This document shows, piece after piece, positions 1-64,000 of a DNA stretch of 64,000 bases. The notes below the pieces were generated by a model. The model saw only the letters and a program-made list of their open reading frames with translations. It was not told where the DNA came from and ran no database searches. Position 1 is the stretch's first letter, and every line of letters starts with the position of its first letter. Where the stretch lies: positions 1 to 64,000 of the forward strand of contig JAJYUB010000009.1 in assembly GCA_021792795.1 (NCBI GenBank), read 5' to 3'. A program made the translations under genes and the position numbers. The DNA is from Acidobacteriota bacterium. GTDB lineage: Bacteria; Acidobacteriota; Terriglobia; Terriglobales; Acidobacteriaceae.

Positions 1-130
1 GTTCGTCGAGCAGAGGCCACACATCGGAGAGCTTTCGCCGCAGGGAAATCTCATCGCCCTTCATGCCGGAATAAGCATAGCTCTATTCGCGGCCAGTTGC
101 CACCTTTATTTATTGACGGTGCCTTAGAGC

Positions 131-259
131 ATGATCCAGGAAGCAGCCGGACACAAGTCGATCACGATGTTGGCGCGGTACAGCCATCTGTCTCCAGAGC
201 ACAAGCTGTCGGTAGTAGAGCGCATCGCGTCCGGCTCCAAGCAGCCGCATTTCTCTTGA
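131..259 (+). pseudogene. Tyrosine recombinase (phage integrase family), C-terminal remnant
   Basis: The plus strand encodes a short tail that reads as the end of a Xer/phage-type integrase: GHKSITMLARYSHLSPEHK, then SVVERIA and a TGA at 257-259. The GHK..TM..RYSHL pattern matches the region around the catalytic tyrosine, here the Y of RYSHL. An in-frame TAG lies just upstream at 125-127 and the preceding catalytic Arg/His boxes are not recognisable in the 130 bases before it. I therefore call it a broken remnant, not a gene. It lies about 1.1 kb from the 3' end of tRNA-Leu, the usual side for integrative elements. The domain match is from motif memory only. Confidence 0.6.
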
Positions 260-286
260 TGACATTCCCCGGATATTAGGGATTGT

Positions 287-370
287 GAGCCGAGGCTCAG
301 AGGCCGGTGTCAAGGCTCTGTGACCGCGAAGCGGCGCGCGTATGCGCGGCCTTGACTCCGGTCCGGCCTC
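287..370. repeat. Nested inverted repeats (large stem-loop)
   Basis: Two arm pairs nest inside each other. GAGGCCGG at 300-307 pairs with CCGGCCTC at 363-370, and GTCAAGGC at 309-316 pairs with GCCTTGAC at 349-356. A smaller palindrome, GAGCC-GA-GGCTC, sits at 287-298. There is no T-tract, so it is not an obvious intrinsic terminator. It lies between the integrase remnant and the orphan gene starting at 456. Part of it (TGCGCGGCCT, 343-352) recurs downstream of that gene at 1176-1185. Confidence 0.6.
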
Positions 371-385
371 GGTTATGCTCTGGGT

Positions 386-401
386 ATTCGGGGAATGTCT
401 T
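386..401 (+). repeat. 16-bp direct repeat, copy 1
   Basis: ATTCGGGGAATGTCTT occurs here and again at 1203-1218, bracketing the gene at 456-1133. The core CGGGGAATGTC is also present inverted (GACATTCCCCG) at 261-271, directly after the stop codon of the integrase remnant. Each direct copy is preceded by TGCGCGGCCT, 33 bases away here and 17 bases away in copy 2. Confidence 0.7.
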
Positions 402-455
402 TGAAAGACAATGGTCGAGAACCATCGTTGAGCATTTTCGCTTTGGGGACTGCAT

Positions 456-1133
456 ATGGATCAAGCCGAACTCACGTTAGCGGCCGATTGTTTTGGATAT
501 GGGCGATGGGACGCTCCTTATTGGTTTATCGGGCCAGAGCAGGGGCAAGCACCATGGGAGAACAATAGTCTCATCGCGCGATTCGAAGCCTTCTGCAAAT
601 TGAACATAGAGGGACTTAGCGATTGCCAGAGCTTCCACGCCGAGATCCAAGAGACAAGGTGGCATCGAGGCGTTCCACCAGCAGCCCTACAGCCCACATG
701 GAAATTCCTAATTCTATTGTTGAAAGAATTCCTTAATGAGCCTGCTGACGATACAAGCCGACGCGCCTATCAGCGCGATCATTGGGGAAGATCGAATGGA
801 GACACTTGCGTAATCGAGTTGTCTGGCCTACCTGCGACGAGCTTCAAGATTGCCCGGAACCGTGAACTCTTTCGCCAACGTCGGCTTCAATTCATCCATC
901 GGAAAATGGCTGCTTGCCGACCAACGTTCGTCGTGATCTACGGCAGAAGCCAGTTGATGCATTGGAAAACCTTCTGGAAAGACAACGCTGTTCCTGTGCA
1001 TGATTCCGGCAATATAACAACGCTCCCGTTCACAACCATCGCCTTTGCGCCACAGCCAACTGCGCCGGGTTCTGGAAATCAATACTGGGTAAACCTGGGA
1101 AGAACGTTGCGTCGCGAGTGCAGTCGCACGTGA
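456..1133 (+). CDS. Orphan hypothetical protein, possibly uracil-DNA-glycosylase-like fold
   Basis: This encodes 225 residues with no signal peptide or membrane segment. I do not recognise a named family. Near the N-terminus is WFIGPEQG (about residues 23-30), which resembles the first active-site loop of the uracil-DNA glycosylase superfamily. The end, APQPTAPGSGNQYWVNLG, could be the counterpart of the second loop, although the usual His-Pro is Gln-Pro here. That link is inference only. Its base composition looks less GC-rich than the genes to its right. It is bracketed by a 16-bp direct repeat and stem-loops and lies between an integrase remnant and a tRNA, which suggests acquisition by transfer. 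The ATG at 456 is preceded by a GGGGA stretch that may act as a ribosome site. Confidence 0.7.
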   Translation: MDQAELTLAADCFGYGRWDAPYWFIGPEQGQAPWENNSLIARFEAFCKLNIEGLSDCQSFHAEIQETRWHRGVPPAALQPTWKFLILLLKEFLNEPADDTSRRAYQRDHWGRSNGDTCVIELSGLPATSFKIARNRELFRQRRLQFIHRKMAACRPTFVVIYGRSQLMHWKTFWKDNAVPVHDSGNITTLPFTTIAFAPQPTAPGSGNQYWVNLGRTLRRECSRT

Positions 1134-1146
1134 GGCACCGCCAAGG

Positions 1147-1170
1147 CGCCTCTCCGAGTACGGAGAGGCG
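1147..1170 (+). terminator. Perfect 10-bp hairpin downstream of orphan gene
   Basis: CGCCTCTCCG at 1147-1156 pairs perfectly with CGGAGAGGCG at 1161-1170 across an AGTA loop. It begins 13 bases after the stop of the gene at 456-1133. It lacks a following T-run, so it may be a transcript-end structure or part of the repeat element that continues to 1218. Confidence 0.5.
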
Positions 1171-1202
1171 TCGTGTGCGCGGCCTCGGCTGGCCCTCTCG
1201 AC

Positions 1203-1218
1203 ATTCGGGGAATGTCTT
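1203..1218 (+). repeat. 16-bp direct repeat, copy 2
   Basis: Second copy of ATTCGGGGAATGTCTT, 817 bases after the first. With the bases just before it, it forms the near-palindrome GACATTC-GGG-GAATGTC at 1200-1216. Confidence 0.7.
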
Positions 1219-1359
1219 CCTCTGCACCCCATTGCAACTAGCGCAACGCAAAACAGCCCTCAGCCACCATGTAGAAACCAACAGCCATCAGAACAGCCAC
1301 CAAACGATCTTAGCCTCTCAAATTTCGAGAGACTAAATCGAAATAACTCTTTTATTTTG

Positions 1360-1448
1360 TGGTGCCCGGAGGGGGACTTGAACCCCCACGACCGGTTAAG
1401 GTCTGCGGATTTTAAGTCCGCTGCGTCTGCCAATTTCGCCATCCGGGC
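1360..1448 (-). tRNA. tRNA-Leu (anticodon UAA)
   Basis: The reverse strand folds as a leucine tRNA. The acceptor 5' half GCCCGGA (1448-1442) pairs with TCCGGGC (1370-1364). An encoded CCA lies at 1362-1360. The anticodon loop CTTAAAA gives anticodon UAA. There is a long variable arm, and a T-loop region reads GGTTCAAGTCC. The sequence strongly resembles other bacterial tRNA-Leu(UAA). Its 3' end points toward the integrase remnant and orphan gene at 131-1133. Confidence 0.95.
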
Positions 1449-1550
1449 ACATAGGCGGATAGATGCAACCTGATTCTATCGAATATTGGGCAAGATCTAG
1501 AGCGGCACAATGAAACCGCCAGCGCGGCGCAACATCGTACGCGCGCGCGA

Positions 1551-4136
1551 TTATTGAGCGCGAACTTCGTTCTTGCTGCGATTCGCAGTTGAGACTGTTG
1601 TCGTGTCCTTGGCTGGGCTGACCGCCGGTGCGCCGTACAGTCGTCGATACATTTCACGGTTGCGCATGATGGCTTCGACATATTCGCGCGTCTGGGTAAA
1701 TGGAATGGATTCCACAAACTCCGGCAGGCTTCCGTAGGGGCCGTTGGCGAGCCACGTCTTCACGCGGTCATCGCCGGCGTTGTAGGCAGCCAGCGCATAT
1801 TCCGGCTGACCATTGAACTCATCCAATAACTGGCGAAAATATACGGTGCCCAATTTCAGATTCACCTGCGGGATCAGCAAGAATGCGGTTCGATAGGGGC
1901 GCACATGTTCCTTGCGTGCCAACTCGCTGCCGACTCGCGGCAAAAGCTGCATCAGCCCCCACGCGTTGGCGTAGGAGATGGCGGCAGGATTGAATTCCGA
2001 TTCCTGGCGAATCAACGACGCGACCAAGTAGGGATCGAGCCCCTGTTGTTGCGAGTCGCTTTGCAGCAGCGGCCAGTAGGGTTGCGGAAAAAGAAGGTCC
2101 CAATAAGGGCGCGGAATCGAATCCATCGGAGCCGCAAAATACGCCTGCACCTTTTGTTTTAAGACCCGCATGGCTCGCCAGTTCTCCCCATAGGAGCTAT
2201 AAAGTTGGGCTTCCGCGTACGCGCTCCACGCGCCGCTGTCTGGGCTGGCGCCGATTTCCGGCATAATGTATTGGTTCAGCCCGGCATTGGCCAACAGTCG
2301 CGCACGTTCGACATGGACGTCGTCTTCTGGAACCTCGGTGGTCAGCTCGGGCAAAGATGGCTCGACGATATGCGCCAGTTGCGGCAACGTCGATGGAACC
2401 ACGGCGCCGAGGGTCGCCAACCGCTGCTGTGCCAGGTCTGCGTAGTAGTACTGGCGAAATGACTGGACCAGCTTCTGATAGCAGGTGGCTGCAGCCGCAG
2501 GATTTTTTTCAAACTCCTGATAGACGACTCCACGCCAGTAGATTGCAGCCGAGATATGCGTGTCGTCCGGGTAGCGTTGGATCTGCTCATCGAACAACTG
2601 CGCCGCCGTCTTCTTGTCGCCAAGCCGGTAGTTCAGCCAGGCAGCGTGCCAGTGACTGGTCGACGCCATGGAGCTATCCGGAAACCGCTGCGCCAGATCG
2701 CCGTAGTATTGGATTGCCGACGGCATGTCGTTGGCGACAAGCGCCATGTTGCCTGCGGAAAACAGAGCCTCGGCCGTCCATCGACTGGTGGGGAAACGCT
2801 GCTCCAACTGAACGATCAGCTCCTTTACCTGCGCAACATCTTTCACATCGCGAGCGGCTTCCACCATCAGGTAGAGCCGTGTGGCTCCAGCTTCATCGTC
2901 CGTATCGGACAAGCGAGCCAATTGCGATGGGTCCACATGCTTCGTCTGTTTAAAGGTCGCCACCGCGGCGCGCGCCAGCAACCCATTCACCTGCGCGGTG
3001 CCGATCACTGCCGGATCCTGGGCCAGCGCCTGATATTCTGCGGCTGCGGCTCCATACTTTCCTGCCATGTACAAGCCGTCGGCGTGACGGGTGCGCTCGG
3101 CGATGGTAAACGGCGGGGTGATCACCATCTGTTGCAACTGGGCTGGAACCTGAGTGGATTCACTGCTGGTGGGATCGCCGACGTAGAGCCGCGTATACAT
3201 CTCCTGCGCCAGCTTGCGATTTCCGGCGAGCTGGTTGGCCTTTGCTGCGGCGAAAAGATACTCCGACGACTTGGCAAGGCGGGTGCCATCGAGCTTCGCA
3301 AGAAAATGCAGCGCGGCCTGCGGATCGCCTTCGCCGAGTTTGATGTTGGCGAGCAGCAACGTGGCCCGCTCGATGAGAATGCTGTCGGGATGATGCTCCG
3401 CAAATCCCTGAAGCAATTGTTCCGCTGCGGCATATTGCTGTTGCGCGAAATTTGCCTTGGAGCCCAGGTAGTCCGCATAGTCGTCGAGAGCGTGACCATA
3501 ATGATTCGCCAGTTGAAACGATGACGCGGCTTCCTTGAACTTGCCGTCTTCCACATAGGCCTGCCCAAGGGCCATGTAGGCGGCTGCGGCTGCTTCTCCG
3601 GAATGGGAGCGCGCATAGTGGAGAACGCCGGCATAGGCCTGCGGCGTACGCTGCTGGATCAACTGCTGCGCCATGGGCCGCAGTTCAGAGGACGCCGTAA
3701 ACGCATGGTGAAGTTGATGGGCGCGAGCCAGTTCCCTGGCGGTGACGTGGTGACGACGACCTCGCGAACGCGCGGTCTCCTTCTTGCTGGAGAAACGCTT
3801 GTGCGCCGAATGGCTCGCGTTGCTGGAATGCGCCGGGGTCTTATGGCGGGTGGTGTGGCGACGGCTGGAGGCGGGGCGCGAAGACCTGGGGTGATGGGTG
3901 GATTTCGCTGGATGTTTCGATGACTTCGACTTTGGATGCGATTTGCTTGTTGTGTGCGAGGTATGGCGCGTCGGGGTTTCAGACTCCTGGGCAACAATAG
4001 GAAGCGTGGCAACCATAGCAAAACCAAGCAGGACGAAGAAAGCCCACGAAGTTCGCGAAAGCTTTCGAAAAAAGCAGCAACCATCGAGCGGCCTGGAGAA
4101 GCGCCGACCTGGCAAAGCAAATCGAAAAAACTGCAT
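1551..4136 (-). CDS. slt: Soluble lytic murein transglycosylase with TPR-like superhelix
   Basis: This is an 861-residue periplasmic peptidoglycan-cleaving enzyme. A hydrophobic N-terminal segment (about 28-48) acts as signal or anchor. It is followed by a very basic Ser/Lys/His-rich stretch (about 52-130) and a long alpha-helical TPR-like region (about 160-650) with repeated YxxxA/Y..L motifs. The C-terminal SLT domain starts near 690. RQESEFNPAA puts the catalytic glutamate at about residue 712, followed by WGLMQLLP and AAYNAG, all hallmarks of the Slt70/MltE fold. The family cuts the MurNAc-GlcNAc bond to give 1,6-anhydro ends. The basic linker after the signal is longer than in enterobacterial Slt. 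It is divergent from the sigma factor gene at 4326. No strong ribosome site precedes the ATG at 4136, so the start is only probable. Confidence 0.93.
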   Translation of the reverse strand: MQFFRFALPGRRFSRPLDGCCFFRKLSRTSWAFFVLLGFAMVATLPIVAQESETPTRHTSHTTSKSHPKSKSSKHPAKSTHHPRSSRPASSRRHTTRHKTPAHSSNASHSAHKRFSSKKETARSRGRRHHVTARELARAHQLHHAFTASSELRPMAQQLIQQRTPQAYAGVLHYARSHSGEAAAAAYMALGQAYVEDGKFKEAASSFQLANHYGHALDDYADYLGSKANFAQQQYAAAEQLLQGFAEHHPDSILIERATLLLANIKLGEGDPQAALHFLAKLDGTRLAKSSEYLFAAAKANQLAGNRKLAQEMYTRLYVGDPTSSESTQVPAQLQQMVITPPFTIAERTRHADGLYMAGKYGAAAAEYQALAQDPAVIGTAQVNGLLARAAVATFKQTKHVDPSQLARLSDTDDEAGATRLYLMVEAARDVKDVAQVKELIVQLEQRFPTSRWTAEALFSAGNMALVANDMPSAIQYYGDLAQRFPDSSMASTSHWHAAWLNYRLGDKKTAAQLFDEQIQRYPDDTHISAAIYWRGVVYQEFEKNPAAAATCYQKLVQSFRQYYYADLAQQRLATLGAVVPSTLPQLAHIVEPSLPELTTEVPEDDVHVERARLLANAGLNQYIMPEIGASPDSGAWSAYAEAQLYSSYGENWRAMRVLKQKVQAYFAAPMDSIPRPYWDLLFPQPYWPLLQSDSQQQGLDPYLVASLIRQESEFNPAAISYANAWGLMQLLPRVGSELARKEHVRPYRTAFLLIPQVNLKLGTVYFRQLLDEFNGQPEYALAAYNAGDDRVKTWLANGPYGSLPEFVESIPFTQTREYVEAIMRNREMYRRLYGAPAVSPAKDTTTVSTANRSKNEVRAQ

Positions 4137-4325
4137 ATATCTATGAATCTAACGGGATGCTGCGCAAAAACAAAGTGGCCCCTGGCAAATTCCCATCTTC
4201 GGCGAAGATTTGTGCGCAACCTCGTGCCCGTTCTACCATCGAATCAGCTGCAGTGGCATTGCGACTTCGGAGCGATCGACCGGGCGCGGTGGCGAGCAGC
4301 AAGATCGAAAGGCCGCCCTCGAACC

Positions 4326-4961
4326 ATGGCAACCATGTTGACTCCGGAAGAAAAGGAAGCAAATGCGCTCCACCCAGACCTGTTGCTGGTTGAAAGGGTC
4401 AAGGCTGGGGATTTAAGTGCATTCGAGCAACTGATGCGGCAATATGATCGCCAGATCTTTCGCATCGCGCTTCACATTACGCAGAACCGTGAAGACGCGG
4501 AAGACATTGTCCAGGACACATTTTTCAAGGCGTTTCAAAAGGTCAATCAGTTTCAAGGCAATTCAAAGTTTTATACGTGGCTGGTGCGAATTGCTGTCAA
4601 CGAATCGTTGATGCGATTGCGCAAACGCCGCTCGCAGAAGACGGTATCGATGGACGATGAAATCCAGACGGAGGAAGGTTCCATTCCACGAGATTTCGCG
4701 GACTGGATGCCGAATCCGGAGCAAAATTACAATCAGGCGGAGCTGGCGGACATTCTTCGCAAAACCATCAAGGGGCTGCCTCCAGGATTTCGCACCGTGT
4801 TCGCGCTGCGAGATATTGATGGCCTATCGACGGAAGAAACCGCGCAGGCGTTGGGACTGAGTGTGCCGGCGGTGAAAAGCCGTCTGCTGCGAGCTCGGCT
4901 GCAGCTGCGCGAACGGTTGAGCCGATACTTCCGGGTCCCCACAGGAGAGCATGCGTCGTGA
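4326..4961 (+). CDS. ECF RNA polymerase sigma factor (sigma-70 family, RpoE-like)
   Basis: From the ATG at 4326 this encodes 211 residues. Region 2 is clear (FEQLMRQYDRQIFRIALHIT, then DAEDIVQDTFFKAF), as is region 4 near the C-terminus (LPPGFRTVFALRDIDGLS.EE, then VPAVKSRLLRARLQLRERL, the -35 recognition helix). The frame stays open upstream to 3936 but overlaps the divergent slt gene, so 4326, or the second ATG at 4335, is the sensible start. It recruits RNA polymerase to a stress or envelope regulon. The stop overlaps the start of the following anti-sigma gene by four bases, so the two are translationally coupled, as is typical of sigma/anti-sigma pairs. Confidence 0.93.
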   Translation: MATMLTPEEKEANALHPDLLLVERVKAGDLSAFEQLMRQYDRQIFRIALHITQNREDAEDIVQDTFFKAFQKVNQFQGNSKFYTWLVRIAVNESLMRLRKRRSQKTVSMDDEIQTEEGSIPRDFADWMPNPEQNYNQAELADILRKTIKGLPPGFRTVFALRDIDGLSTEETAQALGLSVPAVKSRLLRARLQLRERLSRYFRVPTGEHAS

Positions 4962-5215
4962 ACTGCACAGAATTTCTAGCCAATCTAACCGATTATTTCG
5001 ACGCAAAAACGGCGGCAACCTTGCGCGTAGAACTGGAGCGGCATATGGGCGGCTGCAGCCATTGCCATGTGACTGTCGATACCACTCGTCAGACGATTGA
5101 GGTCTATCGAAATAATGAATTGTTCGAATTGCCGGAGTCGATCCGCACGCAGTTGCACCAGGCCGTTTTGAAAAAGTGTGCAAACCTGAAGCGCAAAAAA
5201 GCGCACACCGCATAG
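4958..5215 (+). CDS. Putative zinc-finger anti-sigma factor
   Basis: This encodes 85 residues from a GTG start that overlaps the sigma-factor stop (GTGA). An AGGAG lies about nine bases upstream at 4943-4947. Residues around 29-36 read HMGGCSHC, the H-x3-C-x2-C zinc site of ZAS/zf-HC2 anti-sigma factors. An upstream Cys (residue 3) may be the fourth ligand. There is no transmembrane helix, so it would act in the cytoplasm. The tail is basic (KRKKAHTA). It presumably binds and inhibits the sigma factor encoded upstream, possibly with redox control through the zinc site. Confidence 0.85.
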   Translation: MNCTEFLANLTDYFDAKTAATLRVELERHMGGCSHCHVTVDTTRQTIEVYRNNELFELPESIRTQLHQAVLKKCANLKRKKAHTA

Positions 5216-5293
5216 ACGCGCTTCTGCCCGAATCCAGCCTGAACCGCAGCCGATATTCCACCGGATGAGAATGCGACCGTCAGAACCAACGAA

Positions 5294-5752
5294 TCATGCG
5301 GGCAGTTTGGGTAGCCGTTCGCGGAGCTCTTCCGGGAGACGCGCCTGCAGGGCACGAGCCTGCTGGCTGAGATAGACTGGCGCCGGAGTGACGATGGCCA
5401 CGATGATCCACGCCAGAAGCGAGATCAACAGGCCCAGAATCGCTACCCGTTCCATGCTCACGACAAACGACATCTGGTGCAGTTGCAGGCTCACAACCAC
5501 CCAGTCTCCCAACGGTTCGATGCGATGCAGCACCAGCAACGCCAGGATAAACGCCCCAATGGCGACGGTCGAGGTGCAAATCAGCAGTACATCCACCATG
5601 CGATGGATTCGTTGGCGGGTGTGACATTGGTGACATTCATGTAAATGTTGCTCGTAGTCGGTACGCATTTCAGGACTCAGCCCGGAGATGTCATACCGCC
5701 ATCCTGCAAGGATGTCCCCAACTGTGGGGTCGATACAACGAACTTTCCGCAT
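5294..5752 (-). CDS. Small membrane protein with anti-sigma-like zinc motif
   Basis: This encodes 152 residues. The N-terminal soluble part (1-50) contains EQHLHECHQCHTRQ, an H-x3-C-x2-C pattern like that of ZAS anti-sigma factors. Two hydrophobic helices follow at about 53-78 and 95-122, and then an amphipathic Arg/Glu-rich tail. GGGAG sits a few bases before the ATG at 5752. It converges on the sigma/anti-sigma pair at 4326-5215. I do not recognise a named family. It could be a membrane-bound anti-sigma factor or simply a zinc-binding membrane protein. Confidence 0.75.
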   Translation of the reverse strand: MRKVRCIDPTVGDILAGWRYDISGLSPEMRTDYEQHLHECHQCHTRQRIHRMVDVLLICTSTVAIGAFILALLVLHRIEPLGDWVVVSLQLHQMSFVVSMERVAILGLLISLLAWIIVAIVTPAPVYLSQQARALQARLPEELRERLPKLPA

Positions 5753-5851
5753 AGTCTCCCGATTCCCTTGAAGCCAACTACTACCTACTCTATTGACTAG
5801 ATTGTAACGTAAACGGTAGCAAACTGAGGAAAAACATTTTCCCTCCGAACT

Positions 5852-6934
5852 TCATAAGTCTATGGGTTTTAAGGGCTCGTGTTGCGATGCGAGCAAGACA
5901 TTGTTTCGTAACACGCCCATCCTGCCCTCGAGCGCACGTTCTGCCGAGCTACGCGCCAATGCCGGCAAATTATTACTCTCCGAGATGTGGGCCAGAATCA
6001 CATAGCGCGCTGCCCCATCGTATTCGGAGGAAAGGTACTCTCCCAGGGCATCGTTCGACAAGTGACCGACACGGGACAATACGCGCTGCTTCACGATCCA
6101 CGGATACGGCCCGTCGCGTAGCATTTCCACATCGTGGTTCGACTCAATGATCAGCAGGTCGGCCCCCCGCAAATGCATACGCACATTGGGCGCCAGATAG
6201 CCGAGGTCGGTGGCAACAACGACGCGTACCCCTTCCGCCTGCAGAACAAACCCAACCGGGTCTGCCGCGTCGTGCGGAATGGTGAAGGGCGTCACATGGA
6301 TGTCGCCGATGTCCAACGAGATGCCGGCGCGAAAGTGTTCAACGCAGGGCAGGTAAGCCGGATCGGCGCTGGCAGCGCTGTTGGACGGTAAAACCTCCTC
6401 GGGTTCCGATAGCGCGCCGACCTCCTTGTTGGAATGACCTTGATCGGCATGTTCAGCAACAATCGTGTCGGAGTGTCTGACATCGGGCTGTATGGGTGCC
6501 TGCTCGGCGGCCGCCAGAGATGGAATTTCCAGCGACACATCGTCCGGCGCGGGGCCAGCAGCAAGATCGTTCTCTCCGTACACGCCCGCCTTCAGCGACT
6601 CCGCATATTGCTGGCGTCGTAACTCCAGCCATGCATTCAGACCCATCGTAGTGCGGGGCGTGACCCAAGCCCGCCATGCTGCAAGGGTCGCCTGCGTCGC
6701 GTACACGGGTACATTCCACCGGCGGGCCAGCACGGAAAGACCCTGGACATGGTCCTGATGTTCGTGCGTAATCAGGACTGCATCCAGCTTCTCTGGGTCT
6801 TCGCCGCTGAAGCGCATTCGCTTGACGATTTCTCTGCAACTGAGTCCGGCATCCAGCACAATGCGAGTGCGGCTGGTGGAGACAACCGTGCAATTCCCTT
6901 TGGACCCGGAGCCCAGGACTGTGACACGAACCAT
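5852..6934 (-). CDS. MBL-fold metallo-hydrolase (YycJ/WalJ-like) with internal insertion
   Basis: The protein starts sensibly at the ATG at 6934 with the first beta strand (MVRVTVLGSGSKGN). The frame is open further up to 7018 but adds nothing recognisable. About residue 54 it has ITHEHQDHVQGL, the HxHxDH metal motif. VVATDLGYL and ESNHDVEML follow later, as in the YycJ/WalJ branch of exonuclease-like metallo-beta-lactamase proteins. At 360 residues it is roughly 90-100 longer than that family usually is. The extra block, rich in Ala, Pro, Asp and Glu, lies between about residues 90 and 190. The likely role is cytoplasmic phosphodiesterase or nuclease activity, possibly DNA-linked. Substrate is unknown. 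Confidence 0.85.
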   Translation of the reverse strand: MVRVTVLGSGSKGNCTVVSTSRTRIVLDAGLSCREIVKRMRFSGEDPEKLDAVLITHEHQDHVQGLSVLARRWNVPVYATQATLAAWRAWVTPRTTMGLNAWLELRRQQYAESLKAGVYGENDLAAGPAPDDVSLEIPSLAAAEQAPIQPDVRHSDTIVAEHADQGHSNKEVGALSEPEEVLPSNSAASADPAYLPCVEHFRAGISLDIGDIHVTPFTIPHDAADPVGFVLQAEGVRVVVATDLGYLAPNVRMHLRGADLLIIESNHDVEMLRDGPYPWIVKQRVLSRVGHLSNDALGEYLSSEYDGAARYVILAHISESNNLPALARSSAERALEGRMGVLRNNVLLASQHEPLKPIDL

Positions 6935-7072
6935 ATGAAAAGAGTACCGCGTTTCAAAGTGGAAGCTGTCAAGAATCGCACGGACCGGAAAGCGACCGGG
7001 ACCGCGCCGTGACTTCAATGCCTCGCGGACCGATTCCGCTACAAGCCTGCCGACAACGGTTGCGGGGAAGGC

Positions 7073-7924
7073 TCAATACCTATAGAAGCCGCGTCCGGAC
7101 TTGCGCCCGAGCCAACCTGCGTCGACCATGCGAACCAGCAGCGGACAGGGTCGATATTTCGGGTCGCCGAAGCCCTCCTGCAACACACGCATAATGTCGA
7201 GGCATACATCGAGGCCGATGAAGTCCGCCAGCGTGAGCGGACCCATGGGATGCGCCATGCCAAGCTTGAAGACTTCATCGACTGCCTCGGGCGTGGCGAC
7301 GCCTTCCATCACCGCATACATTGCCTCATTCAGCAGCGGCATCAACACCCGGTTGGAGACAAACCCGGGCGCGTCGCTCACTTCGACCGGCGTTTTCTCC
7401 AGCTTCAACGCCAGGTCGCGGACCTGATCGAACGTTTCCGGGCTTGTGGCCATGCCGCGGACCACCTCCACCAGCTTCATCATCGGGACCGGGTTGAAAA
7501 AGTGCATGCCGATGACGCGATCGGCCCGACGGGTCACGTTGGCAAGTTTGGTGATAGAGATGGACGAAGTGTTCGAGGCGAGGACAACGTCTTTCCGAGT
7601 GATCCGGTCGAGATCGGTAAAGATGGTTTTCTTGATTTCAAATTTCTCTGTTGCCGCTTCAATTACAAAATCGCACTCCGCCAATCGTTCGCGATCGAGC
7701 ACACCGGTCACGCGCGCCAGGGATCCTTTCGCGGCGTCCGCGGCGATCTTCCCCTTGGCGGCCTCGCGTTCCAGATTTTTTCGCAGCGTGTCCAGTCCAC
7801 GGTCAAGAAAGCGCTGCTCCACTTCGCACAACAATACGTCGTAGCCGCTGCGCGCGAAAACATGGGCGATGCCGTTCCCCATGGTTCCCGCACCGATCAC
7901 GCCAATCACTCGAATTTCATTCAT
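7073..7924 (-). CDS. 3-hydroxybutyryl-CoA / 3-hydroxyacyl-CoA dehydrogenase
   Basis: This 283-residue protein has the standard single-domain length. The N-terminal Rossmann motif is VIGVIGAGTMGNGIAHVFA. ASNTSSISI and IGMHFFNPVPMMKLVEVV follow, the latter with the catalytic His of this family near residue 140. The C-terminal helical domain has DAPGFVSNRVLMPLLNEA and the end GWLGRKSGRGFY. It oxidises (S)-3-hydroxyacyl-CoA with NAD+, or reduces acetoacetyl-CoA, in fatty-acid or butyrate-type metabolism. No other beta-oxidation genes are adjacent, so the direction and pathway cannot be told from context. An AAGGAG lies upstream of the ATG at 7924. Confidence 0.93.
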   Translation of the reverse strand: MNEIRVIGVIGAGTMGNGIAHVFARSGYDVLLCEVEQRFLDRGLDTLRKNLEREAAKGKIAADAAKGSLARVTGVLDRERLAECDFVIEAATEKFEIKKTIFTDLDRITRKDVVLASNTSSISITKLANVTRRADRVIGMHFFNPVPMMKLVEVVRGMATSPETFDQVRDLALKLEKTPVEVSDAPGFVSNRVLMPLLNEAMYAVMEGVATPEAVDEVFKLGMAHPMGPLTLADFIGLDVCLDIMRVLQEGFGDPKYRPCPLLVRMVDAGWLGRKSGRGFYRY

Positions 7925-8039
7925 GAATCCCGTTCACTCCTTGCTCGACGCTCAAACGCCGCAATGCACCTCAGAAGCAGTTTCATCGAAACACTGCTCC
8001 TGAGGTTGAACGAGTCCCGGGTTGATTTCATGCAACGCG

Positions 8040-9065
8040 CTAATGACCGGCGGTCGCTGCAGCCGGGGCTTCCTGAGCGGCGTACGAAACAATTTGCTTC
8101 AACGTGGTGTACGGCACGCCGGTCACCGGCACGGGCCGGCCATTCACGAACAAAGTCGGGGTCTGGTTGACATCCAGATCTTTGCCCAGCTTCACCGAAG
8201 CAGCCACAGCACTTTCCGCAGCCGGGGTCCCGGCACAAGTCGCCACCGTGGCAGCGTCGGCGCCGGCTTTGGTAGCGGCCGCCTTCAAGGTCCCGTCGGC
8301 ATCAGTTCTCAGGGAGTCCTGGGTATCAAAGACAGCCTGCACAAATTGAAAGAAGGCAGCATTGCCCTTCTGCTGGGCAACGCATACACCGTATTCGGCG
8401 GCCTTCTCCGCCTCCGGATGAATGCTGCTTAACGGGAAAAGCTCAAAAACGATGCGCGCGTTAGGAAAGTCCATCGCTAGTTTGTCCATGGTTGGGGCCG
8501 CCAATTTGCAGTCTGGGCATTGCAGGTCGGCAAACTCCACCAACATCAGACTTTTTGAGTTGGGTCCCCGATAAGGTCCGGTCGCCCGCTCTTCCAGTTT
8601 CTGCAAGGCCGCTGCAAATGGATGCGCGCCAAACGTGATGACGTCCGACCCTGCAACTGCATGATGGCCATCGGGAGTGACAAAGAACACCGTAGGCGAA
8701 GCGGTGTGAGAGACTCCCTGCTCTCCGACCAGAATTGTGACCCGGCTGATGCCGGGAGCTGTGGTGGTCTGGATGCCCATTACCTGCCAGACGCGGTTCG
8801 GATCATATCCCCAAATCTGCTTGAGAAAGGCGTTGACCTCTTGCGTGGTAGGAGAGGCAGCGGTAAAGCTCTTTGGGTTGGCGGGAGGAAATTCAATCTT
8901 TTCCGGCGGCGCAATGCTGTTCATCTGTAGCGGAGGCGCAGCGGGAGTGGCCTGCGAGGCAGGCGCCGGAGCATTCTGGGCAGCGCCTTGTTGGGCAATA
9001 GCCGCCATTCCACCATAAACCATCGCAAGGGCCAAAGCCGACGCAAGCATCATTTTTATTTTCAT
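8040..9065 (-). CDS. Secreted DsbA-family thioredoxin-fold protein
   Basis: This is a 341-residue exported protein. A signal peptide covers about residues 1-25 (ending near AIAQQ) and is followed by an Ala/Pro-rich linker. A first domain (about 50-150) resembles the N-terminal part of other acidobacterial DsbA-like proteins. The second is a thioredoxin fold with EFADLQCPDCK (redox cysteines about 183 and 186) and a cis-proline region QTPTLFVNGRPV. CPDC is a variant of the classical CPHC of DsbA. It probably forms or reduces disulfides in the periplasm. A DsbD homologue lies at 27494-29626. GAGGG is seven bases before the ATG. Confidence 0.88.
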   Translation of the reverse strand: MKIKMMLASALALAMVYGGMAAIAQQGAAQNAPAPASQATPAAPPLQMNSIAPPEKIEFPPANPKSFTAASPTTQEVNAFLKQIWGYDPNRVWQVMGIQTTTAPGISRVTILVGEQGVSHTASPTVFFVTPDGHHAVAGSDVITFGAHPFAAALQKLEERATGPYRGPNSKSLMLVEFADLQCPDCKLAAPTMDKLAMDFPNARIVFELFPLSSIHPEAEKAAEYGVCVAQQKGNAAFFQFVQAVFDTQDSLRTDADGTLKAAATKAGADAATVATCAGTPAAESAVAASVKLGKDLDVNQTPTLFVNGRPVPVTGVPYTTLKQIVSYAAQEAPAAATAGH

Positions 9066-9095
9066 ATATATCCCTCAAATAATTGAATCGAACTG

Positions 9096-10751
9096 TTAAA
9101 CCTGGACTTTGACCGCAATGGGAAATCTGCGGCCCACACCGAACGATTTCTGGGTCACCTTCAAGACCGGGGCCGCCTGCTGACGCTTGTATTCACTGCG
9201 TTCCACCATGCGCAAAATGCTCCGCACCAAGTCCATATCCTGAGGCAGCGTGCTCGCTTTCACGATGGCTTCCGCCGTTTCATATCGCTCGACATAGGCT
9301 TCGAGAATCGGATCGAGCACGTCATAAGGTGGCAGCGAATCGGTATCTTGCTGGCCCGGACGCAATTCTGCCGACGGAGGCTTTGCCAATGTGTTTCGGG
9401 GGATTATTTCCCGGTCGCGGTTGGCATATGCGGCGAGCCGATACACGCAGGTCTTATACACGTCTCCGATCACCGCCAGGGCACCCACCATGTCTCCGTA
9501 CAGGGTACAGTATCCGGTCGACATCTCCGATTTGTTGCCCGTAGTCAGAACCAGGGCGCCCAGCTTGTTGGACAAAGCCATCAAGAGCGTGCCGCGAATT
9601 CTAGACTGAAGATTTTCTTCTGTAATGTCCGGTGGATAGCTGTTGAGGAGGGGTCGCAGGGCCTTCAACTGTTGCTGAAAAATGTCGTCAATTGGAATCA
9701 ATTCCCACTGGATCCCGAGATTTTGTGTCAGCTGACGCGCGTCGTCGATGGAGCCCTGAGAGGAGTATTGGCTGGGCATGCCGGCCCCGAGGACATTCTC
9801 CGCACCCAATGCTTCGGCGGCAATTGTCGCCACAAGGGCTGAATCGATGCCGCCGCTGAGCCCGACTATGGCCCTGGAAAACCCGCATTTGCGGACATAA
9901 TCCCGCGTGCCTAGCACCAGCGCATCGTAGACTGCAATGTCTTCATTCTCTTCAGAAGGGCGAATTGCGGCGGCGGCAGCGGAAAGATCGACGAAAAGCA
10001 GATCTTCTTGAAATGACCGGGCCTGTGCGATGTTGGTTCCTTCAGCATCCAGCACCAAGCTGCTGCCGTCGAAGATCAAGCTGTCGTTGCCGCCCACCTG
10101 GTTCACCATGGCAACGGGCACGTGATGGCGCCGGGCGATGGCCGCCAGCATGGCTTGACGCATGTCTCGCTTGCCGCGATAGTACGGCGAGGCAGATAGA
10201 TTGACGATGAAGGTCGCGCCCTGGTGCATCAGGTTCTCAACCGGATCCACCGGGTATAAACGCTGCGTCCAGAAGTTCTTGTCGTTCCACGCATCTTCGC
10301 AAATCGTAATCGCGATGCGTTCCCCCACGAGTTCATACAAGGCCTGGCTCGCAGCCGGCGCGAAATATCGTTGCTCATCGAACACGTCATAGTACGGCAG
10401 CAACATTTTCGATTGGATGAACTCCACCCGGCCATTGCGCAACAGGACGGCGGAATTCATGACTCGCTTGCCAGTCGTGGACGGCGCGGGTGTTGGGCAA
10501 CCGCAGAGTACGGCGATGGGATGGTTCGCGGTGACCTGCTCGGCAATTTCCGCCAGCGCCTCTTCGGCGCGAGCGAGGAACGAAGCCTTTTCAAGTAGAT
10601 CGGCGGGCGGATAGCCGCAGACGGCCATCTCCGGAAAGATGACCAGGTCGGTGCCGTGCCGCTGGCTGGCAACGCTTACCTCGACAATTTTACGGACGTT
10701 TCCAGTAAAATCTCCGATCGTCGGATTGATCTGCGCCAGGGCGAGCTTCAC
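9096..10751 (-). CDS. nadE: Glutamine-dependent NAD+ synthetase
   Basis: This encodes 551 residues in two domains. The N-terminal nitrilase-type glutaminase has its catalytic triad in LVIFPEMAVCGYP (Glu), VEFIQSKMLLPYYDVFDE (Lys) and ITICEDAWNDKNFW (Cys). The C-terminal ATP-pyrophosphatase synthetase has IVGLSGGIDSALVATIAAEA (P-loop SGGIDS) and LTTGNKSEMSTGYCTLYGDM. It converts nicotinate adenine dinucleotide to NAD+ using glutamine nitrogen. The start is a GTG at 10751 with AGG close upstream. With NAD kinase at 20428, two late steps of NAD(P) synthesis are in this window. Confidence 0.96.
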   Translation of the reverse strand: MKLALAQINPTIGDFTGNVRKIVEVSVASQRHGTDLVIFPEMAVCGYPPADLLEKASFLARAEEALAEIAEQVTANHPIAVLCGCPTPAPSTTGKRVMNSAVLLRNGRVEFIQSKMLLPYYDVFDEQRYFAPAASQALYELVGERIAITICEDAWNDKNFWTQRLYPVDPVENLMHQGATFIVNLSASPYYRGKRDMRQAMLAAIARRHHVPVAMVNQVGGNDSLIFDGSSLVLDAEGTNIAQARSFQEDLLFVDLSAAAAAIRPSEENEDIAVYDALVLGTRDYVRKCGFSRAIVGLSGGIDSALVATIAAEALGAENVLGAGMPSQYSSQGSIDDARQLTQNLGIQWELIPIDDIFQQQLKALRPLLNSYPPDITEENLQSRIRGTLLMALSNKLGALVLTTGNKSEMSTGYCTLYGDMVGALAVIGDVYKTCVYRLAAYANRDREIIPRNTLAKPPSAELRPGQQDTDSLPPYDVLDPILEAYVERYETAEAIVKASTLPQDMDLVRSILRMVERSEYKRQQAAPVLKVTQKSFGVGRRFPIAVKVQV

Positions 10752-10863
10752 TGACCTAGTGTAACCAGCGAAGATGACAGAAACAAACTCTGAGGAATGA
10801 GTCGCAGACTGATAGCGGGTGGCATTTTGCGCCCAAGCCCCAAGCCGCCCAAGAAGGATACTT

Positions 10864-12405
10864 CTATGTTCCTGTTCCGCTGAGGACCACGCCCACGGTG
10901 CGGGTCATGATCTTGAGATCGAGCCAGAGGCTCCAATTGTCAATGTAAGCGGTGTCGAGCGAGATGTATTGATCGAAGGACGGGTCCTGGCGGGCCTGCA
11001 CTTGCCACAGACCCGTGATACCGGGCAGCACTTCCAGGCGGCGCAAATGCCGCAACTCATACAAGCGAACTTCTCCAGCCAGCGGAGGCCGAGGACCGAC
11101 GACGCTCATATGGCCAGCCAATACGTTCAGAAATTGTGGCAACTCATCCAGCGAGTACTTGCGCAGAATCCGGCCAATCCGAGTCACCCGCGGATCTCCA
11201 GTCATCTTGAATAGAACTCCGTCGCGCTCATTCTTATGGTCTAACTGCTCCCGCAGCGAATCCGCATTGACGACCATGGTACGGAATTTCCAGCAGCGAA
11301 ACGTGCGGCCTTTCCGGCCAATGCGTTCGGCCCCGTAAAAAATTGGGCCAGGAGAGTCGAATCGTATTGCAAGGATGATGAACAGGATCAGCGGGCTTAG
11401 GACAACCAGGGCCAGCACGGAAACCATGATGTCCATGCCTCGTTTCGTCAGCAACCCTACCACCGGGATGTGATGGCGATGCAATGGCATGGTGGGGAAT
11501 TGGCCGACATATTCGATCGGCGCGCTCCAGGCCAGGCCATCATAGAGATCGGGGACGACGCGGACATCCACGCCCCAGACGCTCGCTTGGGCAATGAGGC
11601 GCTTGACCACGCCACGCTCGCACGGGCCTGTCACAAAAATCTCATCGATGAAATGGCGGCGAATCAGGTCGCCCAACTCCTGCAAACTTCCCAGGATTTC
11701 CAGAGGCTGCTCCTCCGCCTGAGAATTTGGATAGAGATTTCCGATCTCGCTGCCTTCGTGCGGCATCGGAACAAATCCCTTGAAAGTGAAACCGAGATGA
11801 CGGATTCGCTGCAAATGACTGCGAATCGCCAAGCCCAGGGAGCCCGTTCCAATCACCAGCACGTTTCTGGTATCGAGGCCTTTTTCATACCGCTTGTACA
11901 GCGTGAGGCGCCAGGCCGCCCGACGCAGGCACAGGAACAACGTAGTTCCAACCAGCGTGGCAATGACGACAGCGCGAGAAATAGCGTCGGCACGCCCGAA
12001 ATACAAGGCACCCGCCAGGATCAGACTGGCCGTAAAGCAGGTCTGCACTGTCAACCGCTGCTCCCGCAATCCACTGAAGGCCTGCAGCGGCCCGTAGAGT
12101 CCATGGGCCCGGCTAACCAGGATGAGAATCAGCGAAAACCCTGCGAAATAGAGCAGGAGGGATGAAGGATTCGCCGCCATTGGAGCGCGATTGTCGAAGC
12201 TCGACAGGACGTTCGTCTCGCGGAAGTGTGTGGCCAGCGCGGCGGCCACGACGACGGTAAGAATGTCGACCGCCATCCACAGCAACGTCACTGTGCGGGA
12301 AGGGCTGCGGCCAGCAGGGCCGATTCCGCCCACCCGAGGGCGCAACTCGACAAAATTGTCCGCACTTCGAGCTGGAAACCAATGACTTAGATCAGGGGAA
12401 GCCAT
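10864..12405 (-). CDS. Polyprenyl glycosylphosphotransferase initiating exopolysaccharide
   Basis: This is a 513-residue inner-membrane enzyme of the WbaP/GumD/CpsE type. The N-terminal half has four or five transmembrane helices (from about residue 38), then a nucleotide-binding-like domain (VLVIGTGSLGLAI). The C-terminal sugar-transferase domain starts with a further helix (KRGMDIMVSVLALVVLSPL) and holds RIGRKGRTFRCWKFRTM, RKYSLDELPQFLNVL and SVVGPRPP, the catalytic block of this family. It transfers a hexose-1-phosphate from a nucleotide sugar to undecaprenyl phosphate. It stands alone here, with no glycosyltransferases beside it, so the polysaccharide is unknown. AGAGAAG precedes the ATG. 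Confidence 0.93.
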   Translation of the reverse strand: MASPDLSHWFPARSADNFVELRPRVGGIGPAGRSPSRTVTLLWMAVDILTVVVAAALATHFRETNVLSSFDNRAPMAANPSSLLLYFAGFSLILILVSRAHGLYGPLQAFSGLREQRLTVQTCFTASLILAGALYFGRADAISRAVVIATLVGTTLFLCLRRAAWRLTLYKRYEKGLDTRNVLVIGTGSLGLAIRSHLQRIRHLGFTFKGFVPMPHEGSEIGNLYPNSQAEEQPLEILGSLQELGDLIRRHFIDEIFVTGPCERGVVKRLIAQASVWGVDVRVVPDLYDGLAWSAPIEYVGQFPTMPLHRHHIPVVGLLTKRGMDIMVSVLALVVLSPLILFIILAIRFDSPGPIFYGAERIGRKGRTFRCWKFRTMVVNADSLREQLDHKNERDGVLFKMTGDPRVTRIGRILRKYSLDELPQFLNVLAGHMSVVGPRPPLAGEVRLYELRHLRRLEVLPGITGLWQVQARQDPSFDQYISLDTAYIDNWSLWLDLKIMTRTVGVVLSGTGT

Positions 12406-12803
12406 TCTGTGTCTTCTCTACTTGCGTTTGTGAGTCGCCACAACAGGCAGAAGGAATTCCAAAAAGTTTTCAAGAAGAAGTCGACAGGTCTCGGCCATCT
12501 TTGGAGTGGTCACTTGCCTGAATGCAAACCCAAAATCAGAGATTCAAATTTCTCCCACGGGCCATGGCCAAGTCATCCATCTGACGGTGCCCAATCCTTG
12601 GGAACTGCAATATGTCGCGGCTTTCAGTTTAGATGCTTCGCGCCCGACTACCGTCACCCAGCAATTTTCCAACCGGCGTTTCAACGATGGTAGATGGTCA
12701 GGCGGCAGATTGCAACGAAAATACGACGGCCCGGAAACAAGGTACCGGGGTGCAAACCCACTCAAGGAAATAGGTTAAAGGGACCGCCGCCGCGATCCGA
12801 GGT
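12406..12803. other. Intergenic stretch with one doubtful small reading frame
   Basis: This 398-base gap lies upstream of the glycosylphosphotransferase and downstream of the MlaF-type ATPase, both on the minus strand. It must carry the transferase promoter, but I see no clear -35/-10 pair. On the plus strand a GTG-initiated frame at 12506-12778 would give 90 residues with a plausible beta-rich start (IQISPTGHGQVIHLTVPN) and a basic, Gly/Arg-rich end. It has no recognisable family or strong ribosome site, so I do not annotate it as a gene. Confidence 0.35.
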
Positions 12804-13619
12804 TTATTTCCACAACGCCGTGTTGGGGAGTGTGCGCTCGTCCAACCGCAGAAATTCCTGTAAAACCGGGTCGGCGGTCTTGCGCAGATCTTCTACCGAA
12901 CCGAAAAACTCCGCCTTTCCCTCGTGCAAAAACAAAATGCGGTCCGCCAGCTTTTCGGCGATCTGCATGTCATGAGTCACAACGATACTGGTCAGATGTA
13001 GTTGGACCTTTACCTTCTGGATCAGATTCCCCATCAAGTGCGCCATCAGTGGGTCGACCATCGTCGTGGGTTCATCATAAAGAATGGCTTCAGGCTGCGC
13101 CGCCAGCGCCCGTCCGATGGCGACAGCGCGACGCATGCCGGTGGAAAGGTCCGATGGCAGGCCGTGCGCCATTGCGCTGACGCCGACCATCCCCAGCAAG
13201 CCGTTCACGATCTGGTCAATCTGGTCCTCGCTCAATTCCCCACGCTGCCTTAGAGGAAATGCAACGTTCTCGAACACGCTCAACGAGTCGAACAATGCGC
13301 CGCTTTGAAAAACCATGGTCACATCGCGCCGAATCGACTGCATCTGCTCCTCAGTAAAGTCGGTGACGTCCTTCCCTTTGACCACGATGCGACCAGAATC
13401 CGGCTTGAGAAATCCCATGATGATTTCCAGCGACACCGATTTGCCGACGCCGCTTCGCCCGATAATGCAGAGCGTTTCCCCTGGAAGCACGAAGAAGCCG
13501 ACGTCATCGAGCACAACATTATCGCCGAACCGTTTGCAGACGTGTTCAAAGGCGATAAAAGGCTGGACCGGCGTGGATGTGCGATCTCCCATTCCTTTGA
13601 AGATAGCCGAAGTTGGCAC
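12804..13619 (-). CDS. ABC transporter ATP-binding protein, MlaF-like
   Basis: This 271-residue ATPase has Walker A IIGRSGVGKS, Q-loop MVFQSGALFDSLSVFENVAF, signature LSTGMRRAVAIGRAL, Walker B ILYDEPTTMVDP and switch His VVTHD. The signature is LSTGM in place of LSGGQ. Met at the last position (LSGGM) is typical of MlaF-type ATPases, which drive phospholipid or sterol traffic between inner and outer membrane. No MlaE permease or MlaD/MCE protein is adjacent, so its partners must be elsewhere. It follows mobA by 27 bases on the same strand and may be cotranscribed with it. The first 20 residues are a non-conserved extension, and an internal start is possible. Confidence 0.9.
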   Translation of the reverse strand: MPTSAIFKGMGDRTSTPVQPFIAFEHVCKRFGDNVVLDDVGFFVLPGETLCIIGRSGVGKSVSLEIIMGFLKPDSGRIVVKGKDVTDFTEEQMQSIRRDVTMVFQSGALFDSLSVFENVAFPLRQRGELSEDQIDQIVNGLLGMVGVSAMAHGLPSDLSTGMRRAVAIGRALAAQPEAILYDEPTTMVDPLMAHLMGNLIQKVKVQLHLTSIVVTHDMQIAEKLADRILFLHEGKAEFFGSVEDLRKTADPVLQEFLRLDERTLPNTALWK

Positions 13620-13646
13620 AGATTGTTTCGAATTGTCCGCGAAGAA

Positions 13647-14405
13647 TTACTGGAATCGAAGCCGCTGTGCCTGTCGCCAGTCCTCTGGGGTGTTGATGTT
13701 CAAGAACCATTGGCTGGGGTTGGGCGAGGGCTGCATGGCCGCAGCAAAACTGGCCGCATCCCACAACTCAACGCAAAGCGCACTGCGGTTTCCATGAAGT
13801 TCTACGCCTGCCGGGGGATTTTTTGCCGCATCCTGAAGGGCCGCCATCACCTTGAACTTCCCTGCCTCCAGCGCCGCGCGAAGCCCCGCAGCGAGAGCGC
13901 GGTGGTACAGTCCGCAGAGGGGCTGGGGCAACCCCTGGAACTGCGGAAGAATGCAGGCGATTGCACCGAAGGACGAAGAGCGAGAAGGGCCTTCATTCTC
14001 TTTTGCAGCGTTGGCGCGGGCGGCAAGCGCTTGCAGCGCCTCTATCGGCAGCAAAGGCAGGTCGACGGCGAGAATGAAATTCCAGTCAGTCGTTGCATGT
14101 TCCAGCGCGGCCACGATGCCGCCCAAGGGTCCGCTTCCCGGCAGCGCATCTGCAATGACTGTTTCTGTGCAGGATAGATCGTTACGGTCGGCACAGATGG
14201 AAACCGTGTTGCAAACGCATTCGAGTCGCGCAATCGCGTGCTGCAGCATGGTCTGGCCGTTTCCTTCACTCGGCCAAGGCAACAACGCCTTATCCTGGCC
14301 TAGCCGCGAACTACGACCGCCCGCCAACACAAATCCGGAGATTTTCGCGCGAGCGCCGGTCGCCGAATTTCCAGGATCGCCGCCCGTTGACGAGTCTGGC
14401 CGCAC
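13647..14405 (-). CDS. mobA: Molybdenum cofactor guanylyltransferase
   Basis: This encodes 252 residues. The nucleotide-binding signature is FVLAGGRSSRLGQDKALLP, with GPLGGIVAALEH and FILAVDLPLLP following, as in MobA. It joins GMP to molybdopterin to make the guanine dinucleotide cofactor of DMSO-reductase-type enzymes. The GTG start at 14405 overlaps the stop of the M20 peptidase gene by one base, so translation may be coupled. The first 20 residues precede the core and are not conserved. A later start is possible. No other molybdenum cofactor genes are seen in the window. Confidence 0.88.
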   Translation of the reverse strand: MRPDSSTGGDPGNSATGARAKISGFVLAGGRSSRLGQDKALLPWPSEGNGQTMLQHAIARLECVCNTVSICADRNDLSCTETVIADALPGSGPLGGIVAALEHATTDWNFILAVDLPLLPIEALQALAARANAAKENEGPSRSSSFGAIACILPQFQGLPQPLCGLYHRALAAGLRAALEAGKFKVMAALQDAAKNPPAGVELHGNRSALCVELWDAASFAAAMQPSPNPSQWFLNINTPEDWRQAQRLRFQ

Positions 14406-15784
14406 TACTTCTCCCCACCGAGTCTTTCAAAGAAGCGAATCAGCGCTTCGATGCCGCGATGGAAATTTGCAATGCAGAATTTCTCGTTGGGAGCGTGCAA
14501 ATTGTCGTCCGGCAACCCGAACCCCATCATGACGGATGGAACCTTCAAACTGCGCTCGAAGTCGCCGACGATTGGGATCGAGCCGCCAGCACGAATGAAG
14601 ACTGTGTCTTTTTTAAAGACATCGTGCAACGCGGCAGTCGCTGCTTTCACATAAGGATTGTCGACACCGACGACGATCGCGTCTCCGGAATGGATCAGTC
14701 GAACGTCGAGCGAAATTCCTTTAGGGCAGATCGACTCCACATATTGCTTGTAGAGCCCAAAAATTTTCCGTGGCGCCATGTCGGGAACCAGGCGCAGCGA
14801 CACCTTCGCCGAAGCCTTCGCAGGAATCACAGTCTTGGCGCCATCCCCAATAAATCCCCCGGGCATACCATGAATTTCGAGCGTGGGCCGTACCCAAAGG
14901 CGCTCCAGAACCGAATACTCCAGTTCCCCGGTCAATGCGGAAGAGCCGACTTCTTTCTTTTGAAATTCGGCTTCGTCGAAAGGCAACGACTTCCAGGCAT
15001 TCAGTTCTGCCGCGGATGGCGGCACAACGTCGTCATAAACGCCGGGGACCAAGATGTGTCCGTTGGCGTCTTTCAACTGCGACAGGACCTGGCAGAGCGC
15101 GAAAAATGGATTGGGGGCGGCGCCGCCATACATGCCGGAATGCAGATCGGTGGCAGCTCCACGCGCCTCGATCTCGGTGTAAATCATGCCTCGCAATCCG
15201 ACACACAATGTTGGCAAATCCGGCGCAAACATTTCCGTGTCGGAGATCAGCGCAAAATCCGCCCGCAAGCGGTCCGGATGGTCCCGGACGAACTGGACAA
15301 TTCCCTCGCCGCCCACCTCTTCCTCGCCTTCCAGAATTACCCGAATATTCAGCGGCAATTTGCCCTGATGGACATGCAGCATGCTTTCCAGCGCCTTGAC
15401 GTGCATGTACATTTGGCCCTTGTCATCCACCGCCCCGCGCGCATAAATATTGCCATTGCGCTCCGTCGGCTCAAACGGCGGGCTGGTCCACTCCTCCAGC
15501 GGGTCAGGAGGCTGCACATCATAGTGGCCATAGCAAAGACAGGTCAGCTTCCCCTTGGCAAGCAGCCAGTCTGCATACACCAGTGGATGACCGCCGGTTT
15601 CAATTACCTCAACATGTTCAAGACCGATCCGCTTGAGTTCCGCGGCCAGGACCTCGGCTGTCCGGCGGACGTCGCCGCGATGTTCCGGCAAGGTGGAGAT
15701 GGAGGGAATCCGCAACAGTTCCTTCAATTCCTCAAGAAAGCGGCTTTGGTTCTGGCGTGCAAATTGAAGAGCTTCGGTAGGCAT
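14405..15784 (-). CDS. M20 family dipeptidase / metallopeptidase
   Basis: This encodes about 459 residues of a cytosolic zinc peptidase. Metal and catalytic residues appear in CYGHYDVQPPDP, GAVDDKGQMYM, ILEGEEEVGGEG (general-base Glu), ISDTEMF and the terminal LHAPNEKF. The dimerisation/lid domain is inserted around ATDLHSGMYGG. This arrangement fits the carnosinase-like dipeptidases of M20A. I prefer the ATG at 15784 to the one at 15790, because GAGGA lies six bases before it. It is the first of three closely packed minus-strand genes with mobA and the MlaF-type ATPase, although nothing links their functions. Confidence 0.92.
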   Translation of the reverse strand: MPTEALQFARQNQSRFLEELKELLRIPSISTLPEHRGDVRRTAEVLAAELKRIGLEHVEVIETGGHPLVYADWLLAKGKLTCLCYGHYDVQPPDPLEEWTSPPFEPTERNGNIYARGAVDDKGQMYMHVKALESMLHVHQGKLPLNIRVILEGEEEVGGEGIVQFVRDHPDRLRADFALISDTEMFAPDLPTLCVGLRGMIYTEIEARGAATDLHSGMYGGAAPNPFFALCQVLSQLKDANGHILVPGVYDDVVPPSAAELNAWKSLPFDEAEFQKKEVGSSALTGELEYSVLERLWVRPTLEIHGMPGGFIGDGAKTVIPAKASAKVSLRLVPDMAPRKIFGLYKQYVESICPKGISLDVRLIHSGDAIVVGVDNPYVKAATAALHDVFKKDTVFIRAGGSIPIVGDFERSLKVPSVMMGFGLPDDNLHAPNEKFCIANFHRGIEALIRFFERLGGEK

Positions 15785-15826
15785 AAACATTCCTCGGAAT
15801 GTAAAAGGTACAGGGTGACGTGTGTT

Positions 15827-16168
15827 TCAGTATCGGGCCATTGTGGGGTCAACGGCGCGGGCCCAGGCTTCAATGCCGCCTGCCAGCGACTGCGCCTGTT
15901 CGAAACCCTGTTCGCGAAGCCACAGTACCACACTTAGCGAGCGCAAACCATGATGGCAGTAGACGACGATGTGCGCATCCGGATCCAATTCCCGATGGAC
16001 GCGCGATGGCACGTCCCCCATCGGAATCAGCCGCGCCCCCGGCAGGGCGCAGAGTTTTGCCTCCCACGGCTCGCGCACGTCCAACAAACAGACTGATTTC
16101 GCGCCAGGTTGGGATGGAGCGTCTTTTAGTTTTTCCGTAAGATCCGGGACCGAAATTTCGTGTTCCAT
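15827..16168 (-). CDS. Single-domain rhodanese-like protein
   Basis: Starting from the ATG at 16168 this encodes 113 residues, the normal size of a single rhodanese domain. CLLDVREPWEAKLCALPGA is the CH2A-like opening. The active-site loop is VVYCHHGLRS, with Cys as the sulfur-carrying residue, and LAGGIEAW closes the domain. The open frame extends to 16306 but the extra sequence is unlike the family. It probably carries persulfide sulfur in the cytoplasm. It ends 37 bases before the M20 peptidase gene and may share its transcript. Confidence 0.88.
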   Translation of the reverse strand: MEHEISVPDLTEKLKDAPSQPGAKSVCLLDVREPWEAKLCALPGARLIPMGDVPSRVHRELDPDAHIVVYCHHGLRSLSVVLWLREQGFEQAQSLAGGIEAWARAVDPTMARY

Positions 16169-16345
16169 GGTCGCCTCCAGAATACAACGCAGGACCGGGC
16201 CCAGAAATAGGCGACGTGCAGGCGTTGGCGGCAAACGGCAAATCCGGCCCCATGGTACAAACAGGACAGGATAGGCACCCTGGGACCGCTGCCGCGAGAG
16301 AGGCATGATGTCCTATTTCGGCGCCCGAATGAAACAGCATACTTT

Positions 16346-17722
16346 ATGGGTCAAAGAGTCCTTATTGTCGAAGATGAACCCAACGCCCGTATGGGCCTGG
16401 CGGAACTGATCTCAAGCTGGGGATATGCCACCGACGTAGCGGAAGACGGTGTGGAGGCGCTGGAGCGCATCCAGAACTGGCACCCCACGGTCCTTGTCTC
16501 CGATTTGAAGATGCCGCGCATGGATGGGCTGACCTTGCTGTCCCACCTGGCGAAGCTGCAAGACAAGCTGGCCGTGATTATGCTGACCGCGCAGGGCAGT
16601 ATCGAAAGCGCTGTGGAGTCGATGAAGCTGGGCGCCTTCGACTACATCCAGAAGCCCGTCGACCCGATTCGACTGAAACGGCTATTGGCAAGCGCCGGTT
16701 CGCAGCAACAGGCGGAACGGGAAATTGAAAATGTTCGCCGCAAAGTGCAGGAAACCGGGGTGCTTGGCTCCTTGGTTGGAAAATCCGCGCCCATGCAGGC
16801 AATATTTCGCCTGATTGAGCGGATTGCGCCCAATAATGTTTCCGTCCTGATCACGGGAGAGAGCGGTACCGGCAAAGAAGTGGTGGCGCGGACCCTGCAC
16901 GAGATGAGCGGTCGCAGCAGCAAGCCATTCATTGCGGTCAACTGCGCGGCGATCCCTGAAACCCTGATCGAAAGCGAAATCTTCGGCCATGAACGAGGCG
17001 CGTTCACTGGCGCTGTGGAACGCCGCGCCGGCTGTTTTGAACTGGCGGAAGAAGGCACGTTGTTGCTGGACGAGATTGGCGAAATGCCCATCGCAACGCA
17101 GGCTAAGCTGCTGCGCGTTTTGGAGGACCGTACCTTGCGACGCTTGGGCAGCAAAGTGGAAACGCAGATCAACGTGCGGGTGCTTGCGGCCACCAATAAG
17201 GACCCTGCAACCGCCATTGTGGACGGCCATTTGCGCAACGACCTTTACTATCGGCTGAACGTCTTCAACATCGATATGCCTCCGCTGCGCCGACATCGGG
17301 AAGATATTCCTCTCATTGCCGATGCCTTGGTTCGCGCCATGAATGAACGTCACGGCTGCCAGGTGACTGGCATTCAACCAGAACTGTTACGCGAATTCGA
17401 ATCCTACGACTGGCCGGGGAATGTTCGCGAGCTGCGCAATGTGCTGGAAAGGGCGGTGGTGTTGTGCGGCAGCGGAATCCTGGGCCATCAGCATTTGCCT
17501 CCGGGCTTTGGCGTGGCGCACATCACCGCCGCCAGCGATTTGGACCAGGTACAGATGCCCGTCGGCACCACCGTGGACGAGGCGGAGAAGCGGCTGATTC
17601 TGCGCACGCTGGAGTCGACCGGAAACAATAAAACACGCGCGGCGGAAGTCCTTGGTATCAGCCTGAAAACGCTGCACAATAAACTGAAGGAATACGGGAG
17701 TTCGGCGGAGAGCAGCGACTAG
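16346..17722 (+). CDS. Sigma-54-dependent response regulator, NtrC/AtoC type
   Basis: This 458-residue protein has three domains. The receiver (1-115) has phospho-acceptor Asp53 in VSDLKMPRMDG. The AAA+ domain (about 143-380) has GESGTGKE, the sigma-54 contact loop GAFTGA and Walker B LLLDEIGEM. The C-terminal Fis-type helix-turn-helix is NNKTRAAEVLGISLKTLHNK. When phosphorylated it should activate RpoN-dependent promoters. The gene for its likely histidine kinase follows after 111 bases. No strong sigma-54 promoter match was found by eye nearby, so its targets are unknown. Confidence 0.95.
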   Translation: MGQRVLIVEDEPNARMGLAELISSWGYATDVAEDGVEALERIQNWHPTVLVSDLKMPRMDGLTLLSHLAKLQDKLAVIMLTAQGSIESAVESMKLGAFDYIQKPVDPIRLKRLLASAGSQQQAEREIENVRRKVQETGVLGSLVGKSAPMQAIFRLIERIAPNNVSVLITGESGTGKEVVARTLHEMSGRSSKPFIAVNCAAIPETLIESEIFGHERGAFTGAVERRAGCFELAEEGTLLLDEIGEMPIATQAKLLRVLEDRTLRRLGSKVETQINVRVLAATNKDPATAIVDGHLRNDLYYRLNVFNIDMPPLRRHREDIPLIADALVRAMNERHGCQVTGIQPELLREFESYDWPGNVRELRNVLERAVVLCGSGILGHQHLPPGFGVAHITAASDLDQVQMPVGTTVDEAEKRLILRTLESTGNNKTRAAEVLGISLKTLHNKLKEYGSSAESSD

Positions 17723-17833
17723 GCGCGCAACAGCAAAAGAGCCGCCGGGAGCCGCTGAAATTTCGCGAAATATTGAGCGTCGGACGAAAGACCTCAGCCG
17801 CAACCGAGAACGGTTCCGCAATCCAGCATCCGC

Positions 17834-19726
17834 ATGAGAATTCGCCTCAAGCTCGTACTGGCAATCACCGGGATGGTATCCGCCATGGTGATCTTGCTGT
17901 CGGCTTTGTATTTGTCGCAATTGTTGTCGGAACGTATCCAACAGAGCTACCGGCATACGGACATTGCCGCTCTTCAGGTAATGCTGGCGGCGCGAGCGGC
18001 AATTGAGCACGGCATGGCCCATGTCACATTGCCTCCCAACAATCCCGACGCTCTCAATGAGGCCGTGACCCGCGCTTTGCAGCAGGATGCGGCGCTCCAT
18101 CTGATGTTGTCCTCATTTATCCGCTATGAGCCGACGATTTACGACATTAACATCGCCGGCAGCAATGGGACGATCCTGCTGAGCACGGACCCCCTCTATC
18201 AGGGCCATGCCATGCCCCACCAGCCGAGCTTTGTTTCGTTGCAGCAACAGACCGCGTGGCAAAAATTTCGCATCGTATTTGGGCCTCCCGCTGTCTATGC
18301 CGTCGATGCCAGGCTGGACCGCAATCACGCTCCTTTCCTTACTGTTCGGGTAGGAGTGAGGACGACATTTCTTCGCAGCCAGCTAGCCCCCTGGCTGCTC
18401 GCGGAATTCATTATCGTGGTCCTCTCCGTGCTCCTCACCATCGTACTGGCGGCCTTGCTTTCCAATATGGCGCTCCATCCCCTGCAGGTGATCAGCGATC
18501 GTCTCGATCAATTCATGTTGGCAGAGCCCCAACCGGCGTCGGAACCTGAACTTATGTTGGCGAAGTCGGACGAAATTTCTCGAGTTTCCAGCAAGATTGA
18601 GCGCATCGGTCAGCGAATGCGCAGTGTCGAAGAAGTCTTCACGGCCCTAAAAGAAAATCTGGACCAGGTGCTGGAAAATCTGCAAGACGGCGTGATGCTG
18701 TTCACCCAGGATGCGCGCGTGGTGATGGTCAGCGATTCTGTCGAGCATTTCTTGGGGATGACACGGCAACAGATGCTGGGCCTCGAGTTGCACGACATCT
18801 TCGATCGCCAGTCGACGCTGGGCCAGGTCGTTCGCCGCGCCTTCAATGCGCGGGTCATGCTGATGCAGGAAGAAGTCATTACAGAAACTGGCCGCCGGAT
18901 TCAGGTCTCACTGGACTTTATTCACAGCGAAGACCCGACCACCCCCTCCGACACGTTGGGGGCCCTGCTGACCCTGCACGATACCGAATCCATGCGGAAG
19001 ATTGAGAACGAACTGGAAGTTTCACGACGCCTGGCGGACCTTGGGCGACTGACCTCCGGCGTAGGCCACGAGGTGAAAAACCCAATCAATGCCATCGTGG
19101 TTCACCTGGAGTTGCTGCGCGAAAAGCTGGCTCGGAACGATAGCAGCGCTGAGCGTCACGTGGACGTGATTCACAACGAGATCCGGCGTCTCGACCGGGT
19201 GGTCCAAACCTTGATCGACTTTTCGCGACCCGTGGAACTGGACCTGGCCATGCACGATCTTCGCTCCATTGTTACCTCCGTACTCACCCTGGCGGAGCCG
19301 GACCTGGCGCAACGCTCCGTCCATGTGGTTAGCTTGATGCCGAGTTCCCCCGTCTATGTTCGCGTGGATGCGGACATGATTCAGCAGGCGCTGTTAAATG
19401 TGCTCCTGAATGGCGCTCAATCCATGGCGAACGGCGGCGAACTGCGCGTGGAACTGCGGCAACACGGACACGAAGCAAGTCTGCGAATCCGCGATCAGGG
19501 CTGTGGCATTCCGCGCGAAATACTCAGCCGCATCTTCAATCTCTATTTCACGACAAAACGGGACGGAACGGGGATTGGACTGGCAATGACCTATCGTATA
19601 CTGCAACTCCACAACGGCTCGGTTCAAGTAGAATCTGAGGTGGATGTTGGCACGCAGTTCACGCTCCGGCTTCCTGTGGCCTCCCTGCCGGAACCAAAAT
19701 CGATTGTAAGCGCGAGTGCCGGCTAG
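17834..19726 (+). CDS. Membrane sensor histidine kinase with HAMP and PAS domains
   Basis: This encodes 630 residues. A transmembrane helix at about 8-28, a periplasmic sensor of about 160 residues and a second helix at about 193-213 lead into a HAMP linker (MALHPLQVISDRLDQF). A PAS-like domain follows (VLENLQDGVMLFTQDARVVM). The dimerisation box is LTSGVGHEVKNPINAI with phospho-His412. The ATPase part has NVLLNGAQSM, IRDQGCGIP and FTTKRDGTGIGLAM. It is the probable partner of the NtrC-type regulator just upstream, same strand. The ligand is not evident. Confidence 0.95.
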   Translation: MRIRLKLVLAITGMVSAMVILLSALYLSQLLSERIQQSYRHTDIAALQVMLAARAAIEHGMAHVTLPPNNPDALNEAVTRALQQDAALHLMLSSFIRYEPTIYDINIAGSNGTILLSTDPLYQGHAMPHQPSFVSLQQQTAWQKFRIVFGPPAVYAVDARLDRNHAPFLTVRVGVRTTFLRSQLAPWLLAEFIIVVLSVLLTIVLAALLSNMALHPLQVISDRLDQFMLAEPQPASEPELMLAKSDEISRVSSKIERIGQRMRSVEEVFTALKENLDQVLENLQDGVMLFTQDARVVMVSDSVEHFLGMTRQQMLGLELHDIFDRQSTLGQVVRRAFNARVMLMQEEVITETGRRIQVSLDFIHSEDPTTPSDTLGALLTLHDTESMRKIENELEVSRRLADLGRLTSGVGHEVKNPINAIVVHLELLREKLARNDSSAERHVDVIHNEIRRLDRVVQTLIDFSRPVELDLAMHDLRSIVTSVLTLAEPDLAQRSVHVVSLMPSSPVYVRVDADMIQQALLNVLLNGAQSMANGGELRVELRQHGHEASLRIRDQGCGIPREILSRIFNLYFTTKRDGTGIGLAMTYRILQLHNGSVQVESEVDVGTQFTLRLPVASLPEPKSIVSASAG

Positions 19727-19795
19727 GTTCGCGAGCGGATCGTGGGTCGATCAAGGAAGAACGTCGATTGACCGTCAAAGAAATGCAGGAGAAGG

Positions 19796-20389
19796 ATGCG
19801 GTACTGGCGCCTATTTTTTGTCTCATTCCTGCTGACGTTCTCGATCGCTGGCTGCCATCGCAAGCCTGAGCGAGCGCTCCCCCCGTCGCACGCGCAAGCT
19901 CCCATCGTCAATCCCCTGCCAACCTTGCCGCCGCTTGCGCTCCATGACGTGCAATTGGAGCAGTCGAAACCGGTATCGGCTGCCGTGCCCCCGCACGCTA
20001 CCGTACCGCCGCGCAAGAGGCACACTGCGAAAGTCCGCCATCGCCGCACCCCGCCAAAGGGAGGGCCAGAAACTGCGCCGACCGAGACGCAGCCGGGAAC
20101 TTCGGGCAGCGGAGCGGCTGCGTCCGCGACCGCCGTCATCGGCCAACTCTCCGCCGATGATTCCACTGCGACTCCGACAGAGGCCGCACAGACCAAACGC
20201 CTCATCGATTCCACAGAAGTCCAGCTTAAAAAGCTTCCAACGCAGCAACGGACGAAACACAAGGACGCCGTCGCGCAGGCGAACTCATTTCTTGCGCAAG
20301 CGCGTCAGGCCTTGAGCATGAACGATATGGTCGGCGCGCAAACTTTGGCCAACAAGGCGAAGATACTGATTGACGAGTTATCGAAGTGA
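19796..20389 (+). CDS. Predicted lipoprotein of unknown function
   Basis: This encodes 197 residues. The N-terminus is a lipoprotein signal peptide (hydrophobic FFVSFLLTFSIAGC, lipobox Cys at about 19). A Pro/Ala/Arg-rich disordered region extends to about residue 115. The last 70 residues are helical (QLKKLPTQQRTKHKDAVAQA, then QALSMNDMVGAQTLANKAK), like a helical hairpin or half-TPR. It follows the histidine kinase by 69 bases on the same strand, so it may belong to that operon. I do not recognise a named family. Confidence 0.8.
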   Translation: MRYWRLFFVSFLLTFSIAGCHRKPERALPPSHAQAPIVNPLPTLPPLALHDVQLEQSKPVSAAVPPHATVPPRKRHTAKVRHRRTPPKGGPETAPTETQPGTSGSGAAASATAVIGQLSADDSTATPTEAAQTKRLIDSTEVQLKKLPTQQRTKHKDAVAQANSFLAQARQALSMNDMVGAQTLANKAKILIDELSK

Positions 20390-20427
20390 CCGGAGAGAGG
20401 TCCCATCAGGCGCCTTTAAAAAAGCCG

Positions 20428-21285
20428 TCATCGCTCGCCCCATTTCAGCTTGGCCCGCAGTACATCGAAGAAGCTGTTTCCGCTCCTGCGAATCAGGCGG
20501 ATCGTATAACGGGACCGGCAACAGTGCAGCTCGTCGCCGAGCTTCAATTCGACCGCTTCCTGCCCATCGACCGTAAGGTAAATCTGCTCCGGAATCCCTT
20601 CGATGGTGAGCGTGATTTTCGCGTCTCCGCGCACCACCAGCGGGCGGACCGTCAGTTGATGGGGGCAGACAGCGGTGACGATCATACCGTCGATATCGGG
20701 CGCAAGAATGGGGCCGTTGGCGGCGAGGTTGTACGCCGTGGAGCCGGTCGGTGTCGCCACAATCACCCCATCCGCGCTGAACTGGGCCACCGTCTGATCT
20801 CCAGCCTTGACCAGAATGCTGACCATACGCGCAATGGTGCCCTTGGTAATGACAACGTCATTCAGCGCTTCAAATTCGTGGTGAACCAGGCCGGCGCGGC
20901 GGACCTCGGCGTGCAACATGGCGCGTTCATCGATGGCGCACCCGTTCTGAAGCCAGGATTCCAAGGTGGTAAATAGTTCTGCCAGCGGCACTTCCGCCAA
21001 AAAGCCCAGCGAACCGAGGTTGACGCTCAGAATCGGCGTCTGCGTGCGCGCGAATGCTCTCGCAGCGGCCAGCAATGTTCCATCGCCGCCCAGCACAATC
21101 ACTAGCTCCGACGGACGCTCGTGCATCAGGTGGCGGGGCACCGCTTCTCCAGAACCCAGGTAGGCCGCGCTCATCGGATCCAGCACGGCAACATACCCGT
21201 GCTGTTTCAGCCAGACCGTCAGTTCCGGCAGGATGGTTGCCAGTTCCGGTTTTTGCGGCTTGGAGATAATTGCGATCGATGGCAT
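20428..21285 (-). CDS. nadK: NAD kinase
   Basis: This encodes 285 residues of the PpnK family. The key motif is VIVLGGDGTLLAAARA (GGDGT, about 70-74). NDVVI (NE/D motif) follows, and DGVIVATPTGSTAYNLAANGP. It phosphorylates NAD+ to NADP+ in the cytoplasm. The ATG at 21285 has GGGGAG upstream. Its first 67 bases overlap the 3' end of tlyA, an arrangement that suggests cotranscription. The tlyA-nadK order is common in bacteria. Confidence 0.96.
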   Translation of the reverse strand: MPSIAIISKPQKPELATILPELTVWLKQHGYVAVLDPMSAAYLGSGEAVPRHLMHERPSELVIVLGGDGTLLAAARAFARTQTPILSVNLGSLGFLAEVPLAELFTTLESWLQNGCAIDERAMLHAEVRRAGLVHHEFEALNDVVITKGTIARMVSILVKAGDQTVAQFSADGVIVATPTGSTAYNLAANGPILAPDIDGMIVTAVCPHQLTVRPLVVRGDAKITLTIEGIPEQIYLTVDGQEAVELKLGDELHCCRSRYTIRLIRRSGNSFFDVLRAKLKWGER

Positions 21286-22055
21286 GCGTTCTCCCCTCTA
21301 AACCGAGCGTATATCAGAAACTCACGATTTCCATCTCCACCCGGAATCGGTGAATCCATCACCCTTGTCTCCCCAGCGCCGTGGGCATCCAGGGTCTGTC
21401 TGACTCGGTCGATGGCTCGCCTATGCGCAGCGGAGCTGTGAACGATGCCACCCTTACCGACAAATTCCTTGCCCGCCTCAAACTGCGGCTTGGCCAGGAT
21501 GACCGCCTCGCGGCTGCAGCCGTCCGGAACATTCACGCCTGCCGAAAACGCAGCCGTAATCACAGCGGGCAAAATCAGCGAGGCTGCAATGAAGGAGACA
21601 TCGACGGTGAAGAACCCAATTCCGGGCGGCAGCATGCTGGTGGTGAGATAGCGCGCGTTGGTGCGTTCCAGCAGCAACAGGCGCGGGTCCGAGCGAAGCT
21701 TTTCCGCCAACTGGCCGTGACCGCTATCGACACCGGCGACCGAAGCCGCTCCTCGCTGCAACAGGCAATCGCTGAATCCTCCCGTGGAAATGCCGATATC
21801 CAGGCAGGTGCGTCCGGAAACATCAATGTTCCAGGCATCCAGCGCGGAAGCCAGCTTCACTCCTCCGCGGCTGACATACGGAAGGTCTTGCTCAAGCGCC
21901 TGGATCGCCTGTTGGGAGTCGTCGACGAGGAGTCCGGCCTTGGTGACGATTGCACCATCCACCGTGATGTGGCCAGCGGATATACGCTGCTGGGCGCGCG
22001 TTCGCGTCGCCGCAATACCATGACCAACCAGCAGCTTATCCAGACGAAGCTTCAT
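21219..22055 (-). CDS. tlyA: TlyA family rRNA methyltransferase / hemolysin-like protein
   Basis: This encodes 278 residues. The N-terminal S4 RNA-binding domain is RLDKLLVGHGIAATRTRAQQ. An FtsJ-like methyltransferase domain follows, with YVSRGGVKLASALDAW and LDIGISTGGFSDCLLQRGA as the SAM site. The family 2'-O-methylates ribosomal RNA. Hemolysin activity is reported for some members. Homology ends near REFLIYARF. The last 25 or so residues are a tail that overlaps the nadK start in another frame, so the coding end may simply have drifted. Confidence 0.92.
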   Translation of the reverse strand: MKLRLDKLLVGHGIAATRTRAQQRISAGHITVDGAIVTKAGLLVDDSQQAIQALEQDLPYVSRGGVKLASALDAWNIDVSGRTCLDIGISTGGFSDCLLQRGAASVAGVDSGHGQLAEKLRSDPRLLLLERTNARYLTTSMLPPGIGFFTVDVSFIAASLILPAVITAAFSAGVNVPDGCSREAVILAKPQFEAGKEFVGKGGIVHSSAAHRRAIDRVRQTLDAHGAGETRVMDSPIPGGDGNREFLIYARFRGENACHRSQLSPSRKNRNWQPSCRN

Positions 22056-22118
22056 CCATGCACCGTTATCAGTCGGGCCGATTGTTCACGGCCCGTGCCA
22101 GTCGGCATGTTGTCAGAA

Positions 22119-23570
22119 TCAGGGCCCTGTGAGATAGACCTGGATACCATTCCCGGTGAGGGGCAGACTTGTGTCGACGGTATCGTCCACCGTCTGAATG
22201 ATGGTCAGCATATTCGTGTCTGGGGAGACGACGTATACCTTGCCTGTAGGTGTACCGGTCGTGGCCGCAATCGAAATGGGATGGACCGTGCAAAGGACAT
22301 TCAGATTGCCCGCCGAGCATGGTTCCTGCGGCAGCGCAACGGTCTTGGTCACAGTGTTGCCGATCAGACTGACAACGCTGACGGTCCCATCTCCGCGATT
22401 GGCAACATACGCGCGCGTTCCATCCTGCAGGATCGAGACCGAAGACGGATTGCTGCCCACCGGCACGGTGGCAATGATCTGGCCGAAATTGGGACTGTCA
22501 TTGCCATAGACGTCCTCGCTGATATTGATCAAGGTCAGCGTGTCCGAGCCCGAGTTCGCTACGGCAAGAATTGATCCGGTGTTGTAAATCGCCGCCCAGA
22601 TGGGGCCTTGTCCAACAAGAATCTGGCCCGGCGGTGCATTCGGCTGGTTATGGATCAGATTCGGACTTGTATCGATCTGGTTCTGCTGGCTATCGATCAC
22701 CGAAACAGTACCGCTGCCCTGATTCAGGATGAAGACACGCCGGTTGTCAGAACTCATCACGCCGTAGATCGGACAGAGGCCGAGGGCCAAGTTGGAAGAC
22801 GGTGTGTTCGTCGTGGTTTCGATGCCCGTCGCCGTGCCCTGAGAATTGGAAGCCGGACAGTTGCCGGCTGGCGGCGTCAGGTTATCGTCGTAGCTGATGA
22901 CATAGATACGCTGTGTGCTTGGATTGCCAACCAGGTTGACAGGATATTGCGGCGCCGATGGGTTCCTCGCATCGATGAGCGGGATCTCAAGAAAACCGGC
23001 CGGCGAATTCGCGCCATTCGCTGTCTTCATTACCTCGACGGAACTACGTCCGGTCTGCGCGACATACAGATAACTCGTGGTCGATAACAATGTGCTGGGA
23101 TCGGCGCCTGCGAGCAGGGTGCTGGAATATACGGTATTGTTTTCTGGGGGTTTTAGTGTGCTGTACGCTGCACTAAACGAGGTAACGGTGCCATCCGCGT
23201 TTGTGTTGTAAAGGATGCCGCTGCTGCCGCTGTTGTTGACAGCCATCGCCTCCCAACGCGGCCCGATGCCTACATTCAGCCGAACGTACAGCGTGTCGCC
23301 GGAAAAGTCCACCATCGATGCGTACCCGGGCACAGTGCTGCTGGCGCAAACCTGGTCGATGGTAGGGGTCGAGGCATTCGGGTTATTGCCGCAGGTCAAT
23401 ACGAGCGCATACTTGGTCGGTTGAGCCGAAGGCTCGACCGGAGGGACGCTCGTTACGATGGGACGGTATATATCTCCGCAGCCCAGCATGAAGGCGAATA
23501 TCAGACTCGATCCCAATAATTCCCAGGGCCTTCTTCGCCCAAAAACTGACAACACTCGTGAATACCCCAT
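22119..23570 (-). CDS. YVTN/YncE-like beta-propeller lipoprotein
   Basis: This encodes about 483 residues. A hydrophobic N-terminal segment ends in FAFMLGCGD, a lipobox with Cys near residue 33. The rest is made of repeats of the seven-bladed surface-layer/YncE propeller type. Examples are VFILNQGSGTVSVIDSQQN, AVANSGSDTLTLINI, AYVANRGDGTVSVVSLIGN and VYVVSPDTNMLTIIQ. I take the ATG at 23570, since GGAAA precedes it. An in-frame TTG at 23582 is the alternative. Many acidobacterial genomes carry several such secreted propellers. The ligand or partner is unknown. Confidence 0.85.
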   Translation of the reverse strand: MGYSRVLSVFGRRRPWELLGSSLIFAFMLGCGDIYRPIVTSVPPVEPSAQPTKYALVLTCGNNPNASTPTIDQVCASSTVPGYASMVDFSGDTLYVRLNVGIGPRWEAMAVNNSGSSGILYNTNADGTVTSFSAAYSTLKPPENNTVYSSTLLAGADPSTLLSTTSYLYVAQTGRSSVEVMKTANGANSPAGFLEIPLIDARNPSAPQYPVNLVGNPSTQRIYVISYDDNLTPPAGNCPASNSQGTATGIETTTNTPSSNLALGLCPIYGVMSSDNRRVFILNQGSGTVSVIDSQQNQIDTSPNLIHNQPNAPPGQILVGQGPIWAAIYNTGSILAVANSGSDTLTLINISEDVYGNDSPNFGQIIATVPVGSNPSSVSILQDGTRAYVANRGDGTVSVVSLIGNTVTKTVALPQEPCSAGNLNVLCTVHPISIAATTGTPTGKVYVVSPDTNMLTIIQTVDDTVDTSLPLTGNGIQVYLTGP

Positions 23571-23709
23571 GGTTTCCAGCAATCAATTAACGCTGTCACT
23601 GATTGTAAATCAGCACCGATGTTTTCGCGGTCCCAACGATCAGGTTTCCTGCGGGCCACGGAGTGAGTGCTCCTCGCGGCGATTCTCCGGCGATCCAGTG
23701 CCATGCGGA

Positions 23710-24381
23710 TCAGTGCAGGTGCAGACGCCACAGGGTGTAGCTGGCCATCTCGTGCAGGTATCGTTCCGCAATCTCAAGCTGGCCAACGGATTTGCCCGTT
23801 TCTCGCGGCGAAAGCAGGACATGCAGCCCCTGGGCGCGACATAGTTCGCGGATGCGAAACATGTGGGTCCCATCGCTGACGACCAGAATGGTCCGGAGAT
23901 GGTTCTCCCGGGCGATCGCCGTCAGCCTGTCCACGGACTCCTCGGTATCGCTGCTGGTGGTTTCCGCGATGATCCTGCGATCGGGCACGCCATGGGTAAG
24001 AAAGAAATCCCGGCCCACGGCACCCTCACTCGATTGCGGGTCGGATTGCGAACCGGCGCCACCCCCAAGTGAAATCAACAGGGGAGCCAATCCGCGCCGG
24101 TAGAGATCTAGTGCGTGTTCCAATCGAGCATTCAATACAGGGGAAGGCCGACCGTTGTATTCAGCAGCGCCAAAAACCGCAATGGCATCGGCGGGGAGGG
24201 TCTGGATGGTATAGGAGGTTTCCCGTATCTCTATAAAGAGCCACCAGAACCACGCGAAGCAAACCAGCAGCGCGAGTGTGACCATGCCGCGCAGAATCCG
24301 GCGCAAGATACCGCGCATACTGCCGGGTTTCCGGTCATCCGCGTCTTCCCAGTCGCGTTCCTCAGGCGGCATATCGCGCAT
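23710..24381 (-). CDS. YdcF-like DUF218 membrane protein
   Basis: From the ATG at 24381 this encodes 223 residues. A transmembrane helix covers about 30-50 (LALLVCFAWFWWLFIEI). The DUF218 domain has DAIAVFGAAEYNGRPSPVLN, LISLGGGAG, SSDTEESVD and ILVVSDGTHMFRIREL. The family (YdcF, SanA, ElyC) is linked to envelope polymer metabolism and vancomycin tolerance in other bacteria. The frame is open to 24579 but that part overlaps tsaC and does not look native. It begins 14 bases after the tsaC stop and is probably cotranscribed. Confidence 0.85.
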   Translation of the reverse strand: MRDMPPEERDWEDADDRKPGSMRGILRRILRGMVTLALLVCFAWFWWLFIEIRETSYTIQTLPADAIAVFGAAEYNGRPSPVLNARLEHALDLYRRGLAPLLISLGGGAGSQSDPQSSEGAVGRDFFLTHGVPDRRIIAETTSSDTEESVDRLTAIARENHLRTILVVSDGTHMFRIRELCRAQGLHVLLSPRETGKSVGQLEIAERYLHEMASYTLWRLHLH

Positions 24382-24395
24382 CACGTCAAGCCCCG

Positions 24396-25037
24396 CTATT
24401 GCAGCGCGAGTGCAATCTCGTGCATTGGAATCGCACCCTCGCGTAGTATCTGCCAGGTTCCCGGCCCCGCGGAGAGATCGACAATGGTTGTCGGAAGACT
24501 CCGCCCAGTCGGGCCGCCATCGACGATCAAGGGGAGGCGGTCGCCGAGTTGATCCCGAACTCCTGCGGCGTGCGTGCATTCCGACGCGCCAAACGCGTTG
24601 GCGGAGGTCGCCGTGACCGGCAGGCCCAGCATACGCACGACGGCCCGCGGAATGGCAGCGTCCGGGACCCGCAACGCAACATTTCCAGTATTGGCTGTGA
24701 CCCGCAACGGCAACCGGGTTCCGGCGCGCACGATCACGGTCAACGGCCCGGGCCAGAAACGCTCAGCCAGACGGTCGAACTGGGAGTCGAGATTGCGCGC
24801 TATTTCATACGCCTGGGCGACATCGGCCAGCAGCAACGAAAGCGGCTTGTGCCGCAGACGCATCTTGATGTCGTAAATCAGATCGACCGCATGCAGGTTG
24901 ACCGGGTCCACGGCCAGACCGTAAAACGTGTCCGTCGGCATTCCGACGACGCTGCCTGCCCGCAGGCAGCGCACAATGTACTCGATCTTCTCCGGCTCCG
25001 GTTCATCCGGCTGCACGCGCAGTATTTCCGCTGACAA
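24396..25037 (-). CDS. tsaC: Threonylcarbamoyl-AMP synthase (Sua5/YciO/YrdC family)
   Basis: From a TTG at 25037 this encodes 213 residues. GGAG lies seven bases before the TTG. The family start, SAEILRV...IEYIVRCLRAG, fits immediately after it. The signature GSVVGMPTDTFYGLAVDP is followed by the KPLSLLL ATP/threonine site and PVTATSANAFG. The open frame continues to an ATG at 25163, which adds 42 non-conserved residues. It makes the threonylcarbamoyl group for t6A37 of ANN-reading tRNAs. Domain length fits TsaC, not long Sua5. Confidence 0.9.
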   Translation of the reverse strand: MSAEILRVQPDEPEPEKIEYIVRCLRAGSVVGMPTDTFYGLAVDPVNLHAVDLIYDIKMRLRHKPLSLLLADVAQAYEIARNLDSQFDRLAERFWPGPLTVIVRAGTRLPLRVTANTGNVALRVPDAAIPRAVVRMLGLPVTATSANAFGASECTHAAGVRDQLGDRLPLIVDGGPTGRSLPTTIVDLSAGPGTWQILREGAIPMHEIALALQ

Positions 25038-25189
25038 ACTGTTTCTCCACGTCCGCGAGTTGTAGCTCGAAGAGTCGATGGCGCAAAAATTTTCGAGCTT
25101 GACCCATGATACCCGTTCGTCGAAGACTGGATCGCCAGAAATCGTCGCGACGCCGAAAGACATCCGTCCACGGCGTAAAATCGCCAGAT

Positions 25190-26017
25190 ATGCCGGACTT
25201 TGTGGCCTCCGCTTCCGCTGAAATCATCCGCAGCCGCCAAAATGCGCGGCTGAAGGACCTGCGCCAGAGGTTGCTGCATCCAGTGATCGGCGTGGACGGA
25301 CTCATCGCAATCGAGGGGAACCATCTTATTGAGGAAGCCGAGCGCAGCGGACTTCGATTCGATACTTTGTTTCTGCGGGAGGACCGCGTCGGGAAAAGAG
25401 AGCGGCGCTTTCCCGGCCATGTGAAGGTTTTTACTGTCGCGGCGGACGCGTTGGACCATGCCTGCGCGACTGACTCGCCCCAAGGTGTCGCCGCGTTGGT
25501 GGAAGCTCCAAACTGGACGCTTGAATCGCTGCTTGCCGCAGAGCAGCCTCGACTTGTCATCCTGGCAGGGCTGCAAGACCCGGGCAATGTTGGAACCATT
25601 GTTCGTTCCGCCGAGGCATTCGCCGCCACGGGTGTTTTGATGACGCCGGGAAGCGTCAGCCCGTGGAACCAGAAAGCGCTGCGCGCCTCCGCAGGATCCA
25701 GCTTTCGTCTGCCTATCGCTTCTTTAGGCGACGCATTGCTCCTGCGGCGTTTGACCGAAAAACAAATCCCCGTCTATGCCTGCATTGCTGAGGCTGGAAC
25801 TTCCATCTTCGAGGCGGACTTGCACGGACCCACGGCCGTGGTCATCGGCAATGAAGGCGCCGGAATTTCGGACGACATTTTGTCTCTCTGCGACGGAAAG
25901 CTCCACGTGCCCTGTCCGGGCCAGGTGGAGTCATTGAACGCCGCCATCGCCGCGTCGATTGTGCTGTATGAGGCATCGCGGCAACGCTGCATTGCATCCC
26001 TCCGAGGCAAGCCATGA
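25190..26017 (+). CDS. TrmH/SpoU family 2'-O-ribose RNA methyltransferase
   Basis: From the ATG at 25190 this encodes 275 residues. An N-terminal substrate-binding domain opens with SRQNARLKDLRQRLL. The SPOUT knot motifs follow: ILAGLQDPGNVGTIVRSAEA, VVIGNEGAGIS and LHVPCPGQVESLNAAIAASI. It methylates a ribose 2'-OH in rRNA, probably 23S (RlmB/TsnR-like), or in tRNA. It starts 152 bases from the divergent tsaC. Its stop overlaps the rarA start (ATGA), so the two are coupled. Confidence 0.92.
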   Translation: MPDFVASASAEIIRSRQNARLKDLRQRLLHPVIGVDGLIAIEGNHLIEEAERSGLRFDTLFLREDRVGKRERRFPGHVKVFTVAADALDHACATDSPQGVAALVEAPNWTLESLLAAEQPRLVILAGLQDPGNVGTIVRSAEAFAATGVLMTPGSVSPWNQKALRASAGSSFRLPIASLGDALLLRRLTEKQIPVYACIAEAGTSIFEADLHGPTAVVIGNEGAGISDDILSLCDGKLHVPCPGQVESLNAAIAASIVLYEASRQRCIASLRGKP

Positions 26018-27366
26018 GCCTGTTCGATGCACTACCCGGCGGTCCCGCATATGCAAATGAGACGCCGCCTGATCTGCGCCAGCGTCCGTTGGCGGAGCGG
26101 ATGCGCCCGCGCACACTGGATGAATTTGTCGGCCAGGAACATTTGCTGGCCTCCGGCAAGGCACTGCGTCTGCAGTTGGAAACCGACGACACCACGTCGA
26201 TGATTCTGTGGGGACCGCCGGGGGTGGGAAAAACCACGCTGGCCAAGATCGTCGCGCACACCACTCAGGCAACCTTCATCGAGTTTTCCGCGGTCGTCAG
26301 CGGCATCAAAGAGATCAAACAGGTCATGGCGGAGGCCGATCAGGCCGCATCAGCCGGCATGCGCACAATTCTATTTATCGATGAAATTCATCGCTTCAAC
26401 CGCAGTCAGCAGGATGCGTTTTTGCCGTATGTCGAGCGAGGAGCGATTCGCTTGATCGGCGCGACCACGGAGAATCCATCCTTCGAGCTGAATGCCGCGC
26501 TGCTCTCCCGCTGCCGCGTGTATGTGCTGGAGGCACTCAGCGACGGTCAAATCGTCGCGCTGTTGCACAGGGCGCTCACAGATAAAGAGCGAGGTCTCGG
26601 CGGATTCGGAATCGCGTCGCCGGAAGACGCGCTGAACGTGATTGCCGGATACTCGAACGGCGACGTCCGGCGTGCCTACAACGTGCTGGAAGCTGCGGTC
26701 CGGTTGGCGGCGAGTGCGGGCCAGTCAAGCCTGGATGGCCAGATGATCGCCGATGCCGTGCAGCAGAAAACGCTGCTCTACGACAAGAGCGGCGAGGAAC
26801 ACTACAACCTGATTTCGGCGCTGCATAAATCCATTCGCAACAGCGACCCGGATGCGGCGCTCTACTGGCTGGCGCGCATGTTGCGCAGCGGCGAAGACCC
26901 GATGTACCTGGCGCGCCGGTTAGTGCGAATGGCATCCGAAGACATTGGCCTGGCCGCTCCGGAGGCGCTGAACCTGGCGCTCTCCGCGCGCGACTCGATG
27001 GATTTTCTCGGCAGCCCGGAGGGCGATCTGGCGCTGGCCCAGGCGGCTGTCTATCTTGCGCTTGCGCCCAAGTCGAACGCGCTGTACACGGCGTATGGCG
27101 CGGTCACCCGCGACGTGGAACAGACGCGCGCCGAGCCAGTCCCGCTGCATCTGCGCAACGCGCCCACGCGGCTGATGGAATCGCTCGACTACGGCAAGGG
27201 CTATCGTTATGCGCACGATGAAGAGGGCGCCGTCTCCGATATGGATTGCCTGCCGCACGGATTGATCGGACGCAAGTATTACCAGCCGACGGATCGCGGC
27301 CGCGAGAAGATGTTGCAGCAGCGCATGGAAGAGATTGAGCAGCTGCGCAAGCAGAATCGTAAATAA
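26014..27366 (+). CDS. rarA: Replication-associated recombination protein A (AAA+ ATPase)
   Basis: This encodes 450 residues of the RarA/MgsA/WRNIP1 family. [17 protein letters not shown] opens the AAA+ core, with Walker [12 protein letters not shown], Walker [13 protein letters not shown] and sensor 1 [10 protein letters not shown]. The C-terminal oligomerisation region includes [18 protein letters not shown] and a conserved end near YYQPTDRG. It acts at stalled replication forks. The start overlaps the preceding methyltransferase by four bases. A long inverted repeat begins ten bases after the stop and may end the transcript. Confidence 0.95.
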
Positions 27367-27375
27367 AGTTGAGGA

Positions 27376-27474
27376 GTCATTCTGAACGCCGCGTAGCGAA
27401 GTGAAGAATCCAGAAGGTGCCGTTTGCCTCGACTCAGCCCGGATTCCCTGGATTCTTCACTTCGTTCAGAATGA
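27376..27474. repeat. Dispersed long inverted repeat, copy 1
   Basis: The left arm GTCATTCTGAACG...GAAGTGAAGAATCCAG and the right arm CTGGATTCTTCACTTCG-TTCAGAATGAC are near-complete reverse complements around a 37-base loop, with a few unpaired bases (CGCGTAG) in the left arm. The 99-base unit lies between the convergent rarA and dsbD. It could fold into a strong hairpin on either strand and so end both transcripts. A second, more diverged copy is at 47068-47175. Confidence 0.85.
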
Positions 27475-27493
27475 CGAGCCAGGTTATGGACGG

Positions 27494-29626
27494 CTACTGC
27501 TTCGCGTGCAGGTTTTGCAAAGCATCCAGCACAATTCTCGTGGTCAGCACCTCTGGCAATAACTGTGGAGCGCTCTGTGGTCCACCGGAATAGAGCGCGT
27601 AGGTGGGCACTCCGCTGCGGCCCAACTGCGACAGCGCTGCGGTGATGGTGTCATCGTGATTGGTCCAGTCGGCACGCAGCATGACCACTCCGCTTTTGCG
27701 GAAGGCTTCTTCCACATCGGGCCGATCAAGTACAACGCGCTCATTCACTTGACAACTGAGGCACCAGGCCGCGGAGAAATCGACGAACACCGGCTTGCCA
27801 GCCACGCGTGCCGCCGCCAACCGCTGCGGGCTGAAGGGTTGCCATGCCGTCGCCTGCGCGAAGGTCTTGGAGATTGTTTTCCCGACAGGAAGCGCCGTTG
27901 CGACGAAACAAGGCAGTGCGATCGCGGCGGAGAGCAAAACGATGGCAGCCATCGTCGAGAAACGTTTTGCCGGCCAATGTCCTAGGACCCATCCAGCGAT
28001 GGCAGTCAGCAGCATCCCTGCAAGCAACGCGGCGACGCCATTACTGCCGGCGACCTGGGCAAATACCCACACCATCCAGATAACCGCAAGAAAAATTGGG
28101 AGCGATACAGCCAGCTTCAGATATTCCATCCACGCGCCCGGCTTCGGCAGCAGACGTATCCAAGCGGGCTGCAGCGTCAGAAACACGTAGGGCGCAGCAA
28201 GACCTAACGCGAGCATTGTGAATACGGCAAACGTGATGAGCGAGCTTTGCGACAGCGCGAAACCGATCGCCGCTCCCATGAACGGCGCGGTGCATGGAGT
28301 GGCGACGACGGTGGCCAGCACACCGGTAAAAAAGCTGCCGGAATAGCCGCCACGCTGGGCCAGTTCGCCCCCAACACTGGTAACGGAAAGCCCAACTTCA
28401 AACAGCCCCGCCAAACTGAGTCCGAGAAAGAAGAACAACAGCGCCAAGCAGGCGACGAAATATGGGGATTGAAATTGAAATCCCCAGCCGAGATGATGCC
28501 CCCCGGCGCGCAACAGCAATAGCAGCGCAACAATGGCCCAGAACGACACCAGAATTCCCAGCGCGTACATGGCCCCGTAAGCGCGCAGTCGCTGGCGCTC
28601 GTGGCCCGAAGATTGCACCAATGCGAGACCCTTGATAAACAGCACCGGAAACACGCACGGCATCAGGTTCAAAATCAGCCCACCGAGGAACGCGAACCCC
28701 AGCACGCGCAGCAGCCCTCCGCCGCGACAGCGTTGGGGCACGGAGTAGTCCGCGATGTAGCCGGTGGTGATGGCGGAGGTGAATTGATAGGCTGCGCCAT
28801 CGGGAAACTTCAGCAGCCCATGCAACTGTGCTGGGACCTGCTGCAACCCCTGCGCCTTTTCGACCGTGATCCACAGGCCGTCGGGTTGGGGCCGGATAAT
28901 TTGCGGCGCGGCATTGGCGATCAGGTCCTGGTCGTATGGATAGAACTCGGCACTCGCCACGCTCTTGCCTGTAAGCCGGATGACGAACGCCGTCTTCGTT
29001 TGCTGCACTTGTACGGACACGCCCAACGGCAATGTACGGGGCAACGCTCGCTCGGCAGCGAGGAATACCGGCTCCGTGGCAGGATCCGTCGCGCCCGGAT
29101 GGCTGGTGACAGCAACCGTATGCTCCAGTTCCGCCTTGCCCGGAATACACACGTTGCTGCACACCAGAAAATGCAAATGGCCGCGAAGGGTTGCGTTCGT
29201 CCCGGCGCGAAGGCTGGCATCGGCGCGCATGGGAATGGGCAGCAATACCTCGCGCTGATAGCCGAAATCCATCAGCGGCCCCAGCGGCAGCCGCTCGGGC
29301 GCGGGAAACTGCAAATCGCCCGCAGTGATTCCCGCAGGCAGTTGCCAGTCGACACGAGGCGGCTCGCCCGCATCGCCGGCGTTGATCCAATAAATGTGCC
29401 ATCCCGGATCCAATACAAAATGGAGGCCAGCAAGAAAATCATGGTTGGGTGCGATGCTGTTTGTTTCCGTCACCATCTCGACGGTGAGGTGCGCGGCCCG
29501 TACCGGTTGCCCAAAGCTATGGCCGCAGAAAAGCAGAAGACCTGTAAGCATCGCCAGCAAAATCGGCGACCTACGACGCAGGCGCATCGGGGTCCCCATC
29601 ATTCTCGAGCTGCAGCGAATTCTCAA
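27494..29626 (-). CDS. dsbD: Thiol:disulfide interchange protein DsbD
   Basis: This encodes 710 residues. After a signal peptide comes a periplasmic DsbD-alpha-like domain (about 40-270, with VCSNVCIPGKAEL cysteines). Eight or so transmembrane helices follow (about 305-575, with NLMPCVFPVLFIKGL and ATPCTAPFMGAAIG as the redox pair). A C-terminal thioredoxin domain has DFSAAWCLSCQVNE. It carries electrons from cytoplasmic thioredoxin to the periplasm. A TTG at 29626 with AAGGA upstream overlaps the previous gene's stop. ATGs at 29602 and 29587 are alternatives. It may serve the DsbA-like protein at 8040. Confidence 0.92.
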   Translation of the reverse strand: MRIRCSSRMMGTPMRLRRRSPILLAMLTGLLLFCGHSFGQPVRAAHLTVEMVTETNSIAPNHDFLAGLHFVLDPGWHIYWINAGDAGEPPRVDWQLPAGITAGDLQFPAPERLPLGPLMDFGYQREVLLPIPMRADASLRAGTNATLRGHLHFLVCSNVCIPGKAELEHTVAVTSHPGATDPATEPVFLAAERALPRTLPLGVSVQVQQTKTAFVIRLTGKSVASAEFYPYDQDLIANAAPQIIRPQPDGLWITVEKAQGLQQVPAQLHGLLKFPDGAAYQFTSAITTGYIADYSVPQRCRGGGLLRVLGFAFLGGLILNLMPCVFPVLFIKGLALVQSSGHERQRLRAYGAMYALGILVSFWAIVALLLLLRAGGHHLGWGFQFQSPYFVACLALLFFFLGLSLAGLFEVGLSVTSVGGELAQRGGYSGSFFTGVLATVVATPCTAPFMGAAIGFALSQSSLITFAVFTMLALGLAAPYVFLTLQPAWIRLLPKPGAWMEYLKLAVSLPIFLAVIWMVWVFAQVAGSNGVAALLAGMLLTAIAGWVLGHWPAKRFSTMAAIVLLSAAIALPCFVATALPVGKTISKTFAQATAWQPFSPQRLAAARVAGKPVFVDFSAAWCLSCQVNERVVLDRPDVEEAFRKSGVVMLRADWTNHDDTITAALSQLGRSGVPTYALYSGGPQSAPQLLPEVLTTRIVLDALQNLHAKQ

Positions 29627-30042
29627 TGTGCATCCTTGTCAGCCGTCCAGCGAAGATGTTCCTTGTACATGCATCGGTCCGCCACGACTTTGATGCCGTT
29701 CGCTTCCGCATGCGCAATGGCTTCGGGATGCATCACGCCCTCTTGCAGCCATAGATACCTGGCTCCGATGGCGATGGTTTCCTCCACAATTTTCGGCACA
29801 AATTCCGAAGCTCGAAACACATCGACCAAATCGACAGGAAATGGAATTTCCGCGAGCGTTGGATAGCAATCTTCACCCAGCACGCTGGTCAACATGGGAT
29901 TGACCGGGACGATGCGATATCCGCGCCGCTGCATCTGCGCCGCAACGCCATGGCTGGCGCGCTCCGGCTTGTCGGAGATGCCGACGACAGCAATAACTTT
30001 TGCCTTCTCTAGAATCTCATCGATCACTTCGGGTTCGTTCAA
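29623..30042 (-). CDS. CoA-binding protein (YccU family)
   Basis: From a TTG at 30042 this encodes 139 residues. A perfect GGAGGT lies four bases before it. The open frame reaches 30168 but that section is inside prfB. The Rossmann-like CoA-binding fold is seen in KVIAVVGISDKPERASHGVA, YRIVPVNP, GEDCYPTLAEIP, DLVDVFRASEFVP and LWLQEGVMHPEA. Members bind CoA in structures but their reaction is not known. It begins 37 bases after the prfB stop and overlaps dsbD by four bases, giving a probable prfB-yccU-dsbD transcript. Confidence 0.9.
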   Translation of the reverse strand: MNEPEVIDEILEKAKVIAVVGISDKPERASHGVAAQMQRRGYRIVPVNPMLTSVLGEDCYPTLAEIPFPVDLVDVFRASEFVPKIVEETIAIGARYLWLQEGVMHPEAIAHAEANGIKVVADRCMYKEHLRWTADKDAH

Positions 30043-30079
30043 AGTTACCTCCAGATTTCCGTTCGCAATGGGTGCGTGC

Positions 30080-31208
30080 CTAGTCCAAATCTTCAACCGG
30101 GCCCGCAGGGTAATTCCCTTCCCGCCGCAGCCGTAAGAACCCGCGAATAAACATATCGAGATCGCCATTCAGCACGCGATCGACATCTCCGGTCTCCACG
30201 CGGGTCCGGAGGTCCTTGACCATGCGATAGGGCTGCATCACATAGGAGCGGATCTGGGAACCGAAATTGATCTCCAGCTTCGCATCTTCAATTTTGCGCG
30301 TAATTGCACGCTGCTTTTCCAATTCATATTCATACAATCGAGAACGCAACATCTTCATCGCTTTCTCGCGGTTCTTGTGCTGCGAGCGTTCATTCTGGCA
30401 GGAAACGACAATTCCGGTCGCCAGATGCGTCATTCGCACCGCCGAGTCTGTCGTGTTGACGTGCTGCCCCCCTTTGCCGCCGGAGCGATATGTGTCGATC
30501 CGCAAATCTTCCGGCTTAATGTCGATCTCAATGGAGTCGTCGATTTCCGGCGAAACAAAGACGCTGGCAAAGGAAGTGTGGCGGCGTTTGGCGGAATCGA
30601 ACGGAGAAATTCGCACCAGCCGATGCACGCCGGTCTCGCCGGAAAGCAGCCCATAGGCATAGTCGCCGGTCACGGTGAAGGTGGCGGACTTGATGCCCGC
30701 TTCCTCGGCCGCCTGATAGTCGTTGATCTCGGTCTTAAAATGCTGTCGCTCTGCCCAGCGCAGGTACATCCGCATCAGCATCTCCGCCCAGTCCTGGGAT
30801 TCGGTGCCGCCGGCGCCAGGATGGACCGTCACAATGGCATTCAGCGGATCGGTCTCTTCCGACAACATGGTGCGCGATTCCAGTGCTTCGGAAAAGTTGC
30901 GCAATCCTTCGATCTCCCGCACCAGGTCGGGCTCGACCTGCTCGCCTTCACGAGCCAGTTCAAAATACGCAGCAATGTCATCTCTACGGCGCCGCAGTTC
31001 CGTATCGTCCGCCAACAAGGATTCCAGCCGCTTGCGCTCGCGCATCAAGGGCTGTGAAACCGCAGGATTCGCCCAGACGGCTGGGTCGACTACTTTTTGT
31101 TCGATGGATGCGAGTTCTTTGCGCAGACGTTCCGCGTCAAAGATACTCCTGCAGATCGCGAACTTTTTGCTCGATGGGATTATAGGCAAACTCTAAGTCA
31201 TTGAGCAT
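30080..31208 (-). CDS. prfB: Peptide chain release factor 2 (programmed +1 frameshift)
   Basis: Release factor 2 reads UAA and UGA stops. The main frame has the anticodon-like region VRISPFDSAKRRHTSFASV, whose SPF tripeptide is specific to RF2. The catalytic loop is RSGGKGGQHVNTTDSAV. The gene starts at the ATG at 31208 with a 23-codon leader (MLNDLEFAYNPIEQKVRDLQ then EYL). The leader ends in CTT-TGA, and translation must slip +1 onto GAC at 31138-31136 to continue as DAERLRKEL. No start codon gives the whole protein in a single frame. Full length is about 375 residues. Expression is self-regulated through this site. Confidence 0.96.
31137..31150 (-). other. Programmed +1 ribosomal frameshift site of prfB
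   Basis: Reading the minus strand, AGGAG (31150-31146), then TAT, the slippery CTT (31142-31140) and TGA followed by C (31139-31136) reproduce the classical RF2 autoregulation site. The internal Shine-Dalgarno sits three bases before CTT, as in Escherichia coli. Low RF2 makes the ribosome pause at UGA-C and slip forward. Confidence 0.95.
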
Positions 31209-31226
31209 GGCGGACCAGTCTTGGAA

Positions 31227-32867
31227 TTAGATTTTCGTTCCCGGTCGATAGTTGTTTTGCACAGCCCCATCGACGGCAAGGACTATTGCGATTATGGCAC
31301 ATAGCCACGCCAGCAGGTCACCGTGGCGGGTATAAAAAGTCTCGCGAGACAAGTAATTGAAATGCGCCGGCAAGGAGGTCTCCACATGACGCGGCGCACT
31401 TTGCGCCACCTGTCCATGCGGGTCGATGACGGACGTCACGCCGCTGTTGGTATCCACCAATAGCCAGCGATCGTTTTCAATGGCGCGCATTCGACTCATA
31501 TTCAGGTGCTGCCACGGGGCGCTGGTGTCTCCATACCAGCCATCATCGGAAATATTCACCAGCACGTCCGCGCCAAGCTTCACGAATTGACGCACTTCAT
31601 CGGCAAAAATCGATTCGTAACAGATGAAGACGCCATAGCGATGTCCGTCTGCCGCGAATACCACGCGACGCTTGCCTGGCGTCATATGACCCACCTGGTC
31701 CGTCAGCGATCCTGCAAAGGACAATAGCTCCGGAAACGGCGTGTACTCCCCGAACGGAACCAAATGCATTTTGTCGTAACGACCGACGAAGGTCCCGTCG
31801 GGTGCTACAAACGCGGCTGAGTTGTACATCGCGGTCCCCGCCTCGCCTGGTTCGCGCTCCACGGCGATATCGCCAACAATCATGGGCGCGTGCGCGTCCT
31901 CGGCCAATGCTGAAATCCAATGGCGAAATCGAGGATCGGCGCCTTCAAACGGCGCCGGCGATTCCGGCCAGACAATTACGCTGGTCGCCGGGTGTGGAGA
32001 TTTACAGTCCGGTTGAATGATCTGCATCCGCGACGAGGGGATGCCCGTGTAGTATGGGTTGCACGCTTTTTCACTCAACGCGGCGAAGTGCTGCATTCGC
32101 TTATCGAACTCATCGCCCGCCCAGTTATTTCCTCCACTCACATTCAAGTCCGGCTGTAACAGCATAGCGGTGGCGTGGGGAATCTCCGGAGTGGCGCGCA
32201 AAGTATATCCCTTCGACAATCCGGCCGCGAGTGCCAGCGCCAGCATGGGAGGAATCAGCCGTGCCCGCCATCCGCGGAAAAGAAAGAAACTGGCGACGGC
32301 GCAGTTCCCCGCCATCAGCACAAAAGAAATTCCGTACGCTCCTGTCCATGGCGCCAGTCGCGTCAACAGCAGGTTGTCGATCTGCGAATCGCCCAGTTGG
32401 TTCCATGGAAAACTGGTGACGCGCGCGCGCGCCAGTTCCACCGCAACCCATAGCACCGGGACCGATACCAACGCCCATACCCTGCTGCCAGTGGCCCGCT
32501 GGCCAAGGCTGACAAGAAACGCAAACAGGGCAAAGTAAAGACCAAGATACAAGCAAAAAAGTGCCAGTAGTATGCTGGCAGCCAACGGAGGAAGATTCCC
32601 GTACATCTGCATTGTGGATTCAATCCAGTAACAAGTGCCGCCATACCAGAGAATTCCGCAGAAATAGCCGATCAAGGTGTTTTGTGCGACGCGTTGCCAG
32701 CCAAATCCAGATCGCGGAACGAGCAGTGCAATCAGCAAGGGAACAAACGCGATCCACGCCAGGGCGGCGCGCCAGTGGGGCAGCGGGCCCGCAACCGGAA
32801 ACGGCAGCACCAGCAGCACTCCGCTTTCCGCCGCAAGCACCCAGCTCAACTTCGATCCAGCGCGCAT
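31227..32867 (-). CDS. lnt: Apolipoprotein N-acyltransferase
   Basis: This 546-residue inner-membrane enzyme performs the last step of lipoprotein maturation, N-acylating the lipid-modified Cys. About six to eight transmembrane helices cover residues 10-230. A periplasmic nitrilase domain follows, with the catalytic triad in VIVWPESPAPF (Glu), FVGRYDKMHLVPFGEYTP (Lys) and YGVFICYESIFADE (Cys). A final helix is near 515-535 (LLAWLCAIIAIVLAVDGAV). It ends 19 bases before prfB on the same strand, so the two are likely cotranscribed. The window has several lipoproteins that would be its substrates. Confidence 0.95.
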   Translation of the reverse strand: MRAGSKLSWVLAAESGVLLVLPFPVAGPLPHWRAALAWIAFVPLLIALLVPRSGFGWQRVAQNTLIGYFCGILWYGGTCYWIESTMQMYGNLPPLAASILLALFCLYLGLYFALFAFLVSLGQRATGSRVWALVSVPVLWVAVELARARVTSFPWNQLGDSQIDNLLLTRLAPWTGAYGISFVLMAGNCAVASFFLFRGWRARLIPPMLALALAAGLSKGYTLRATPEIPHATAMLLQPDLNVSGGNNWAGDEFDKRMQHFAALSEKACNPYYTGIPSSRMQIIQPDCKSPHPATSVIVWPESPAPFEGADPRFRHWISALAEDAHAPMIVGDIAVEREPGEAGTAMYNSAAFVAPDGTFVGRYDKMHLVPFGEYTPFPELLSFAGSLTDQVGHMTPGKRRVVFAADGHRYGVFICYESIFADEVRQFVKLGADVLVNISDDGWYGDTSAPWQHLNMSRMRAIENDRWLLVDTNSGVTSVIDPHGQVAQSAPRHVETSLPAHFNYLSRETFYTRHGDLLAWLCAIIAIVLAVDGAVQNNYRPGTKI

Positions 32868-32955
32868 CGTGTGCAGTCTACCATTCTATTGCAGCGCAAC
32901 ATTTTTTACGTGAAGCGTCCTAGGCATTCAGAGTGCCCGGCAGTACACTCTTGGA

Positions 32956-33087
32956 ATGCAGATCGTTCTGAAAGTTGTGGATCATGTGCTGGTGGCGATG
33001 TTCCTGATCGGCGGATTCGGTTCGGCTTTTGTGATTGTCATCAGTTTTGTTGAAGATATGCATGAGCTTTTCAGCAAGAACGATTGA
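32956..33087 (+). CDS. 43-residue single-span membrane protein
   Basis: This short gene has an ATG at 32956 and a TGA at 33085-33087. The product starts MQIVLKVVDHVLVAMFLIGG, so a hydrophobic helix runs through about residues 11-33. It ends in an acidic, charged stretch, EDMHELFSKND. Codon choice is like that of neighbouring genes. TTGGA directly before the start is a weak ribosome site. I recall very similar tiny proteins in acidobacterial genomes, but have no name or function for them. It lies 88 bases from the divergent lnt. Confidence 0.7.
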   Translation: MQIVLKVVDHVLVAMFLIGGFGSAFVIVISFVEDMHELFSKND

Positions 33088-33239
33088 CCGCGGCGGAAGG
33101 TCCATCCCGAGGATTATGAAACTCCAATATCATGGGAAATAGGTGCTGTTTTGCAGCAGGCTGCAACCGAATATCTCGATAGAAGCTCGCCATAGATTCG
33201 CGAGCATATAACCATGAACTGAACTTACGACCAGCGACC

Positions 33240-35639
33240 ATGCCAGAACAGACCGTTTCCGCGCCATCCCCCGCCAACCGTGTACGCATCGTTGTCGCAT
33301 CCACCGTGATGCTGACATTCATCTCCTTTTGGAGCGCGGCTGCAATTGTGCTGAACGATTTAGCGTCCTCCGCGTTCTATGCGGTAGGAATTGCGGAGCA
33401 GGATTTTGGCAAGTCCGCGCCCTGGATCGTGCTCGGGGTGATGCTTTTCTCGTTTGCAGTGCGCGCGGTCTACGTGGAAAGCTGCTCGATGTTCACGCGC
33501 GGCGGCGTTTACCGCATTGTGAAAGAAGGACTGGGGGGCACCTTTGCCAAGGTCAGCGTATCCGCGCTGATGTTCGACTACGTCCTGACAGGCCCGGTAT
33601 CGGGCGTGTCCGCCGGCCAATACATTGTTGGGTTGCTGAATGAGTTGCTGCGAATCTGCGCGGGGCATCCAGTTTTAGGCGGCTTGCTGCTCTCTTCTCC
33701 TGGCCACGCGATCCAACTTCCTGTCAACGCAAGCGCGGCTGCGATTGCCGTCATCGTCACGTTGTTTTACTGGTGGCAGAACGTCAAGGGAATCGAGGCT
33801 TCCAGTCAGCGCGCTGTCGACGTCATGAAAATTACCACTTTGATGGTGGTCATTATGATGGCGTGGGGGGGCTTCTCCATCGTCTACAAGGGTGCGCATT
33901 TACCTCCGATGCCCGTCCCCTCGAATTTGAAATTCACCGCCGACTCGTTCGGCTTCTTACGGCACACGAGCCTGATGAAGACTTTCGGTCTGTTTGGCAT
34001 TCTGATGGCCTTTGGCCATACAGTGCTGGCCATGAGCGGTGAAGAGACCCTGGCCCAGGTCAACCGGGAAATTCAACATCCGAAGTTGAAAAACCTTAAA
34101 CGCGCTGCGATCGTCATCGCCATCTATAGCTTGATCTTTACCGGCGGCGCTTCCCTGCTGGCGGTGATGTTGATTCCCGATCAGGTCCGCGTGTCGGTTT
34201 ACGGCAACAATGTAATTGCGGGAATTGCGATGTACCTGGCCGGCCCTCTCGCCCTGCGCGTTGCGTTTCGCATCTTTGTCGTAATTGTGGGTTTTCTGAT
34301 CCTTGCCGGCGCTATCAATACCTCGATTATCGGCTCCACCGGCGTGCTGATGCGGGTCGCGGAAGATGGGGTCTTGCATGATTGGTTTCGCAAGCCGCAA
34401 CGGAAATTCGGGACTCCTACACGCATCATCAACCTTGTAACCGGCCTGCAGCTCGCCACTATCCTGTTGAGCCGTGGCAACATTATTGTGATTGGCGAGG
34501 CCTACGCCTTTGGAGTGATTTGGAGCTTTACCTTCAACGGGCTCGCCATGCTGGTGTTGCGCTATCGATATAAAGGTGAGCGCGGCTGGAAAGTTCCGAT
34601 CAATCTTCGTATTGGGAATGTTGAACTTCCAATTGGACTGTTCTCGGTGTTTCTGGTTCTTTTCAGTACCGCAATTGTCAATCTTCTGACCAAGGAAGTG
34701 GCAACCATCAGCGGCCTGGTTTTCGCAGCTACTTTCTACCTCATCTTTACTTTGTCGGAGAAGGACAATATCCGCCGGCACGCGTTGGCCGCGCGAGAGA
34801 TGAAAGAACACTTTCAACTGGAAAACGACGACACGGTCAGCCGCGAGAGTTTACGAATCCGTCCCGGCTGCATCGTAGTCACGATGCGAGACGTTCGGGC
34901 GACCGGCGCGCTTCGCTGGGCCCTCTCGCGAAGTTCGGAAGAAAGCCAGGACGTCGTTCTGCTGACGGCCCGCTTGATGGGAGCTGGCGGCCCGGAATAT
35001 ATTGACGCTTCGCAACTGGCATTTACTGAACATGAGCAGACGATTTTTACACAGGCGGTGGCGGTTGCGGAAAGCTTTGGCCGCCACATTTCACTTCTGG
35101 TGGTTCCTGCGGGCGATCCATTTTCTGCGCTTGTGCAAACGGCAAATTCATTGGAGGCCGCAACAGTTGTCGCAGGGCTTTCCTCGCGGATGACGGCGGA
35201 AGAGCAAGCATTTTATTCTGGACGCGCCTGGGAAGCTCTTCCTGAACCCAAGCGCCAATTCACTTTCTATGTGGTCATGCCAGATGGCTCAGCAAAGTCT
35301 TTCCATATCGGACCGCACGCTCCGGCATTGCAACCGCAAGATGTCGAGTTAGTTCATCAGTTATGGCTAAGATTTCGCGGCGATGCTTCGATGAAGGAAT
35401 TGCACCATAGCGACATTGTCACCTATGCGTTGGACAGGCTGGCTGTACAGTATCAGTCGGATCGTCAGGAAGTACTCGATGGTTTGCGGCGATCCGTTGA
35501 AGACAAGGGCCATTTGCTCGGCAGTCAATTCGCAATGGAGAGTCGAATTCAGAAGCCGATGCTTCCACCAGCCCCTGCCGACCTGGATACATTGGACGCC
35601 GAAGAACAACCGCAATCGACAGACAAGAAGAGCGAGTAG
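33240..35639 (+). CDS. APC-family amino acid permease with large C-terminal soluble domain
   Basis: This encodes 799 residues. The first 510 or so form a transporter of about 12 helices. FISFWSAAAIVLNDLASSAF and FDYVLTGPVSGVSAGQYIVG resemble the unwound helices of the APC superfamily, and AMSGEETLAQVNREIQHPKL is an APC-type loop. Residues 515-799 are cytoplasmic. They hold an alpha/beta region (RPGCIVVTMRDVRATGALRW, then ALVQTANSLEAATVVAGLSS) reminiscent of universal stress protein folds, and a charged C-terminal tail. Substrate is not predictable. No transport partner gene is near. The start is the ATG at 33240. Its ribosome site is weak. Confidence 0.88.
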   Translation: MPEQTVSAPSPANRVRIVVASTVMLTFISFWSAAAIVLNDLASSAFYAVGIAEQDFGKSAPWIVLGVMLFSFAVRAVYVESCSMFTRGGVYRIVKEGLGGTFAKVSVSALMFDYVLTGPVSGVSAGQYIVGLLNELLRICAGHPVLGGLLLSSPGHAIQLPVNASAAAIAVIVTLFYWWQNVKGIEASSQRAVDVMKITTLMVVIMMAWGGFSIVYKGAHLPPMPVPSNLKFTADSFGFLRHTSLMKTFGLFGILMAFGHTVLAMSGEETLAQVNREIQHPKLKNLKRAAIVIAIYSLIFTGGASLLAVMLIPDQVRVSVYGNNVIAGIAMYLAGPLALRVAFRIFVVIVGFLILAGAINTSIIGSTGVLMRVAEDGVLHDWFRKPQRKFGTPTRIINLVTGLQLATILLSRGNIIVIGEAYAFGVIWSFTFNGLAMLVLRYRYKGERGWKVPINLRIGNVELPIGLFSVFLVLFSTAIVNLLTKEVATISGLVFAATFYLIFTLSEKDNIRRHALAAREMKEHFQLENDDTVSRESLRIRPGCIVVTMRDVRATGALRWALSRSSEESQDVVLLTARLMGAGGPEYIDASQLAFTEHEQTIFTQAVAVAESFGRHISLLVVPAGDPFSALVQTANSLEAATVVAGLSSRMTAEEQAFYSGRAWEALPEPKRQFTFYVVMPDGSAKSFHIGPHAPALQPQDVELVHQLWLRFRGDASMKELHHSDIVTYALDRLAVQYQSDRQEVLDGLRRSVEDKGHLLGSQFAMESRIQKPMLPPAPADLDTLDAEEQPQSTDKKSE

Positions 35640-35803
35640 GTCTATCCGCACATACTACCTGCTGTCTCCTCGATCAATCATCCGTCATTTGCTATCCAAC
35701 CCATCCGTTATGTAATGTTATAGTGTAAGCTGTTTCCGCGAGCCAGTTAGGAATTCGTGGGAGTTTGCACCAAATCACTTTTCAAGGGAAATATGGAGGT
35801 ACT

Positions 35804-36058
35804 ATGGATTTTCATCGACTCGTACACGAAATCGACTCGGAGATTTCGCGGCTGCAACAAGCTCGCGCATTGTTAACAGGGGAACCAACAAAGCGCGGCC
35901 CAGGCCGCCCGAAGGCGGCGATATCTCACAAGGCTGCGACGACCGGCAGCAAGCCGGCAAAACGCAAGCGTCGCCTCTCGCCGGAAGGCAGGAAACGTAT
36001 TGCCGACGCGATGCGGAAACGTTGGGCAGAGCGCAAGAAGCAGCAAGGCTCCAAGTAA
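35804..36058 (+). CDS. Small basic protein with AT-hook-like GRPK motif
   Basis: This encodes 84 residues from the ATG at 35804, with a perfect GGAGGT six bases upstream. The frame extends to 35765 but the ribosome site decides the start. The N-terminal 30 residues look like a coiled helix (HEIDSEISRLQQARALL). The middle KRGPGRPKA is an AT-hook-like minor-groove-binding motif. The C-terminus is Lys/Arg-rich (KPAKRKRRLSPEGRKRIADA, then MRKRWAERKKQ). It likely binds DNA as a small nucleoid-type protein. A strong terminator follows. Confidence 0.85.
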   Translation: MDFHRLVHEIDSEISRLQQARALLTGEPTKRGPGRPKAAISHKAATTGSKPAKRKRRLSPEGRKRIADAMRKRWAERKKQQGSK

Positions 36059-36076
36059 TCCAGTATTCTGTTGGCA

Positions 36077-36107
36077 ACAAAGGCGGCGCAACAAGCCGCC
36101 TTTGTTT
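36077..36107 (+). terminator. Intrinsic terminator after the GRPK-hook gene
   Basis: ACAAAGGCGGC (36077-36087) pairs with GCCGCCTTTGT (36095-36105) as a perfect 11-bp stem around a seven-base loop, followed by TT and a G-rich tract. It starts 18 bases after the stop codon. The A-rich and T-rich stem bases can act from either side, so it may also serve the convergent gene at 36143. Confidence 0.8.
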
Positions 36108-36142
36108 GGGATGAAATGCGTAGCTAGATTGCAAGATATTCC

Positions 36143-36853
36143 TTATCTCAAACTGTCTCCAGGTTGGAGTTCGACCACTTCGATTTCTTTTCCGCGCAGA
36201 TGTTCCCGCAATTCTTTCGGCGTCCCAGTCAGTTGCGGGAATGTTCCGTAGTGTATCGGAATTACCTTTTTTGATCCCAAATACTCTGCTGCAAGCGCAG
36301 CTGCCCGCGGGCCCATCGTAAAGTGATCTCCAATCGGCAGACAGGCAATTTCCGGCGCATACAATTCGCGCAAAAGTTTCATGTCGCTGAATAGCGCTGT
36401 GTCTCCGGAGTGATAGATGGCGGGTTCACCATCCACTTGCAAGACGTATCCTGTCGCAACTCCGGCATAGATCGCCGATCCTCCGTCATCAATACTCGAT
36501 GAGTGTTTGGCATCCACCATGCAGATCGTTACATCCTGAAAACGGAACGCGCCTCCCAGATTCATTCCTACCGTCTTCTTTACCCCCTTCGATGACAACC
36601 ACCCGGTCAGCTCATAGATTCCGACGAAGGTTGGATGATACTGTTGGTCCACAGACAACGCGTCCCCGATGTGGTCTCCATGGCCATGGGTGCAAAGAAC
36701 GAGATCAACTTTTTCTGGGGCTTTCCAGTCTTTCGGAAACGATGGGTTCGACTCCATCCATGGATCGATCAAGATGGAAGTATCTTTGGCAGTTTGAAGA
36801 TGGATCGTAGCGTGACCCAGCCATTGCAATGTCATCCCGTGAAAATGAGGCAT
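36143..36853 (-). CDS. UPF0173 metal-dependent hydrolase (MBL fold)
   Basis: This encodes 236 residues, the normal length of UPF0173/YtkL. The metal motif is LVLCTHGHGDHIGDA, with WLGHATIHL, YHSGDTALF and IGDHFTMGPRAAALAAEYL following, all typical of the family. AAGGAG lies seven bases before the ATG. The enzyme is a cytoplasmic metallo-beta-lactamase-fold hydrolase with an unsettled natural substrate. It is divergent from the cytochrome P450 gene with only 52 bases between the starts. Confidence 0.92.
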   Translation of the reverse strand: MPHFHGMTLQWLGHATIHLQTAKDTSILIDPWMESNPSFPKDWKAPEKVDLVLCTHGHGDHIGDALSVDQQYHPTFVGIYELTGWLSSKGVKKTVGMNLGGAFRFQDVTICMVDAKHSSSIDDGGSAIYAGVATGYVLQVDGEPAIYHSGDTALFSDMKLLRELYAPEIACLPIGDHFTMGPRAAALAAEYLGSKKVIPIHYGTFPQLTGTPKELREHLRGKEIEVVELQPGDSLR

Positions 36854-36905
36854 GGATTTTCTCTCCTTAATATTTTAATTTTGCCATAAACTCCTCTCTT
36901 ATCAG

Positions 36906-38336
36906 ATGCAGTCCACAGCGCGATACTGGATCGAAAGACAGCCACGCACGAAAGGAACTCCTCTTCCATTGACCGAGATTGCCAGCACCCATTACCCTCC
37001 CGGCCCGAGCTACCGCGACCGATTGCGCAATCCCGGGTTATTGCGTCTCAGTACGCACGAGTTTCTCGAGCGAAACGCAAAAACATACGGAGACATTGTT
37101 CACTACAAAGCCTTTGGGCGCGATGTCTTCCAATTTAACCACCCGGAGATGGTGCAGGAGGTACTTGTTCGCGATGCATCCATGCAGCACCGCGGCATCG
37201 TGATGCAGCGCGCGAAGTTTGTTTTAGGCGAAGGACTGTTGACCAGTGAAGAACCCCTCCACATGCGCCAGCGGAGACTGGTCCAGCCAGGATTTCACCG
37301 GCAAAGGATTGCGGACTACGGGAGGACGATGTTACAGTTTGCCGGCGAGATGACGTCCCGGTGGCACAGTGGGGATTCTTTCGATATTCATCGATCCATG
37401 CTTGAACTCACGCTGCGAATTACCGGTAAATGCCTTTTCGATAGCGATGTGAAATCCGAAGTGAAAACCATCTCTGACTCGGTAACGGCGTTTATGGGTT
37501 TTCTCCCGCTGGCATTTCTGCCCTATCCGCACCTTTTGTTGAAAATACCTTTTGGCTTTCCAGGTCGCATACGGAAATCTCAGAAGAAGCTGGATAGCTT
37601 GATTTATAAGATGATTGCTGACCGTAGAAGTTCCGGCGTTGACCACGGAGACCTGCTGTCGATGTTGCTCGCCAGCCAGGACTCAGAAGGCGGCACTGGC
37701 GGCATGACCGATCGGCAAATCCGAGACGAGTGTCTCACGCTGCTGCTGGCAGGACATGAAACAACGGCAAATGGTTTGAGCTTCATCTTCTTCCTGATGG
37801 CGCAACACCCCGATGTGCAGGAAAAAGTATTTGCAGAAGCGTCGGCCATTTTTGGAAACGCCTTCTCCCAGCCGCTCCGCGCAGCGGAAATATATGACCG
37901 CCTTCCATACTCCCAGCGGGTGGTGTCAGAGGCCCTGCGGATGTATCCACCCGTTTGGGTCACGGCACGCACCGCGGCGGTGTCGTATGCCTATCGCGGC
38001 CTGGCCATTCCTGTCGGGTCTCTGCTGCTTGTCCCGCAGATCGCGATTCACCGAGATGCACGCTGGTATCCCGAGCCGATGCATTTCAACCCGGACCGCT
38101 TCCTTCCGGAGGCGAGTGCGGCACGTCCTCGGCACGCGTACTTCCCTTTTGGCGCCGGCTCGCGCATATGCATTGGAGAAAACTTTGCGTGGATGGAGGC
38201 GGTGCTGGTATTGGCCAGCGTCATCCGAAACTGGCGCCTCAGATTTAACGGACCAGTTTCAGCCGAGCTTCCACTGAGCGCCCAGATTTCTCTTCGGCCT
38301 CGAGATGGGGTCGTGATCTCTGCAACAAAAAGATGA
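36906..38336 (+). CDS. Cytochrome P450
   Basis: This encodes 476 residues. The I-helix oxygen-binding motif is LLLAGHETTANGLS, the K-helix ExxR is in VSEALRMYPPVW, and the heme loop is FPFGAGSRICIGENFAW with the Cys ligand. There is no N-terminal membrane anchor, so it is soluble. Residues 27-35 (YPPGPSYRD) are the proline-rich hinge. The general pattern is close to CYP102/CYP4-like fatty-acid or terpene hydroxylases, but I cannot assign a family. No ferredoxin or reductase gene is adjacent. The start is uncertain because no good ribosome site precedes the ATG at 36906. Confidence 0.93.
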   Translation: MQSTARYWIERQPRTKGTPLPLTEIASTHYPPGPSYRDRLRNPGLLRLSTHEFLERNAKTYGDIVHYKAFGRDVFQFNHPEMVQEVLVRDASMQHRGIVMQRAKFVLGEGLLTSEEPLHMRQRRLVQPGFHRQRIADYGRTMLQFAGEMTSRWHSGDSFDIHRSMLELTLRITGKCLFDSDVKSEVKTISDSVTAFMGFLPLAFLPYPHLLLKIPFGFPGRIRKSQKKLDSLIYKMIADRRSSGVDHGDLLSMLLASQDSEGGTGGMTDRQIRDECLTLLLAGHETTANGLSFIFFLMAQHPDVQEKVFAEASAIFGNAFSQPLRAAEIYDRLPYSQRVVSEALRMYPPVWVTARTAAVSYAYRGLAIPVGSLLLVPQIAIHRDARWYPEPMHFNPDRFLPEASAARPRHAYFPFGAGSRICIGENFAWMEAVLVLASVIRNWRLRFNGPVSAELPLSAQISLRPRDGVVISATKR

Positions 38337-38374
38337 CGGAAGCCCATGTGTGGGGCAGCACGGTAGAGATCTGC

Positions 38375-39430
38375 TCACCAGGAGTCGAATCGCGAGGGAG
38401 CAAATGTCTCCAGCGGCACATCGGGAGTTTCGCCCAGCATCGCCTGCGTCATCACGCGAGCGGTCACGGGAGCAAGCAGAATTCCGTCCCGATAATGTCC
38501 GGTGGCATGCCAGCAGTGTTCTCTTTTTGCAGCGCCCAGGATCGGCAGCCCATCCGGCGTGCCCGGCCGCAGTCCGATCCACCCGTCAGTTGGAGATGGA
38601 ATCGTCGCTTCCGGCAAAAAACGCACTGCGGAATCCAGCATCGCCTTGATCTGCGGCTCGTGAACGGTCTCGTCAAACCCTGCGTGTTCGATGGTTGCGC
38701 CAACTGTCACACGGCCATCGCCGCGCGGAACCAGATACACTGCCGGCGTGCGTACCACGCAACTCAGACGGCTCGGCTCGCACCGCAGGTTGGCCATGTG
38801 GCCCTTGACCGGCTCAACCGGAACACCGCCCCATCGCCGGCTGCCAGACCACGCTCCACAGCAATTGACAAACATGCCCGCGGAGATCCGGTCCTGCCCT
38901 GTTTCCACTAGAACTCCGCCGGCTGTGGCTTCGACACCCAATACCTCTGTCGCCTCCAGCAAGATTCCGCCCGCTTCACGCACAGATGCTGGCAACGCCT
39001 CGCGCAAATCATTGGGATCGACGCTGCCCTCCTCCAGCCATTCAAAGCTGTGGCCGCTGGGATCGAGCCCTGGAGCAAGCTCGGCGATTTCCGCAGTCGT
39101 CGCCAAGGCATTCGATATGCGCCCTAGCTTCGGTTCCTGCAGCGTTCTGCGTGTGCGCATCGCCACGCGTTGACCGGAAAGCGATTCAATGCGATCCAGA
39201 TATTTCTGGTACAGCGCCCAGCTGCTGACACAGAGAGGCATCAGTTCCGGCGGATTCTGCGGATCGTTCACCGCCAGCATTCCTCCGGCGGCCCAAGAGG
39301 CGGAACTCATGGCCTGTCCGCGCTCCATCACTGTGACTGAAAGCCCGCGCTGTCGCAATTCCAATGCCAGCGACAATCCGATGATGCCGGCACCCGCAAT
39401 GGCAACATCGACCACAAATGTATTGTTCAT
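38375..39430 (-). CDS. thiO: Glycine oxidase ThiO / FAD-dependent amine oxidase
   Basis: This encodes 351 residues. The FAD-binding Rossmann motif is VAIAGAGIIGLSLALELRQR near the N-terminus. SASWAAGGMLAVNDP, VKGHMANLRCEP and the terminal GLRPGTPDGLPILG and HATGHYRDGILLAPVTA match the DAO/ThiO family. ThiO oxidises glycine to the imine used for the thiazole of thiamine. No thiS, thiG or TPP riboswitch is near, so other amine substrates are possible. It converges on the P450 gene with 38 bases between. Confidence 0.88.
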   Translation of the reverse strand: MNNTFVVDVAIAGAGIIGLSLALELRQRGLSVTVMERGQAMSSASWAAGGMLAVNDPQNPPELMPLCVSSWALYQKYLDRIESLSGQRVAMRTRRTLQEPKLGRISNALATTAEIAELAPGLDPSGHSFEWLEEGSVDPNDLREALPASVREAGGILLEATEVLGVEATAGGVLVETGQDRISAGMFVNCCGAWSGSRRWGGVPVEPVKGHMANLRCEPSRLSCVVRTPAVYLVPRGDGRVTVGATIEHAGFDETVHEPQIKAMLDSAVRFLPEATIPSPTDGWIGLRPGTPDGLPILGAAKREHCWHATGHYRDGILLAPVTARVMTQAMLGETPDVPLETFAPSRFDSW

Positions 39431-39591
39431 GTCACCATTCTAGTTTCTTCCAGCCGGCTGGCCCTGTGCCGGTCATCACTGTACCAGCACGTAGACTACC
39501 CGCCAATGCGAAAAATTGACAACGTTTGTCATTCCCTTGCCGCCCGCTCCCATGTCCCAAAACTATATCGTCGCTCCCAGCAATGGCAGAT

Positions 39592-41346
39592 CTATTCGTC
39601 GCGCAGAAGGGAACCTTGGATGTCCGCTAGATTTGCTTTCTTGCGGTAGCCGACCGTCGGGTCGAGCAGAGGCAGATGTGGTTTCTTGCCCTTCAGAATG
39701 TCTTCAACCGTCAGAATTTGAACGAGAGGATAACGGTTACCGTGCATTTCGACGGTCCCGGCCGATGCCGCGTCCGCCTTCATCCCCGTTGTTGGCGGAT
39801 AGAGCGCGACCAATACGCCGAACCCAAGCGATGAGGCTTCTTCCCGCTTTGCCACAGCCTTAAGAGAGCGGATGTCGTCAGCTTTTAGCTTTCCGCTCTT
39901 AACTGAGACCACCGCAAATTTAGCGGTTTTTCCGTCCGGCCTGAAGGCAATACGGCCATCTACGCCTTTGTCCGCACCCTTCTTGTCGTTCGGGATTCCA
40001 TCAAGTTTAGCCACCGCCCAAATCTCGAACGCTTTTCTGTCCCCGCTGTCCTCTGCCTCCGCCATCATGCGAGCGCCCTCAAGCGTTGTCGGCAGACCTT
40101 TAATCTCGTAATCAACGCCAACCTTAAGGTGCGGGAAAGCCCCTTCCAGTCGTTGCCGCCGAACCAATTCAATTGCGAACGGGGAAATGTCGATACCGAT
40201 CCATCGGCGCGCAAGCATCTGCGCTGCCGCAATCGTTGTGCCGCAACCACAGAAAGGGTCTAACACGAGTTCGCCAGGCCGACTTGATGCATTGATGATG
40301 TGTTTTAAAATCCCAACAGGTTTTTGCGTTGGGTAGCCTAGTCGTTCCGCATCCTGTGTCCCTAGCCAACGTACATCAGCATCTATTCCTAAATCTGTAC
40401 CGAACACAGTCCCCTCTGTATACGGCTGAAACGCCCAAATGTCAGGAGCGGCGGGGCCGTCGCTTGGCGAAATTGTAAGTTGGTACATAGGCCACGCCTC
40501 CCCTTCAGTTATCGTGATGAATCCCTTTCCAAAGAGCAGATCGAGTTTTTGGTGTTGAGTTAATCCCTTGGGGTCGATTCCGACTTCTTCCCATATCTTG
40601 CCTGGAATGGCCCAATGCCTGCCTTTGGCTGTCGGGTCGAAGCCGCGCCAAGGCTGGCCAGACTCGCCCCTCCGGGTGCCTGAGCCAGTCAGCACATTCC
40701 CGTAATAGTCCGTCTTGTAGGTACCATCCTCGCCTTCGATGAAATGTTCTCTGACGTGACCGAGCATATATGGGCGACGAGGACTGTTCCATGTATACTC
40801 ATCGCTTTTTGTGTAAAAGAGTAGGACATCGTGGATGGGTGCCCAGCGTTTCATTCTGTTATGAGAACCTGTTCTCCGCCATATGATTTCGCTCCGAAAG
40901 TTCGTAGGCAAAAACACCGCATCCATTAACATCTTCAGGTAGTGGCTGGCTGTCGGGTCGCAGTGCAAATATGCTGAGCCGGTTGGCTTTAGAACTCGGT
41001 GAATTTCGATCAAGCGCATCGCCATATTCACCAGATAAGCTAGCATCGGAGTTCGCGCTAAACTGCCATGCAGGGCGTTGACGAAATTTATCAGAGTGAC
41101 GTTGGAAGCATTCTGCAATTCGTCATATGTCGTTTGCGCGGCAGCATCCCATGTCCATGTGTCTTTGAAAGCTGTTAGCTGTGCTTCGTCGGCTTTCAAA
41201 CCGTCAGCTTTGAAAAGCAAATTGTAGTCGAAGTCCGATTTGAATGGCGGATCGAGATAAACGATATCGACCGACTCAGTGGCGATCCTCTCACGCATGA
41301 CCGGCAGATTATCGCCATAGAGAAGACTATTGTTCATTCGTTCCAT
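39592..41346 (-). CDS. DNA methyltransferase fused to an Mrr-like nuclease domain
   Basis: This encodes 584 residues. The N-terminal part (about 1-390) is an N4/N6 DNA methyltransferase. Motif IV is IVYLDPPFKSDFDYN, and motif I comes later (VLDPFCGCGTTIAAAQM), which is the beta-class order. A C-terminal domain (about 430-555) has KKGADKGVDGRIAF and FAVVSVKSGK, spaced like the D...xK of Mrr/PD-(D/E)xK nucleases. The usual Gln/Glu before the x-K is Ser here. No separate restriction or specificity gene is adjacent. It may be a single-chain restriction-modification or an orphan methylase. GC looks lower than around it, which suggests transfer. Starts at 41346 and 41337 are both possible. Confidence 0.88.
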   Translation of the reverse strand: MERMNNSLLYGDNLPVMRERIATESVDIVYLDPPFKSDFDYNLLFKADGLKADEAQLTAFKDTWTWDAAAQTTYDELQNASNVTLINFVNALHGSLARTPMLAYLVNMAMRLIEIHRVLKPTGSAYLHCDPTASHYLKMLMDAVFLPTNFRSEIIWRRTGSHNRMKRWAPIHDVLLFYTKSDEYTWNSPRRPYMLGHVREHFIEGEDGTYKTDYYGNVLTGSGTRRGESGQPWRGFDPTAKGRHWAIPGKIWEEVGIDPKGLTQHQKLDLLFGKGFITITEGEAWPMYQLTISPSDGPAAPDIWAFQPYTEGTVFGTDLGIDADVRWLGTQDAERLGYPTQKPVGILKHIINASSRPGELVLDPFCGCGTTIAAAQMLARRWIGIDISPFAIELVRRQRLEGAFPHLKVGVDYEIKGLPTTLEGARMMAEAEDSGDRKAFEIWAVAKLDGIPNDKKGADKGVDGRIAFRPDGKTAKFAVVSVKSGKLKADDIRSLKAVAKREEASSLGFGVLVALYPPTTGMKADAASAGTVEMHGNRYPLVQILTVEDILKGKKPHLPLLDPTVGYRKKANLADIQGSLLRDE

Positions 41347-41386
41347 CCCAATATTTCATTGTTCCCCTTCACCTTAGCTTTCATCT

Positions 41387-42040
41387 TCATCGGGTGACGA
41401 TCACTTCGCGGGTGTTATCTCTCGCCAACAGAAAACGGCATGAACTCATTTCCTGGAACAGGGCCTCAATCTGGCGATTCTGATAGTTCCGCAGCACAGG
41501 ATGGATCAGTCCCTGTTGTGTCTCGACCGTATCGCCATCCATCACGTGATACCGGCAAAACACAGTCTCCGGCCCGGTCATTCGAGAATGGAAAAACGCC
41601 AGGCCCTGACCGTGCTCGCGCATCGCAAATTTCAGTTTTCTCAGAATCGCATCCGCCAGCGGAGCAGGGATGTAGTCGAGTGCGTCCCATAAAAGAACGA
41701 TGTCGAATTCGCGATTGCCAAAATCCATATGCCGCGCCAGGAAACCCTCCACGTCATATCCGGGCGGTTCATTTTCTTGCGCCGGCAACAGCCATTCTGG
41801 CTTGACAGCCTCTTCCACCAAATCTGCCATGTAGACGCTATGACCCAGATTGGTCAAGAAATTGATGTTGTTCGGGGAAGTGGGGCCAATATCCAGCACG
41901 CACAACCCCTGGTCCGTCTTGAGACGAGCGAGAATCTGCATCCACGCGCTGGAATGCCGGGGAACGCGAGAACCTGCCCCCCGGTTACCCTGGCTTCCTT
42001 GCTCTTTGTGCCCTGCGACACGTTGAAACAGTGGGCTCAT
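41387..42040 (-). CDS. SAM-dependent methyltransferase-like protein
   Basis: From the ATG at 42040 this encodes 217 residues. A GGAGATGAGG run lies upstream. The frame is open to 42085. The SAM-binding strand is LCVLDIGPTSPNNINFLTNL, with HSVYMADLVE as motif II and FDIVLLWDALDYIPAPLADA as motif IV/post-II. These define a class I methyltransferase fold. The target is unknown. The glycine-rich motif I is altered to DIGPTSP, without the usual GxG, so catalysis is less sure. Confidence 0.72.
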   Translation of the reverse strand: MSPLFQRVAGHKEQGSQGNRGAGSRVPRHSSAWMQILARLKTDQGLCVLDIGPTSPNNINFLTNLGHSVYMADLVEEAVKPEWLLPAQENEPPGYDVEGFLARHMDFGNREFDIVLLWDALDYIPAPLADAILRKLKFAMREHGQGLAFFHSRMTGPETVFCRYHVMDGDTVETQQGLIHPVLRNYQNRQIEALFQEMSSCRFLLARDNTREVIVTR

Positions 42041-42190
42041 CTTGACCTCATCTCCTTCCCATCCGCAACTAGAGTCCGTTTGCAATCTCGACGACTGACA
42101 TCCGCGGAATTTCGATATCGAGTCGCGGCGGACACATTCGTTCTCGGCTCATTTGTTTCCAATGTATATCGTAAACTGTCACTAGCAGAG

Positions 42191-43222
42191 GTGATATTGC
42201 GCTTGAGGATTGCCGACCGCGGTGAAACCGCGCCTTTACCTGCTACCGGGCTGCGATCGGAGCTTCGTACGCTGCTCTGTGTCGGATTTCGGCCCATCTG
42301 GTCCACACTGCAACACCGCGCTCGGCGACAACCTTCTCTACTGTGGCTGCTTTCCTTCGCATTGACGCTTTGTCCCCCCTTCACCGGAGCTTCGTCGGGG
42401 GCCAAGGCGAAGTTCACGAGCGCTTCCGCGTGGAACCTGGCGAAATCCGATCCACGCGCACTGGTACAAGCTGCGCTTGAAACTGAAATCGACAATTCCT
42501 ACGGCCATCGTCCTCCGGTGCGATATTTGCTCAGAAAAATAACCAGAAATACCGACACCACCAAGCAAATCGTGGAAACCCGCGACGGTGGGGTGGCACG
42601 CCTGATCGCCATTCACGATCAGCCTCTGACCCCGTCGCAGACGCAGGCAGAGGTACAACGTTTGCAGGACCTCGTCTCCGATCCAGCGGCGCAGCAGCAC
42701 CGCAAGCGCAACGAAGAGCGCGATGCAGCGCGGTTGGTGGGAGTGATGCGCCTGCTGCCGGCAGCCTTCTTGAACCAGTATGTGGGGCCTGTGCAGACGC
42801 CGAATGGCGTGGCGATACGCCTGACCTTTGCCCCGAATCCGAGCTTTTCCCCTTCCACTTTGGAATCCCGCATTTTGACCGGAATCGAGGGGGAAATATG
42901 GATCGACCCAACGGATTTGCGAGTGGTCCGGATCGAAGGTCATCTTTTTCGAAAGGTTGATTATGGCTGGGGGATCCTGGGCATTCTCTATCCTGGGGGG
43001 ACCATCGTCATCGACCAAGCCAGGACGCCAGACTGCGGCTGGCAGCTTACACATCTCAACTTGAATATGAACGGAAAGGCGCTCATGCTCAAGCCGCTGC
43101 ATGTCGTGGTGGACGAAACCGCGACGGACTACCATTCCGTGCCCGCCGGATGGAGATATACCGATGCAGTTCAATGGCTGCTTCACATGCAGGAATTGCC
43201 GACGGCGAAAGTCGATCCGTAG
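42191..43222 (+). CDS. Secreted protein of unknown function
   Basis: The frame is open from 41729, but the first 360 bases overlap the divergent methyltransferase gene. I place the start near a GTG at 42191 (TTG at 42197 is also possible) with AGAG just upstream. A signal peptide follows (LLWLLSFALTLCPPFTGASS). The mature part has a helical section (TPSQTQAEVQRLQDLVSDPA, then KRNEERDAARLVGVMRLLPA). A beta-rich C-terminus (GIEGEIWIDPTDLRVVRIEG) recalls LolA/RseB-like folds. That link is inference. The end position is sure and the start is not. Confidence 0.7.
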   Translation: MILRLRIADRGETAPLPATGLRSELRTLLCVGFRPIWSTLQHRARRQPSLLWLLSFALTLCPPFTGASSGAKAKFTSASAWNLAKSDPRALVQAALETEIDNSYGHRPPVRYLLRKITRNTDTTKQIVETRDGGVARLIAIHDQPLTPSQTQAEVQRLQDLVSDPAAQQHRKRNEERDAARLVGVMRLLPAAFLNQYVGPVQTPNGVAIRLTFAPNPSFSPSTLESRILTGIEGEIWIDPTDLRVVRIEGHLFRKVDYGWGILGILYPGGTIVIDQARTPDCGWQLTHLNLNMNGKALMLKPLHVVVDETATDYHSVPAGWRYTDAVQWLLHMQELPTAKVDP

Positions 43223-43274
43223 AGACCACTCTAGGAGCCGTCAATGGCTTCCGCCGCGACGCAGCGGGTTAGAA

Positions 43275-44432
43275 TCAGGCCCGCGCTTTGATCGGTCCCG
43301 TCGGCTCGGCATGCGCCTTGTTTCGCGCGTGAAAGCGTTCACTGCGGACGGTCAGTTTCTCGACGCGGTCGCGCTTCACATCAAATCCACGACCGGCAAT
43401 TTGCGGAACGCCGATCTCCCCGTTTGGCGAAACTTCCACTGCGGGCTCAATGATGTCTTCCTCCCAGTAACGGGCAGACGCGGAAATGTCGCCGGGCAAA
43501 GTGAAATTCTGCAGTGAGGAAAGCGCGATGTTGTGGGCGCGTCCGATCCCCGTCTCCAGCATCCCCCCGCACCAGGCCGGAATTCCGCGCTCCGCAGTCA
43601 CATTGTGGACGCGGATCGCCTCGCTGAACCCGCCGACACGCCCCAATTTAATATTGACGATGCGGCAGGATTCCATTTCAATGGCTGCCAACGCATCGCG
43701 CCGGTTGCGAATCGATTCATCCAGGCAGATCGACGTTTCCAATTGGCGTTGCAGTAGGGAGTGAAAATAGAAGTCGTTGTGCCAGAGCGGCTGCTCAATC
43801 ATCAACATATTGAAGACGTCGAAGGAACGCAGAAGCTCCTGATCTTTTAATCGATATGAGCCATTCGCATCGCAGCTCAAAACGATGTTCGGCCACCGTG
43901 TACGGACCGCCTCAAACATCTGCACATCGTGGCCCGGTTTGCACTTCAGCTTGATGCGCCGGTAGCCAGCGGCCAATTCCTTTTCAACAACGTCCATCAG
44001 CTTTTCGGTCGAAGATTGAATGCCCAGCGACACTCCGCATGGAATCTTTTTTCGCACCCCGCCCAGAAGCTCCCACAATGGGATCCCGAGTTGCTGGCTC
44101 TCCGCGTCCCAAACAGCGTTTTCCAGCGCGGCCTTGGCCATCCGGTTTCCGCGCACGTGGCTCAGGGCCTTCGGGCACGATCCAGCCGAATCAATTTCCG
44201 TATGAAGCAACGCAGGAATCAGTTCGTTGGCGAGCATCAGCCATGCCGTATCGGTACACTCCCCGCTAAAGCTGGGATGCTCTCCCGCCGTGCATTCTCC
44301 CCAACCCGTCACTCCCTCGGACTGCACTTCCACCAGCAGAATGCGTCGCTCGGTAGTACACCCAAAACTCGTTTCAAACGGCTGCAGCAGCGGCATGCGT
44401 ATTTCGCGTAAGACGACACTTTCAATCTTCAC
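43275..44432 (-). CDS. menC: Enolase-superfamily OSBS / N-succinylamino acid racemase
   Basis: This encodes 385 residues from a GTG at 44432 with GGGGGCG upstream. The capping domain starts IESVVLREIRMPL. The barrel carries Lys161-x-Lys163 (RRIKLKCKPG), metal ligands Asp188 (LSCDANG), Glu213 (IEQPL) and Asp238 (CLDES), and Lys262 (NIKLGRVGG). Their spacing matches, as I remember it, the Amycolatopsis OSBS/NSAR enzyme. The family makes o-succinylbenzoate for menaquinone or racemises N-succinylamino acids. No other men genes are present. The gene directly upstream encodes a GNAT acyltransferase, which favours the racemase role. Confidence 0.9.
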   Translation of the reverse strand: MKIESVVLREIRMPLLQPFETSFGCTTERRILLVEVQSEGVTGWGECTAGEHPSFSGECTDTAWLMLANELIPALLHTEIDSAGSCPKALSHVRGNRMAKAALENAVWDAESQQLGIPLWELLGGVRKKIPCGVSLGIQSSTEKLMDVVEKELAAGYRRIKLKCKPGHDVQMFEAVRTRWPNIVLSCDANGSYRLKDQELLRSFDVFNMLMIEQPLWHNDFYFHSLLQRQLETSICLDESIRNRRDALAAIEMESCRIVNIKLGRVGGFSEAIRVHNVTAERGIPAWCGGMLETGIGRAHNIALSSLQNFTLPGDISASARYWEEDIIEPAVEVSPNGEIGVPQIAGRGFDVKRDRVEKLTVRSERFHARNKAHAEPTGPIKARA

Positions 44433-44512
44433 AACGCCCCCAAATTCGAGACCGATGGCAACGGTCTCATACTTCACTGCGAACCCTTCGCTTGCCTATT
44501 TCTTTGGCCATC

Positions 44513-45298
44513 CTAGTGTTTTTCATTCCAGTGGCCAAGCTGATAGCGAGCCGAGTCGCCAGACAACTTCTGAAACCGTAACACGGTGAGCCCGGACGAA
44601 AACGCCGTGCAAAATTCACGCCTAAGCTTCACTAGTGATTCTAACGCTAAAGTGGGGAGTGGATGGAGTGTACCACTGGACCCGGCGTGCGTATCTGTAA
44701 CAGTGATAGTTTCGTTTATGTGTGCATTTGGCAGACCGTCCCCTGCGATGAGTGACCGTACTCGTTCGGAGTTCAACCACCACTCGGCATGCAACCGATC
44801 GGTGGGGAGATTGCCATGCAATGGCGACGTGGAAGCGCCATAAAAATCAACCGTATATCGACGAGCGATTGCGCCCAGCTTTTCAATGTTGAAAAATGCG
44901 TTTTTAAGCTCCAGCGGATCGAATGTCCATTCAATCAACTCTATTCCACGCGCCAGCGCGTCCTCTCTTTGCGCCATTTTTAACATTCTTCCGATTCCAT
45001 GATTGCGATATTCCGGCGCAACCGCCAGCATGTGGGAATGGAAATACGGCCGGCCATCGCGCAGACCGGGAATAGCCAACGCATAGCCAACCAGGCTCTC
45101 TCCAGCCCATGCGCCCAATACCTGGCCGCCGACCGCGTTGGCAACCGCGAACATTCTGCGCGGAACAATATCCAGATCGCGAAACTGCCAGACTGACTGC
45201 TGCAACTGGACACAGGCTTCCATCTCCGGAATGGAAACGATTTTGCGGACTTCAATCTTCTCAACCGCATTACTCACTGGCAGGTCCCTTTCGTTCAT
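44513..45298 (-). CDS. GNAT-family N-acyltransferase beside menC
   Basis: From the ATG at 45298 this encodes 261 residues. The acyl-CoA-binding motif is MLAVAPEYRNHGIGRMLKMA (R/Q-x-x-G-x-G/A type). An extended C-terminal half (LIEWTFDPLELKNAFFNIEK, then GASTSPLHGNLPTDRLHAEW) is found in the acyltransferases that accompany N-succinylamino acid racemases. It ends 80 bases before menC, and its start overlaps mazG by 29 bases. A likely reaction is succinyl transfer from succinyl-CoA to D-amino acids. That is inference from neighbourhood and family. Confidence 0.85.
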   Translation of the reverse strand: MNERDLPVSNAVEKIEVRKIVSIPEMEACVQLQQSVWQFRDLDIVPRRMFAVANAVGGQVLGAWAGESLVGYALAIPGLRDGRPYFHSHMLAVAPEYRNHGIGRMLKMAQREDALARGIELIEWTFDPLELKNAFFNIEKLGAIARRYTVDFYGASTSPLHGNLPTDRLHAEWWLNSERVRSLIAGDGLPNAHINETITVTDTHAGSSGTLHPLPTLALESLVKLRREFCTAFSSGLTVLRFQKLSGDSARYQLGHWNEKH

Positions 45299-46154
45299 TC
45301 GTTTTCGCACGGTCCCAAAGTTTCTCCAATTCTGCCGGCCCAAGTTCGACCATCGACGGCGCCACCGAAGAGGAAGACTCCATGGCGGCGAATCTTCGCC
45401 GAAATTTTGCATTCGACGCGCGCAGAGCAAACTCCGATTGCACACCTAACTTGCGCGCCAAATTGACGACTGTGAATAGCACGTCGCCCATCTCATCCTC
45501 TTGCGCCTTCTTTTCGCCAGAAGCGATCGCAAGTCGCAGTTCGTCCAACTCTTCCTGCAGCTTGTCGAACACTGGCGCGGCATCGCTCCAATCAAAACCG
45601 ACCGAGGCTGCCTTGCTTCCCAGCTTGCTGGCCTCCATTAACGCCGGTAGAGATCGCGGCACCTGGTCCAGCATCGAAGTGCCGCGCGCATTGGGCGCAT
45701 TCGCGCGTTCAGACCTTTTGATCTCTTCCCAACTTTGCAGCACTTGCGCCGAGGTCTCCACTCTCTCTCGATTCGCAAATACGTGTGGGTGACGACGAAT
45801 CAATTTTTCCTTCAGATTGTCCGTCACATCCTGCAACGTGAATAGCTTCTCTTCCTGCGCCATCTCCGCATAAAAAAGCACCTGCAGCAAAAGATCTCCC
45901 AGCTCGTCCTTCAGGCCGGCCCAGTCCTTGCGCTCAATGGCGTCGAGAACTTCGTAGGTCTCTTCCAGCGTGTACCGGCGGATGGAATCGAAGGTCTGTT
46001 CGCGGTCCCATGGACAGCCGTCCGGCCCACGAAGCTGGGCCATGATCGCCACCGCACGCGCGAAAGATTCCTCCAGCAATTTTGGCTGCGACGAAGCAGC
46101 CGCCGGACCCGATGGGGCCTCTGGGTTGGAGGAAGTATTGGATGTTTGGTTCAT
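45270..46154 (-). CDS. mazG: Nucleoside triphosphate pyrophosphohydrolase MazG
   Basis: This encodes about 294 residues. The first MazG domain has LRGPDGCPWDREQTFDSIRR and YTLEETYEVLDAIE with the EExxE metal site, then ELGDLLLQVLFYA. The second domain repeats the pattern (LDELRLAIASGEKKAQEDEM, then GDVLFTVVNLARKLG). The family hydrolyses NTPs, including damaged ones, to NMP and pyrophosphate. A Ser/Pro/Ala-rich N-terminal tail of about 30 residues precedes the domain. The gene leads a probable mazG-GNAT-menC transcript. Confidence 0.94.
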   Translation of the reverse strand: MNQTSNTSSNPEAPSGPAAASSQPKLLEESFARAVAIMAQLRGPDGCPWDREQTFDSIRRYTLEETYEVLDAIERKDWAGLKDELGDLLLQVLFYAEMAQEEKLFTLQDVTDNLKEKLIRRHPHVFANRERVETSAQVLQSWEEIKRSERANAPNARGTSMLDQVPRSLPALMEASKLGSKAASVGFDWSDAAPVFDKLQEELDELRLAIASGEKKAQEDEMGDVLFTVVNLARKLGVQSEFALRASNAKFRRRFAAMESSSSVAPSMVELGPAELEKLWDRAKTNERKGPASE

Positions 46155-46177
46155 GTTCCACATCTTAGACTGGTCTG

Positions 46178-47029
46178 GTGGATGATAGAAGATTGCTGCC
46201 CCACTGCGTATACTGCGGCTGCGTGTCTCTTTTCTCTTCCATTCCCGTTTGGGCGCTAATCACGGCGGCCGTTATCGCCGGCTTGACGTTTGGCAGCTTT
46301 CTAAATGTCTGCATCGTTCGTCTTCCTGCCCATCAGTCGATCGTGACGCCCGCTTCGCATTGCCTCCACTGTGGCACGCCGATCCGCGCGCGTGACAATG
46401 TCCCAGTCATCAGCTGGGTCTGGCTGCGAGGCCGCTGCCGTGCCTGCACAGTCGGTATTTCCATCCAGTATCCGCTGGTCGAACTCAGCACCGTAGCTCT
46501 GTTTGTGGCCTGCGTTGTACATACCGGCGCGACATGGCAAACACTGGTCGATGCGGTCGCCTGCTTTCTTTTACTTGGCCTTGCTGTTATGGATTGGCAA
46601 ACCATGCTGTTACCCGACGCCTTTACCTTGACCGGCATCGGAGCTGCCTTTTTGCTGAAAGTTTTTGCTCCTGGAAATCGGTTTCGCTTGCGCGTTGCAA
46701 TCCAAACGCTGGAAGCTGCGGCCATAGCTGCAGCTCTACTGCTGCTGGTTTGGGTGCTCTATCGCGTCGTGCGCCGCCGCCAGGGGATGGGATTGGGCGA
46801 CGTGAAACTGCTGGCAATGGTCGCCGCCTTCATGGGCCTGCCTGTTGCCCTGTTCGCCTACTTTGTCGGAGTGCTGGCCGCCGCGTTGTTTGCCATCGTG
46901 CTGCTGGCGCAACGTAAGGTTCGCGGTTCCGATCGCATTCCTTTTGGCAGCTTTCTTGCCGCGGCGGGAATCCTTGCCATTTTTCTTGGAAAATCCGCGA
47001 TCGCCTGGTACCTTTCGATGTTTCATTAA
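46178..47029 (+). CDS. Prepilin leader peptidase / N-methyltransferase (A24A)
   Basis: This encodes 283 residues with about eight membrane helices. The cytoplasmic loop has two zinc-type Cys pairs (HCLHCGTPI and RGRCRACTVG). The aspartyl protease residues are in AVMDWQTMLLPD and in GMGLGDVKLLAMVA (GxGD motif). It cleaves type IV pilin or type II secretion pseudopilin leaders and methylates the new N-terminus. The pilus genes themselves are not in the window. The ATG at 46178 has GGTGG close upstream. A GTG at 46223 is an alternative. It is divergent from mazG. Confidence 0.93.
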   Translation: MDDRRLLPHCVYCGCVSLFSSIPVWALITAAVIAGLTFGSFLNVCIVRLPAHQSIVTPASHCLHCGTPIRARDNVPVISWVWLRGRCRACTVGISIQYPLVELSTVALFVACVVHTGATWQTLVDAVACFLLLGLAVMDWQTMLLPDAFTLTGIGAAFLLKVFAPGNRFRLRVAIQTLEAAAIAAALLLLVWVLYRVVRRRQGMGLGDVKLLAMVAAFMGLPVALFAYFVGVLAAALFAIVLLAQRKVRGSDRIPFGSFLAAAGILAIFLGKSAIAWYLSMFH

Positions 47030-47067
47030 AGCGGATTTACAGCTTGTACAGTTATTTGGGGTCGAGA

Positions 47068-47175
47068 GTCATTCTGAACGGAGGTTGCACGGCAACCGAA
47101 GTGAAGAATCCAGAGGCTATCCGCATCGCAAACGCTGCCATTACCCTTTGGATTCTTCGCTGCGCCCAGATTGAC
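47068..47175. repeat. Dispersed long inverted repeat, copy 2
   Basis: The left arm GTCATTCTGAACG, then GAAGTGAAGAATCCAG, matches copy 1 at 27376 almost exactly. The right arm (TTGGATTCTTCGCTGCGCCC, then AGATTGAC) is more diverged. A small nested hairpin, GGTTGC-ACG-GCAACC, is inserted in the left arm. It lies between the convergent prepilin peptidase and TPR genes, the same setting as copy 1. Confidence 0.8.
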
Positions 47176-47214
47176 CCCTCTCATTTCGATTACAGAATCT
47201 GTAACCGCTACAGT

Positions 47215-48132
47215 TCATCGGTTGTGCATGCATTTTTCCGGATGGGCCAGCATCTTCTCGGCCCTCCTTGCATACTTTCCTTGCGGATTGGTGGTTGCGT
47301 AGCTCTTGAAATGCGCCATCGCCTCGCTGGTTTCATTCTCCTTGCAAAGTGCATCGGCTAGGCCGTATAGCGCGGTATCGTTGGTCGGATCAAACTGTAG
47401 CGCATCCTGATAGCGCAAATATCCGCCGCGATAATTTCCATTCTTCATGTACAAATCGGCAGAATTCAGGTCGTCGTCGACTCGTCCATCCGGGTTTTGA
47501 TCGCGCGTAAATGAATCCAACTTGGGATGCGTTCCGAGATTGCCCTCTCCCACATCCGGGTCCGGCAAATGTGCATCGCTGGAACTGTACCCGCCTTTGG
47601 AAGAGGAGGTCGAACCGGGCTGCGGAGTTCCAGACCCCCGAAAATTTCCCGTTCCTGCTGCGCCGTCTTCGTTATCGTCTCCCTTCGCCGCCGCCTTCGA
47701 TTGCGCCTCGGGAAAAGGGTTGTCTTTAGCCGGTGAGGACTGCCCCGATTTTCGACTCGGATTTGTTGTCGCGGGCAGTGGAGCGCCTGAATTTGGAGAC
47801 GAACTATTTTGCATCGGCTCGGTGGACTGCGGAGCGTCCTGCTGCGAATTCCCTTTCGCCGCGGCCTGCGACTGCGCCATAGGAAACGGATTGCTGGCGG
47901 CCGGATCGGTGTCGGGTGTAGATTTGGGTCCGGACTTCGAGGAACTTTGCGACTTCGCCGTCTTTGTCTGGGGAGAAGACGAGGACTGCGGCGACGGCTT
48001 CTTGGCATTTGCCGACGGAGCATCGGGCGGCGGACTCTGGCTGCTCTGTTGCGCCCATGCGAGCACGCTTCCAAACAGCAGCACAGCGACCAACGCGGGC
48101 ACCCTGCGGCGCGACTCTTTTAAACACCCCAT
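47215..48132 (-). CDS. Secreted Ser/Pro-rich protein with C-terminal TPR-like repeats
   Basis: From the ATG at 48132 this encodes 305 residues. A signal peptide ends near VLAWAQQ. About 150 residues are low-complexity, rich in Ser, Pro, Gln and Lys, with two copies of a PNPFPMAQSQAAAKG-like unit (PFPMAQSQAAAKG and PFPEAQSKAAAKG). The last 90 residues form two or three tetratricopeptide-like helices (NADLYMKNGNYRGGYLRYQD, then ALQFDPTNDTALYGLADALC). It is probably a periplasmic scaffold. The open frame to 48462 runs over the neighbouring divergent gene and is not native. Confidence 0.82.
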   Translation of the reverse strand: MGCLKESRRRVPALVAVLLFGSVLAWAQQSSQSPPPDAPSANAKKPSPQSSSSPQTKTAKSQSSSKSGPKSTPDTDPAASNPFPMAQSQAAAKGNSQQDAPQSTEPMQNSSSPNSGAPLPATTNPSRKSGQSSPAKDNPFPEAQSKAAAKGDDNEDGAAGTGNFRGSGTPQPGSTSSSKGGYSSSDAHLPDPDVGEGNLGTHPKLDSFTRDQNPDGRVDDDLNSADLYMKNGNYRGGYLRYQDALQFDPTNDTALYGLADALCKENETSEAMAHFKSYATTNPQGKYARRAEKMLAHPEKCMHNR

Positions 48133-48243
48133 ACCTACTATTCTGGACGTTTTCTCGCCCGTTTGGGTAGGCGAATCGACCCAATCCAGAAAAATTTTCG
48201 GTGTCGTGGCTGCTATACTTCTAGTTCTGCTTCCAACATACGT

Positions 48244-48888
48244 ATGGGTCTGATCGTTCGCTCCTCCGCAATCCACGCCGCCGGTTGTTATACCACCACC
48301 CCCATCGCGAAAGGTACTCGCGTCGTGGAATACACTGGCCCTGTAATTGATAAGGAAGAGGCCGACCGCCGATATGAGGACAAGCCGATCACCTATCTGT
48401 TCGGCATTGGCGACGGATCCAAGGTCATCGATGGCCATGGCATCGCCATGTTCATCAATCATTCCTGCGATGCGAACTGTGAGACCGAGGAAATCGACGG
48501 CCGCGTATGGATCATGGCCATCCGCGACATCGCCGCAGGCGAGGAGCTTTGCTACGACTACTGCCTGTACGACGGCGGCGACGAAGACGCCCCTTGCAAC
48601 TGTGGCGCGAAGAAGTGTCGCGGATCGATGTATTCCGCCGAAGAGCTGCGAAGGCGCAAGCAGTTGGCGTTAAGACGGGCGAAGGAACAAGCAGCGGTCA
48701 AAAAGAAGAAGGTAAAACTCGCCGCGAACAAGAAGAAACGAGTGCAGTCTGGCTCATCGTCGAGGAATGCCGCGCAACCTGCGAAAACATCGGGAAGAAA
48801 GCCGTCGAAGGAGAAGACTTCGCAATCTTCCCAGAGACGAAAACCCGCCGGTACCGGCAAGACTGCCAAAAAGGCCCGCCGGAAGTAA
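48244..48888 (+). CDS. SET-domain lysine methyltransferase with histone-like tail
   Basis: From the ATG at 48244 this encodes 214 residues. The SET fold occupies about 1-115, with GCYTTTPIAKGTRVVEYTGP, FINHSCDANC (about 70-79) and AGEELCYDYCLYD. A post-SET zinc cluster follows (CNCGAKKCRG, from Cys118). Residues 135-214 are a Lys/Arg/Ala/Ser tail (AVKKKKVKLAANKKKR, later KTAKKARRK) like histone H1 or bacterial Hc1. The SET domain transfers methyl from SAM to protein lysines. The tail should bind DNA or be its own substrate. The open frame to 48163 is not needed. Confidence 0.9.
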   Translation: MGLIVRSSAIHAAGCYTTTPIAKGTRVVEYTGPVIDKEEADRRYEDKPITYLFGIGDGSKVIDGHGIAMFINHSCDANCETEEIDGRVWIMAIRDIAAGEELCYDYCLYDGGDEDAPCNCGAKKCRGSMYSAEELRRRKQLALRRAKEQAAVKKKKVKLAANKKKRVQSGSSSRNAAQPAKTSGRKPSKEKTSQSSQRRKPAGTGKTAKKARRK

Positions 48889-49050
48889 TCCCCGCGGCGC
48901 CGCAACAATCGGAAAACGCGCATAGCTGAATCGAAGAAATCCTTGGTCTCGGGCAACGCGGCGGCTGCATCCTGACGGCCGGCTCAAGCGCTACAATCAT
49001 AGGACAGGTCAACAGGCCACGCACACCGAAACACTACTATCGACGACCCT

Positions 49051-51120
49051 ATGGCTTATCAGGTTTTAGCGCGCAAATACCGTCCCCAGCGCTTCGCAGA
49101 CGTCATCGGACAAGACCACGTCACGCACACGCTGTTGAATGCCCTGGCACAGGACAGGATCGCGCACGGCTACATCTTTAGCGGACATCGCGGCATCGGC
49201 AAAACCACTATCGCCCGCATCCTTGCCATGGCGCTGCAATGTCGAACGCATCAGGGGACGCCTGAGCGTCCGACGCCGGAGCCTTGCGGCTTGTGCGACG
49301 CCTGCACGGAGATTCGCGCTGGCAACGCCATGGACGTCATCGAGATTGACGCGGCCACCAATCGCGGCATCGACGAAATTCGCGAGCTGCGCGAAGGCGC
49401 CCGCTATAGCCCGGCGCGGGACCGATACAAGATCTACATCCTCGACGAAGCGCATCAGATTACGGATGCCGCGTTCAATGCGCTCCTAAAAACGCTGGAG
49501 GAGCCGCCGGCGCACGTCATTTTCATGATGGCGACCACGCAGCCGGAAGACATTCCCCAGACCATCCGTTCACGCAGCCAGCACTTCAGCTTTCATGCGG
49601 TCCGTTTTCAGGAAATTGTGGCGCAACTGCGCAGCATCGCGGAAAAGGAATCGGTCGGCGTCGATGAAGCGGCGTTGTCCCTGCTTGCCGAGGCCGGCGA
49701 CGGCTCGATGCGCGATGCGCTCTCCATCATGGACCAGGCGATTGCCAGCGCTCCGCTGGTCAATGGCGCGCACGCCCTGGGAGCGTCGCAGATCCGCTCC
49801 CTGATGGGGACCGTTTCGAATCAGGTGTTCGAGAACATGATGGATGCGGTGAAAGAACAGAACGCCGCCTCGATGCTGGAACTAGCGGCGCAACTGCTCG
49901 ACGCGGGAAACAGTCCGCAGCAAATTGCGCGGCAAATGGTGCGCTTCCTGCGCAATTGCCTGATGGCGCGGCTGGCAGGAACAAATTCTGATCTGCTACA
50001 GGTTTCCGACGAAGAGAGAGCGCGCGCGGAGCGGGTGGCAGATGTATTTTCCGAAGAGGATTTGACGCGCTTTTTGAACTCAATGTTGCGCACCTTCGAC
50101 GATCTCGGCTATCGGCAGGAGCAGCGGTTTCATCTTGAACTTGGATTGCTGAAGCTGGTCCACATGCAACGACTGCTGCCGTTGGAAGATTTGTTCCGCC
50201 AGCTTTCGCTTCCGCCGGGAGCAGATGGAAGTTCCAGCGCCGCGACGCCGCGATTGACGGGAACCAGCGCCGCGCCGAAACATCTGGAGCTTCCCCTGCC
50301 GCGGGCCAATGCTTCGTCCGCGACTGCACCGCTCACGGCCCGTTCGTCCGCGCGTGAGGAGTTCAAGCCACCGGTTTCGCCGCCGAGCGAAACCGCTGCA
50401 CCCGTAATTGCCGACAGCCATCCGCTCCAGGGAATGTTTGCCAGTTCTCCGGGCTCTTCGCCTGTCGCGCATGCGGTTGCCGCCTCCAGACCTGCGCCGG
50501 TTGCATCCGCGCCGATGCCGCAGCCGGCACAGGCCTCACCTCCTAGACAGGAAAAAGCGCCATCCGCGACGCCATCCGCGGTCGCTGCTGCTGCGACCGT
50601 CCCGGCGATCGCTCAGGCCGAACCGTCTCCAGTGGAAGCCGACATCTCCTCCGTTGAAACATTGCCTTCAGCAAGCCAACCCGAGCCCCCACAGGCAACC
50701 TCCGCGCCCGATGTAGAACCCTTGCACGCTGCGATGAGCCATGCGCTGGTCCGGGGAGGACATGAAACCGCCGGGTACCTGCTCGAAGCTGGAACCTGCG
50801 AATGGAGTGGCAACGAATTGCGGGTTCGCGTCGGTGCCTCCAAAACGCTGTTTGAGATGACGTATCCGTCACAGGCGCAACAGATTGTGCGGGAGGCCTT
50901 TCGGCAAATTGCCGGCCCAGGCCGCACGGTACGGTTGGAACCCGGCGATTCGTCGCCAGCCAATGGGAAAAAAACCAGGGCGAAAGCAATGCCTGTCCCA
51001 GTAACCGATGGCGAAACGCGCCCCCAGGACCATCCCCTGATTCGCCACGCACTGCAACTTTTTTCTGCGGAAGTTCGCAGCGTTGTTTCTCTACGCGATC
51101 CGCAAGCGCCGAAAACTTAA
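49051..51120 (+). CDS. dnaX: DNA polymerase III subunits gamma/tau
   Basis: This encodes 689 residues. The clamp-loader ATPase has YRPQRFADVIGQDHV, Walker A SGHRGIGKTTIARI, a zinc module ending CGLCDAC, Walker B IYILDEAHQ and sensor-type TTQPEDIPQTIRSRSQHF. Domain III continues to about residue 370. A long Ala/Pro/Ser linker (about 390-560) precedes the tau C-terminal domain (ELRVRVGASKTLFEMTYPSQ). It loads the sliding clamp and bridges polymerase and helicase. It heads the conserved dnaX-ybaB-recR cluster, with 15 bases to ybaB. Confidence 0.96.
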   Translation: MAYQVLARKYRPQRFADVIGQDHVTHTLLNALAQDRIAHGYIFSGHRGIGKTTIARILAMALQCRTHQGTPERPTPEPCGLCDACTEIRAGNAMDVIEIDAATNRGIDEIRELREGARYSPARDRYKIYILDEAHQITDAAFNALLKTLEEPPAHVIFMMATTQPEDIPQTIRSRSQHFSFHAVRFQEIVAQLRSIAEKESVGVDEAALSLLAEAGDGSMRDALSIMDQAIASAPLVNGAHALGASQIRSLMGTVSNQVFENMMDAVKEQNAASMLELAAQLLDAGNSPQQIARQMVRFLRNCLMARLAGTNSDLLQVSDEERARAERVADVFSEEDLTRFLNSMLRTFDDLGYRQEQRFHLELGLLKLVHMQRLLPLEDLFRQLSLPPGADGSSSAATPRLTGTSAAPKHLELPLPRANASSATAPLTARSSAREEFKPPVSPPSETAAPVIADSHPLQGMFASSPGSSPVAHAVAASRPAPVASAPMPQPAQASPPRQEKAPSATPSAVAAAATVPAIAQAEPSPVEADISSVETLPSASQPEPPQATSAPDVEPLHAAMSHALVRGGHETAGYLLEAGTCEWSGNELRVRVGASKTLFEMTYPSQAQQIVREAFRQIAGPGRTVRLEPGDSSPANGKKTRAKAMPVPVTDGETRPQDHPLIRHALQLFSAEVRSVVSLRDPQAPKT

Positions 51121-51135
51121 CTGGAAGGGCTCCCG

Positions 51136-51474
51136 ATGGACATGGACAAAATTAAGGAAATGATGGGCCAGGCACAACAGATGCAGCAGCAGATGGAACA
51201 GACCATGGCCCAGATTCAGGTGGAAGGCTCAGCGGGCGGCGGCGCGATTACCGTGCGGATGAATGGCAAGAAGCAGGTGCTGGCGGTGCAGGTTGACCCA
51301 TCGGCAGCCGCGGTCGGCACCGGCCCTGGAGACAGTACGGCGGACTTGGAGATGCTGCAGGACTTGATTGCCGCAGCAGTCAACGATGCTGGGCGCCGGG
51401 TCGATGAAGCGCTGCAAGGAAAGCTTTCTGGAATGCTCGGGGGCATGGAGTGGATGCGGATGCTGGGCCACTAA
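51136..51474 (+). CDS. ybaB: YbaB/EbfC nucleoid-associated protein
   Basis: This encodes 112 residues, the usual size. It opens with a Met/Gln-rich helix (KEMMGQAQQMQQQMEQTMAQ), then GGGAITVRMNGKKQVLAVQV and DLIAAAVNDAGRRVDEALQG. The family forms dimers with a tweezer shape that bind DNA. GGAAGGG lies before the ATG. Its place between dnaX and recR is conserved across bacteria and confirms the assignment. Confidence 0.95.
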   Translation: MDMDKIKEMMGQAQQMQQQMEQTMAQIQVEGSAGGGAITVRMNGKKQVLAVQVDPSAAAVGTGPGDSTADLEMLQDLIAAAVNDAGRRVDEALQGKLSGMLGGMEWMRMLGH

Positions 51475-51546
51475 GTTTACCCAAGCAGCGGAGGTAAAAG
51501 TTACGTGCTCTCGATCAACTTCCCACTTCATTTCTAAGGAAAAACA

Positions 51547-52146
51547 GTGTCACGCTTCGCGCAACCGCTCACCCAATTGATTGACGAATTGTCGAAACTG
51601 CCAGGAATTGGCAGAAAGTCGGCCCAACGGCTTGCGTTCCATATTCTGCGCGCGACGGAACAAGATGCTTTTGCGTTGGCTGACGCGATCCGGGACCTGA
51701 AAGCCCAGCTTCATTTGTGCTCGATCTGTCACAACATTACGGATGTCGATCCATGTCAGTTCTGCAGCAATCCGTCGCGGAATCAGGCCATTATTTGCGT
51801 TGTGGAAGAGCCATCGAACATCGCCAGTATCGAGAGGACCAAGCACTTCAACGGCGCCTACCATGTGTTGCATGGAACGCTATCGCCATTGAACGGAATT
51901 GGTCCGGACCAGCTTCGCATCGATAGCCTCGTGGAGCGTGTTCAAGCGGGGTCGCTGCAGGAGGTCATTCTGGCCACGAATCCCACCGTTGAAGGCGAGG
52001 CCACCGCCGGATATCTGCTGCAGTTGCTGCGCGGGACGCCTGTCCGTATTACCAGAATCGCCACCGGCATTCCGGCGGGGGCCGATATCGAATATGCGGA
52101 TGAAGTGACCATGACGCGGGCCATGGAAGGCCGCAGGGAACTCTGA
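51547..52146 (+). CDS. recR: Recombination mediator protein RecR
   Basis: This encodes 199 residues. The N-terminal helix-hairpin-helix is LSKLPGIGRKSAQRLAFHIL, the zinc finger is LCSICHNITDVDPCQFC, and the Toprim domain starts AIICVVEEPSNIASIERT, with LATNPTVEGEATAGYL following. It works with RecF and RecO to load RecA on gapped DNA. The GTG start at 51547 has AAGGA seven bases upstream. A hairpin ten bases after the stop probably ends the cluster. Confidence 0.96.
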   Translation: MSRFAQPLTQLIDELSKLPGIGRKSAQRLAFHILRATEQDAFALADAIRDLKAQLHLCSICHNITDVDPCQFCSNPSRNQAIICVVEEPSNIASIERTKHFNGAYHVLHGTLSPLNGIGPDQLRIDSLVERVQAGSLQEVILATNPTVEGEATAGYLLQLLRGTPVRITRIATGIPAGADIEYADEVTMTRAMEGRREL

Positions 52147-52155
52147 CGCGATTCC

Positions 52156-52186
52156 CATGCGGCGGACGCGTCAATTCCGCCGCATG
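52156..52186 (+). terminator. Hairpin after recR
   Basis: CATGCGGCGGA (52156-52166) pairs perfectly with TCCGCCGCATG (52176-52186) over a nine-base loop. There is no clear T-run, so termination may be weak or rely on the stem alone. It lies between the convergent recR and the response-regulator gene. Confidence 0.6.
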
Positions 52187-52237
52187 TTCGAAAATCAATC
52201 ATTACAGGGAAACTTTCTGTGCGCTGAAGCCGTTCTG

Positions 52238-52612
52238 CTATGAGCGCAAGTGCATCAGCAGGTCCTGCGGATGCACGGGCTTGGCGAGAATTTCAAACTC
52301 GTGGCCCTGGGTTCTCGCTTTCTCCAACAGATCGGCCGTCGCTGCCTGGCCGGAAAACAGGAGGATCTTGCACTTCGGCAGCAATCTGCGGATCTGGATG
52401 GCCGCATCGATGCCGTTCATGTCATTCATAATGACATCGCTGATGATCATTTCCGGCTGCATGGACTGGGCCAGTTCGACAGCCATTTCTCCACTATAAA
52501 CAGCCGTCGCTTCAAAGCCGTTCCGATTCAGGATAATGACCAGCGTATCGGCAATTACGCGCTCATCATCGACCACCAATATCTTTGGCTTCACAAAAAC
52601 TCTCTCTTGCAT
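52238..52612 (-). CDS. Single-domain response regulator (receiver only)
   Basis: This encodes 124 residues, a lone receiver domain. The acidic pocket is ILVVDDERVIADTLV and the phospho-acceptor Asp is in MIISDVIMNDMNGID. The switch Thr/Ser position is ILLFSGQAAT and the conserved Lys is in EILAKPVHPQDLL. There is no output domain, so it acts by protein contacts, perhaps within a phosphorelay. No kinase gene is adjacent. A GTG seven codons in, with GAGAG upstream, is an alternative start. Confidence 0.92.
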   Translation of the reverse strand: MQERVFVKPKILVVDDERVIADTLVIILNRNGFEATAVYSGEMAVELAQSMQPEMIISDVIMNDMNGIDAAIQIRRLLPKCKILLFSGQAATADLLEKARTQGHEFEILAKPVHPQDLLMHLRS

Positions 52613-52860
52613 CTCAAGATTTCGTAGACCTTACCGAGGAATGCTTTGGATCGTCGATCTATGCGAAGTGTACCCCAATCCAGGAAACTTCGTCTGCAAC
52701 TCTTCCTACAGCAATTGGACGAATGACAGGCCACAACGGGCCGATAAATCAGAAGCCAAAGCGTAACATGCCGGGCACCAGAAATCCAAAACTCCAGGAA
52801 ATAAAGTCTTCGCCAGCTTGAAAATAAATCTCCGTCTCGGCGGAATAGGCTTCCGCCCAT

Positions 52861-54294
52861 TTACTGTTTCTGGGATGTGGACCCAGCAAAATCCGCAACT
52901 CCTACCCGAACGATCGTGTGATCGTTCGCATGGCCCTCCTTGTCCTTGTCGGAGGAATTTTTCGGCTCTCCGGGCGTCTTCTTTTTTGCCGGGGTATCTT
53001 CCGCCCAGGCGCCGTAGACCCGGTTGTTGAAGGAAGCAATGCCGCTGTAATCTCCCATAAAATCCTGCTCGGATGCAACAAACGGTGTCTGACTCCACGC
53101 GTAGTTCTGAAACGTCTGTCCGCCGTCGGTTGAACGCGCCAGCGTGACCAGCGTCTTGTGGTTCTCCGGGTCTGCCCGCCTGTCATAGAAAAGTATTGAA
53201 ATGGCCCCGGTCGCCGGATCCACGGCGAGCCACTGGAAGAACTGGTCGGCGCCATCGTGGATCGAGTCATTATTCACCCGTACCGGCGCACTCCACTTTC
53301 TGCCTCCGTCCACCGATCGCGCACAAAACACGTCGATATCTCCGTTGCGATAATCGCTCCAGGTGACGTACAGGTGCGCATGTTTGTGGTCGCCGCTGCG
53401 CGCATCGACTGCAATCTGAGGAAACCCGTTGCCGCGATCGAAATCCTGGGCCGCGAACATCATGGGCGCAGCATGAAGAATGTTCTTCACTCGCGCAAAC
53501 GTTCGGCCGCCATCACGCGACGCAGTGAACTGGATGTTGTCCCCTGCCGACCACACCGCGTACAGTGTAGAGTCTGCGCCAACCGCCCCGTCGAACCCCT
53601 CCAGCGCGCCATTGTCATCGCGCGGCAATCCAGGCGTCTGATCGATCTCCATGGGCGTCGACCAGGTTTTTCCGTCGTCGGTGGAACGCGACAGCACCAT
53701 GCGCGAGTCGACCAGACTCCAGCGCGTCCAGGCGATATACAGATTGCCCGCATACTTGCCATGCGATATATCCGCCACGATGTACGGTTTGTCCTCGAAC
53801 GGGATTCCCGGCTGCTGCGGTTGCAGCGAAACCGTAATCGGAGCGGCTTCCCAGGTCTTGCCGCCGTCGAGCGATCGGCGAATCAAGACCGCATTCGTCT
53901 TGGTCGCGTGGCCCCAGTAATTGAACGTTCCCAGCTTGTCGAAGGCAATGGAACAAAGGATGGCGTGGCCTTGATTGTCGTAGGTCACGGAAACATCGCC
54001 AGAGACCTTGAACTCTTTCGGCGTGGTATTCGCGGCGTGTTCCCAATGCTCGCCCGCGTCCGTGGAGTAGGCAATGCTCGCCTGATTCTGGTAGGCCACT
54101 ACCACTTGCTGCGGATTGATAGGGTTCACCGCGACCGAGGGCTCGCTGAAATAACCAGGCGCCGTCAACGTCGTCACCTGGGCCTGTGGGGCGCGCGGCA
54201 ACGCGGCTTGGGTTTGCGAATACGCCGGGATGGCGAGCAACAGAACAGCGACGACGGGCACTCCAAGGCGGGGAAAAAGAGAAAGATTCTTCAT
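52861..54294 (-). CDS. Secreted BNR/Asp-box repeat protein (sialidase-like fold)
   Basis: This encodes 477 residues. A signal peptide (VPVVAVLLLAIPAYSQ) is followed by a beta-propeller with at least four Asp-box repeats. These are STDAGEHWEHAA, SLDGGKTWEAA, STDDGKTWSTPM and SVDGGRKWSAPV, with STDGGQTFQNY near the end. This is the fold of sialidases and other exo-acting enzymes. I do not see the full Arg triad of true sialidases, so enzymatic activity is unproved. GAGAGG is five bases before the ATG. The 250 bases between its end and the response regulator show nothing I recognise. Confidence 0.85.
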   Translation of the reverse strand: MKNLSLFPRLGVPVVAVLLLAIPAYSQTQAALPRAPQAQVTTLTAPGYFSEPSVAVNPINPQQVVVAYQNQASIAYSTDAGEHWEHAANTTPKEFKVSGDVSVTYDNQGHAILCSIAFDKLGTFNYWGHATKTNAVLIRRSLDGGKTWEAAPITVSLQPQQPGIPFEDKPYIVADISHGKYAGNLYIAWTRWSLVDSRMVLSRSTDDGKTWSTPMEIDQTPGLPRDDNGALEGFDGAVGADSTLYAVWSAGDNIQFTASRDGGRTFARVKNILHAAPMMFAAQDFDRGNGFPQIAVDARSGDHKHAHLYVTWSDYRNGDIDVFCARSVDGGRKWSAPVRVNNDSIHDGADQFFQWLAVDPATGAISILFYDRRADPENHKTLVTLARSTDGGQTFQNYAWSQTPFVASEQDFMGDYSGIASFNNRVYGAWAEDTPAKKKTPGEPKNSSDKDKEGHANDHTIVRVGVADFAGSTSQKQ

Positions 54295-54558
54295 GGCCCT
54301 CTCGAATCAAAGCTCAAGCATCACAATATCGTATCTGCGCGAAATCAGCATTCAACTTGGGCAAACTCCTCCGCGCACCAAACCGCGATGACGGATTGCT
54401 CAATGGTACGCATTGGGATTTTTCCGGCCCGAGAACGGTCACGCGGCTAAAACAAATAAAAGATGGCGATGGCGACACCGCCGGCGCGGCTTGAATCCTG
54501 CCGACGGTTTCAGCTTGGTATGGTTACAAGCGCATTCGCTGGCATTTACACTCAACCC

Positions 54559-56475
54559 ATGCCTCTCGCAACGCGATTGTCTCCTGTTTCCCGTCGTACT
54601 GGTTGCCGTCGTCCATTCCTCCCGTGGCTCATCACGCTTGGCGTGTGCCTGCTGCTTCCCTGCGCCGTCTGGTCGCAATCCTTCAAGGCGAAGGATCTTG
54701 GACCTGCGCCGCAACTACAGACCAATACACTGCAGGATCGAACCGCGCAGCTGAACCTGATCTTTCATGACTATTGGGAAGAGACGCTGAAACACTCGCC
54801 GGAAATGGCTTCGACGATCGGCGATCAGCGCTACGACGATCAGCTTTCCGACTATTCCGCCGAAGCCTACAACGACTCGCTGGCGCGCGGCGAACGCTTC
54901 ATCGAGCGGCTCGGCACAGTCGACACTACCGGGATGAGCGACCAGGAACGGCTCAGCAAGCGGCTGCTTGTGCATGACTTGGTCGATCGGCAGGAATCGG
55001 CGGTCTGCGAACCCTGGCAGACTCCGGTGAACCAGTTTTCCGGGATTCAAGTGGACCTGCCCATGCTGGCCGGCTTGCTCTCCTTCACTTCCGCAGACGA
55101 CTATGACCACTACATTGCGCGGCTGCACAAGGTGCCTGCTGCCATTCTTCAGATCAGCACGGACATGATGCTGGGCGAAGAAGCCGGCCGCAGCGAACCG
55201 CAGTTCATTATGCGGAAAGTACTGACGCAGGTGAATGCTCTCGCCACTGGAAGACCGCAAGATTCTCCGTTTGCCAGCCCGCTACAGCGCTTTCCCGCCA
55301 GTATGTCCGCGCAAGATCGCGCCCAAATTCGCACCGCGTTGCTGACCGCCATCCACACCCAGGTGCAACCCGCATTCGGCCACTTCGCCAAATACCTCGC
55401 CGCGCAATATATTCCCGACGCGCGCAAGAATGATGGCATCTGGGCCACAAAAAACGGGGACGCATGCTATGCCTACCTGATCCAGAGCTATACCACCACG
55501 GACCTGACGCCGGAGCAGGTCCACCAGATGGGTGTGGCGGATGTAGCGCGGATCGAGCCGCAACTGCTGGCCGTGGTGCACCAGCTTGGCTACAATGACC
55601 TGCGCAGTTTTCACGAAGCGCTGCTCAGCAATCCCAAGGAGCACGCGCAATCGGGCGCGCAGCTCATCGGCTTATACCAGCACTATGTGGACCAAATGGA
55701 ACCGAAGCTGCCCGACCTGGTGACCAAGCTGCCGAGCGCGCCGCTGAAAGTTGTTCCCATGCCCAGCTTCGGCTCCGCCGACCAGGTCCCCGCGGACTAT
55801 CAACCGGGCACGCCCGATGGTTCTCGTCCCGGAGAAATCCGCGTGAACACCACCGACGCCACCAGTCGCCTGCTGCCCCAGGTAGAGGCGATTGCCTATC
55901 ATGAAGGCGTCCCTGGCCATCATCTGCAAATTTCCTTGGCGCAGGAACAGACCGGGATTCCAGAATTTCGCCGCTTTGAAATGTACACAGCGTTCGTCGA
56001 GGGATGGGCTTTCTACAGCGAACAACTGGGGAAAGAAGTCGGCTTCTATCGAGACCCGTACAGCGAGTACGGCATGTTGGAAAATCAGATGTGGCGCGCC
56101 GTTCGCCTGGTTGTCGACACCGGCGTTCACTATAAGCATTGGACACGCGAGGAGATGGTGCAATACTTCCACGACCACACCGCGATGGATGACATTACCA
56201 TCCAGGAAGAGGTGGATCGCTACATCGCGTGGCCTGGCCAGGCGCTAGGGTACGACATGGGCCGGTTGAAAATCCTGGAGCTGCGCACAGAGGCACAGAA
56301 AGCGCTCGGCAAGAATTTCAATCTTCGCGCATTCCATGATGAAGCGCTCGACTCCGGAGCTTTACCTCTCGATATTCTGCAGCAGCGCATCGAGGAATGG
56401 ATCAAGCAACAACAAAAATCCGCGGTCCACGCTGCAACGCAAGTGAACTCCAGTCGAACGACGGAAGGAAACTAG
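54559..56475 (+). CDS. DUF885 family secreted protein, metallopeptidase-like
   Basis: From the ATG at 54559 this encodes 638 residues, close to the usual DUF885 size. A signal peptide covers about 15-36 (WLITLGVCLLLPCAVWSQ). The body is all-helical. Its hallmark motifs are AIAYHEGVPGHHLQISLAQE (HExxxxH-type) and FVEGWAFYSEQLG, followed by the conserved Tyr-rich C-terminus. The motifs resemble the zinc site of M2/M3-like gluzincins, and activity is unproved. The open frame to 54463 lacks a signal at its start. The stop is four bases before the proC ATG. Confidence 0.88.
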   Translation: MPLATRLSPVSRRTGCRRPFLPWLITLGVCLLLPCAVWSQSFKAKDLGPAPQLQTNTLQDRTAQLNLIFHDYWEETLKHSPEMASTIGDQRYDDQLSDYSAEAYNDSLARGERFIERLGTVDTTGMSDQERLSKRLLVHDLVDRQESAVCEPWQTPVNQFSGIQVDLPMLAGLLSFTSADDYDHYIARLHKVPAAILQISTDMMLGEEAGRSEPQFIMRKVLTQVNALATGRPQDSPFASPLQRFPASMSAQDRAQIRTALLTAIHTQVQPAFGHFAKYLAAQYIPDARKNDGIWATKNGDACYAYLIQSYTTTDLTPEQVHQMGVADVARIEPQLLAVVHQLGYNDLRSFHEALLSNPKEHAQSGAQLIGLYQHYVDQMEPKLPDLVTKLPSAPLKVVPMPSFGSADQVPADYQPGTPDGSRPGEIRVNTTDATSRLLPQVEAIAYHEGVPGHHLQISLAQEQTGIPEFRRFEMYTAFVEGWAFYSEQLGKEVGFYRDPYSEYGMLENQMWRAVRLVVDTGVHYKHWTREEMVQYFHDHTAMDDITIQEEVDRYIAWPGQALGYDMGRLKILELRTEAQKALGKNFNLRAFHDEALDSGALPLDILQQRIEEWIKQQQKSAVHAATQVNSSRTTEGN

Positions 56476-56479
56476 TTTG

Positions 56480-57343
56480 ATGGCAACGAAAAAAGAAAAA
56501 TCGAAACAAACTTCGCAGGCACGCGCTGCCACATCGGATACCAAGGTCGCGCTGCTGGGCGCGGGCAAGATGGGCGGCATCCTGCTGCAGGCGTTCCTGA
56601 AAAACAACTTGTTCCGCCCGCAAAATATCCGCGCCACCGTGCAACATGAAGAGCGCACAAAAATGCTCGCCGGACAATGGGGAGTTTCTGTTTCCACCGA
56701 CAATCTTGCCGCCGCGCGCAACAGCGACCTTATCCTGCTGGGCGTCAAACCGCAGGCGGTCCCTGAGGTCCTGGCGCAGATTCGTCCGGCGCTGACTGCG
56801 AAAAAGACCATCATTTCTTTCGCTGCGTCGGTCAAAACCAGCGCCATCGAAAAAGCTGCGGGCGTGGACCTGGCCGTCATTCGCGCCATGCCCAACACAC
56901 CGTCATTGCTGGGCTGCGGAGCGACCGCCCTCTGTCGTGGCAAGTTCGTCACCGACGAGCAATTGGCGGTCGCGGAAAAAGTTTTCGCCAGCGTTGGCCG
57001 CACCGTCACCGTGGATGAAAAACATATGGACGCGGTCACCGCGCTGTCTGCCAGCGGGCCCGCGTACATCTACATCATTCTGGAGTCGCTGGCCGAGGGC
57101 GGAGTGAAGGTCGGCCTGCCGCGCGACATTGCCACGCTGTTGGCCGCGCAAATGGCGCTGGGCGCGGCAACCATGGTTCTTGAAACCGGCAGCCATCCAG
57201 CGCTGCTGAAAGACGCCGTCACCACGCCCGCTGGCTGCACCATCGACGGCATCCTGGAACTGGAAGAAGGCGGCCTGCGCGTCACGCTGATCAAGGCCGT
57301 GATGCGTGCCGCCCAGCGCGCAAAAGAACTAGCGTCAAGCTGA
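56480..57343 (+). CDS. proC: Pyrroline-5-carboxylate reductase
   Basis: This encodes 287 residues. The NADP-binding motif is KVALLGAGKMGGILLQAFL and LILLGVKPQAVPEVL follows. VIRAMPNTPSLLGCGATAL and ALSASGPAYIYIILESLAEG complete the family. The end TTPAGCTIDGILELEEGGLR is the dimerisation helix. It reduces P5C to proline, the last step of proline synthesis. The N-terminal 15 residues are a Lys-rich extension. The start is ATG at 56480, directly after a TTG at 56477. Confidence 0.95.
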   Translation: MATKKEKSKQTSQARAATSDTKVALLGAGKMGGILLQAFLKNNLFRPQNIRATVQHEERTKMLAGQWGVSVSTDNLAAARNSDLILLGVKPQAVPEVLAQIRPALTAKKTIISFAASVKTSAIEKAAGVDLAVIRAMPNTPSLLGCGATALCRGKFVTDEQLAVAEKVFASVGRTVTVDEKHMDAVTALSASGPAYIYIILESLAEGGVKVGLPRDIATLLAAQMALGAATMVLETGSHPALLKDAVTTPAGCTIDGILELEEGGLRVTLIKAVMRAAQRAKELASS

Positions 57344-57396
57344 CATTACGCTACAGACTGTTGAGCACATCTTGAAAGGAGCTTCATTTTTATTCT

Positions 57397-57822
57397 TCAT
57401 TTCCCTTGCCATGGATCGAGCAGCTTCACGTCGATGTCCTGTACATCGCTTGTGTTGTGGGCGACAAGCGTCAGCGCATGCACGACTGCGTTGGCCGTTA
57501 GCAGCGTATCGATCACCGGGTGGGATCGTTGCGCGGAAAGTTTTCCCCAAACCGTCGCCGTGGCCGCATCGATGCCAAGGATGCGGTCGGCAAAACTGTA
57601 CTCCAGTCCATCCACCCACGTGGCAAGCTTGCCTGCGGAATCCGGGTCGGACCGCTTCTTCAGCGCCACGTCTTTCCTCAGCTCTCCCAGTGTCAACACG
57701 CTGATGTAAAGTGCAGAGGGTTCTGCAGCCGAGAGAAACTGGATGACTCGCGGGTCGGCCTGCTTCTTGCGGGTCTCGGAAAGCACATTGGTGTCCAGTA
57801 GATATTGGAGCGGCGCGTTCAC
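57397..57822 (-). CDS. vapC: VapC-like PIN-domain toxin
   Basis: This encodes 141 residues from a GTG that overlaps the antitoxin stop by four bases. The PIN fold has LLDTNVLSETRKK (first Asp), SVLTLGELRKDV (Glu), WGKLSAQRSHPVIDTLLTAN (Asp) and LVAHNTSDV. It is an Mg-dependent ribonuclease, usually attacking tRNA or rRNA, and is neutralised by the antitoxin encoded just upstream. All the acidic residues I can locate are present. See the antitoxin entry for a possible defect. Confidence 0.92.
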   Translation of the reverse strand: MNAPLQYLLDTNVLSETRKKQADPRVIQFLSAAEPSALYISVLTLGELRKDVALKKRSDPDSAGKLATWVDGLEYSFADRILGIDAATATVWGKLSAQRSHPVIDTLLTANAVVHALTLVAHNTSDVQDIDVKLLDPWQGK

Positions 57823-58019
57823 AAGCTGACCTGGCGCCCGGTATCGGCATCGCGTTCAACCTGAAAGCTATCGACCTTCGGACCGCCGAGCAAATAGTCC
57901 CTCAGATTCGGCTTGTGGGCAGTGAGTGCGCGGTAATCCCCCTTGGAAAGAATGACCGCCCGTTCCGAACCGTGCCGGGTGATGATTTGCGGGCCTTCCG
58001 TACTGGCTTGCTCGATCAC
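57819..58019 (-). CDS. Phd/YefM-family antitoxin, N-terminus doubtful
   Basis: From the GTG at 58019 only 66 residues are made (VIEQASTEGPQIITRHGSER onward). The family similarity starts earlier, with LWQVQEAKTRLSE encoded up to about 58061. The codon just before that stretch, at 58064-58062, is AGG, where ATG would give a normal start (MALWQVQEAK). A stop lies at 58076-58074. Either the start codon was lost by mutation or translation begins at the GTG, dropping part of the DNA-binding N-terminus. The C-terminal toxin-binding part is intact and is coupled to vapC. Confidence 0.75.
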   Translation of the reverse strand: MIEQASTEGPQIITRHGSERAVILSKGDYRALTAHKPNLRDYLLGGPKVDSFQVERDADTGRQVSL

Positions 58020-58118
58020 TTCGCTCAGACGAGTTTTCGCTTCCTGTACTTGCCAGAGTGCCCTATCAGCCGCTCACGTCCGCCAGTCGCCTGTCGGACG
58101 AGCCATCTAGAATCTTCC

Positions 58119-58502
58119 ATGGCCGCAACCCGCTCTCTTCCAAGGACACGCAAGCGCATTTCGATCCGGGGGGTCGTCCAGGGCGTCGGATTTCATCCCT
58201 TCGTCTACAACCTTGCGCAGTCGCTGGAATTGGGCGGTCTCATCTTGAATTCTTCTTCGGAGTGACGGTCGAAATCGAGGGCCCAGACGGGGCGATCGAG
58301 CAGTTTCTCCAAACATTGCGCAGCAACTCACCGCCCCTGGCGCAGATTATGGAGATCGCGCTGGAAAACGTTTCCATGCATAATGCAAGTTAATTCTCCA
58401 TCCAGCCAAGCCGCGAGCAGGAGAACGCGTTCGCCTTCATCTCGCCGGACATGGCCACGTGTGACAATTGCTGGCGCGAGTTTGGCGATCTGGAGAATCG
58501 CC
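58119..58502 (+). pseudogene. hypF: hypF remnant (carbamoyltransferase HypF, N-terminal part)
   Basis: Hydrogenase maturation protein HypF starts with an acylphosphatase domain, seen here as ISIRGVVQGVGFHPFVYNLA. After SSSE the frame shifts (near 58255) into GVTVEIEGPDGAIEQFLQTL, then RSNSPPLAQI. A TAA at 58391-58393 follows, and the same frame resumes as FSIQPSREQENAFAFISPDM and ATCDNCWREFGDLENRR, the first zinc-finger lead of HypF. The sequence then changes to hypE. About 90% of a normal 750-residue HypF is absent. The gene cannot make a functional protein. Confidence 0.85.
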
Positions 58503-59197
58503 GCTGCGCGCGACGCCGGAGTGCAATTTGTGACTGGCGACACCAAGGTGGTCAATCGCGGTAAAGGCGACAAAATTTTTATTGCGACAACAGGCATCGG
58601 CGTACTCGAACGTGCAGTGAACATCTCCGCCAGCGGCGCGCGTCCCTGCGACAAGGTCACGTTAAACGGCCATATCGGCGACCACGGGATGGCGATCATG
58701 TCGCAGCGGGAGAACCTGGAGTTTGAAAGCGCCATCGAACGCGATTGCGCGGCACTGCACGGACTGCTGGATCGCATGCTGGATGCGTGTGGCGCGGTGA
58801 CTGGCAATCAAAGCGGCGACCATCCTATCCACTGCATGCGCGATCCGACGCGCGGAGGCGTGGCGACTGCCCTGAACGAAATCGCATCGCAATCGAAGGT
58901 CGGCATGTTGTTGCACGAAGATCGGATTCCGGTGCGCGAAGCCGTACAGGGCGCCTGCGAAATCCTCTGACTCGATCCGCTGCACGTGGCGAATGAAGGA
59001 AAACTGCTGGCCATTGTAGCTGCGGATGCGGCCGATGCGGTGCTGCAGCACATGCAGGATCATTCCTTGGGCCGTGATGCGAAAATGATTGGAGAAGTAG
59101 TTTCTGAACACCCTGGCATGGTGCGGATGAAGACCAGGGTGGGTGGCACTCGCATTTGGATGTCATGTTTGGCGAACAACTGCCAAGGATTTGTTAG
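58503..59197 (+). pseudogene. hypE: hypE remnant (hydrogenase maturation HypE, C-terminal two-thirds)
   Basis: The hypE part joins the hypF remnant at about 58500 and begins near AAARDAGVQFVTGDTKVVNR. KIFIATTGIGVL, LNGHIGDHGMAIMSQRENLE and MRDPTRGGVATALNEIASQS are clear HypE (PurM-like) segments. A TGA at 58968-58970 replaces one codon between CEIL and LDPLHVANEGK. A frameshift near 59155 then restores the proper C-terminus, DVMFGEQLPRIC, before the TAG at 59195. The catalytic C-terminal Cys is still visible. The N-terminal third and any hypC or hypD are gone. Confidence 0.85.
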
Positions 59198-59252
59198 CCA
59201 TTCCGCAATGCAACCGCGCCAACCTGGGCATTGAATCCGTACACTGTCCGTT

Positions 59253-60011
59253 GTGAAAGGCATCTTGACGACTCATACGACGCTCTACGCCGCCCTGTTC
59301 ACCGCTGCCGTACTTGGCTTTCGGCACGGCTTCGACTATGACCATATTGCCGCGATCACCGACGTGGTCAGCGTGCAAACGTCAAAACGCGTCGCCATGA
59401 AACTCGGCATGGTGTATGCCCTGGGCCACGCGCTCACGGTAGCTGGACTGGGCTCCATCGTCATTCTGCTGGGAATCAGCCTGCCTGCGGGCATCGATCG
59501 CTGGGCGGAACGGCTGGTGGGTTTTACCTTGCTGCTGCTCGGAATCTACGTTCTGGGGACGCTCGTATTTCGACCGGAGGACACGCTGCCTAAAAGCCGG
59601 TATATGCTGCTCCACGCAGGCTACCATCAGGCGCGCCTGGCATTCAAGCGGCGCGAAGAAGGAGTTTCCGCGGAAACGTACGCGCCCCCCGCAAACTTCG
59701 ATACCCGCTCAGTATTTGCGATCGGCGTCATCCACGGACTCGGAGCGGAAACTCCAAGCCAGTTGATGATTTTTCTTCTGGCCGCAAATCTCGGCGGAGC
59801 TGCCCTGGGAATGATCGGCCTGGGAATGTTCCTTGCCGGCCTGTTGACGATGAATGCAGCGACGACTGCTTCGGCGGCCGGGCTGTTTGGCGTGTCGCGG
59901 CACCGGCCAAAATTTCTCCGCGTTGTATCCGCGCTGACGGCGATCTATAGCGTGGCCATGGGCATCATCTTCCTCGCCGGACGCGCTTCGTTTCTCCCGG
60001 TGCTGAACTAA
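59253..60011 (+). CDS. Nickel/cobalt permease-like membrane protein (HupN/NixA/UreH group)
   Basis: This encodes 252 residues with about seven membrane helices. The first helix carries LGFRHGFDYDHIAAITD. It is a variant of the NiCoT signature RHAxDADHI, keeping the His-x4-Asp-His metal pattern. A second motif is GVIHGLGAETPSQLMIF. It is intact, with no stops or frameshifts, although it sits right after the broken hypF-hypE. It probably imports Ni2+ or Co2+. The start is a GTG at 59253. A TTG a few codons in, with AAAGG before it, is an alternative. Confidence 0.85.
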   Translation: MKGILTTHTTLYAALFTAAVLGFRHGFDYDHIAAITDVVSVQTSKRVAMKLGMVYALGHALTVAGLGSIVILLGISLPAGIDRWAERLVGFTLLLLGIYVLGTLVFRPEDTLPKSRYMLLHAGYHQARLAFKRREEGVSAETYAPPANFDTRSVFAIGVIHGLGAETPSQLMIFLLAANLGGAALGMIGLGMFLAGLLTMNAATTASAAGLFGVSRHRPKFLRVVSALTAIYSVAMGIIFLAGRASFLPVLN

Positions 60012-60033
60012 TCAGATTGCCGCGCGCCCGATA

Positions 60034-60912
60034 TTAGCAATGGATTCCCGCTTTTTCCAGCGTCGCCTTCAGCCCCTGCATGCTGATGCGCGTGGAGGCC
60101 TCCGGCGTTCCCGCGCCGCGCCAATGCGTTTCCAGGCTGACGCCATAGTGGTAGCCGTCCCGCTTTAACGCGCGGAACTGACCGACCCAGTCAATTACGC
60201 CGCTGCCTACGGGCTCCCAGTCGTATCCGCCGCTCGGCTTGCGGGTCACATCTTTGCAGTGGCAATGGCCGATCCGCTTTTCCGGCAAAAGCTCAAAGCC
60301 GTTCGGATACGGTATGCTGCCAAGCGCAGCCGCGTTGCCCGGATCCCAGTTCAGCATAAAGTTCCTGTTCGGAATCGCGCGCAGTACGGCCGCCGCTTCC
60401 TCTCCGGTTCCGGTGTTGCACGACATTTCATTTTCCAGCAGCAGAATCTTGTCGCTCTCCGCGCAGCGTTCCGCGGCCTCGCGCAGTTTATCGTTGATCG
60501 CTGCCCGATACGGCTTCGGATCGTCCAGCCGCCAAAAATCGAAGCAGCGAATGCGGTCGGTTTGAAACGCTTTCGCCAGTTCAATGCAGCGTTCCAGCAC
60601 CTTGTCCTGTTGCTTAAAGTCGAAGTCCGCTCCAAATTGGTCGCGACGCTCCGGCACTTTTGAAACAGGAGCGCCCGGCCAATCCACCTTAAACAACGGG
60701 CTGGCGATATCTGTCACGCGCAGCTTGTTCTTCTCCAAAATCTTCCGCGCTTCCGCCATTTCCGACGAGTCCAGATCGACGATGTTCTTGTTCCACATGC
60801 CACGGAGTTCAATCCAATTCAGGCCAAAATCTTTCGACGCGATTTCGCACGCCCGGCCAAAATCCTGCGTGATTTCGTCGTTGATGACAGCAAGGCGAAA
60901 TGGACAGCTCAT
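60034..60912 (-). CDS. Sugar phosphate isomerase/epimerase (TIM barrel)
   Basis: This encodes 292 residues of the xylose-isomerase-like AP2Ec superfamily. Recognisable parts are LNWIELRGMWNKNIVDLDSS, RIRCFDFWRLDDP, ILLLENEMSCNTGTGEEAAA, FMLNWDPGNAAALG and RIGHCHCKDV, which give the metal ligands Glu, Asp, His and others. The ATG overlaps the stop of the preceding isomerase gene by four bases (ATGA). It is cytoplasmic, with no signal. The exact substrate is unknown. A sugar or inositol derivative is likely. Confidence 0.9.
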   Translation of the reverse strand: MSCPFRLAVINDEITQDFGRACEIASKDFGLNWIELRGMWNKNIVDLDSSEMAEARKILEKNKLRVTDIASPLFKVDWPGAPVSKVPERRDQFGADFDFKQQDKVLERCIELAKAFQTDRIRCFDFWRLDDPKPYRAAINDKLREAAERCAESDKILLLENEMSCNTGTGEEAAAVLRAIPNRNFMLNWDPGNAAALGSIPYPNGFELLPEKRIGHCHCKDVTRKPSGGYDWEPVGSGVIDWVGQFRALKRDGYHYGVSLETHWRGAGTPEASTRISMQGLKATLEKAGIHC

Positions 60913-61865
60913 ACCTGCACTCCTAGCTTGTGGATTAAATAATCCTTGCTCAACTCCGCGGACTGTTTCGGCGTACGATCCACGCCGACTCGCTCGCCAT
61001 CCAGTTCTACCACGCCCCAGCCTCTAAAGTTGATGGATCGTAAGGCGTCGAAGATGGCGACGAAATTGACTCTTCCCTGCCCCATCTCGACGAATTGATA
61101 GCCGCTTTTTGTCGCCGCCGGCTCAACATCTTTCAGATGCAGAAACAGCAGTCGATCACGATACTTGCGAATGGCTTCCGCCGGATCGCCTCCGCCCTGC
61201 AGGTAGTGCCCAGTGTCTAGTTCCAGCTTCACGTAGCGCGGATCGGCGGCATTGAGGATCGCGTCCACCTGCTCCGGAGTTTGCCCGATCGAACCCATGT
61301 GATTATGGAACCCGGTCTGGATGCCATAATCGGCAGCGCGCTTGCCAATTTCCGTCAACAGCATGCCTTCTCGTTTGTAATCGCTGGAGGTGTAAGTTTT
61401 CTGCGCAAACGTGCCGATGACCTGCAGATATTTTCCTCCAGCCTGGTGCAGATACCGGGCATGAGCGGCGTGGGTCTCCAGGCTTTTTTTCTCGACTGCG
61501 GGATCCAGTGGAGCATCTCCGCTGGACAATGCCACAAAGGTCATATGGTGCTTCGCCAATGTGTCTTTCAGCGCACGCGGATCGGGATATTCGCTGAGAA
61601 CGTTGGCCCGTAGTTGAATGCCGGGATAACCAACGGCGGAGATGTCCTCGATCGCCTGGTTGTCGTTTTCTTTCCAAGTAATCGCGGCATAGCCAATCTG
61701 GATCTTCATGGGTCCGTGATGGATGGGCGCGTCGAAGTAGGACAAATCCGTGGGGGGATACAGCAATGAATCGCCGATAAGGACATGCGCGGCGCGCACT
61801 GGAACAGAAACTGCCGCAGCCGTGGCGCCTAGACCGACTAGAAAATTACGACGAGTAGCCGACAT
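60909..61865 (-). CDS. Tat-exported sugar phosphate isomerase/epimerase
   Basis: From the ATG at 61865 this encodes 318 residues, with AAGGAG eight bases upstream. The frame is open to 62060 without similarity. The N-terminus MSATRRNFLVGLGATAAAVS is a twin-arginine signal, so the folded enzyme goes to the periplasm. The TIM barrel has IQLRANVLSEYPDP, GFHNHMGSIGQTPEQ, VKLELDTGHYLQGGGDP and LLFLHLKDVEPA, like the AP2Ec family. It is paired with the cytoplasmic isomerase at 60034, and the two may act on the same imported sugar. Confidence 0.9.
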   Translation of the reverse strand: MSATRRNFLVGLGATAAAVSVPVRAAHVLIGDSLLYPPTDLSYFDAPIHHGPMKIQIGYAAITWKENDNQAIEDISAVGYPGIQLRANVLSEYPDPRALKDTLAKHHMTFVALSSGDAPLDPAVEKKSLETHAAHARYLHQAGGKYLQVIGTFAQKTYTSSDYKREGMLLTEIGKRAADYGIQTGFHNHMGSIGQTPEQVDAILNAADPRYVKLELDTGHYLQGGGDPAEAIRKYRDRLLFLHLKDVEPAATKSGYQFVEMGQGRVNFVAIFDALRSINFRGWGVVELDGERVGVDRTPKQSAELSKDYLIHKLGVQV

Positions 61866-62363
61866 GTACAAAACTCCTTCAGCAACAAACGCTGGACAAT
61901 CCTCTGCAATGGCAGTGCCGAAGAGCATTACTCGCTCGGCCATGCGGAACGTTTTTCGGCCGAACGGCGCAATTGGCCACGCCCGGAACGATTCATCTTG
62001 TCCTATCCTACCGCCTCGCCCCGGCCCTGAAATGTTGCGCCCTTCTCCGGCTCGTTCCAAGGGCCCGGGGAATCGCCGTTGCCGTGCGCGCTGGGATCGC
62101 TATTAGAATTCCAGGTGGAAGTAGAATACTGTTTAGCGGAAGTATACGTGATTGAATTCTCTTCGACGAAAAACCATAGCCTGCAAATCGTAATCGCACG
62201 GCAATCACCCACTCTGTCTCGGCAGGTTTCGCGGGGGCCATGGCTGCGGCAACGAAACCGGCTCCATCGCGTCCCAGGATTTGCAACGCGAGAACCGCGT
62301 ATTAGGAAAACAGTCTCGCAACACGAAAGAATTGAACCTACGCTCCGGGAGAATTTTTTTGAG
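61866..62363. other. Divergent intergenic region
   Basis: This 498-base gap separates two divergent carbohydrate genes and should hold both promoters. The only structure I see is an imperfect palindrome. GGTTTCG at 62225-62231 pairs with CGAAACC at 62253-62259 around a GCCATGGC core, which could be an operator. No clear -35/-10 pair, riboswitch or small gene was found. Confidence 0.4.
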
Positions 62364-64000
62364 ATGAGAATGACGCGTTTCTTATTTTTGCCTTGCATCG
62401 GGCTAGCTTTCTTACTGTCCTCCAATGTGGCGCACAGCCAGACTACGACCGCCACGCCAGAATCGAACAACGCTGTACGCGGATGGGAAGGGACGATTAC
62501 GATCCCAACCTATAAGCTTGGTCCTGCGGATCCGAATCCGGCATTTTCGCTGATCAGCAAGTCTCCCGTGTATCCGTACACCATGCTGGACAATCTTACG
62601 GACGATCGCGTGTCGACGACATACCGCGCGATTTATCTCGAAAACAAATATTTGAAGATAACCATCCTGCCCGACCTGGGTGGCCATGTCTATTCCGTGT
62701 ACGACAAAATCGACCACCGCGAAGTTCTCTATCGCGACAACGTCATCAAGTATGGCCTGGTCGGACCGCGGGGCGCGTGGATCTCCGGCGGCATGGAGTT
62801 TAGTTTCCCTTTCGCCCACACCACCGATACGGTGTCATCGGTCAACTCCTTGCTGCGCCACAATGCGGATGGCAGCGCCACTTCTGTTGTCGGCGCGATT
62901 GACTGGGTCTCCAACATGCATTGGGAAATCTCCATCACCCTGCGGTCGAACACCGCGCGCGTGGAAGAGGGTGTGACGCTGTTTAATTCCACGCCGCAGA
63001 ATCATCTCTACCTTTTCTGGACGAACACTGCCGTCAGGGCCACCGACGACCTGCAATACATCTACCCGATGCGAGAAACCATTTATGACGATCCGTTCGC
63101 GATCGCGCAGAGCTGGCCAATCTGGAAGGGCGTCGATCAGAGTTGGTATAAGAACGATGCCGGCGCCATGGCCGCCTTTGGACGCGACGTGCAGAGGAAT
63201 TTCTTCGGCATTTATTACCACGCGTCCAACTACGGCGTCGTCCATGTGGCCGATTTCCGCCAGGATCCAGGCAAGAAAATATGGACCTGGGGAACCGCGC
63301 CCGTTGGAAAAATCTGGGACCACATTCTGAGCGACAACGACGGCTCGTATAACGAAATTCAGAGCGGACGTTTCTACACCCAGGGCTATCGTGAGTTTAT
63401 GAATCCGCGCCGCGTCGAAAACTGGACCGAATACTGGTATCCGGTACGCGGATTGGATGGCGGATTTGTCGAAGCCACAAATCAGTTTGCGATCAACGCG
63501 GTCTTTCCGGCGGACAATTCATCGCAGGCGCATGTCAAACTGCTTGTCAGCCCTGTTGCCGACATTGCCGATGCGACCGTAGTGGTGAAGCAAGGCTCCA
63601 ACGTGCTGCGCCAGTTTCATCACGTTCACTTCGCTCCGCTGCAAACGGAAAGCTACGCCATCCCCGTTCAGAACGTGAAAGACGCAAAGAAAACTCTCAG
63701 CGTTGAAATCCTCTCCTCACAAAGCAAGACTTTGCTGCAGTGGTCGGCGGCCGAACCCATCGATGGAAATCCAAATTTCATCCCGATGGCCGGAAAGCCG
63801 ATCGCCCAGTCAATTCCGATCAATGCGCAAACACCTATCGAGCAACTGTATCTGCAAGGAGTGTTCCTGGAAAAGACAGGCGACAAACTGGGAGCGCTCA
63901 AGTTCTTCGATCGCGTGCTTGCGCAGGACTCTGGATATGTTCCAGCGCTGCTGAAGGAGGCGTGGTACAGCTATAGCGCTGCGGACTTCAAAAAGGCCGA
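62364..64000 (+). CDS. DUF5107-domain secreted protein (3' end outside window)
   Basis: The gene starts at the ATG at 62364, or the one at 62370, and is cut by the window end after about 545 residues. A signal peptide ends near NVAHSQ. The DUF5107 part has YLKITILPDLGGHVYSVYDK, LVGPRGAWISGGMEFSFPFA and later a beta-sandwich. The last 60 residues look like the first TPR (QLYLQGVFLEKTGDKLGALK, then FFDRVLAQDSGYVPALLKEA). DUF5107 with TPR is found in carbohydrate-processing loci and resembles a mutarotase or glycoside-binding fold. It is divergent from two sugar isomerase genes. Confidence 0.88.
   Translation, partial: MRMTRFLFLPCIGLAFLLSSNVAHSQTTTATPESNNAVRGWEGTITIPTYKLGPADPNPAFSLISKSPVYPYTMLDNLTDDRVSTTYRAIYLENKYLKITILPDLGGHVYSVYDKIDHREVLYRDNVIKYGLVGPRGAWISGGMEFSFPFAHTTDTVSSVNSLLRHNADGSATSVVGAIDWVSNMHWEISITLRSNTARVEEGVTLFNSTPQNHLYLFWTNTAVRATDDLQYIYPMRETIYDDPFAIAQSWPIWKGVDQSWYKNDAGAMAAFGRDVQRNFFGIYYHASNYGVVHVADFRQDPGKKIWTWGTAPVGKIWDHILSDNDGSYNEIQSGRFYTQGYREFMNPRRVENWTEYWYPVRGLDGGFVEATNQFAINAVFPADNSSQAHVKLLVSPVADIADATVVVKQGSNVLRQFHHVHFAPLQTESYAIPVQNVKDAKKTLSVEILSSQSKTLLQWSAAEPIDGNPNFIPMAGKPIAQSIPINAQTPIEQLYLQGVFLEKTGDKLGALKFFDRVLAQDSGYVPALLKEAWYSYSAADFKKA

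Follow-up and report, generated by a model that had tools for sequence, protein, structure and literature searches.

A predicted SET lysine methyltransferase with a basic tail, often encoded near dnaX in Acidobacteriaceae

The SET gene and its product

The window analyzed here is a stretch of 64,000 nucleotides that encodes, at positions 48244 to 48888 of the forward strand, a protein of 214 amino acids (ATG at 48244, stop codon at 48886–48888). The features of this protein and of the genes discussed with it are listed below.

35804..36058, forward strand: P0002, an 84-aa GRPK protein proposed as a substrate, whose link to SET is not supported
47215 to about 48130, reverse strand: TPR neighbor
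48244..48621, forward strand: SET domain and post-SET zinc cluster, residues 1–126 (Pfam SET, PDB and fold match)
48466–48468, forward strand: cysteine C75 of the NHSC motif, invariant across all 53 sequences of the alignment
48595..48621, forward strand: post-SET CxCxxxxCR cysteines C118, C120 and C125, invariant in 53 of 53 sequences
48637..48750, forward strand: predicted basic helix, residues 132–169 (AlphaFold2, pLDDT blocks 88–97)
48751..48888, forward strand: Lys/Ser/Ala/Pro-rich stretch predicted to be disordered, residues 170–214 plus the stop codon (pLDDT 56–62)
49051..51120, forward strand: dnaX, DNA polymerase III gamma/tau (TIGR02397, 400 bits, cut-off 250)
51136..51474, forward strand: ybaB/ebfC, nucleoid-associated protein (TIGR00103, 64 bits, cut-off 49)
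51547..52146, forward strand: recR (TIGR00615, 256 bits, cut-off 163)

Residues 14 to 106 match the Pfam SET profile (E 8e-21), as do all 53 sequences of an alignment made up of the window protein and 52 relatives. In this alignment, G14, N72, H73, C75, E101, Y106, C118, C120, and C125 are invariant and Y104 is kept in at least 90% of sequences, and Y51 is invariant among 27 aligned sequences. The early Gly motif, NHSC, GEExxYDY, and the catalytic Tyr, which we take to be the SAM and catalytic motifs of SET enzymes, are intact and align with those of MLL1. Because these motif residues are invariant, the sequence appears to hold nothing against catalysis or against SAM binding, the failure of which the first-pass annotation had named as evidence against its reading.

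The closest PDB sequence is the SET domain of KMT2A/MLL1 (1.1e-21), which is the best PDB match by sequence and by structure alike. An AlphaFold2 model built on the 53-row alignment (mean pLDDT 86) compares with MLL1 at Z 16.0, with an rmsd of 1.5 over 129 residues and 41% identity, in Foldseek rows that span residues 1 to 130. Judged by domain and motifs, the window protein is predicted to be a eukaryote-like protein-lysine methyltransferase with a complete SET/post-SET domain, and the earlier description of its SET core and zinc cysteines as complete agrees with the profile match and the invariant cysteines. Its gene is single in the 4.04-Mb assembly, wherein no other match was found at E ≤0.001. 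The core carries a net charge of −9 (family median −8) and has dN/dS values of 0.013 to 0.066 in ten genus pairs, ratios by which it is under very strong purifying selection.

Inheritance and linkage to replication genes

The SET gene is present in all nine other genomes of the genus and in 18 of the 27 family genomes outside the genus, with one more carrying a fragment. In a draw from the order, 244 of 298 genomes match SET, a few of these matches being weak or partial, and all but two of the matching genomes (G037 and G042) belong to the same family, Acidobacteriaceae in the broad sense, the label that we use for the family-type group. The gene is dispensable, because 54 of the 298 genomes are without a match. 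A scan of the phylum gave some SET match in 94 of 297 genomes. A scan of named genomes gave at least 583 relatives, the best 80 of which comprise 55 family-type loci, with titles naming Acidobacteriaceae, Edaphobacter, Granulicella, Bryocella, Korobacter, and Sulfotelmatobacter, and 25 other loci, whose sources include Gemmatimonadetes, Burkholderiales, and Verrucomicrobia.

In a rapid tree built from 124 cores over 127 columns, rooted at the midpoint and with many forks left open, the family-type proteins lie on one side of a branch (100, starred) and the genus forms one clade (96, starred), a pattern that, as far as such a tree can indicate, fits vertical descent of SET within the family. 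We rejected a mobile origin for the gene on three counts. No phage record was found for the gene; all 46 plasmid SET records, 43 of them from Paraburkholderia, Caballeronia or Burkholderia, have less than 60% identity; and the SET proteins encoded by 30 IMG/VR viral contigs (L218–L247) are distant, with 26 to 54% identity over the matched part and the highest identities falling on very short matches. One record titled Verrucomicrobia (L105, CAJCIP010000059.1) has a SET gene that clusters with those of Bryocella and Granulicella and that is followed by dnaX, ybaB, and recR genes matching those of the window, and this record is therefore probably mislabelled or a mixed bin.

In the window, dnaX begins 162 bp downstream of SET on the same strand. 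Among the best 80 of the at least 583 relatives, the 55 family-type loci include 32 with dnaX, 25 with ybaB, and 23 with recR, always downstream of SET and on the same strand where found, and none of the three was found in the 25 loci outside the family. Within the same 55 loci, dnaX is absent from the examined flank in 23, and it is absent in 17 of the 49 loci that have 4.5 kb downstream or a match. Across 106 pooled loci, which include some genomes twice and many short flanks, dnaX follows SET in 59 cases, lies within 200 bp in 27, and is never on the opposite strand. The gap between the two genes is 37 to 55 bp in L088, L093, L102, and L105, which suggests that they are co-transcribed there. 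A promoter scan gave no promoter-like site, and a terminator scan gave one terminator-like site on the opposite strand, no more than in shuffles. The position of SET next to DNA-replication genes points to an intracellular role, probably on DNA-bound proteins.

This arrangement also bears on whether the protein might be a secreted nucleomodulin, delivered into protists or other eukaryotes, with the tail serving, as has been proposed for LegAS4 and BtSET, as a nuclear or nucleolar targeting signal. Such a function would be consistent with a weak NCBIfam likeness to AnkI/LegAS4 (E 2e-6, 26.8 bits, cut-off 550), with the nucleolar location of BtSET described in part of PMC3980110, and with VirB4-like genes at three loci of the genome. 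However, the grouping of the proteins of a soil family in a single clade and the linkage to dnaX-ybaB-recR argue against it, as do the searches for type III and VipB components. The sole FHIPEP protein, scanned over its 665 matched aa, matches FlhA best (770.5 bits, cut-off 772.1) and SctV less well (533.5 bits, cut-off 692.25); no SctV-type type III export protein was found in the 98%-complete assembly, nor was VipB found in the genome. We consider secretion of this kind very unlikely. The three VirB4-like loci themselves (L248–L252) may mean that at least one type IV system is present, which leaves room for export.

Composition and evolution of the basic tail

The 88 residues that follow the zinc cluster carry a net charge of +27 (K 22%, R 14%, A 15%, S/T 17%), and the final 80 contain 19 K and 12 R for a net charge of +29. 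The basic part thus begins directly after the cluster and covers 88 residues rather than the 80 first annotated. Enzyme and tail do share one chain as had been claimed, since both lie in the single 214-aa ORF. For a background we used 284 greedy ORFs of at least 100 aa taken from 336,575 bases of this genome (roughly one-twelfth of its assembly), with spurious ORFs included and the SET ORF itself dropped by an overlap rule. The maxima for the last 80 residues in this set were a net charge of +17 and 11 K, so none of the 284 reaches the charge of the tail, which is far outside the sampled background.

The predicted helix spanning residues 132 to 169 starts with a MYSxEExxRRK-like segment common to most of 27 aligned sequences, and few alignment rows cover its later part. 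The long form of the stretch from residue 170 to 214 is present in the genus. The first-pass annotation likened this tail to histone H1 or chlamydial Hc1. The likeness holds for the basic, Lys/Ala/Ser-rich composition, but kinship is not supported, because no linker-histone or Hc1 family was listed among the matches. The tail alone gave no PDB match at E ≤10, and the linker-histone, Hc1, and Hc2 families of Pfam gave none at E ≤1 for the window protein and none at E 0.01 across the 53 sequences, in searches where the HMMER bias filter could mask low-complexity likeness to histone families. Sub-threshold low-complexity Pfam matches of the window protein include DUF3019 (E 0.029), and three Hc1 matches in the genome stay below the cut-off (E 0.23–0.99). 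On the missing family and PDB matches, we ruled out the tail as a histone relative.

All ten genus members searched carry SET together with a basic tail, of 47 to 108 residues and a net charge of +18 to +31. The fusion is therefore kept in relatives; a tail peculiar to this strain is what the first-pass annotation had named as evidence against its reading. Tail length and sequence vary greatly within the genus, with a dN/dS of 0.30 to 0.79 in eight genus pairs and saturation in two of ten.

These values raise the question of a tolerated low-complexity extension without function, basic only through codon and repeat drift. We simulated drift with 300 runs per relative, each run to the measured tail identity (14–89%) and with an extant tail standing in for the ancestor. 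Charge per residue lies above 97.5% of neutral-drift runs in eight of nine genus relatives, which are not independent cases because they share descent, and drift begun from each of the nine relatives reaches the charge of the window tail in at most 0.7% of runs. The exception is L003, whose tail is 89% identical and has a run-on end, and which is not above the drift model; in a cruder drift run with guessed identities, L006 and L007 fell inside the range. The variability, the dN/dS values, and L003 are what a functionless tail would lead one to expect, whereas the charge kept beyond drift, the repeated appearance of long tails at this position in separate lineages, and the comparison with the 284 same-genome ORFs speak against it, and we regard this explanation as highly improbable. 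By these measures the tail sequence drifts while its charge is kept. In L003, the closest relative, the frame continues for 29 residues past the stop of the window gene and ends less basic, as though through a lost stop codon or a frameshift.

Beyond the genus, the tails of 95 distinct family-type proteins (105 minus 10 identical to others) have a median length of 34 and a median net charge of +8. The net charge is at least +5 in 87 of the 95; it is zero or less in three, and the tail is therefore not indispensable. Among 44 outside proteins, counted after 11 of 55 outside loci were excluded for giving no match to the post-SET pattern, 18 have a tail of net +5 or more. A tail of at least +17 needs nine changes on the tree, at least five of them forced by starred branches. 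Long tails occur in proteobacterial relatives, such as L130 (81 residues, +30) and L134 (51 residues, +17), and the Lys-rich proteobacterial tails look like convergent extension. Those of L130, L134, L118, and L122 are rich in Gly-Lys, Ala-Lys or Asp-Lys and follow the post-SET cluster. The charges of core and tail are uncorrelated (Spearman −0.08), and on this ground we set aside charge compensation between the two.

The tail might instead be mainly a regulatory substrate, wherein automethylated lysines tune activity as in chlamydial NUE and a nucleic-acid tether is secondary. The part of PMC2904774 cited here describes NUE automethylation at K209/K210 and reduced histone methylation by mutants at these positions, and the window tail directly follows the post-SET cluster of an acidic core. 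Against this, no tail lysine or short motif is fixed beyond the helix start among 27 sequences, and arginine often takes the place of lysine, which suggests that charge is what matters rather than a methyl site. We regard a mainly regulatory tail as possible, although somewhat unlikely.

Proposed function and known systems

The preferred reading, to which we give about even weight, is of an intracellular SET lysine methyltransferase that is tethered to nucleic acid by its tail, the lysines of which are probably automethylated. A lysine side chain and SAM would enter the usual SET pocket, and the acidic core would favor basic substrates. In known SET enzymes the post-SET cluster borders the substrate channel, and it is from this cluster that the basic extension is predicted to emerge. 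The tail would tether the enzyme electrostatically to DNA or RNA and keep it close to basic proteins bound to nucleic acid, and the tail's own lysines would probably be methylated in cis or in trans. The linkage to dnaX-ybaB-recR makes the nucleoid the likely place of action.

By analogy, the exit of the tail from the post-SET cluster, the acidic core, and the Lys-rich tails known from other bacteria would together favor the electrostatic tether. Lys-rich low-complexity regions of prokaryotes are associated with DNA and RNA binding in the part of PMC6821194 used here, and a section of PMC11229371 describes HupS as having a Lys-rich C-terminal domain, with DNA binding controlled by acetylation. 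Another reading of such a tail is that it docks on rRNA instead of DNA and that ribosomal or other translation proteins are methylated. Passages of PMC6821194 state that disordered poly-lysine peptides also bind RNA and that ribosomal proteins contain Lys-rich regions, but the conserved neighbors of SET are replication and recombination genes, and we judge a role in translation to be quite unlikely.

As a substrate for the nucleoid-tethered enzyme, the first-pass annotation proposed the product of 35804–36058, P0002, a suggestion that its occurrence in many genomes without SET does not sustain. Of the 61 genomes searched, 40 hold relatives of this protein, some alongside SET and some not, and many of these matches are weak. 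Among the 27 family genomes outside the genus, P0002 is present in 11 of 18 with SET versus 2 of 9 without (Fisher p 0.10; one of the nine has a SET fragment). In a sister family, 13 of 14 genomes gave weak matches to P0002, and only two of these 14 gave weak SET matches. P0002 and SET share a contig, about 9 to 12 kb apart, in the window and in G002, G003, G004, G007, G009, and G028, and other neighbors are also retained near SET, as 5 kb upstream in L061 and L062. P0002 as a SET partner is not supported, because its distribution is not tied to SET and its nearby position is shared by other neighbors. The protein is small, with GRPK and a LSPEGRKRIADAMRKRWAERK end; neither Pfam nor NCBIfam gave a match for it at E 1, and it represents a basic-protein family without a Pfam name. 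YbaB and the three HU proteins of the same genome would be at least as good candidates. The third HU-like protein (L213:409–798, reverse strand) ends Lys-rich, unlike the other two.

We infer the activity, the nucleic-acid tethering, the automethylation, and the substrate of the window enzyme. Lysine-methylated chromatin-like proteins, at which the first-pass annotation hinted, are possible in this lineage. An unlikely and tentative extension is an old, inherited Acidobacteriaceae system in which a nucleoid-tethered SET enzyme marks nucleoid and replication proteins (YbaB, an HU paralogue, DnaX) as well as its own tail. If true, a chromatin-type methylation mark would be used by a free-living bacterium on itself, for which chlamydial SET, with its disputed methylation of Hc1, offers the closest precedent. 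A strongly constrained, single-copy SET gene that is present in most genomes of a soil family, is linked to replication and recombination genes, and encodes a tail of conserved charge makes an internal role directly testable in culturable, non-pathogenic relatives. Searches of open-licence papers found nothing relevant that joins SET with Acidobacteria or with dnaX and recR, and nothing on Lys-rich tails in Acidobacteria.

Bacterial SET methyltransferases are a known kind of enzyme, and the window enzyme is set apart by its tail and its genomic linkage. The SET domains of KMT2/MLL and Set1 proteins (MLL1, PDB 7w67 and 7u5v) have the same SET/post-SET fold with the same catalytic and zinc residues. 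In KMT2/MLL proteins, the N-terminal n-SET/WIN region serves the WDR5-RbBP5-ASH2L complex. This region is absent from the window protein, which starts at the SET domain without an N-terminal extension, its residue 1 aligning with MLL1 residue 3829. Alignment to the chains of MLL1 ends at model residue 130, and the basic tail has no counterpart there.

The proteins titled bacterial “SET domain-containing protein-lysine N-methyltransferase,” from Paraburkholderia and others, are the same single-domain enzyme, and the plasmid SET records have 39.7 to 44.1% identity among the 15 matches listed of 46. Several chromosomal bacterial relatives have Lys-rich tails at the same place as that of the window protein. 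The Paraburkholderia-type tails differ in being of other, often Gly-Lys, composition and belong to a separate clade, and unlike in the window family, dnaX was found in 0 of the 25 loci outside that family among the best 80 of at least 583 relatives.

Reports on chlamydial SET proteins acting on Hc1 disagree. In work on cpnSET, Murata 2007 reportedly observed Hc1 methylation. A passage of PMC3980110 cites cpnSET as binding and methylating the H1-like Hc1, with a proposed internal role, and in the portion of PMC2904774 cited here, NUE did not methylate Hc1. According to that portion, NUE, also a bacterial SET protein, has a basic C-terminus and automethylates close to it (K209/K210), an event said there to support activity; NUE is type III-secreted and acts on host histones (PMC2904774). 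The window enzyme differs from NUE and cpnSET in its long basic tail, in the lack of a detected SctV-type protein, and in its linkage to dnaX. More generally, the part of PMC3980110 used here describes work on bacterial SET proteins as centered mainly on what they do to eukaryotic histones, records many SET genes in environmental bacteria, and argues for a bacterial origin. HupS/HupB and topoisomerase I, as described in parts of PMC11229371 and PMC6821194, are nucleoid proteins and a DNA enzyme that end in a Lys-rich C-terminal extension. In the window protein, by comparison, the carrier of the tail is a predicted lysine methyltransferase, and therefore the tail could also be a substrate.
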